From positions 1-33,066 of the forward strand of contig JAIPEJ010000010.1 in assembly GCA_021737225.1 (NCBI GenBank): 33,066 nucleotides of DNA. Reading direction: 5' to 3'. Shown one piece after another: positions 1 to 33,066 of the stretch. The DNA is from Desulfobacteraceae bacterium (GTDB lineage Bacteria; Desulfobacterota; Desulfobacteria; Desulfobacterales; Desulfosalsimonadaceae). The notes beneath the pieces are model-generated. The model ran no database searches. It saw nothing but the letters and a program-made list of their open reading frames with translations, and was not told the DNA's origin. The first letter of the stretch is position 1, and every line of letters starts with the position of its first letter. Both the position numbers and the translations under genes were made by a program.

Positions 1-225
1 GAGGTATTTGCGGACCACGATGCCAGAAAGCGATTCAACGTGTACCCCCCGGACGTGGCACCGCCGGCCGGGTGCGCGTGCGGTGATATTTTGACAGGGG
101 CAAAGACGCCGCCCGAATGCTCCCTGTATAAGACCCGGTGCACGCCCATAAATCCGGTGGGGCCGTGCATGGTTTCAACAGAGGGCACGTGTGCGGCATA
201 CTTTAAATACCACGAGGCACAGTAG
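1..225 (+). CDS. hypD: HypD, hydrogenase maturation protein (3' partial; starts before window)
   Basis: Frame 1 is open from base 1 (EVFADHDARKRFNVYPPDV...) and ends CACGDILTGAKTPPECSLYKTRCTPINPVGPCMVSTEGTCAAYFKY, the Cys-rich HypD C-terminus; followed by hypE. Confidence 0.9.
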   Translation, partial: EVFADHDARKRFNVYPPDVAPPAGCACGDILTGAKTPPECSLYKTRCTPINPVGPCMVSTEGTCAAYFKYHEAQ

Positions 226-233
226 CAGAACTG

Positions 234-1280
234 ATGGCGTCTTTTAATCCCGATCCGGATCAACGGCTGATGAGCAACCAACGTATTCTGCTGGATCACG
301 GCAGCGGCGGACGGCAGTCAAGCAACCTGATTGCCGAGATGATGCTGCCGGTCTTTGATAATCCCATACTCGCAGGCCTGGAGGACGGCGCCGTCTTTGA
401 AATGGGCGGCAGCCGCTTTGCGTTTTCCACGGATACCTACGTGGTGGATCCGATATTTTTCCCGGGCGGCAGCATCGGGGATCTGGCCATTAACGGTACG
501 GTCAACGATATCGCCATGTGCGGGGCTGTGCCGCAATATATCAGCGCGGGCCTGATTATCGAGGAAGGCTTTGCCATGGGGGACCTGAAGGCGGTTCTGG
601 CAGACATGGGACAGGCGGCGCAAAACGCCGGCGTCCAGGTGGTAACCGGGGATACCAAGGTGGTTTCCCGGGGTGCGGCGGACAAGATTTTCATCAACAC
701 TTCGGGCATCGGCCTGATCGGTCCGGGTATCCATATTTCCGCGGCCAATGCCCGCCCGGGAGATCAAATCCTGCTCAGCGGCAGCATTGCCGATCACGGG
801 GTAACGATTCTGTCAAAAAGATCCGGGCTTTCCTTTGATGCGCCCATATCCAGCGACAGCGCCCCGTTAAACCGCATGGTGAAACAAATGCTGCACACCT
901 GTCCGGATATTCACGTGCTTCGCGATCCCACCCGGGGCGGGGTCGGCACGGCGCTAAACGAGATTGCATCCGGTTCCGGCACCGGCATCCGGATATATGA
1001 GGATCGCATTCCGGTGAAACAGGCGGTTTCCGGATTATGCGAACTTCTGGGGCTCGATCCCCTGTATGTCGCAAATGAAGGAAAACTTCTGGCGTTCGTG
1101 GACAGCCGGCATGCCGAAGCCGTGCTTTGGGCCATGCAGGCCGATCCATACGGTACGGATGCCGTGATCATCGGGGAGGTGGTGGCCGACCATCCCGGCA
1201 GGGTGGTAATGGAAACCGGGATCGGCGGCCGCCGTATCGTGGATATGCTCAGCGGGGAACAATTGCCGCGGATCTGCTGA
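234..1280 (+). CDS. hypE: HypE, hydrogenase maturation (carbamoyl dehydratase)
   Basis: 348 aa; ILLDHGSGGRQSSNLI, DPTRGGVGTALNEIA, C-terminal ...LPRIC* (conserved terminal Cys of HypE). Alternative start at 270 (MSNQRILLDHGSGG). Confidence 0.95.
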   Translation: MASFNPDPDQRLMSNQRILLDHGSGGRQSSNLIAEMMLPVFDNPILAGLEDGAVFEMGGSRFAFSTDTYVVDPIFFPGGSIGDLAINGTVNDIAMCGAVPQYISAGLIIEEGFAMGDLKAVLADMGQAAQNAGVQVVTGDTKVVSRGAADKIFINTSGIGLIGPGIHISAANARPGDQILLSGSIADHGVTILSKRSGLSFDAPISSDSAPLNRMVKQMLHTCPDIHVLRDPTRGGVGTALNEIASGSGTGIRIYEDRIPVKQAVSGLCELLGLDPLYVANEGKLLAFVDSRHAEAVLWAMQADPYGTDAVIIGEVVADHPGRVVMETGIGGRRIVDMLSGEQLPRIC

Positions 1281-1465
1281 TGCCCGCGGCATGTTTGCAA
1301 GTCAGCCTTTTTTGCACGTAAGGCGAATGCCTTGTTTTGATATAAGGCCGGCAGTCGGAAATGAAGAAAACCCGGGGCGGGAACGGACCTGATGCCCGGG
1401 TTGGGCAAAAGGCGCTTTTCCGGCTGCAAAAAGATGATTTGCCCGAAAACATGAGGAGACGCTTG

Positions 1466-2416
1466 ATGGATGATGAAAAGAAAAAAGAGGAGTTTTACGA
1501 ACGGTTGGCAAAAAGTGGTGTCAGCCGGCGGGACTTTATGAAGTATTGCACCTTTTTGACAGCGACCATGGGGCTTTCCGCCGCTCATGTCACCCAGGTC
1601 GCAGATGTGTTTGCCGCGCCCAAGCAGCGCCCCCCGGTGATCTGGCTGCATTTTGCCGAATGTACGGGGTGCACCGAAGGGGTGATGCGGCATACCAATC
1701 CGTACCTAGACCAACTCGTACTCGACATTCTCAGCATTGAATACCATGAAACCATCATGGCGGCAGCCGGTCATCAGGCGGAGGAAAACCTGAAAAACGC
1801 CGTGGAAAAGTACAAGGGAAAATTCATCTGCGTTTGCGAAGGCGCCATCAGCACCAAGGACAACGGCGTTTACGGAAAAATCGGCGGCAGGACGTTTATG
1901 GAAGTGGGAAAAGAGGTGACCTCCAAAGCCGCGGGCGTGATTGCCATCGGAAACTGTGCCAGTTTCGGCGGGGTGCAGGCCGCAGCCCCCAATCCCGGCG
2001 GATTCAAGGGAGTGGGGGAGGCCCTGGGCATCAAAACCATAAATGTTCCGGGGTGTCCGTCCAATTCGGTCAATTTCGTGGGAACGGTGATCAATTATCT
2101 GCTGCTGGGCAAAATGCCGGCCCTGGACAATTCCGGCCGCCCCCTGTTTGCCTACGGCAAGACCGTGCACGATCAATGCCCGCGGCGGGCCCATTTTGAA
2201 ATGGGAGAAATGGCCACAGAGTTTGGATCCGAGGAAATCGAGAAGGGTTGGTGCCTGTATGCGTTGGGTTGCCGGGGTCCCATGACGTATAACAACTGCC
2301 CGGTGGCCAAATACAACGACGGCACCAGCTGGCCGGTTCAATCCGGGCATCCCTGCATCGGATGCAGCGAGCCGCAGTTCTGGGATGCCATGTCTCCGTT
2401 CTACATGCCCAAGTAA
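1466..2416 (+). CDS. hynB: Periplasmic [NiFe] hydrogenase small subunit, Tat-exported
   Basis: SRRDFMKYCTFLTATMGLSAAHV Tat signal; ECTGCTE, GNCASFGG, VPGCPSN and C-terminal Cys cluster ligands (CLYALGCRGPMTYNNCPVAKYNDGTSWPVQSGHPCIGCSE). AGGAG upstream of ATG 1466 favours this over the longer ORF start at 1361. No C-terminal membrane helix. Confidence 0.93.
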   Translation: MDDEKKKEEFYERLAKSGVSRRDFMKYCTFLTATMGLSAAHVTQVADVFAAPKQRPPVIWLHFAECTGCTEGVMRHTNPYLDQLVLDILSIEYHETIMAAAGHQAEENLKNAVEKYKGKFICVCEGAISTKDNGVYGKIGGRTFMEVGKEVTSKAAGVIAIGNCASFGGVQAAAPNPGGFKGVGEALGIKTINVPGCPSNSVNFVGTVINYLLLGKMPALDNSGRPLFAYGKTVHDQCPRRAHFEMGEMATEFGSEEIEKGWCLYALGCRGPMTYNNCPVAKYNDGTSWPVQSGHPCIGCSEPQFWDAMSPFYMPK

Positions 2417-2469
2417 GGTTTGAAATAACTTGAAAATTCCCCTTATCCAAAAAGAAAAGAGGAGATCAT

Positions 2470-4116
2470 ATGAGCCAGCGAATTACCATTGATCCAATGA
2501 CCCGTTTAGAGGGGCACTTGCGCATCGAAGTCGAGGTCGCAGACGGCAAGGTGACAAACGCATGGAGCTCCGGCCAATTGTTCCGCGGCATTGAAATGAT
2601 TCTGCAGGGACGCAATCCCGAGGATGCGCATCATTTTGTCCAGCGCTCCTGCGGGGTCTGCACCTATGTGCATGCCCTGTCCTCGGTGCGGGCGGTGGAA
2701 GATGCCCTCGGCATCGAGGTGCCGGAAAATGCGCGGCTGATCCGCAACATGCTGCACGGTGCCCAATACATGCATGACCATATCGTGCATTTTTATCACC
2801 TGCACGCCCTGGACTGGGTGGACATCGTGTCCGCGCTCAAGGCCGATCCGCAGAAAACCGCCAGGATTGCCGAGGGGCTCACCGATGCCCAGTGGGGCGG
2901 TACGCCCTATTACAAGAGCGTGCAGCAGCGGCTGCAGACATTTGTGGACAGCGGGCAGCTCGGCATCTTTGAAAACGCCTACTGGGGGCATTCGGCTTAC
3001 AAGATGCCGCCCGAATCCAATCTGATTGCCGCGTCCCATTATATCGAGGCCCTGCGCCTGCAGGCCAAGGCCGCACGCATGCACGCGGTGTTCGGTGGCA
3101 AAAATCCCCATCCCCAGTCCCTGGTGGTCGGCGGGGTGACTTCCAGCAAGGATCTGTCGGCAGACCGGATCGCAGAGTTCCTGTATATCTGGAAGGAAAC
3201 CCAGAAATTTATTAAGGATGTTTATATCCCGGATGTGGTGGCAGCAGCCAAGTACTACAAGGACTGGGGCGGCATCGGCGGCACCACCAACTTCCTGTGC
3301 TGGGGCGATTTCCCGCAGGGCAACGGCAAGGATGAAAATCTCTTCATGCCGCGTGGGCTCATACAGGAACGCGACATCAAGAATCTCCGGGAAGCCGACC
3401 AGGAAAAGGTGGCCGAATGCGTTACCCGCGGCTGGTATGAAAAAGACCGTGCCCGGCACCCCTTTGAGGGCGTGACCAAGCCCGAACCGGGCGAATACGA
3501 GCCCGATGACGGCAGGTATACCTGGTTTAAGGCCCCGCGCTACGACAATCTGTCCTGCGAGGTCGGTCCCTTGTCCCGCGTGCTGGTGGCCTATGCCAAC
3601 GGACATGAAGGAATCACTAAGAATGTGGATTATGTTTTGAAGACGCTTGATGTACCGGCCGGTGCCCTGTTTTCCACCCTGGGCCGCACCGCTGCCCGGG
3701 CCATTGAAACGCTTGTGATTGGCGAGCAAGTGGAGGGATGGGTCAATGAGCTGGTGGCTAATGTGAAAAGTGGTGACAAGAAAGTATATCAGAGCTGGAA
3801 AATGCCCACCAAGGAAATGACGGGCTACGGCTTAAACGATGTGCCGCGCGGGGCCCTGGGACACTGGATCAAAATCAAGGACAAAAAGATTGAAAACTAC
3901 CAGTACGTTGTGCCATCCACGTGGAATTTCGGCCCGCGCGATGAAGAGGGCAAGCTCGGTCCGGTCGAGGAGGCGCTGATCGGCACGCCCGTGGCGGATG
4001 CCTCGCGGCCGCTGGAAATTCTGCGCACCGTGCATTCTTTCGATCCCTGTATTGCCTGCGGGGTGCACGTGATTGATCCGGATTCCAACCAGGTTTACAA
4101 AGTCCGGGTCACCTAG
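2470..4116 (+). CDS. hynA: [NiFe] hydrogenase large subunit
   Basis: 548 aa; L1 motif RSCGVCTYVH and L2 motif DPCIACGVH with a 15-residue tail (VIDPDSNQVYKVRVT) for proteolytic maturation. Confidence 0.96.
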   Translation: MSQRITIDPMTRLEGHLRIEVEVADGKVTNAWSSGQLFRGIEMILQGRNPEDAHHFVQRSCGVCTYVHALSSVRAVEDALGIEVPENARLIRNMLHGAQYMHDHIVHFYHLHALDWVDIVSALKADPQKTARIAEGLTDAQWGGTPYYKSVQQRLQTFVDSGQLGIFENAYWGHSAYKMPPESNLIAASHYIEALRLQAKAARMHAVFGGKNPHPQSLVVGGVTSSKDLSADRIAEFLYIWKETQKFIKDVYIPDVVAAAKYYKDWGGIGGTTNFLCWGDFPQGNGKDENLFMPRGLIQERDIKNLREADQEKVAECVTRGWYEKDRARHPFEGVTKPEPGEYEPDDGRYTWFKAPRYDNLSCEVGPLSRVLVAYANGHEGITKNVDYVLKTLDVPAGALFSTLGRTAARAIETLVIGEQVEGWVNELVANVKSGDKKVYQSWKMPTKEMTGYGLNDVPRGALGHWIKIKDKKIENYQYVVPSTWNFGPRDEEGKLGPVEEALIGTPVADASRPLEILRTVHSFDPCIACGVHVIDPDSNQVYKVRVT

Positions 4117-4117
4117 T

Positions 4118-4633
4118 ATGGAACAGTCGCGGATTACGATTCTGGGTGTAGGCAGTATATTGATGACAGACGAGGGGTTCGGTGTCCGGGTGATCCAGGC
4201 GCTTGACAGGCGGTTTGATTTCCCGGAAAACGTATCCGTGGTCGACGGCGGGGTTCTCGGGCTGAACCTGCTGGGCGTGATGGCCGAAGCCGATCATCTG
4301 ATCGTTATTGACGCCATCCGCAACCAGGGCGCGCCCGGTGATCTGTTCCGGCTTACCGGCGATGCCGTGCCGGAACGGATCCGGGCCAAAAATTCCCTGC
4401 ACCAGGTGGATTTTCTCGAGGCGCTCACGCTCTGCCAGGCCATGGAAAAGGTGCCGGAAACCGTGATATTGGGCGTGGAGCCCAAGGATATCGATACGCT
4501 CAGCGTGGACCTGACAGACGTGCTCTGCCGGCAGATTGATCCGGTTGTTGATATGGTGCTGGCCGAACTCGATGACCTGGGGGTGGCTTACGCGAAAAAA
4601 CCCGCAACAGACAACTCAGCGGAAATTGAATGA
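4118..4633 (+). CDS. Hydrogenase maturation protease (HyaD/HybD/HynD-type)
   Basis: MEQSRITILGVGSILMTDEGFGVRVIQAL...; ATG 4118 lies just after the hynA stop. GVGSxLMxDEGxGVR protease signature. Confidence 0.93.
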   Translation: MEQSRITILGVGSILMTDEGFGVRVIQALDRRFDFPENVSVVDGGVLGLNLLGVMAEADHLIVIDAIRNQGAPGDLFRLTGDAVPERIRAKNSLHQVDFLEALTLCQAMEKVPETVILGVEPKDIDTLSVDLTDVLCRQIDPVVDMVLAELDDLGVAYAKKPATDNSAEIE

Positions 4634-4636
4634 AAT

Positions 4637-5017
4637 ATGCATGAAATGGGGATCGCGCTGCAGATCATTGATATCGCCACGGCTGCAATCCCCCCGGAAA
4701 TGCGCGGCCGTCGGGTGGAAAAGGTCAATTTGAGAATCGGAAAGCTCTCGGCGGTGGTGGTTGACAGCCTGAATTTCTGCCTGGAGATTGCCACGCGTGA
4801 CACATCGCTGGCCGAAGCCGAATTTTCCATCGAGGAAGTTCCGGTGGTGGCGCAATGCCGCGAGTGCGGGTATGAATGGCAGGTGGCACAGGCGGTTTTC
4901 AAGTGCCCGGAATGCGGGTCCGGAAACCTGGAAATGATTTCCGGAAGGGAGCTGGACGTCGTGTCCATCGATATCGAGGAGCCGGTGGATAGCGAAATGC
5001 AAAATCAATCAAGATGA
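4637..5017 (+). CDS. hypA: HypA, hydrogenase nickel/zinc maturation factor
   Basis: 126 aa starting MHEMGIALQ; CREC-CPEC zinc motif. Confidence 0.95.
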   Translation: MHEMGIALQIIDIATAAIPPEMRGRRVEKVNLRIGKLSAVVVDSLNFCLEIATRDTSLAEAEFSIEEVPVVAQCRECGYEWQVAQAVFKCPECGSGNLEMISGRELDVVSIDIEEPVDSEMQNQSR

Positions 5018-5036
5018 ATCGATCGATGGGGGTCTG

Positions 5037-5717
5037 ATGGAAGTGAAAGTGGTTCGCAATGTGCTGGATGTCAACGCGAAAATGGCGGAAGAAAACCGCC
5101 GGTTCTTTGCGGAAAACGGGGTTTTCGTATTAAACGTGATGAGTTCGCCGGGCTCCGGCAAGACCACGATCCTGGAAAAAACCCTGACCCGCATCATGCC
5201 GGAGATTCAAAGTGCAGTCATTGTCGGGGATATCTGCACCACCAATGACGCAGATCGGCTGAGTATTTCCGGGGCACCGGTGGTGCAGATCAATACGGAT
5301 GAATTTGGCGGCGACTGCCATCTGGCCGCACACGTAATCGAGAACGCAGCCCGCCAGATCGATCTGGCGGGGCTCGATTTGCTCATCGTGGAAAACGTGG
5401 GCAATCTGGTTTGCCCGGCGGAATTCGATATCGGCGAAGACGCCCGGGTGGTGGTGCTAAGCGTTGCCGAAGGCGAGGACAAGTCGGTCAAGTATCCGCT
5501 GATGTTCCGGGAGTGCCAGGCCTGTCTGCTCAACAAAACCGATCTGCTGCCCTACCTGGATTATGACCTGGAAAAGGCCCGGCAATACATTGATCAGGTC
5601 CACCCCGGCATGCCGGTCTTTGAGACCTCTGCAAAAACCGGGGAAGGCTTGGATTCCTGGATTGCATGGATCCGGGATCGGGTTGCCGACAAAGCCGGGC
5701 TGCAGCAACAGGCCTGA
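5037..5717 (+). CDS. hypB: HypB, hydrogenase nickel incorporation GTPase
   Basis: 226 aa; SSPGSGKTT P-loop, GDICTTNDA, NKTDLLPY. No N-terminal His-rich stretch. Confidence 0.95.
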   Translation: MEVKVVRNVLDVNAKMAEENRRFFAENGVFVLNVMSSPGSGKTTILEKTLTRIMPEIQSAVIVGDICTTNDADRLSISGAPVVQINTDEFGGDCHLAAHVIENAARQIDLAGLDLLIVENVGNLVCPAEFDIGEDARVVVLSVAEGEDKSVKYPLMFRECQACLLNKTDLLPYLDYDLEKARQYIDQVHPGMPVFETSAKTGEGLDSWIAWIRDRVADKAGLQQQA

Positions 5718-5733
5718 ACCGAAATTCAGGCCT
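5710..5733. other. Hairpin (9-bp stem, 6-nt loop) spanning both convergent stop codons
   Basis: AGGCCTGAA-ccgaaa-TTCAGGCCT; contains the hypB TGA (+) and the stop of the - strand kinase-like gene. No clear U-tract. Confidence 0.6.
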
Positions 5734-6337
5734 TGATCAGGTTGCATGCGATGTTCGTGGCTTTTTCCATGGACAGCTTGCTCATGTTGAGCACGAGGTG
5801 GTAGAGCCCGGGCTCGTCATAGTTTTCCTTGCCGAATTTGCGGTACAGGTTGCGTCTTCGTTTGCCGTGGACCCGGATGGTGTTTTTTGCCCGCTCCTCG
5901 GTGAGGTCGTAGTGCTCCATCATGAATTTGACCCGATCCTCGTGCTCTGCAATCAGCAGCACATGAAAGGCAGTTGCGTGGTCGCGCAGGATGTATTGCC
6001 CGCCGCGGCCCACGATGATGCAGTTGTCTTCCTCGGCCAGATCGCCGATGATTTCATACAACGTGTTGATATAGATCTGCTCATCCATGTAGCCTCTTGA
6101 ATCGTCCAGGATGCGGCTGACGTTTTTCTGGGATACGAGATAGTTCATGAATTTGAGCAGTGAGCCCCCGGCTTCTTTTTCAATGTTTCGCACGGAGTTG
6201 TTCGAGACCTTGGCGCGCTCGGCCACCATCTGCACAAGATCTTCATCCACCAGGGTGTAGCCCATCTGGCTGGCCACCATTTTTCCCAGGGTCCGCCCGC
6301 CTGCGCCGAATTCTCTCGAGATTGTCAGAACGGCCAT
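5726..6337 (-). CDS. Cytidylate kinase-like family protein
   Basis: Begins MAVLTISREFGAGGRTLGKMVASQMGY...; ISREFGAGGR..LG and IVGRGGQYIL motifs of the cytidylate-kinase-like family. Internal start at 6337 preferred over ORF start 6403. Confidence 0.8.
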   Translation of the reverse strand: MAVLTISREFGAGGRTLGKMVASQMGYTLVDEDLVQMVAERAKVSNNSVRNIEKEAGGSLLKFMNYLVSQKNVSRILDDSRGYMDEQIYINTLYEIIGDLAEEDNCIIVGRGGQYILRDHATAFHVLLIAEHEDRVKFMMEHYDLTEERAKNTIRVHGKRRRNLYRKFGKENYDEPGLYHLVLNMSKLSMEKATNIACNLIKA

Positions 6338-6365
6338 GGCACATTTCTCCTTTCTGCTTGGGAGT

Positions 6366-6875
6366 TTAAAGATTGTTTCCAGGGATCTCGTTGTCCTGAT
6401 CATCCAGCAGCGGCTGAATATGCGGGTGCCTGGAAATCACCCGGCTGAACTGCTCGGTGCGCAGATCAAGGCGCCGCTGAACAATCCGGATCAGGTTCTT
6501 GTTTATAAGATAACCCATGTGTGTGTCCTGTTCCATGAGCTGAAAGGTTTCCCTGGCATTTAAGGTATATATGACAGACGGTTCAGAACATATTGCATCC
6601 AGACGCAATGGTTCGTCAAGCATGGCCGACCAGCCGAATGAAAATCCCGGCTTGATCGAGGCAATGGAAATCGTGATTTTGCCGGAGATGCGTTTTTCCA
6701 GGAGGACTTTGCCTTTTTTGAGCATGTAGAATTTGCCGGTGCGATCGCCTTCCCGGAAAATCGTATCCCGCTCCTCGAAATGATGTGTCTCGATAAACGG
6801 CAGGAGCTTATCCAGCATTTCATCTGTGAGATCTTCCAGGATCTGGATGGATCGCAGTGATTCTTTGGTGGCCAT
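6366..6875 (-). CDS. Cyclic nucleotide-binding (CRP-like effector) domain protein, no obvious DNA-binding domain
   Basis: 169 aa; LLPFIETHHFEERDTIFREGDRTGKFYMLKKGKVLLEKR cNMP-domain beta-barrel; no C-terminal HTH visible. Confidence 0.8.
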   Translation of the reverse strand: MATKESLRSIQILEDLTDEMLDKLLPFIETHHFEERDTIFREGDRTGKFYMLKKGKVLLEKRISGKITISIASIKPGFSFGWSAMLDEPLRLDAICSEPSVIYTLNARETFQLMEQDTHMGYLINKNLIRIVQRRLDLRTEQFSRVISRHPHIQPLLDDQDNEIPGNNL

Positions 6876-6929
6876 CTGTCCTCCTTGCGCCCGGACTTTT
6901 CCCCGCCCGCGTTTTTGTTTTTGTGCGGG

Positions 6930-8732
6930 CTAAAACAGGTAAATTTTCAAGCACAGCCCCACAATCAGTAAAACGGCCAGAACCGGACCAATCCCCACGG
7001 GCTGCAGGCCTGTCCTGACTGCAATATCGGTTTTCTCGGGCTTTGTCAAATCCGTACCGCGCACGGTCTCAGGCCACCGGTCGGCTGCAGAAAGGGTGTA
7101 AAAAACCGAAATCACAAAAACCGGGAAGCTGCCGAAAAACCGTTTCAGCCATGCCGGCAGAAAGACAACAAAAATATTTTCGCAGATCCGGTTGAGTCCA
7201 TTTAGACCGGCATCTGCTGCGGATGAAATCATTCGTGCGCCCTTGCGGTAAAACCAGTCCGTATCCAGGTTGATGGCCCGGATTTCAGCCGGGTATCTGC
7301 CGGAGAGAATCAGCAGGCAAAACGCCAGGGCCCCGAACATGAGCAATTGTAATTGTCCGACCACGTGTGCGCCGGTATAGGGGGCGTAATCGGCGGCATA
7401 CGGCAGAAGCGCATACAGCAGATCAAACCGGATTCCCAAAAATATGCACAGAAACGCCGCGCCGAACATGGCCGCCAGCATATTAAACGGCGGCTCCTTG
7501 GCCCGGATGCCGGAGTCATGGCCGAAGAACATGAAATACGGCACCTTGATGCCCGCGTGATGAAAAACGCCTGCAGAGGCAAACTGCAGCACCAGCCATA
7601 CTATGGCCATTTTGTGGTGGGCTGCGGCGCTGATAATCATGGACTTGCTGATAAATCCGGAAAACAGGGGGAAAGCCGAAATCGATGCCGCCCCCACGAT
7701 GCAGAACAGGGCCGTGACCGGCATGGTCTTGTAGAGCCCGCCCAAATCCGTGCACCGGATTTTCCCGGTGACATGGAGCACCGCCCCGGCGGACATGAAC
7801 AGCAGCGCTTTGTAGAGGATGTGGCAGAATGCGTGGGCCACAGTGCCGTTGATCGCCAGCGGGGTGCCGATACCAATGCCGCAGAGCATGAACCCCACTT
7901 GGTTTATCAGGCTGTAGGCCAGCACGCGCCGGATGTCGTTTTCCAACACCGCGTAGAATATCGGGATGGCCGTCATAATGGCGCCGAGGTAAATCAGCAC
8001 CTCGGTGCCGGCAAACATGCGCGCCATCACGTAAACCGCACTCTTGGTGGTAAATGCGCTCAAAAATACGGCGCCCGTGACCGTGGCCTCCGGGTATGCG
8101 TCTGCAAGCCACGGGTGCAGCGGCGGGATCGCAGCGTTGACTGCCACCCCGATAAAGATGAGAATGCCGTCTGCGCCCGAGAGCTGCATCAGGGAAAAAG
8201 CAGCGGTTCCGGTATTCTGCACGTAAAGCAAAATGCCGGCCAGCAGGCACAGGCCGCCGAAGATGTGCACCATGATATACCGGAAGGCGGCGTTCCGGGA
8301 GGCCTGGGTGCGCCGGGCCAGGATCAGGAAGGTGGAGGCCACTGCCATGATTTCCCAGAAAACGTAGAGCGAAAACACATCACCTGCCAGCGTGACCCCG
8401 AGTGCGCCGCCGGCATAGATAAATCCGGCAGTATGCTGTACATTATCCCGGACTTTCAGCGCAAAAACCACTGAGAGCAGGGAAATCAGGATAAAGATGA
8501 TCGAAAATATCCGGCTCAGCCGGTCAAGGCGGCCCAGGATCAGCTCGTAGTCGAGAAAGTCAACGGTCCAGTGCTGCCCCAGCGGCGTGTAGATCAGGGT
8601 CAGAAAGGCAAGTACCGGCAGAAGCATCATGTACGCGGATTTGACCCTGCCCCTGAAAGCCGGAATCAAAAGTGCGCCCAGGATGAAAATCAGTCCGGGC
8701 GGAAGATGTAAGTTTAAAACCGCAAGGTGCAT
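6930..8732 (-). CDS. Mrp/Mnh antiporter D-like (NuoL/M/N family) proton-translocating subunit, copy 3
   Basis: 600 aa polytopic; GDVFSLYVFWEIMAVASTFLI, NAAIPPLHPWLADAYPEATVTGAVFLSAFTTKSAVYVMAR family motifs. Confidence 0.85.
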   Translation of the reverse strand: MHLAVLNLHLPPGLIFILGALLIPAFRGRVKSAYMMLLPVLAFLTLIYTPLGQHWTVDFLDYELILGRLDRLSRIFSIIFILISLLSVVFALKVRDNVQHTAGFIYAGGALGVTLAGDVFSLYVFWEIMAVASTFLILARRTQASRNAAFRYIMVHIFGGLCLLAGILLYVQNTGTAAFSLMQLSGADGILIFIGVAVNAAIPPLHPWLADAYPEATVTGAVFLSAFTTKSAVYVMARMFAGTEVLIYLGAIMTAIPIFYAVLENDIRRVLAYSLINQVGFMLCGIGIGTPLAINGTVAHAFCHILYKALLFMSAGAVLHVTGKIRCTDLGGLYKTMPVTALFCIVGAASISAFPLFSGFISKSMIISAAAHHKMAIVWLVLQFASAGVFHHAGIKVPYFMFFGHDSGIRAKEPPFNMLAAMFGAAFLCIFLGIRFDLLYALLPYAADYAPYTGAHVVGQLQLLMFGALAFCLLILSGRYPAEIRAINLDTDWFYRKGARMISSAADAGLNGLNRICENIFVVFLPAWLKRFFGSFPVFVISVFYTLSAADRWPETVRGTDLTKPEKTDIAVRTGLQPVGIGPVLAVLLIVGLCLKIYLF

Positions 8733-8773
8733 CAGCTGCCTCGCCCCGGTGTTTCTGGTGACGGTTTACGGAA

Positions 8774-9025
8774 TTATTGCCTGTCCCGGTAATAATCCTC
8801 GCTTCGCTTGACCAGGCGCCTTAAAAGCTTGGCGATATAGATCAGCAGCACGCAGGAGATAAACCCGTATGCTGCAAAAAAGTCGGGATATGCTTCCCAT
8901 CCGAAGGCCGCGTGCTTGTCGATGAAAAAATCCGCGATCAGCAGGACCCCCAGGCTGATGTAGAAACAAACCAATAGAATCCGAACGTTTCTGGGTTTGT
9001 CAAAAATGGTCAGTTCTTTTTTCAT
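8774..9025 (-). CDS. Small membrane protein (83 aa) in antiporter cluster
   Basis: MKKELTIFDKPRNVRILLVCFYISLGVLLIADFFIDKHAAFGWEAYPDFFAAYGFISCVLLIYIAKLLRRLVKRSEDYYRDRQ; two hydrophobic helices, tightly packed with neighbours. Confidence 0.75.
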   Translation of the reverse strand: MKKELTIFDKPRNVRILLVCFYISLGVLLIADFFIDKHAAFGWEAYPDFFAAYGFISCVLLIYIAKLLRRLVKRSEDYYRDRQ

Positions 9026-9038
9026 CGGGTTTCGTGCC

Positions 9039-9167
9039 TTATATGCTGGTGATAAACACGTATGCCAGGTATGCCGATGCCACTGCCACCACCGCGTAAA
9101 GGGCCGCAGGATATCCTTTTACCGGTTCGTGGGTCAGTTCCGTTTTTTCTTTTTCCGCTGTGTTCAT
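9039..9167 (-). CDS. Micro-ORF: 42-aa single-helix membrane protein (not in supplied ORF track)
   Basis: Manual translation: MNTAEKEKTELTHEPVKGYPAALYAVVAVASAYLAYVFITSI*; fills the gap between the 83-aa gene and the next D-like gene, same strand. Confidence 0.6.
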   Translation of the reverse strand: MNTAEKEKTELTHEPVKGYPAALYAVVAVASAYLAYVFITSI

Positions 9168-9176
9168 TGCCGCTGT

Positions 9177-10655
9177 TTATCCTCCGAGTATCCGGCTGAC
9201 AGCCAGTTGCGAGAGATTGAAAAACGGCTGGGGATAGAAAAAAAGTATAACCGAGATCGCAGCCGTTGCAACCGGCGGGGCCAGGCACCAGCCCGGCGCT
9301 TCCTTGATTCGGTGTTCAAACATGGTTTCATCCGGGTTGCAGAAAAAGGCCCGGTATACAATCGGCAGAAAATAGGCGGCATTTAACAGGGAACTTGCCA
9401 GCAATACCGCGAGCATGAGAAATTGTTCGGCCTCGATGGTACCGATGGCCAGGTACCATTTGCTGATAAAGCCGCCGCACGGCGGCAGGCCGATTACCGA
9501 GAGCGCACCGACGAAAAACGCGCCCATGGTTACCGGCATCTGCAGGCCCAGGCCTTTCATCTCCGAGATGTTCTTGATACCCGCGGCCACCATGATCGCG
9601 CCTGCGCAGAAAAACAGCGTGATCTTTCCGAATGCGTGCATGGCAATGTGGAGCATGCCCCCGGCCATTCCGGACTGGGTCAGCAAAGCAGCACCCAGGA
9701 TGATATAGGAGAGCTGGCCGATGGTGGAAAAGGCCAGCCGGCGCTTGAGGTTGTCCTGGGACAGGGCGATAAGCGAGGAGCCCAGGATGGTGACTGCGGC
9801 AATGATGCACAAAAGGGTGTCAAAACCAAAGTTCAGCAGCATCCCGGGCCCGAATATGTCTGTAATGATCCGGAACACGCTGAAAACCCCGACCTTGACC
9901 ACGGCCACGGCATGCAGCAGGGCGCTTACAGGGGTGGGCGCCACCATGGCCGCGGGCAGCCAGGCATGTACCGGCATAATCCCGGCCTTGGAAAAACCGA
10001 ACACCAGCATGAGCAAGAGAGCGGCTGCCGGCAGTGCGCCGATGCTGCCGGCCAGGATGCCGCCTGCGGCAAAATCAAGATTGCCGGCAATGAGGTAGAT
10101 CGCGATCATGGCCGGCAGCACCAGGCCGATGGAGCCGCCCATGATGTAGAACAGGTACTTGCGCCCGGAACTTCTGGCTTCCCGGTCCTGGTGGTGGGTA
10201 ACCAGGGGATAGGTGGAAAGCGAGAGCATCTCGTAGAAGATATACAGAGTCAGCAGGTTGGCGGAAAACGCCACCCCGATGGTTGCGCTCAGGGCTGCGG
10301 CAAAAAAGCAGAAGTACCGGGTCTGGCTGTGTTCGTCCAGGCCGCGCATGTATCCGATGGAATAGGCAGAGGTGACAATCCACAAAAACGAGGCGACCAG
10401 GGCAAACAGCAGGCCGAATGCATCGACTTTGAGCTTGAAGGCAATGCCGGCAAACAACGGTGCAATGGTGAATTCCAGGGTGTGGCCGGCCAGGATTGCC
10501 GGCACCATGGAAGCAATGATGCCGAATTTGATCAGCGCAGCGGCAAAGGTCCAGGTTTCCCGCACGTTGGGTTTGCGGGCGGAAATCAGCACGGGAATCA
10601 CCGCCAGGGAGACCAGTACAGCGATCAACGGTTTTGCGGATACAACTGCGATCAT
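9177..10655 (-). CDS. Mrp/Mnh antiporter D-like (NuoL/M/N family) subunit, copy 2
   Basis: 492 aa; NLLTLYIFYEMLSLSTYPLVTHHQD, GIMPVHAWLPAAMVAPTPVSALLHAVAVVKVGVF. Confidence 0.87.
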   Translation of the reverse strand: MIAVVSAKPLIAVLVSLAVIPVLISARKPNVRETWTFAAALIKFGIIASMVPAILAGHTLEFTIAPLFAGIAFKLKVDAFGLLFALVASFLWIVTSAYSIGYMRGLDEHSQTRYFCFFAAALSATIGVAFSANLLTLYIFYEMLSLSTYPLVTHHQDREARSSGRKYLFYIMGGSIGLVLPAMIAIYLIAGNLDFAAGGILAGSIGALPAAALLLMLVFGFSKAGIMPVHAWLPAAMVAPTPVSALLHAVAVVKVGVFSVFRIITDIFGPGMLLNFGFDTLLCIIAAVTILGSSLIALSQDNLKRRLAFSTIGQLSYIILGAALLTQSGMAGGMLHIAMHAFGKITLFFCAGAIMVAAGIKNISEMKGLGLQMPVTMGAFFVGALSVIGLPPCGGFISKWYLAIGTIEAEQFLMLAVLLASSLLNAAYFLPIVYRAFFCNPDETMFEHRIKEAPGWCLAPPVATAAISVILFFYPQPFFNLSQLAVSRILGG

Positions 10656-12145
10656 AGACCACCCATTGTTGCAGCCGAAATAGCGGGTTTAACAATCCAG
10701 GTCACAAGCGTGTTTGCGTAAAAACCCATGACGATCAGCAGACCGGCTGTGACCAGTAGCGGCACCAGCATGTCCAGGGGGGCCTCCCGGACGGTCTGCC
10801 CGTTTTTGTGGTGATGGCTGTCAAACGGCTCGAAATAGCCGATTTCAATAACCCGGAAAAAAAGGAGCACATTGACCAGGCTGCTGATGATCAGGGCGGC
10901 CACAAAGGCGTAATGCCCGGCTTCCATGCCGCCGGAAATCAGGTACCATTTGCTGAAAAAACCGCAGGTGGGCGGTACTCCGATAATGGAAAGCGCTCCT
11001 GCCACAAAGGCGATCATGGAAAAGGGCATCTTTGTAAACACGCCCTGCAGCGCGCCGAATGCATCTGTCTGGACCCGGGAAATCACGGCCCCGGCTGCCA
11101 GAAACAGGCACAGGGTCATCATGGCATCGTTTAAAATGTGAAGCACGGCGCCGGTCATGCCCGCGGTGTTGCCCAGCCAGAATCCGCCCACCATGTAGCC
11201 CACCTCCGCCACGATGATATAGGCCAGCATCCGCTTTAAACGCTCCTGTTTCCAGGCCAGCATCGAGCCGGCGAGTATGGCGATTACCGCCAGCCATACA
11301 ATGACACGGTCAATGTCCATTTCGGCAAATGCGAACTCGGGCTGATAGACAAAAAGGACGATCCGGATCATGACATAGATCATGACCTTGGTGGTCAGCG
11401 GGGCGATCAGGCTTGCAGACGAATTGGGGGCGTGGGTGTAGGCATTGGGCAGCCAGGTGTGCAGCGGAAAGAAGGCCATCTTCATGAAAAGGCCGATCAG
11501 GCAGAGAATAAAGGATACCTGGATGACGCCGGTTTGCTCTATCGTTGGCAGAATGGCGGCGATATCGGCCATGTTCAGCGAACCGGTGGCAATGTAGAGA
11601 TACCCTGCGCCGAAAAGATACAGGCTGGCCCCGATGGTGCCGATAAACAGGTAGCTCAGGCTGGAGACCGCAGCCCGGCCGCTGCCCATGCCCAGCAGCG
11701 CGTAACCCGACAGCGAGGCGATTTCCAAAAGCACGTAAAGGTTGAATATGTCGCCTGTGATGACAATGCCCATCAGACCGGTGACAAACAGGAGGTACAG
11801 GGCGTAGAATACCCCCGGGCGGTCTTCAAACTCCCGGGCTGCAGTGCTCCGTGTGGCAATGAGGTTGATAAGTGCCACCGTGGCAATCAGGATCAGGATT
11901 ATCGCATTGAAGTGATCAATGTGCCAGGAAATGCCCCAGGGCGGGGCCCAGCCGGCCATCCGGTAGGTGATGACCCCTTGGTTGATCACCCTTCCCATCA
12001 CCAGGATCGCGGAAATCCAGGCGACAAGCATCGCGCATAAAGCCGCGGCATAGCAAAGCGATTGCCGAATCCATGCGGCAAGGCTGACCACAAGGGAAAC
12101 CAGCAGCGGCACAACGATTATCAGGGCCGGAATCTGGGAAGTCAT
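10652..12145 (-). CDS. mnhD: Mrp/Mnh antiporter subunit D, copy 1
   Basis: 497 aa; GDIFNLYVLLEIASLSGYALLGMG, MAFFPLHTWLPNAYTHAPNSSASLIAPLTTKVMIYVMIR; ATGA-type overlap with the next gene. Confidence 0.88.
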   Translation of the reverse strand: MTSQIPALIIVVPLLVSLVVSLAAWIRQSLCYAAALCAMLVAWISAILVMGRVINQGVITYRMAGWAPPWGISWHIDHFNAIILILIATVALINLIATRSTAAREFEDRPGVFYALYLLFVTGLMGIVITGDIFNLYVLLEIASLSGYALLGMGSGRAAVSSLSYLFIGTIGASLYLFGAGYLYIATGSLNMADIAAILPTIEQTGVIQVSFILCLIGLFMKMAFFPLHTWLPNAYTHAPNSSASLIAPLTTKVMIYVMIRIVLFVYQPEFAFAEMDIDRVIVWLAVIAILAGSMLAWKQERLKRMLAYIIVAEVGYMVGGFWLGNTAGMTGAVLHILNDAMMTLCLFLAAGAVISRVQTDAFGALQGVFTKMPFSMIAFVAGALSIIGVPPTCGFFSKWYLISGGMEAGHYAFVAALIISSLVNVLLFFRVIEIGYFEPFDSHHHKNGQTVREAPLDMLVPLLVTAGLLIVMGFYANTLVTWIVKPAISAATMGGL

Positions 12146-12552
12146 TTCCGGTTCAGTTGCCCGGCTTTGATTTGATTGAGAATTTCATCCTCCTCCAGGC
12201 TGTCATAGTTCCAGTAGACCCGGACGGCCAGGGCCAGGGCCACGCCCAGGGTGGCCACGGACACCACGATTGCGGTGAGCATCAGCACGTGCGGCAGGGG
12301 ATTCATGTAGTCCGCGGCCCGGATGCCATGACCTTGAGCGCCGTGCCCGTGGGCGATAATCGGTATGGATGCCCCGTATTTGGCGGCAGTTGAGATATAG
12401 AACAGGATAATTGCCGTCTGAAAGATATTCATCCCGATAATTTTTTTGACCATGTTGGTTTTGGCGATCATGGCATACAGGCCGATTCCCATTAGTATAA
12501 TCACGCCCCAGTAATTGTACCTGGCCACGAAGACCGCTGCCAGTTCCTCCAT
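12142..12552 (-). CDS. mnhC: Mrp/Mnh antiporter subunit C (NuoK-like)
   Basis: 136 aa; NYWGVIILMGIGLYAMIAKTNMVKKIIGMNIFQTAIILFYIS ... NPLPHVLMLTAIVVSVATLGVALALAVRVY. Confidence 0.9.
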   Translation of the reverse strand: MEELAAVFVARYNYWGVIILMGIGLYAMIAKTNMVKKIIGMNIFQTAIILFYISTAAKYGASIPIIAHGHGAQGHGIRAADYMNPLPHVLMLTAIVVSVATLGVALALAVRVYWNYDSLEEDEILNQIKAGQLNRK

Positions 12553-12574
12553 GTCCGCTCCTTGTTTTCGGGAC

Positions 12575-13405
12575 CTATAATCCTTCTTCGTGCCTGCCTG
12601 CCGACGCCAGGTTATAGTAAATCCATATCATGACCGCGGAAACCGCAACTGCAACCCCGATTTCCACTCCAAGAATACCGTGGGATCTTGCCATGACCGG
12701 GGTGAAGGCAAACAATTTGGATAATGCGCTGTAATCCAGGAAACTGCCACCCAGCAGAATGCATAAGGCTCCGATGCCGGCGTATATCAGAACACCGGCG
12801 GAAGCCATCAGCGCGCCGAGGCGTTCGGAAACCCGCCGGGCAGCCGAGCGCAGGTCGTTGGCAATCGCCATCAGGATAATGGTGGCGCCGAAAATGACCC
12901 CCCCCTGAAATCCGCCGCCGGGCGAGTGGTGGCCGTGGGCGATGACATACAGGGCAAAAAGCTGCAGAAACGGGATCACCAAGCAGGAGGCCTGTTGGAT
13001 AACAAGGTCATATGGCACCCACCGGGAGTCGATCCGCACGAATTCCTCTGAATCCGTGGGTTCTTTGCCCCCTTGCTCGATGATCAGGGTGATGCCGGTG
13101 TCTATGTGTCTGTATAGCCTATGTTGCGGTTGGCGCGGCTTAAACCGCCGCAGCAGGAAAAAGCAGGCCAGGCCGGCAATCAAAACCACCGTGGTCTCGA
13201 AAAGCGTGTCATAACCACGGTAGTCGGCCAGCACGGCGGTGACAAGGTTGGGCACGGCCGTGTCGTTTACGGCATTTTCAATGTAGTAATCTGATACATG
13301 GGTGCTGGCGGGTGAATCCGAATCCCCCCAGGCCGGAAAACCCATGGTGCTGTAGATGAGTACTGCGCACAGCAGTGCCACGGATGTCAGTGCGATGGAT
13401 TTCAA
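12575..13405 (-). CDS. mnhB: MbhE-MnhB fusion-type Mrp antiporter subunit B
   Basis: 276 aa; N-terminal MbhE-like NLVTAVLADYRGYDTLFETTVVLIAGLACF, C-terminal MnhB LFALYVIAHGHHSPGGGFQGGVIFGA. Confidence 0.85.
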   Translation of the reverse strand: MKSIALTSVALLCAVLIYSTMGFPAWGDSDSPASTHVSDYYIENAVNDTAVPNLVTAVLADYRGYDTLFETTVVLIAGLACFFLLRRFKPRQPQHRLYRHIDTGITLIIEQGGKEPTDSEEFVRIDSRWVPYDLVIQQASCLVIPFLQLFALYVIAHGHHSPGGGFQGGVIFGATIILMAIANDLRSAARRVSERLGALMASAGVLIYAGIGALCILLGGSFLDYSALSKLFAFTPVMARSHGILGVEIGVAVAVSAVMIWIYYNLASAGRHEEGL

Positions 13406-13647
13406 TCTTTACTGCTCCTGGATGTTCTGAACACAGCGGCGACAAAAAATACCGTGCTCACCCCGGCGCCCACGGAAGCTTCGGTGAAGGCCACATCTAC
13501 TGCCCCCATGACCGCCCAGAGCAGGCACATCATGAAACTGTAGGCCCCGAACAGAATCGAGGCGCCCAGTAGATCGCGTACGGAAATCGCGGCAATGCCG
13601 CAGATAATGACCAGGGTCAGGATAATGATGTCAAACTGCCATATCAT
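13402..13647 (-). CDS. MbhD-like / MnhA C-terminal-like subunit (DUF4040 type)
   Basis: MIWQFDIIILTLVIICGIAAISVRDLLGASILFGAYSFMMCLLWAVMGAVDVAFTEASVGAGVSTVFFVAAVFRT; the start at 13647 gives an ATGA overlap with mnhG. Confidence 0.85.
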   Translation of the reverse strand: MIWQFDIIILTLVIICGIAAISVRDLLGASILFGAYSFMMCLLWAVMGAVDVAFTEASVGAGVSTVFFVAAVFRTSRSSKD

Positions 13648-13991
13648 TTTTCTTCCTCCCGGGTCCGGGCCCACGGCCAGAGCCCGGCACGCATGCCGGC
13701 ATCTGCGATGGCATGTGTTGCCGTGGGACTGGTGATGAAAATAAAGACCACGATGAGCATGATTTTCAATGCCGTGAGCAGGGCGCTGACAGTGAAATCC
13801 GAGAGCACATACACGGCCATGCCGCTTAAGGTCATGAAAAGTCCCATGGTGTCGAGTTTGCCCGCCGGGTGCAGGCGGGCGTAAAAATCCGGGAAGCGGA
13901 GAATGCCCACGGATCCGCCGGTAAAGAAAATCAGGCCGGAAATCAGCAGAATTGTCGAAATGACGGTCATGGCATATCTCCGGAGAAACAC
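13644..13991 (-). CDS. mnhG: Mrp/Mnh antiporter subunit G
   Basis: 115 aa; GLIFFTGGSVGILRFPDFYARLHPAGKLDTMGLFMTLSGMAVY. Confidence 0.92.
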   Translation of the reverse strand: MFLRRYAMTVISTILLISGLIFFTGGSVGILRFPDFYARLHPAGKLDTMGLFMTLSGMAVYVLSDFTVSALLTALKIMLIVVFIFITSPTATHAIADAGMRAGLWPWARTREEEK

Positions 13992-14051
13992 TTTCCGGTA
14001 CGTGCGGCGGCCTGCACGGGCAGGTCCGGCGCCGGGTTGACCGATGTGCGG

Positions 14052-14342
14052 CTATTCGTTTGTCGGTTCCTCATACAGGCCCTTTCGTTTCTGAAAGTAG
14101 CGCGAGGTCGCAAGCACGGCAATAAAGTTCAGCGTCGCATAAGCAAGGGCAATATCCACAAACATCTCGACCTGTTGATAGAGCAGGCCGATTAATACGA
14201 GCAGCGCCGTGGTTTTGCTGCCAATGGCGTTAACACCGATGATCCGGTCGAGCACCGTCGGTCCGAAGACCGCCCGGTACAGCGGCAGCAGCATCAGCAC
14301 GCACAAAAAAATGCCTGTGTAGAAAAATACCTGTGCCATCAT
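14052..14342 (-). CDS. mnhF: Mrp/Mnh antiporter subunit F
   Basis: 96 aa; YRAVFGPTVLDRIIGVNAIGSKTTALLVLIGLLYQQVEMFVDIALAYATLNFIAVLATSRYF. Confidence 0.92.
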   Translation of the reverse strand: MMAQVFFYTGIFLCVLMLLPLYRAVFGPTVLDRIIGVNAIGSKTTALLVLIGLLYQQVEMFVDIALAYATLNFIAVLATSRYFQKRKGLYEEPTNE

Positions 14343-14345
14343 CTG

Positions 14346-14909
14346 TTATTCGAAAATCTTTTCCACTTTTCGTTCCATTTTCCCGGGCAGCGCCTCGGCG
14401 GATTTTGCGTCAATTGCGTGAACCGTATACTTGCCGAGTACCGATACATGCACGGTCACCGTGCCAGGGGTCAGGGTGATGGAGTTGGCGAATATGAGCA
14501 GGGCCATATTGCCCTTGATTTTGCTTTGAAAGGTAATGATCTGCGGATCGATGCGTTCGCGCATTCGCGGATGAAAGGAGAGGTACAGGACGTTGAGGTT
14601 TGCCTGAAAAACCTTGTATAACAGCCAGGGGAGGTAGAGAATGAAGCGGGCAAACATTTTCGGGAGCTGTCGGAATTCGTGTACGGGGAATAAAATGTCT
14701 GCCGAGATGGTTGACACAATGCAGCTGGCAATGACGCCCAGGGCCAGGTGAAACAGGTCGAAGCGTCCCGAGAGCACGATCCAGGTGGCAAAACAAACCA
14801 GGAAGGTAAGCACCCGGGCCCCGAACCTGGGCTGTGATCCCCGGTGGTTCGGGGCTTTTTCGTTATCACCGGGCTTTTCTTCTGAAAAGACATTCACCGG
14901 GGGCGCCAT
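14346..14909 (-). CDS. mnhE: Mrp/Mnh antiporter subunit E
   Basis: RVLTFLVCFATWIVLSGRFDLFHLALGVIASCIVS...SITLTPGTVTVHVSVLGKYTVHAID. ORF extends to 15002; start at 14909 (MAPPVNVFSEEK) chosen as more plausible. Confidence 0.85.
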   Translation of the reverse strand: MAPPVNVFSEEKPGDNEKAPNHRGSQPRFGARVLTFLVCFATWIVLSGRFDLFHLALGVIASCIVSTISADILFPVHEFRQLPKMFARFILYLPWLLYKVFQANLNVLYLSFHPRMRERIDPQIITFQSKIKGNMALLIFANSITLTPGTVTVHVSVLGKYTVHAIDAKSAEALPGKMERKVEKIFE

Positions 14910-15026
14910 TGTCTTATAAACGCTCCTGTCGTCTGTTGCCGGAAAAGAAAAACGGATAATATCACTTATTCCCAATCTATCGGATACCCGTGTCCGGGTC
15001 AACAGTTTTTGGCTTTTCCGGGATTC

Positions 15027-16307
15027 CTACAGGCGCTGGATGAGGTAGATATATGCCGGCAGGCGGCAAAGCGTTTTCAATTCGTTAAATTTCGTCAGCA
15101 GACGGTTTTTATCGCCGATGTCTTCCAGGGGCGACAGGTAGGCCGCCCCCTTCGGGCAGAAGCGGTCCAGCCGGTTGCGGGTCAGTTCGATAATCGAGGA
15201 CAGGTGCGTTTCGGGCAGGCCCTCACCGATGACAAAGTTCGCCGTGATCTCGATATTCTGATATCGCCGGTTGACCTCCAGCATCCGGGCAAAGGCTTTT
15301 TCCACCTTTGCGGGGCTCAGGGGTTTGCGCAGCATCGACAGGGTCGGGCCGTCGCCGGATTCCAGTCCCAGGTTGATGTAGGTGTGGAAGGGAAGGCTGT
15401 TTAAGGCGTCAAAAAGGCCGTCATCCGCGCGCAGTATGGAGTCCGCACTGCCGAAGAGAAACATCCTGGGGTTCTTCATGACGGAGTTGTCCATTTCCAG
15501 GATTTCCCAGGCTTTTTCCGCGGCAAACAGCAGCATTTCCCGCCCGGCGTTAAGGGCATCATGCTGGCCCAGAAAGACCGCGTTGTAGTTGACCAGATCC
15601 CGGTCGTAGAAATTTTTCAGTGCCCGAAGCTGATCGGTCACGGATTGCCGGGAGCGGACCGAAAAACCCCGTCCGGTTTTCACGCGGCAGAATCCGCAGT
15701 TGTAGAGGCAGCCGTCCGCAACGGTCACGGGGATGATATCGTATTCCGCGTGCCGGGCGTCCGGCGGCAGCACGGAAACAATGCCGCCGATGATTTCATG
15801 AAGCTGTCGGCCCCGGGCTTCGAGCCTTTCCGGTGTCATCCGGCGGATGCGCCGGATAAAATCGGCCTGGTCCCTGTCAAGTCCGGTAAGGTCCAGTGCC
15901 TCGATTTGTCGGTACAGTCGGTGCCATGCGGCAAAGGCATCCCTGACCCCGGGTCTTTGGAACGCATCGCCGCCGAAAAGCGTGTTGGTCTGGTAGGGCA
16001 AACAGGGGATATAGTATTCCCCGGTGTAGTTGTACGCCCCGGAATAGCCGCCTGCGGAAAAATACTGCCAATCGTCTCCAGCGGTTCGCTTCAGCCATTC
16101 CGAAGCGGTCAGCCAGTCGCCGCTGCGGCCTTGTACCGTCTTGATCTCCGCGTTGCGGTTGAACTGGAAAATATAGTCCGGGGTGCGGATCTGCCCGTAG
16201 CAGCCGTAGCGCAGGGGGTAGCTGATCTTGGTATATTCCGTGGCCCCCTGCTTTTCGGCGATGATCTCCAGGTCGTTGTCGGCGATACGGGGGCGGTTTT
16301 TTGTCAT
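15027..16307 (-). CDS. Radical SAM protein of unknown substrate
   Basis: 426 aa; CLYNCGFC (CX3CX2C) cluster motif, NLGLESGDGPTLSMLRKPLS, and a ~200-aa uncharacterised N-terminal region. Confidence 0.85.
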   Translation of the reverse strand: MTKNRPRIADNDLEIIAEKQGATEYTKISYPLRYGCYGQIRTPDYIFQFNRNAEIKTVQGRSGDWLTASEWLKRTAGDDWQYFSAGGYSGAYNYTGEYYIPCLPYQTNTLFGGDAFQRPGVRDAFAAWHRLYRQIEALDLTGLDRDQADFIRRIRRMTPERLEARGRQLHEIIGGIVSVLPPDARHAEYDIIPVTVADGCLYNCGFCRVKTGRGFSVRSRQSVTDQLRALKNFYDRDLVNYNAVFLGQHDALNAGREMLLFAAEKAWEILEMDNSVMKNPRMFLFGSADSILRADDGLFDALNSLPFHTYINLGLESGDGPTLSMLRKPLSPAKVEKAFARMLEVNRRYQNIEITANFVIGEGLPETHLSSIIELTRNRLDRFCPKGAAYLSPLEDIGDKNRLLTKFNELKTLCRLPAYIYLIQRL

Positions 16308-16345
16308 TGGAAGCGCCTCTTGCGCTAACGGGTCGCCGGCAAAGC

Positions 16346-16690
16346 CTAGCAGGTCAGGTGGAATCCGGCCGCCACATGCCGGTTTTCCTCGCGCAGCCGG
16401 TTGAATTCGGACACGGCCTCGGCCGTGGGCCTGGCAATCAGGCGGATGCCTTCTTTTTCAAGTTCCTCGGCCAGTCCGGTGTCCGGGACCATCTGGCCGG
16501 GACTGCCCTTGCCGAGCACAACGATCTCGGGCCGGGTTTCCAGGAGGTCGGATAAATCCTCCCGGCGTACCAGGTGCCCGGTTTTTCGTCGCCAGTCGGG
16601 TTTTACAGAGTCGTTGATGATTTTGACATCATTGCGGTATGTTTGACCGTTAATACGGATGCTGCCGAAACGGTAGTCCTCGATTCGCAT
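16346..16690 (-). CDS. Mth938-like domain protein
   Basis: 114 aa; MRIEDYRFGSIRINGQTYRNDVKIIND...WRRKTGHLVRREDLSDLLETRPEIVVLGKGSPGQM is typical of the Mth938/AAMDC fold. Confidence 0.8.
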   Translation of the reverse strand: MRIEDYRFGSIRINGQTYRNDVKIINDSVKPDWRRKTGHLVRREDLSDLLETRPEIVVLGKGSPGQMVPDTGLAEELEKEGIRLIARPTAEAVSEFNRLREENRHVAAGFHLTC

Positions 16691-16738
16691 ACGTCCGCCT
16701 CCGTTGTTTGCCGGGCGGTCGCGCTTCGTGTTGCCGGC

Positions 16739-17338
16739 TTAAGAATGCTCGTTGGTGTCAATGCCTGCAAATCGGACAGTCAGGTTGACGTTGATATTCA
16801 GCCCGCCCTGGTTGGAAACCTCCTCAATCAGTCTGGCGATAAGAACCTGCAGCGTTTGATCCGGGCTCCCGATTTCAGCCGTGAACCTGGAACCCTGGGT
16901 GTGGCGCGCTTCAGATGCCGAAGCACTTGCAGGCTTTCGACCGCGTTTGGTGGGCTGCTTGATTGTCCGGTTTTTCAGGCGTAAGGACTTGATATGTTTT
17001 TTCAGTTCCGGGTGGTCGGCAATGAGTTGCTCCAGTGTATGCCGATTCTTGCCGGTCTTCCGGGTCAGGTCGTAGAGCGCCTCTGCCGGCAGTTCCGTTG
17101 CCTCCTGGACCAGGCTGTAAGTATATCCCTTGTGCGTCTTTTTCTTCTGGATGAAAAAACCCAGGTCGCATTTTTCGCTGTTGCTCAATTTGGCCAGGAT
17201 ACTGGCAATATCCTGGATCTTGATGCTTTTGCCGGAGTCCTCGGCGACTTTTCGGGTGATCTCCGGGCTGCGCAGCTCACGGCCCGTGTGCAGGGCGTCG
17301 ATGATGTATTCGCTGTTGGTCTTTTTTTCCCGTTCCAT
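16739..17338 (-). CDS. Hypothetical protein with N-terminal winged-helix-like region and basic linker
   Basis: 199 aa; N-terminal SEYIIDALHTGRELRSPEITRKVAEDSGKSIKIQDIASILAKLS is wHTH-like; KKHIKSLRLKNRTIKQPTKRGRKPASASAS basic/low-complexity linker. Confidence 0.6.
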   Translation of the reverse strand: MEREKKTNSEYIIDALHTGRELRSPEITRKVAEDSGKSIKIQDIASILAKLSNSEKCDLGFFIQKKKTHKGYTYSLVQEATELPAEALYDLTRKTGKNRHTLEQLIADHPELKKHIKSLRLKNRTIKQPTKRGRKPASASASEARHTQGSRFTAEIGSPDQTLQVLIARLIEEVSNQGGLNINVNLTVRFAGIDTNEHS

Positions 17339-17439
17339 GGGTATTTCCTTTGCATTTAAAGAGACTGCGGTATATCCGCCTTCGTCGAAAAATAAAAAAT
17401 TCCTAAAAATACGAACACCGTTCGTTTGTCATACTTCTA

Positions 17440-17479
17440 CATTCTGTTCTATAAATAATACAACAAACCAAATTGTCAA
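17440..17479 (-). promoter_or_regulatory. Candidate promoter for the 16739-17338 gene
   Basis: On - strand: TTGACA (17479..17474) followed by an AT-rich stretch (atttggtttgttgtattatttatag); the -10 assignment is ambiguous. Confidence 0.35.
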
Positions 17480-17576
17480 GCAAATAGTGTTTTTATTTAC
17501 AATTGTTTAGCCGTTATTCTCGATTGGTTTTTTTATACGACCATTTTTTCGAGGCAGGCGGCCTTTTTATCGACTC

Positions 17577-17602
17577 GTAAAAGCGAGCAATCGCTCGTTT
17601 TC
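17577..17602. other. Short hairpin/palindrome upstream of the BcrC-like operon promoter
   Basis: aaaaG-CGAGC-aatc-GCTCG-Ttttc; immediately precedes the candidate -35. Confidence 0.4.
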
Positions 17603-17605
17603 CCC

Positions 17606-17635
17606 TTGACAGGTCTTTGCCGGCCGGAGTATGAA
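17606..17635 (+). promoter_or_regulatory. Candidate sigma70-type promoter for the dehydratase/reductase operon
   Basis: TTGACA (17606-17611), 18-nt spacer, TATGAA (17630-17635); CDS starts at 17709. Confidence 0.45.
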
Positions 17636-17708
17636 CGGGACGAGGATCTGTCTGCGAAAGGGATCCTTAAAAACATGACCCAATCGTCACCCCTGTGAGG
17701 AATTGCCG

Positions 17709-18839
17709 ATGAATCCAATAGACCGGTTCCAATCCGTCTGGCACGACCCGAATGATTACGCCCGAAAGCGCAAGCAGCAAACCGGTCGGAAAATTCTCGG
17801 TTACTTCTGTTCTTATGCGCCCGAGGAATTGATCCATGCCGCAGGCCTGTGGCCGTTTCGCCTGCTGGGCACAAGGGGGGAGGTGCGGATGGCGGACACG
17901 CATCTTCAGTCTTATTGCTGCTCACTGGTGCGGGGCGGGCTGGAAGCGGCGTTAAACGGCAGCCTGGATTTCCTGGACGGCGCGGTCTTCCCCCACACCT
18001 GCGATTCCATACAGCGCCTTTCAGACATCTGGCGATTGAATGCCGGGTTTGCCCATCATTTTGACGCGGTGCTGCCGGTCCGGCTTGATTCCCCGAGCGC
18101 CCGGCAGTACATGATCGACGTGTTAAATGAATTCCGGCAGGAGCTGGCCGACGCCTTTGGCACGGAAATATCTGATGACGCGGTCTGGCAGGCCATCGGT
18201 GACTACAACCGGATCCGGGAAAAGCTCAGAACCCTTTATGAGCTGCGCAGCCGTGCGCCCGGCCTGTTTGATCCGTCCACGGTCCACCGGATCATGACCG
18301 CCGCCATGGTCATGGAACGCCGGGAATTTTTCGAGCAGATCAACGCGTTTCTCGAGGGCGTGGATCCGGATGCCGCCGGTCTGGGGGATACCGGGCGCAA
18401 GCGGGTGGTTCTCTCCGGGGGCATTTGCACCCATCCGGATATATATGAGCTGCTGGCAAGGGCCGGGGCGGACGTGGTCTGGGATGATTTGTGCACCGGG
18501 GCCCGGTATTTCGAGGGGCGCATTGCCGAAGACGGCCCCGATCCCGTGGCGGCACTGGCTGACCGGTACATGGAGCGCACCGTGTGTCCGGCCAAACACC
18601 GGGATACTACGGCCCGGGCCCGGGCGCTGGTGGATATGGTCCGGCAGCAGCAGGCCGGGGGCGTGATTTTTCTTCTGCTCAAGTTCTGTGATCCGCATGC
18701 CTTTGATTACCCGTACCTTAAGAAATTTCTGGATGAAGCGGGGATACCGAGCCTGCTGCTGGAAATCGAGGAGCAGCCGCCGCCCGAAGGGCAGTTGATG
18801 ACCCGTTTTGAAACTTTCGTGGATATGCTCTCGGATTGA
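17709..18839 (+). CDS. 2-hydroxyacyl-CoA dehydratase / benzoyl-CoA reductase superfamily subunit (BcrC/HgdB-like)
   Basis: LGYFCSYAPEELIHAAGLWPFRLLG, FPHTCDSIQRLSDIW, VVLSGGICTHPDIYELLARAGADVVWDDLCTG, LLKFCDPHAFDYPYLKKFLDEAGIPSLLLEIEEQ...GQLMTRFETFVDML. ATG at 17709; supplied ORF starts 2 codons earlier at TTG. Confidence 0.88.
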   Translation: MNPIDRFQSVWHDPNDYARKRKQQTGRKILGYFCSYAPEELIHAAGLWPFRLLGTRGEVRMADTHLQSYCCSLVRGGLEAALNGSLDFLDGAVFPHTCDSIQRLSDIWRLNAGFAHHFDAVLPVRLDSPSARQYMIDVLNEFRQELADAFGTEISDDAVWQAIGDYNRIREKLRTLYELRSRAPGLFDPSTVHRIMTAAMVMERREFFEQINAFLEGVDPDAAGLGDTGRKRVVLSGGICTHPDIYELLARAGADVVWDDLCTGARYFEGRIAEDGPDPVAALADRYMERTVCPAKHRDTTARARALVDMVRQQQAGGVIFLLLKFCDPHAFDYPYLKKFLDEAGIPSLLLEIEEQPPPEGQLMTRFETFVDMLSD

Positions 18840-18900
18840 AAGTCCTGAGAGCCGCACTTCAGGCGAAACCTTGAGCGCGTGACATACCGGAGGCCGATTC

Positions 18901-20139
18901 ATGGCGGAAAACGAAAAAAAACATGATCCCGAAAAGGAAAAGCGAAAGATCCAGACGGTTTCCCGGATGAAGGAGATCATGACCGATTATTACATCGAGG
19001 CCAAGGGCGCCCGGGAAAACGGGCGAAAAGTGGCCTGGATCACCAGCGGCGGACCGGTGGAGCCCCTGATTGCCATGGATGTGATTCCGGTGTACCCGGA
19101 AAATCACGGCGCTATGATCGGGGCCTCCAAAATGGGGGCACAGCTCTGCGAACGGGCCGAGGAGATGGGGTATTCCCGGGACCTGTGTTCATACGCCCGG
19201 GCCGATATCGGCGATGCGGTTGCCAAAACCGGCCCCATCGGCGGCCTTCCGGAGCCCGACATGCTGGTTTGCTGCAACAACATCTGCGGCACCGTGCTCA
19301 AGTGGTACGAGACCGCCGCCCGGTTTTTCAACGTGCCACTGTTTATCCTGGACACGCCGTTTATTCACCGGGAATTTACGGACTCGGCACGAAAATACGT
19401 GCTTTCCCAGATTTACGAATACATTTCGTTTCTGGAAACCCACTGCGGCAGGAAAATGGATTATGAGCACATGGAGGAAGTGGGCCGGCTTTCGGTGGAA
19501 GCCACGCAGCTCTGGCAGTCCGTGCTTGACACCTGCGCGCACAAGCCGGCGCCCATGACCGCGTTTGACGCCTTTTTTCACCTGGCCCTGATCGTCACCC
19601 TGCGGGGCACCCAGGTGACCGTGGACTACTACCGGCAATTGCTCGACGAATTAAACGACCGCATCGACCGGGGCATTGCCATGGTCCCCAATGAAAAGTA
19701 CCGGCTGCTGTGGGACAACCTGCCGGTCTGGTACCGTACCCGGTGGCTTTCGGATAAGTTTGCCGGCCATGATGCCGCACTGGTGGCCGATACCTATACT
19801 TCGGCCTGGAGCGGGATGCTGCCGGATATCACCGGACAGACGTTTCTCGAGGCCATGAGCGAAACCTACACCAAGGTTTATATCAATATTTCCATTGACC
19901 GGATGTTTGACATCGTGGCCGGCATGATCCGAAAATATGACGTGGACGGCATGGTGATGCATTCCAACCGGAGCTGTAAGCCCTATTCGCTGGGGCAGTA
20001 TGATCTTCGCCAGATGATCATGGACCGGCTCGGCGTGCCTACCCTGATCATCGAGGCCGACATGGTCGATGAGCGCAGTTTTTCGGAAAGCCAGATTGAC
20101 ACCCGGATTGATGCGTTCATGGAGACGCTCAAGGCATGA
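18901..20139 (+). CDS. 2-hydroxyacyl-CoA dehydratase / benzoyl-CoA reductase superfamily subunit (BcrB-like)
   Basis: 412 aa; ITSGGPVEPLIAMDVIPVYPENHGAMIGASKMG, CCNNICGTVLKWYETAARFFNVPLFILDTPF, MHSNRSCKPYSLGQYDLRQMIMDRLGVPTLIIEADMVD. Confidence 0.88.
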   Translation: MAENEKKHDPEKEKRKIQTVSRMKEIMTDYYIEAKGARENGRKVAWITSGGPVEPLIAMDVIPVYPENHGAMIGASKMGAQLCERAEEMGYSRDLCSYARADIGDAVAKTGPIGGLPEPDMLVCCNNICGTVLKWYETAARFFNVPLFILDTPFIHREFTDSARKYVLSQIYEYISFLETHCGRKMDYEHMEEVGRLSVEATQLWQSVLDTCAHKPAPMTAFDAFFHLALIVTLRGTQVTVDYYRQLLDELNDRIDRGIAMVPNEKYRLLWDNLPVWYRTRWLSDKFAGHDAALVADTYTSAWSGMLPDITGQTFLEAMSETYTKVYINISIDRMFDIVAGMIRKYDVDGMVMHSNRSCKPYSLGQYDLRQMIMDRLGVPTLIIEADMVDERSFSESQIDTRIDAFMETLKA

Positions 20140-20140
20140 T
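20129..20140 (+). repeat. Left direct repeat (TCAAGGCATGAT), candidate target-site duplication
   Basis: Identical 12-mer at 20289-20300; includes the stop codon of the upstream subunit. Confidence 0.7.
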
Positions 20141-20288
20141 GGCACCGTAAAAAGTCCAATGTCTGCGTTACGCGCAATTTCTCAGAATTTCATCACGCCA
20201 GCGGCGTGACTGCATTCTTCGAAATTGCGCAAGCCTTGATCTTGAACTTTTTACGGCACCATCTAAAATCAGACTTTTTACGAGTGCA
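20141..20288. mobile_element. MITE-like palindromic element (non-coding)
   Basis: ~124-bp imperfect palindrome 20139-20262 (ATGGCACCGTAAAAAGTCCAATG...GCAATTTC...TCACGCC-agc-GGCGTGA...GAAATTGCGC...AACTTTTTACGGCACCAT), then an outer terminus GACTTTTTACGAGTGCA (20272-20288) matching the left-end GTAAAAAGTC motif; flanked by 12-bp direct repeats. Confidence 0.75.
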
Positions 20289-20300
20289 TCAAGGCATGAT
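20289..20300 (+). repeat. Right direct repeat (TCAAGGCATGAT), candidate target-site duplication
   Basis: Identical to 20129-20140; contains the ATG of the activase gene. Confidence 0.7.
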
Positions 20301-21075
20301 TACCGCAGGCATCGATATTGGATCCATCACCGCCAAGGCGGCGTTAATTGAGGACAATCGGCTCTTGGGCACCCGGCTGCAGTTTACCGGCTACAATGCG
20401 CAGAAGGCCGGCAAAGCCGTGCTCGAAGAGCTGATTGCGCAAACCGGCGTGCAGCGGGAACAGATCGCCCTGGTCGTGTCCACGGGATACGGCAGAAACA
20501 GCGTGGATTTCGCGGACAAGGCCATTACCGAGATCACCTGTCACGGCGCCGGCGCCCATTTCATCGACCCGGAGACGCGTTTTGTCATTGACGTGGGCGG
20601 GCAGGACAGCAAGGTGATCAAGATCGACGCGGCCGGAAAGGTACTTGATTTTGCCATGAATGACAAGTGCGCCGCGGGCACGGGCCGGTTTCTGGAGGTC
20701 ATGGCCCGGGCCATGGAAGCCGATCTCGACGATTTCGGCGAAATTTCGGCAAGGGCGGGTAATCCCGCCAGCATCAGCAGTATCTGCACGGTGTTTGCCG
20801 AATCCGAGGTGATTTCCCTGATTTCCAAGGGAGAGACCCGCGAGAACATGATCGCGGGAATCCACGAATCAGTGGCCTCCCGGATCTCTGCCATGGCCCG
20901 GCGGGTGGGCGTTACCGAGCCCGTCATGATGACCGGCGGCGTGGCCAGAAATCCGGGCGTGGTCCGGGCGCTGGGGAAAAAACTGCGCGTTGAAATCCGG
21001 GTATCCCCCCACGCCCAGTTAAACGGCGCCATCGGCGCGGCCCTGCTTGCCGCGCGCATGCAGCAGGCGGCCTGA
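20296..21075 (+). CDS. ATP-dependent activase of BadF/BadG/BcrA/BcrD/HgdC family
   Basis: MITAGIDIGSITAKAALIEDNRLL..., DVGGQDSKVIKID, NDKCAAGTGRFLEVMA, ICTVFAESEVISL; both cluster Cys positions present. True start 20296; the ORF-track start at 20206 lies inside the inserted element. Confidence 0.92.
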   Translation: MITAGIDIGSITAKAALIEDNRLLGTRLQFTGYNAQKAGKAVLEELIAQTGVQREQIALVVSTGYGRNSVDFADKAITEITCHGAGAHFIDPETRFVIDVGGQDSKVIKIDAAGKVLDFAMNDKCAAGTGRFLEVMARAMEADLDDFGEISARAGNPASISSICTVFAESEVISLISKGETRENMIAGIHESVASRISAMARRVGVTEPVMMTGGVARNPGVVRALGKKLRVEIRVSPHAQLNGAIGAALLAARMQQAA

Positions 21076-21182
21076 GCGTGGCCCCTTTGATCGTCTCCCG
21101 GGATTTTATGTAAAAACACCAATATGCCGGAAACGGTTTTTTCCCCTGGTAGCGATACTCCGGGGGTGGCTGCGGTTTTTGC

Positions 21183-21210
21183 TTGACATTTCATACGAAA
21201 TTGGTAGGAA
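21183..21210 (+). promoter_or_regulatory. Candidate promoter of the hmc operon
   Basis: TTGACA (21183-21188), 16-nt spacer, TAGGAA (21205-21210), ~80 nt upstream of the hmcA ATG. Confidence 0.4.
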
Positions 21211-21288
21211 TTTTAGAACTTCCGGCTTCAACGATGACAGTGCCCGGATAGGCGGCCGGATCATTGAGGCGACAAAAAGGTTGAGAAT

Positions 21289-22947
21289 ATGCCAGATCAC
21301 GTATTCTGGCGGCTGGGCAAAGCCGGTTTGCTGGCCGCCTTTTTTATGATGTTCGTGTGGGTCCTGTTTGCAAACGGATCCGGAGGCAACACAGCTGAAC
21401 AAAATCCGGACATTCCGGCAAACCGTGCAGATTCCCTGGAACTCCGGATTTATGAGAATGGCAAAACCCACCAGATGCCGCCCGCGATATTTATGCATGA
21501 CCGGCACACCCGTGCGTTAAAAGACCGGGATTGCAGTGCCTGCCACGAAGAAGCCGATGAAGGGGCCGGGGATGCCCTGGCCTTTGCATTCAAGGATATT
21601 CAGGATCTTTCCCCGGCGACGGCAAAAGAGCGGTACCATACCGAATGTATCGGCTGCCACAAGGACCGGGCCGGCAAATCTGAAAAAACCGGTCCGCTGG
21701 TGGAAAACTGCCGGGGCTGCCATCAGCCCCCATCCGATGCCAGGCCGCAGCGAAAACAGATTTCATTTGACCGGTCCCTGCATTTCAAGCACGAAAGCGC
21801 CGAGCCCATCACCTACCAGCCGGAAAAAAGTGATGACAATTGTGGCGCCTGCCATCATGTCTATGACGAGCAGGCCGAAGAGCTGATCTACAAGGAAGGC
21901 GAGGAGGGCTCCTGCCGCTACTGCCACAAGCCGCAGCGGGTCGATGACACGCGTTCCTTCCGAAACGCCGTGCATGATGACTGTGTTAACTGCCATCGCC
22001 GGTTCAAGAAAGATGACATCAAGGCCGGCCCGGTGGAATGCCGGGGATGCCACAGTGCCGAGGGCCTTGCCGAAATTGAAAAGATCCGGGACGTGCCGCG
22101 CCTTGAGCGCGGGCAGCCGGATGCACGGATCATGGCAGACTGGCTTGCAGCCGCCGGGGAATCCGGCGAAATGCCCGCCCAGTACATGAAGGCGGCGGCC
22201 TTTGACCATCTGCAGCATGAAAATGCGGCCGCGGAGACCTGCCGCAAATGCCACCACGAATCCCTGGAAGCATGCCGCGAGTGTCACAAAAGAAAGGGCG
22301 ACGAGGCGGGCGGCTTTGTCTCCCTGGAGCGGGCCATGCACGCCATGGACTCGGAGAGAAGCTGCACGGGCTGCCACAAGGATCAGAATGCGGTCGGCGA
22401 GTGCGCAGGATGCCACGCGCAGATGCCGGAAGCCCGTTTTGCCGGCCTGGACTGTGAAGCCTGCCATGCACTGGGCGCCGAGCGGTTAAAGCCACTGTCG
22501 ATGGGAGACGAGGAGAAAAAAGCCGTTGCCGAATCCGCAGTGAAGGCCCGGCCGGACCGGGTCCAAACCGTGGATGCGGACAAGATTCCGGAAAAAGTGG
22601 AAATCGATGCCATGGTGGATGAATACCAGGCCGCGCAAATGCCCCATCGCAAGATCGTGCAGACCCTGGTCGATAAGATCGGTGATAACTCGCTGGCTGC
22701 CGTGTTTCACAAAGAAGCGCAAACCCTGTGCACGGGGTGCCACCACAACAGTCCGCCGAGCCTGAATCCGCCGAAGTGCGCAAGCTGCCATACCGCAGCC
22801 GCCAATGCTTTCTCCGGATCGAACCGGCCCGGACTGAAGGCGGCCTATCACGGTCAATGCATCGAATGCCACGAGCAGATGGGCCTGGAAGAGCCGGCGG
22901 CCACCGATTGCACGGCGTGCCATGAAGAACGCAACGAAAATGGATAG
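21289..22947 (+). CDS. hmcA: HmcA, 16-heme high-molecular-mass cytochrome c
   Basis: 552 aa with hydrophobic N-terminal signal and 16 CXXCH motifs counted (CSACH, CIGCH, CRGCH, CGACH, CRYCH, CVNCH, CRGCH, CRKCH, CRECH, CTGCH, CAGCH, CEACH, CTGCH, CASCH, CIECH, CTACH); followed by hmcB-F. Confidence 0.93.
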   Translation: MPDHVFWRLGKAGLLAAFFMMFVWVLFANGSGGNTAEQNPDIPANRADSLELRIYENGKTHQMPPAIFMHDRHTRALKDRDCSACHEEADEGAGDALAFAFKDIQDLSPATAKERYHTECIGCHKDRAGKSEKTGPLVENCRGCHQPPSDARPQRKQISFDRSLHFKHESAEPITYQPEKSDDNCGACHHVYDEQAEELIYKEGEEGSCRYCHKPQRVDDTRSFRNAVHDDCVNCHRRFKKDDIKAGPVECRGCHSAEGLAEIEKIRDVPRLERGQPDARIMADWLAAAGESGEMPAQYMKAAAFDHLQHENAAAETCRKCHHESLEACRECHKRKGDEAGGFVSLERAMHAMDSERSCTGCHKDQNAVGECAGCHAQMPEARFAGLDCEACHALGAERLKPLSMGDEEKKAVAESAVKARPDRVQTVDADKIPEKVEIDAMVDEYQAAQMPHRKIVQTLVDKIGDNSLAAVFHKEAQTLCTGCHHNSPPSLNPPKCASCHTAAANAFSGSNRPGLKAAYHGQCIECHEQMGLEEPAATDCTACHEERNENG

Positions 22948-22995
22948 CCGATGCCCCGGCAACGGGGTGTCAACGCAATAGACAAAGAGGAGACT

Positions 22996-24078
22996 ATGGG
23001 GATCACCCGGAGGCAATTGTTCGGATGGATGGCTGCAGCAGGTGCCGGTGCGCTGGCCCCGGGCGTTGCAAAGGCGGCCACCGGTAAACATTTTTCCGGA
23101 TACCCGGAAAGTTTCGGCGTGCTCCACGATATCACCCACTGCATCGGTTGCCGCAAGTGTGAGGCGGCCTGCAACGAGGTCAACGATCTGCCGGCCCCGG
23201 ATAAGCCTTTTGATGATTTAAAAGTGCTGCAGGACAAGCGCCAGCTAAATGCGACCGCATACACGGTGGTCAACCGGTATCAGTTTGAAAGCGCATCCGG
23301 GCCGCTTTACGTGAAAACCCAGTGTAATCATTGCCTGGAGCCGGCATGCGCATCTGCGTGTTTTGTCAAGGCCCTGCGCAAGGATGAAACCGGGGCGGTT
23401 GTCTATGATGCCTCCTTGTGTGTGGGGTGCCGGTACTGCATGATTGCATGCCCGTTCCAGGTGCCGGCCTATGAATATGACAAGGCCTTTACCCCCAGGG
23501 TCATGAAGTGTACCCTCTGTTATCCGAGAATCCGGGAAGGCAAGCTTCCGGGCTGCGTGGCCGCCTGTCCCAAGGAGGCCCTTACATTCGGCAAGCGCGA
23601 TGAGCTGATCAAGGAGGCGCAAAGGCGCATCAACCGAAATCCGGAAAAATACGTGGATCATATCTACGGGCAGTTCGAGATGGGCGGCACCAGTTGGCTC
23701 TACCTGTCCCCTCGGTCCTTTTCCAGCCTGGGCATGCGCGAGGATTTAGGCGACAAGGCGGCACCTGAGTACACTTCGGGGGCATTGGCTGTGGTGCCCA
23801 TGGCGGTTACTGCCGGGGCGGTTCTGCTGACCGGGATATATGCCATTGCCCGGCGCAGGGAGCAGATCGCCGAGGACGAGCGGCAGGCCGCAGTGGCGCA
23901 AACCCGCGCCCAGGCCGAGGAAGAGATGAAACAGAAGCTGGCCGAGCAGAAAAAGGCGGCTGACAAGGAAAGGGAATCCGTTGTGAAGCGGGAAGTGGAA
24001 AAAGCGCTCAAGGAGGCCGAAGAACAGCGGGCTGCGGATAAACCGGCCGCAGATGATGACAGCGGCAAGGAGACATAG
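22996..24078 (+). CDS. hmcB: HmcB, Tat-exported ferredoxin-like 4Fe-4S protein with C-terminal TM and coiled coil
   Basis: MGITRRQLFGWMAAAGAGALAPG Tat-like signal; CIGCRKCEAAC, CNHCLEPACASAC, CVGCRYCMIACPF, CTLCYPRIREGKLPGCVAAC. Internal start 22996 preferred over 22951. Confidence 0.92.
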   Translation: MGITRRQLFGWMAAAGAGALAPGVAKAATGKHFSGYPESFGVLHDITHCIGCRKCEAACNEVNDLPAPDKPFDDLKVLQDKRQLNATAYTVVNRYQFESASGPLYVKTQCNHCLEPACASACFVKALRKDETGAVVYDASLCVGCRYCMIACPFQVPAYEYDKAFTPRVMKCTLCYPRIREGKLPGCVAACPKEALTFGKRDELIKEAQRRINRNPEKYVDHIYGQFEMGGTSWLYLSPRSFSSLGMREDLGDKAAPEYTSGALAVVPMAVTAGAVLLTGIYAIARRREQIAEDERQAAVAQTRAQAEEEMKQKLAEQKKAADKERESVVKREVEKALKEAEEQRAADKPAADDDSGKET

Positions 24079-24081
24079 GAA

Positions 24082-25272
24082 ATGCAACAGATATCCGCCT
24101 CTTTGAAAAACGCGGCAAAGCCGTCCGTCTGGACCCCGTTTAACATCGTGGCCGGCATCATCATCGCCGTGGGTCTCGTGCTTACGGTGATCCGTTTTAC
24201 CGGCGGGCTGGGCGCGGTCACCAACCTGGATCATCACACGCCCTGGGGCCTGTGGATCGGGTTTGACCTGTTGTGCGGCGTCGCCCTGGCAGCCGGCGGA
24301 TACATGACATCTGCGGCCTGCTATATTTTTGGCCTGAAGCGTTTTCATTCCGCCGTGCGCCCGGCCATACTGACCGCATTTCTGGGATATGCCCTGGTGG
24401 TCCTGGCGCTGCACTATGACGTGGGCCGGCCCTGGCGGCTGCCGTACCCGATTTTTTATTCCCAGGGGACCTCTTCGCTGCTGTTCGAGGTGGCGCTGTG
24501 CGTGTTTTTGTATCTCACGGTATTGTTTGTCGAGTTCACCCCGGCCGCGCTCGAGTGGCTGGGCCTGAAGCGGGCCAGAAACCTGGTGGTGCGGCTGGTG
24601 CTGGTGCTGACTATCTTCGGGGTGCTTCTTTCGACCCTGCACCAGTCGTCTCTGGGGGCACTTTACCTGATTGCGCCCTCAAAGCTGCATCCGCTATGGT
24701 ATTCTTCCTACCTGGCCTTGTTTTTCTTTGTATCCAGCATGTTTGCCGGGCTGTCCATGGTTATATTTGAAAGCACGCTTTCCCACCGGTTTCTGCACCA
24801 CAAGATGGACGAACATCACATCGAGCAGAGCCACGGCGTGGCCATCAGCTTTGCCAAGGCCGCGTCCTTTATCATGGTGGGGTATCTGTTCATGCAGATG
24901 ATCGGGCTGGCCGCGGACAATGACTGGCATTATCTGACCACCGGCTGGGGGGCTTGGTACCTGGTGGAAATGATCGGGTTTGTGGCCCTGCCGGCGTTTT
25001 TCTTTGCCGTGGGTTCGCGCGAGCGCAACCTGCGCCTGATTCGCTGGACAGCCCTGTGGGCGGTGCTGGGGATTGTGTTGAACCGGCTCAACGTTTCCCT
25101 GGTGGCATTTAACTGGCAATTGCCGGCGGATCAGCGCTATTTCCCGAGCTGGATGGAAGTGGGGATCACGCTGTTTATCGTCACGCTCGGGGTGGTGGCC
25201 TACCGGTTTATTGCCACCCGGATGCCGATTTTTTATGAACATCCGGATTACAAGGAGCAACAGGAAGAGTGA
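24082..25272 (+). CDS. hmcC: HmcC, NrfD/DsrP-family membrane protein
   Basis: 396 aa polytopic; TPWGLWIGFDLLCGVALAAGGYMTSAACYIFGLKRFHSAVRPAILTAFLGY; gene order. Confidence 0.92.
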   Translation: MQQISASLKNAAKPSVWTPFNIVAGIIIAVGLVLTVIRFTGGLGAVTNLDHHTPWGLWIGFDLLCGVALAAGGYMTSAACYIFGLKRFHSAVRPAILTAFLGYALVVLALHYDVGRPWRLPYPIFYSQGTSSLLFEVALCVFLYLTVLFVEFTPAALEWLGLKRARNLVVRLVLVLTIFGVLLSTLHQSSLGALYLIAPSKLHPLWYSSYLALFFFVSSMFAGLSMVIFESTLSHRFLHHKMDEHHIEQSHGVAISFAKAASFIMVGYLFMQMIGLAADNDWHYLTTGWGAWYLVEMIGFVALPAFFFAVGSRERNLRLIRWTALWAVLGIVLNRLNVSLVAFNWQLPADQRYFPSWMEVGITLFIVTLGVVAYRFIATRMPIFYEHPDYKEQQEE

Positions 25273-25273
25273 C

Positions 25274-25417
25274 ATGGAACAGGCATTTTTTACACTCCAG
25301 GAATTTATGACCCATACCAAGGCGGTGGTGTATCTGCTGATGGCCGCCGCCCTGATCGGTCTGCCCCTTTTCTGGCTGTTTTTGACCGGACGGGACGAAA
25401 AAAAGCGCACGTTTTAG
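25274..25417 (+). CDS. hmcD: HmcD, small membrane protein (47 aa)
   Basis: MEQAFFTLQEFMTHTKAVVYLLMAAALIGLPLFWLFLTGRDEKKRTF; position between hmcC and hmcE. Confidence 0.85.
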   Translation: MEQAFFTLQEFMTHTKAVVYLLMAAALIGLPLFWLFLTGRDEKKRTF

Positions 25418-25486
25418 AAATATGCGGCAGGCAACTTCAACATACGGCAAGGTTGCCCGGAAACCCGGGGCAAGGAGGAACACCCG

Positions 25487-26164
25487 ATGCATGCATTTTT
25501 GACCGGCCCGATGTTTTACATCTCCATTGCGGTTCTTGTTATCGGACTGCTGGTACGGGTGGTACGATATATCCGGGGGCTGGACTGGAAGCTGGACCGG
25601 GTGGCATACCGGGCGCACCGCAAAGCGGGCATGAAAGGGGCCGCCAGGTCGATTTTCAAGTGGCTGGTGCCGTTTGGCACGCGAAGCTGGCGGGTTCAGC
25701 CGGTGATGACCGTGGTGTTTTTCGTGTTCCATATCGGCGTGGTGGCAGTGCCGCTTTTTCTGCTGGCCCATAACATGTTCCTGGAGGAAAAGCTGGGTTT
25801 CTCGTTTTTCACCCTGCCGGCCCTGGCTGCCGACATACTGAGCTGGGGCGTGCTGGCTGCACTCCTGATACTGGTGCTGCGCCGGATTGCGCTGCCCGAG
25901 GTGCGCATCCTGACCACGTTTCATGATTATTTTATCCTTGCACTGACTGCGGCGCCTTTTGTTACGGGTCTGATCTGCCGGTATGATCCGGCAAACTACG
26001 ATTTCTGGCTGCTGATCCATATCGCCGCAGGTGAGCTTCTGCTGATCCTGATTCCGTTTACCAAGCTTTCCCACGTGGTTACGTTTTTTCTCTCCCGGGC
26101 GCAGATCGGCATGGACTTCGGCATCAAGCGCGGCGGCATGAAGGGCAAGGGAATGGCCTGGTAG
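25487..26164 (+). CDS. hmcE: HmcE, cytochrome b / NarI-like membrane subunit
   Basis: 225 aa; [59 protein letters not shown]. Confidence 0.9.
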
Positions 26165-26180
26165 ACAGCCTAGTTGTTTT

Positions 26181-26236
26181 GAAAATTTTAATATTCGAAT
26201 TTGTTTCGGATTTCGATATTCGGATTTCGAATTTAT
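26181..26236. repeat. AT-rich dispersed-type repeat between hmcE and hmcF
   Basis: gaaaattttaatattcgaatttgtttcggatttcgatattcggatttcgaattta; internal GGATTTCGA x2; resembles sequence at 32395-32425. Confidence 0.6.
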
Positions 26237-26252
26237 TTGGGGGATTCCATTC

Positions 26253-27641
26253 ATGCCGGAAGGAACACTCTGCAATAAGCAGCCCGTTGATACCGAGGAG
26301 CAGTTGAAAGCACTGCTTGCCGACAAGGGCGGCCAGATTTATTACGAGGAGATGAAGCATCTGGACGTGGATGTCGAGATGCTCCGGCAGACGCTGGGCA
26401 AAAGCCTGAAGTCCCGGCTCCGGACCTGGCTGTCCATGTGTGCCAGGTGCGGCATGTGTGCAGACAGTTGTTTTTTCTACCGGATCAACGACCGGGACCC
26501 CAAGCAGGTGCCGGCCTACAAGATTCAGTCCACCCTGGGGGAAATCGTCCGGAAAAACGGGAATGTGGACAATGCGTTCATGCACATGGCCATGGAAACC
26601 GCCTGGGCCAAATGCACATGCTGTAACCGGTGTGCCATGTACTGTCCCCACGGCATTGACGTGGGCGTGATGATCAGCTACCTGCGCGGACTGCTTTACC
26701 AGCAGGGATTCGTGCCGTGGGAAATGAAGGTGGGTGCGGGCATGCACCGGGTCTACCGGGCGCAGATGGATGTTACCCCGGAGGATTTTGTCGATACCTT
26801 TGAATGGATGGTCGAGGAGTATGAAGAGGATTACCCCGGCCTGAACGTGCCGGTGGACAAGGATGATGCCGATATCCTCTACACGGTCAATGCCCGTGAG
26901 GTCAAGCATTACCCGGAAGATCTCGCAGAGGCCGCGATCCTGTTTAATATCGCCGGGGAGAACTGGACCGTGCCCAGCAAGGGCTGGGAGTTGACCAGCC
27001 TGGCCATGTTTGCCGGCGACTGGGAAGCCTGCCGCCTGCAGGTGGAAAGCGTTTATGACGCCATGGACCGGCTCAAGCCCAAGCGGATGGTGGGTACGGA
27101 ATGCGGGCATGCGCACCGCGCCACCGTGGTGGAAGGCCCTTACTGGGCGGGACGGCCCGACGGCCTGCCGCCGGTGGAGTCCATCCATTACGTGGAATGG
27201 GTGGCAGAAGCTCTGCGCACCGGGAAGCTCAAAATCGACCCGGAAAAACGAATCAAGGAGCCGGTGACCATCCAGGATTCGTGCAACTATATCCGCAATC
27301 ACGGTTTACGGGATGTGACCCGGGAGATCATGAGCTATATTGTCGAACCGGGTTATTTCATCGACATGGCGCCCAACGGGGAGCACAATTACTGCTGCGG
27401 CGGCGGCGGCGGATTCAACGGCATCGGATTGTACCGGCCCCAGCGAAACAAGGCCCTGATTACCAAGCGGGACCAGATCATGCATACCGGTGCCAGCTTG
27501 GTGATCGCCCCGTGCCACAACTGCTGGGATGCGATCCGGGACCTGGAGGAGGAATATCAGATCGGGATCCGGTGGTCATTCTTAAAACCCCTGCTGATCG
27601 ACATGGTGGTCGTGCCCGAGCACATGAAGCCCAAGGAATAA
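26253..27641 (+). CDS. hmcF: HmcF, HdrD-like CCG-domain Fe-S protein
   Basis: 462 aa; [25 protein letters not shown] and CCG-type [11 protein letters not shown]...[13 protein letters not shown]...APCHNCWD. Confidence 0.92.
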
Positions 27642-27692
27642 CCGGGCCGATCGCCCCTGCCGGGATCGGCGGACAAAAAGCGAGGTGCCCTC

Positions 27693-28607
27693 ATGTTTGA
27701 CAGGATACTCTTGGCCACGTCGGCAACCGAAGCCTGCGACCATGCCGCAAGGGTGGCTTTTAACATGGCCGAGCGGTACAAGTCGTATCTCAATATTTTT
27801 CACGTGCTCGGCCTGCCCACCCGTGCCTACAGCCAGGATGTCATTGACGTGAAGACCCGGGAGCGGGTTACCGCGGACGAGGAATACGTCGCGTGGGTTA
27901 AGGAGGAAATCCGGGGATATTACGAGCGGCTGCTTGAAAAAACCGGGGACAATTACGGCATCGAGGTGGCAGTGGGCTCCCCGCACCGGGAAATTCTGCG
28001 GGCAGCCAGAAACAACGATCCGGACCTCGTCGTCATGGGCGGCAGCACCGGCCACATGGAGGACTCGTCATATAAGAAAACCACTGCCGGTTCCACCTTC
28101 CAGCGGGTGGCCAAGGCGGCGCACTGCCCCGTGCTGGTGGTGACCCGTCCGGCAGCTTCTTTCTGGGGCGGATTTTCCCGCATCGTGCTGGGCACTGATT
28201 TTTCCGAGGCCTCGGACGTGGCTTTTGAATATGCCCTGCAACTGGCGCGCGCGCTGGACTGCGAACTGTTTTTGTTTCATGCCGTGGATGTCAGTGCCAT
28301 GGCCATGGGCAAGGTCATGGCCCAGGATGATATCGAAGAAAAGCTCCGGGTGGCCCGGCGCCGGATGCGGAGCCGGTATGTTCCGAAAATGCCGGATTTT
28401 GAAAGCTATACCATGGATGCATGGGAAGGTTTGCCGTATGTGGAAATTACCAAGTATGCCCGGGAAAAACAGGCGGACCTGATTATCATGGCCCATCATG
28501 CCAAGCGCGATGCATCCGGGCAGGCGCCCATGGGCAGCACCATGGAGCAGGTTATTGTCCGGGCCGCATGTCCGGTGCTGAGCATCAACCGGAGTGTGAA
28601 AAAGTAA
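27693..28607 (+). CDS. Tandem-domain universal stress protein (UspA family)
   Basis: 304 aa; two Usp domains (FDRILLATSATEACDHAARVAF...VVMGGSTGH...VLVVTR and FSRIVLGTDFSEASDVAFEYAL...IIMAHHAK...VLSINR). Confidence 0.93.
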   Translation: MFDRILLATSATEACDHAARVAFNMAERYKSYLNIFHVLGLPTRAYSQDVIDVKTRERVTADEEYVAWVKEEIRGYYERLLEKTGDNYGIEVAVGSPHREILRAARNNDPDLVVMGGSTGHMEDSSYKKTTAGSTFQRVAKAAHCPVLVVTRPAASFWGGFSRIVLGTDFSEASDVAFEYALQLARALDCELFLFHAVDVSAMAMGKVMAQDDIEEKLRVARRRMRSRYVPKMPDFESYTMDAWEGLPYVEITKYAREKQADLIIMAHHAKRDASGQAPMGSTMEQVIVRAACPVLSINRSVKK

Positions 28608-28675
28608 TTAACGGCAATGCCCGGCCGGCGTTTTTGTTCGCGGGCAAATACCATATCAAGGATGAGGAACGGGTT

Positions 28676-29029
28676 ATGAGCAAAAAAATTATGGTCATTG
28701 ACGACGATCCTGCAGTGGTGGAATACCTGACAACCCTTTTCGAGGACAACGGCTATGAAACCTGCTCGGCCAAGGATGCCCTCGAGGGTATCGATGTCGC
28801 CAGGCAGGAAAAGCCGGACCTGATCACCCTGGACCTGGAAATGCCCGGAGAATGGGGCCCCCGGTTTTACCGGAAGCTGACCGAGGACCCGGCGCTCAAA
28901 AATATCCCGGTGGTGGTCATCAGCGGCCTGTCCGGACACCAGTATGCCATTAACAAGGCTGTGGCCAGTATTTCCAAGCCCTTTGACCGCGATGAACTGC
29001 TGCAGGTCGTCAAAGAAAACATTCTTTAG
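28676..29029 (+). CDS. rrf1: Rrf1-like response regulator (stand-alone receiver)
   Basis: 117 aa from ATG 28676; KKIMVIDDDPAVVEYLTTLFEDNGYETCSA...LDLEMPGEWGPRFYRKL...SKPFDRDEL; downstream of hmcF-usp. Confidence 0.85.
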   Translation: MSKKIMVIDDDPAVVEYLTTLFEDNGYETCSAKDALEGIDVARQEKPDLITLDLEMPGEWGPRFYRKLTEDPALKNIPVVVISGLSGHQYAINKAVASISKPFDRDELLQVVKENIL

Positions 29030-29044
29030 TGGAATTCGCATTTA

Positions 29045-30574
29045 ATGGCCGAGGATCTGCTTTTTATCGAGCCGGATGAAAACCTGAGCGCCGCGCTTTC
29101 CGTGTATATCCGGCGCCAGCAGTTTGACGTGCGAACCGCAAGCGCTGCAGAAGCGGCCGAAGCATCCCTGAGCAAGCAAATTCCGGATATTGTCCTTGCC
29201 AATCCCAGCCTCCCGGATTATGACGGCACGCGGTTTCTGCTGGATTTCAAGAGCAAGCATGCGGAAACCCCCCTGATCCTGCTCACCGAGCCCGGAGACC
29301 TGGAGTCTGCAATGGAGGGGTTCGGCGCAAAAGCCGATGATTACCTGCAGAAGCCTGTCAAAAGCATTGCCCTGGATATATCCCTGCAGCATGCGCGGCA
29401 GCATCTGCGCCTGACCCGCAAGTTTTTCCGCTACGCCCGGCAGCTTGAAGACCTTCACGAGGCGCACAACCTGTACCATCAATTGTTTGACGAAGTGCCC
29501 TGCTATATTTCAGTCCAGGACCGCCAGTTCCGGCTGACCGCCACCAACCGCCTTTTCAAGCGGGATTTCGGAAACGAGGTCGGCGATTTCTGCTACAAGA
29601 TTTACAAGCACCGCGATACCCCCTGCCCGGAGTGCCCGGTGGCAAAGACCTTTGCCGACGGCAAGCGGCATCAGGCCGAGGAGGTGGTAACCTCCCGTTA
29701 TGGCAGGCAGTATAACGTGATGACCTGGACCGCCCCGCTCATGGATGAGCACGGGGAAATCAGCCAGGTCATGGAGATGGCTACCAACATTACCCAGGTC
29801 CGGCGCCTGCAGGATCATCTCACATCCCTGGGCCTGATGCTGGGATCCATGTCCCACGGGGTCAAGGGGATGATGACCGCCCTGGACGGCGGGGTGTATC
29901 AACTGGAAACCGGCATTCGAAACGGGGATGCCGAGCGCATTCAAAATTCGTATGAGCGTATCGCCGATACCAGCAGCCGAATCCGGAAAATGGTTCTGGA
30001 CATCCTGTATTATGCCAAATCCCGGGGGATGCAGTATCAAACCACGGATGCCGCGCGCCTGGCAAAATCCCTGGCAGATGCGGGAAGCGAAATGGCCGAA
30101 AAGCAGGGCCTGGCTTTTCACAATGGAATCGATCCGGATACGGGCGAGTTCGAAGTGGATCCGGACTGGTTTTACCAGGCGGTGTTGAATTTCCTGGAAA
30201 ATGCCGTGGATGCCTGCGTGATGGACTCGGACAAGTCCGGGCACCGGATTGATTTCACCGTGGCGCCGCAGGATGCGGATGCCGTTGAATTGGAGATCGC
30301 GGACAACGGCATCGGCATGGACGAAGAAGCCCGGCGCAAAATGTTTACCCTGTTTTTTTCATCCAAGGGCTCCAAGGGGACGGGACTGGGCTTGTATATT
30401 GCCAATCAAATCATTGGACAGCACGGGGGCGGCATTGAGGTGGAATCCGTGTACGGGGAAGGCACCCGCGTGAAGATTCGGGTTCCCAGGCACCGCACGG
30501 CGGCCGCCCGCGCCGTTGATTCCCTGCTCAGCCCCCATACGGATTCGGAAGACGGCAAAAAGGATTCGAATTAA
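29045..30574 (+). CDS. Hybrid sensor histidine kinase: N-terminal receiver - PAS (Cys-rich) - HisKA-like - HATPase
   Basis: 509 aa; receiver-like N-terminus with ANPSLPDYDG, PAS with CYKIYKHRDTPCPECPV, SMSHGVKGMMTALDGG H-box, NFLENAVDAC / DNGIGM / GTGLGLYIANQI ATPase boxes. Confidence 0.9.
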   Translation: MAEDLLFIEPDENLSAALSVYIRRQQFDVRTASAAEAAEASLSKQIPDIVLANPSLPDYDGTRFLLDFKSKHAETPLILLTEPGDLESAMEGFGAKADDYLQKPVKSIALDISLQHARQHLRLTRKFFRYARQLEDLHEAHNLYHQLFDEVPCYISVQDRQFRLTATNRLFKRDFGNEVGDFCYKIYKHRDTPCPECPVAKTFADGKRHQAEEVVTSRYGRQYNVMTWTAPLMDEHGEISQVMEMATNITQVRRLQDHLTSLGLMLGSMSHGVKGMMTALDGGVYQLETGIRNGDAERIQNSYERIADTSSRIRKMVLDILYYAKSRGMQYQTTDAARLAKSLADAGSEMAEKQGLAFHNGIDPDTGEFEVDPDWFYQAVLNFLENAVDACVMDSDKSGHRIDFTVAPQDADAVELEIADNGIGMDEEARRKMFTLFFSSKGSKGTGLGLYIANQIIGQHGGGIEVESVYGEGTRVKIRVPRHRTAAARAVDSLLSPHTDSEDGKKDSN

Positions 30575-30629
30575 ACAGCGGAAGGGCGATGAAGCTCTTG
30601 CTGGAATTGAACCAACCCGGGCAAACCCC

Positions 30630-30752
30630 ATGCGGCTGACAACCAAGAGCCGGTACGGCCTTCGAATGATACTGGATCTGACCTTGTATGCGGAAAAAAG
30701 GTTCAGTATCTTATCCGGGAAGTGCACTCCCGGGACCCGCTGCAAAGCGTAG
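30630..30752 (+). pseudogene. rrf2: Truncated rrf2 (Rrf2-family regulator N-terminus only)
   Basis: MRLTTKSRYGLRMILDLTLYAEKR is a clear Rrf2 N-terminus, but homology ends after ~24 codons (FSILSGKCTPGTRCKA*) and <40 bp remain before the convergent gene end. Confidence 0.7.
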
Positions 30753-30785
30753 GCGGGTAGCAACACTTGGCAATCCTTATTGAGC

Positions 30786-32309
30786 CTACCGGTTTTCCGC
30801 TTTTTGCTTGAGTTCCAGCAGGTCTATCATCTCCCGGGTATTTCGGGTCAGGTGCCAGCGGCCGTTGGCAAAAACCCCGTAATCCGCACCGCCCATGGCA
30901 GAGGCAAACCGGGTGGAATTTGCATAAAAAAGCCAGCTTTCCGCCCACATGCGTTCCAGGGTCTCGTCAAACGGGCTGCCGCCTGCAGCCGGGCCGGATT
31001 CAACGCCCGTATCCCAGGCTTTTTGCATAATTTCGGTGGCGGTCCGGGTCTGGGCGTTTGTGCTGTCAATGGTGTGTTCCATGCGCCGGAAATGGCCCGA
31101 AACCCAACTGCTGCTGTGGCAGCCCGTACAGACCTGCTGCATGGTTCGGGTTCGTTCTTCCCGGGTCTTTTTAGATATGAGAAATTTCTCGGCCGGCGTG
31201 CCGTCAAGCGTCGTGGGCAGGGGAAGACCGTTTTTGTTCCGGATGATACTTGTATCCGCGGATTCGGGATGGGCATGGGCGTAAGGCAGCCCGAATATCC
31301 GCCAGCCCAGCCGGTCGTTCATCCGGTGGGTTCTTTCAGCCAGGATTTGACCGCCGGGGGTGGTCAGCAGGCTCATGTGGCAGGTTGCACAGGTGGGTGC
31401 TTCCATGTCCGCGCCCACGGTCCAGGGAATCGCTGAAAAATCCCATTCATCCGCGTTTTTCATGGCGCCGTAGATGTTGCCGTGCTTGCTGACCTTGTAG
31501 ACCTTGTAGGCGGGCACATCCGGTCCCTTGTGGCACTGGGAGCAGGTGTCGGGCTTTCTGGCGGTTTCAATGGAAAACCGGTGCCGGGTGTGGCAGGCAG
31601 CACAGCTTCCCTTGCTGCCGTCCGGATTGATCCGGCCCACGCCCTGGTTGGGCCATCCGGAAATTTCCGGCATTTCCATGGGGCCCATGGCCGTGTCCCG
31701 CTTTTCAATTTTTTCCACCTTGAGTTTTGTGCCGTGGCAAAACAGGCAGGCATCCGCGTTGGTCTCCGCATCCGGTGCCTTCTGGGTCAGCTCCGTGCCG
31801 GTGAATTTCATGGGACCGCTTGCGGCCGTGATCAATGTGTCATACAGCGTGTTGTCCATGAGATTGCCGTATGCCTCGGCCATCAGGTTTTGGGAAAACT
31901 GCTGTCTTTCCACGGGATGGCAGGCCGCGCAGTCTTCAGGGGTCACCACCGTGTGTACATCCCTGCCGCCGTGAGAAAACGTGCCCTCGTGCTGTTCCGG
32001 GTCCAGAGTGTGGCACTCGGCGCATCCCACCACCGTGGCCCCCAAATCTCCCGGAACGCTGTCAAAGGACACCCGCCTTTGGCGTGCGGGTTTTTCTGAT
32101 GCCGCGGCCGGCGTGATTTTCGCCATGCGGCTGTTTTTCCAGTCCGAGACAATACCGGGGGTAACGGTTTGGTGACATCCCAGGCAGCCCAGGGTCTTTG
32201 CGCTGATATTTTCCGATTCCTGCGCCCCGGCCGGTGGCGGCCAAAAAATCCAAAACGCCGCCCAGATTCCGGCCAACACATATATCGCCCGCCTGCTTCC
32301 CCCCATCAC
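30786..32309 (-). CDS. HAO-like octaheme cytochrome c (hydroxylamine oxidoreductase superfamily)
   Basis: 507 aa, signal peptide; 8 CXXCH (CLGCH, CAECH, CAACH, CLFCH, CAACH, CSQCH, CATCH, CTGCH); GVGRINPDGSKGSCAACHTRHRFSIETARKPDTCSQCHKGPDVPAYKVYKVSKHGNIY is characteristic of the HAO family. Confidence 0.85.
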   Translation of the reverse strand: MMGGSRRAIYVLAGIWAAFWIFWPPPAGAQESENISAKTLGCLGCHQTVTPGIVSDWKNSRMAKITPAAASEKPARQRRVSFDSVPGDLGATVVGCAECHTLDPEQHEGTFSHGGRDVHTVVTPEDCAACHPVERQQFSQNLMAEAYGNLMDNTLYDTLITAASGPMKFTGTELTQKAPDAETNADACLFCHGTKLKVEKIEKRDTAMGPMEMPEISGWPNQGVGRINPDGSKGSCAACHTRHRFSIETARKPDTCSQCHKGPDVPAYKVYKVSKHGNIYGAMKNADEWDFSAIPWTVGADMEAPTCATCHMSLLTTPGGQILAERTHRMNDRLGWRIFGLPYAHAHPESADTSIIRNKNGLPLPTTLDGTPAEKFLISKKTREERTRTMQQVCTGCHSSSWVSGHFRRMEHTIDSTNAQTRTATEIMQKAWDTGVESGPAAGGSPFDETLERMWAESWLFYANSTRFASAMGGADYGVFANGRWHLTRNTREMIDLLELKQKAENR

Positions 32310-32394
32310 GAACCTCCTTTTGGCAAGGTTATTGGAAGAAATATTTTAAGCGATGTTGCGGAATTTATCAAGGCCGGTAAGTGCTTTCATCCAT

Positions 32395-32425
32395 AAATCC
32401 GAAGCACGAAATCCGGAATTCGAAA
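32395..32425. repeat. Second partial copy of the dispersed AT-rich repeat type
   Basis: aaatccgaagcacgaaatccggaattcgaaa; shares the aaatccg/attcgaaa vocabulary with 26181-26236 on the opposite strand. Confidence 0.45.
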
Positions 32426-32571
32426 GATATGCGGTAAAACGTAACCCCTTGATCAGGCGGGTTAAGAAAAAAAATCGATCAAGACAACGGCAACAAATTG
32501 TCCGTTGATTTGCGGTGTTTTCCATATCCGTTGTGTTCTGCAAAAAAAGCACCGGGCTTCAAGGTTTTCCG

Positions 32572-32660
32572 CAGGGTCGGGCCGGCGGGGAAGTTTGTGC
32601 ATCTGCCGTCCGCTGACGCGCCCGATGCATCTGCACAAACCACCCCGCCGTCCCGCCCTG
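32572..32660. repeat. Long imperfect inverted repeat / hairpin
   Basis: CAGGGTCGGGCCGGCGGGGAAGTTTGTGCATCTGC ... GCATCTGCACAAACCACCCCGCCGTCCCGCCCTG; arms pair over >25 positions. Confidence 0.65.
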
Positions 32661-33007
32661 TCCAGCCGCCTCGACAGTTTCCGCGATATAGTCCAAAAAG
32701 GCTTCAAAATTCCCGGAATGCAAAGATAAATCGCATGGTTTGGGATATCGAAAATCAATCTGTGGAACCAGACAGGGTTTCCTCGTGCGGTGATTGGCGG
32801 GGCTGCCGCATGGCGCATTGCACGAGGGGCGGACCAGCTCTTGGCGAAGCTGAGCAGGCGGCCGGCTCTGTTTGAGCCGACAGGCGAGTTTGCCGAGCCG
32901 CCGCGAAGCGAGCCTTAGAGATGCCCGGCCCGAGTCCAGCGACATGCGCTTGCCCCGTCAAGCGGCGCACACGGATCGGCCTCGAAGACCGGGCTTGTTC
33001 CCAGAAA

Positions 33008-33060
33008 CCGCCATGCCGCTGCCGGAAACCGCGGGGGCGGCGCCGGCGGCGGCATGGCGG
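33008..33060. repeat. 18-bp inverted repeat / strong GC hairpin
   Basis: CCGCCATGCCGCTGCCGG - 17-nt loop - CCGGCGGCGGCATGGCGG; 17 of 18 positions Watson-Crick, the other G-U capable. Confidence 0.7.
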
Positions 33061-33066
33061 TGGGTT

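Follow-up and report, generated by a model that had tools for sequence, protein, structure and literature searches.

The junction analysed here raises the question of how a long palindromic segment came to lie exactly between the stop codon of one gene and the start codon of the next with both genes left intact. It is situated in a 33,066-nucleotide stretch of DNA from a Desulfobacteraceae bacterium, here called the window. The 12-mer TCAAGGCATGAT is present twice, at 20129-20140 and 20289-20300, on either side of a palindromic non-coding segment, as had been described in a previous interpretation made from the letters alone (the sequence-only reading). That reading had also called for folding of the RNA. 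The segment between the repeats gave a minimum free energy of -60.7 kcal/mol and was far more stable than shuffled sequence (z -5.5; equal stability in 0 of 200 shuffles). The genes on both sides were assigned as follows.

18901-20139, plus strand: HGD-D family subunit (2-hydroxyacyl-CoA dehydratase / benzoyl-CoA reductase type), PF06050 at 268 bits.
20296-21075, plus strand: acyl-CoA dehydratase activase with its ATG at 20296, TIGR00241 at 294 bits against a cut-off of 125, and PF01869.

The activase identity proposed earlier was thus confirmed by the cut-off of its model, whereas the upstream gene, which had been called BcrB-like, was assigned as an HGD-D subunit but passed no BcrB-specific cut-off. 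The stop codon TGA of the subunit gene (20137-20139) is formed by the first three bases of the element delimited below, and the AAGG of the right duplication, just upstream of the activase ATG, is a possible ribosome-binding site. A frame check agreed with the earlier view that the insertion sits exactly at the stop codon and leaves the downstream start intact; both reading frames are unbroken, and stop and start are 156 nt apart. Removal of the element and one repeat unit in silico generated CTCAAGGCATGATTACCGCAGGC / CTCAAGGCATGATTACC, in which the stop and the start overlap as ATGA.

The ends of the element were set by comparison with other copies. Since the similarity of the aligned copies begins at TGATGG and stops at CATCA, the element was assigned to 20137-20291 (155 bp, TGATGG...GCATCA), and AAGGCATGAT lies outside. 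The element contains part of both 12-mers. Its left end recurs internally in inverted orientation, which closes a palindrome of ~126 bp; beyond this lies a second right end, the outer one.

20132-20136, plus strand: target-site duplication AGGCA, left copy, with the same geometry in other copies.
20137-20291, plus strand: non-autonomous MITE, TGATGG...GCATCA, delimited by copies in its own genome and in relatives and by their alignment.
20137-20156, plus strand: left terminal inverted repeat TGATGGCACCGTAAAAAGTC, matching the right end at 16 of 20 positions and the ends of autonomous elements at 16-19 of 20.
20172-20230, plus strand: central imperfect hairpin of the palindrome, with 28-nt arms and a 3-nt loop.
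20242-20263, minus strand: inverted copy of the left end inside the element, which reads TTGAACTTTTTACGGCACCATC on the plus strand and closes the long palindrome.
20272-20291, minus strand: right terminal inverted repeat, reading TGATGCACTCGTAAAAAGTC on that strand, with 19 of 20 positions identical to the right end of the autonomous element L356.
20292-20296, plus strand: target-site duplication AGGCA, right copy.

The arms at 20138-20159 and 20242-20263 are 86% complementary, and nine pairs of the palindrome showed compensatory double changes among 28 aligned copies. The tips of the central hairpin are swapped between copies, TCACGCC..GGCGTGA versus CGTACG..AAGTACG (alignment A2, around columns 57-75); the two are unrelated, and each is self-complementary. 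Neither Rfam nor the plasmid collection contained a match to the element.

The 12-bp target duplication claimed by the sequence-only reading did not hold. The genuine duplication is 5 bp (AGGCA), or 7 bp when the conserved A and T that frame it are included (AAGGCAT, 20131-20137 for the left copy). As for the outer TC and GA(T) of the 12-mer, they belong to the end of the element at one side and to the target at the other; the repeat reaches 12 bp because the target resembles the element ends. In the host genome, an exact 6-7 bp duplication (outer A and T counted) was found at 8 of 9 copies with both ends intact. In a congener (G004), an exact 5-7 bp duplication flanked 61 copies whose two ends were intact; in 57 cases it read A...T. 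When left flanks of the congener copies were paired with wrong right flanks, a mean of 0.5 duplications was obtained instead of 61; since a duplication was the criterion by which these 61 copies were chosen, they show a signal far above chance, while the rate among all copies is lower. On the length of the duplication, two copies point in different directions: L372 favours a 4-5 bp duplication with TG..CA ends, and one congener copy (AACCAA) favours 6-7 bp with GATG..CATC ends.

The element belongs to a family with dozens to hundreds of copies in bacteria related to sulfate reducers. Searches of the host genome and of relatives, as proposed with the earlier interpretation, revealed about a dozen near-full copies plus fragments in the host (a 2.67-Mb draft, 77% complete) and the GTAAAAAGTC-ended family in 29 of 40 relatives' genomes, which bears out the earlier statement that such palindromes are scattered through relatives. 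With at most one mismatch, the terminal pattern TGATGNNNNNGTAAAAAGT matched 124 times in the host genome, compared with once for the reversed control. The congener G004, on which the copy statistics rest, has 110 copies of at least 60 bits in 2.4 Mb. The densest genome seen was that of G014, with ~190 end-pattern matches per strand in 3.2 Mb; it also holds an autonomous copy. A second abundant subfamily of ~115 bp with the ends TGATGAATTCGTAAAAAGT / TGATAAGCCTGTAAAAAGT was observed in G000 (e.g. L356:3338-3381, L027).

The description of the segment as MITE-like was therefore upheld: it is short (155 bp) and non-coding, has terminal inverted repeats, shows target-site duplications at many loci (8 of 9 own copies; 61 in the congener), is dispersed in high copy number, and shares its ends with autonomous transposons (15-19 of 20 positions in L356 and L372). 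High copy number, a palindromic structure and a mostly extragenic location would also fit a REP/RAYT-type or Correia-type palindromic repeat. This identity is contradicted by the consistent 4-5 bp duplications between A and T, with no duplication of TA alone, and by 20-bp terminal repeats that match a DDE element; REP/RAYT repeats lack target duplications and have a Y1 transposase as partner, and Correia or IS630-type elements follow a TA rule that is absent here. We consider it very improbable. Even more remote is an assembly artefact that joined two loci through a repeat. Several draft contigs do end inside copies of the element, but the duplication is perfect on both sides and the order of the two genes is kept in relatives.

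The sequence-only reading had suggested a search for a transposase with matching terminal inverted repeats. Searches with DDE_Tnp_1 in relatives led to large open frames, and elements of ~1.9 kb with the same ends were found around them. Two of these, each from a different genome, were read over their whole length; their likeness to the MITE lies in the ends. One (G000:C76:7436-9336; 1901 bp) has the duplication AAAACTT and a large transposase frame, and the other (G014:C1:131-2038; 1908 bp) has the duplication AAATT, which was read by eye since the scripted test demanded an outer A and T and rejected it. Their transposases (583 and 580 aa) are 54% identical and matched PF13751 (DDE_Tnp_1_6) at 53-59 bits and PF05598 (DUF772) at 28-43 bits, both above the cut-offs; we take these domains to be associated with the IS1182 family. 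The best NCBIfam model was indeed IS1182, at 148-152 bits against a cut-off of 270, and a palindromic target, a trait reported for some members of that family (PMC5678879), is seen in the TTCAANNTTGAA-like logo. The partner is IS1182-like, and with a score below the cut-off its membership in IS1182 is not established. The end motif was found at only 12 places in G034, a genome of a single contig, and one of these is 112 bp upstream of a homologous transposase gene. Judged by shared ends, the 1.9-kb elements encoding a ~580-aa DDE transposase are likely to be the autonomous partner of the MITE.

Two other types of transposase were considered as partners: rve transposases (PF00665) were never flanked by a matching end pair, and the IS1380 type (PF13701) gave few matches and no matching ends. 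Among paired ends at most 5 kb apart in G004, no autonomous copy was found, only composites of 290-605 bp. In several such copies (C1 214053-214435, C1 436220-436513, C3 310089-310445) the right end is broken at the same point (AGACTT/CCAAGGAAGTCCAAGG) by another repeat, and the outer duplications are kept.

We examined why a MITE should lie in a stop codon. Without the stop-codon cases, the target logo was still palindromic, about TTCAANN(N)TTGAA. Read as triplets it is TYA-N4/5-TRA, which resembles the stop codons TGA and TAA as well as the ends of the element itself. At least one half-site was stop-like in 41 of 60 targets, compared with 30% of background non-coding A..T sites, and both were stop-like in 13 of 60, compared with 2.6%. 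In the reconstructed empty sequence of G004, 9 of 61 insertions coincided exactly with the first base of a predicted gene's stop codon, whereas 1.2 were expected from the 48 non-coding insertions (p = 3e-6). Genes were called with a home-made hexamer model; under strict gene filters, 6 exact insertions were obtained against 0.8-1.0. The native stop codon was TAA or TGA in all nine cases. No insertion was within 1-5 nt of a stop, six were at 6-10 nt (2.0 expected), and 14 were more than 160 nt away (28.7 expected). With the stop-like motif taken into account, the surplus at real stop codons shrank to 8 observed against 2.7 expected (p = 0.004). We read the effect as mostly motif mimicry; the remaining excess could be an extra preference or a survival bias.

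In the host genome, 4 of the 9 intact copies sit in native stop codons. At stop-codon insertions the TGA of the element replaces the stop each time. The genes concerned encode beta clamp-like (dnaN-like), DnaJ, permease, fumarase-type lyase, LepA, GGDEF and methyltransferase proteins, several of which, LepA for example, have complete C-terminal domains. Because the preferred targets look like stop codons, the element can insert at the end of a gene and leave the protein whole. The orthologue of the HGD-D subunit gene has been struck in other genomes: in G024, from another genus of the same family, a different subfamily is in its stop codon (duplication AAGGCTT, native TAG), and in G019 a third copy begins at that stop codon without a clean duplication.

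Taken together, we give a probability of roughly 0.87 to the explanation that the segment is a copy of a high-copy MITE which has a likely DDE partner, prefers stop-like palindromic targets and would have taken over a stop codon. Its family is characterised by the ends TGA(T/C)G...CATCA with GTAAAAAGTC and by 4-5 bp duplications flanked by A and T. The transposase would cut beside a stop codon that serves as a half-site, the leading TGA of the element would fall in frame and become the stop codon, and the original one would remain, displaced, on the far side of the element. In the window, the element supplies the stop of the HGD-D subunit gene and sets that gene apart from the activase gene by the 156 nt. 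The object is of an ordinary kind, a MITE, with the unusual trait that its targets and ends mimic stop codons. A further step, which we advance tentatively and at less than even odds, is that the target recognition of this DDE transposon/MITE lineage has converged on stop codons, with the TRA half-site and TGA ends rebuilding the stop automatically. If so, such elements could reach the ends of essential genes (lepA, dnaN-like, dnaJ) with no cost to the coding sequence.

The history of this particular junction was approached by comparing 29 orthologous junctions, five congeners being among the genomes compared. The restored ATGA overlap had been taken as evidence that the element split an ancestral, translationally coupled junction and that the hairpin could now alter the ratio of enzyme to activase or create a processing or attenuation site. 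The overlap obtained by excising one repeat unit agrees with this, and so does G013, the only other family member with an ATGA overlap here; L318, one of the more distant genomes, has an equally large overlap in which the start is GTG. However, all five congeners have spacers of 34-149 nt between the two genes, including a sister genome with a 97% identical protein and a 149-nt spacer (G008, matching assembly JAGXKN010000010.1, isolate GSL_GB14_8). The subunit gene ends in AAATCC-TGA in four of them (G008, G004, G003, G001) and in AAGGCA-TGA in the window. A fused ATGA junction is therefore not what is seen in the genus. The earlier interpretation had named the absence of the fused AAGGCATGATTACC from orthologous junctions without the element as refuting it; element-free orthologues of congeners, none of them a same-species site, do not have it, and by this criterion that part fails. 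A consensus scan of the element also found no intrinsic terminator. An ancestral coupled junction with a tuning hairpin thus appears unlikely.

The divergent ending raises a second possibility, namely that the insertion first occurred upstream of the activase gene and a later deletion fused the HGD-D gene to the left duplication, the element supplying the lost stop. In support of this, the last two codons look derived when compared with the four congeners; against it, such an ending can be native, since in G007 the last codons likewise encode Lys-Ala (AAGGCC) and in G047 AAGGCA precedes the gene's own TAG. We regard this order of events as conceivable but somewhat less probable than its negation. 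For the takeover by the MITE, the comparison is compatible with insertion and loss of an ancestral spacer in either order: the spacer may have gone before the insertion, or the element may have entered at the edge of one gene, with a subsequent deletion bringing the other gene up to the duplication.

The element is assumed by default to be a passive hairpin spacer in the mRNA. After the TGA, the HGD-D frame stays open across the element (51 codons, 20137-20298) as far as the activase ATG. Read-through at this TGA would fuse both proteins, and the open frame is probably a coincidence.

Among known systems, the IS1182 family is nearest in its transposase. Inverted-repeat targets have been reported for IS1272 and some IS1182-family members (PMC5678879), and a 4-bp duplication is recorded for ISPse1 of this family (PMC3281130). 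In contrast to the present element, which keeps a 10-12-bp palindrome and duplicates its centre, IS1272 replaces a 22-30-bp inverted-repeat target without duplication (PMC5678879). The following comparisons draw on sections of one source (PMC2229807). Yersinia YPAL/RU-2 is likewise a small palindromic mobile sequence with targets at or near dyad symmetry, but YPAL has 3-26 bp duplications and internal inverted repeats, whereas terminal repeats, 4-5 bp duplications and a partner transposase are found here. RUP (Streptococcus pneumoniae, IS630-Spn1) and Correia/NEMIS are also MITEs of 100-155 bp, and RUP, with ~100 copies, is linked to an IS through common ends as well; unlike the MITE here, RUP has a TA target and IS630-type ends. 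Stop-codon replacement is not among the features of RUP and Correia/NEMIS reported in these sections. In the open-access literature we found no paper on stop-codon replacement by a bacterial element and none on MITEs in Desulfobacterota. The MITE family is new, and an abundant, apparently hitherto undescribed repeat of Desulfobacterales is now linked to a transposase.

These results provide a sequence rule, a TYA-N4/5-TRA target combined with TGA ends, by which mobile elements may build up in a gene-dense genome with genes unbroken. For annotation in this clade, it is to be expected that the element provides the stop of some genes and that many hairpins between genes are mobile DNA rather than regulatory structures. 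The copies at lepA, dnaJ and the HGD-D/activase operon offer test cases for effects on downstream expression. In the window, the genes downstream of the activase gene (21289-26164) encode a multihaem class III cytochrome, a 4Fe-4S protein, and NrfD-like and nitrate-reductase-gamma-like proteins, which resemble a membrane electron-transfer complex of the Hmc/Tmc type.
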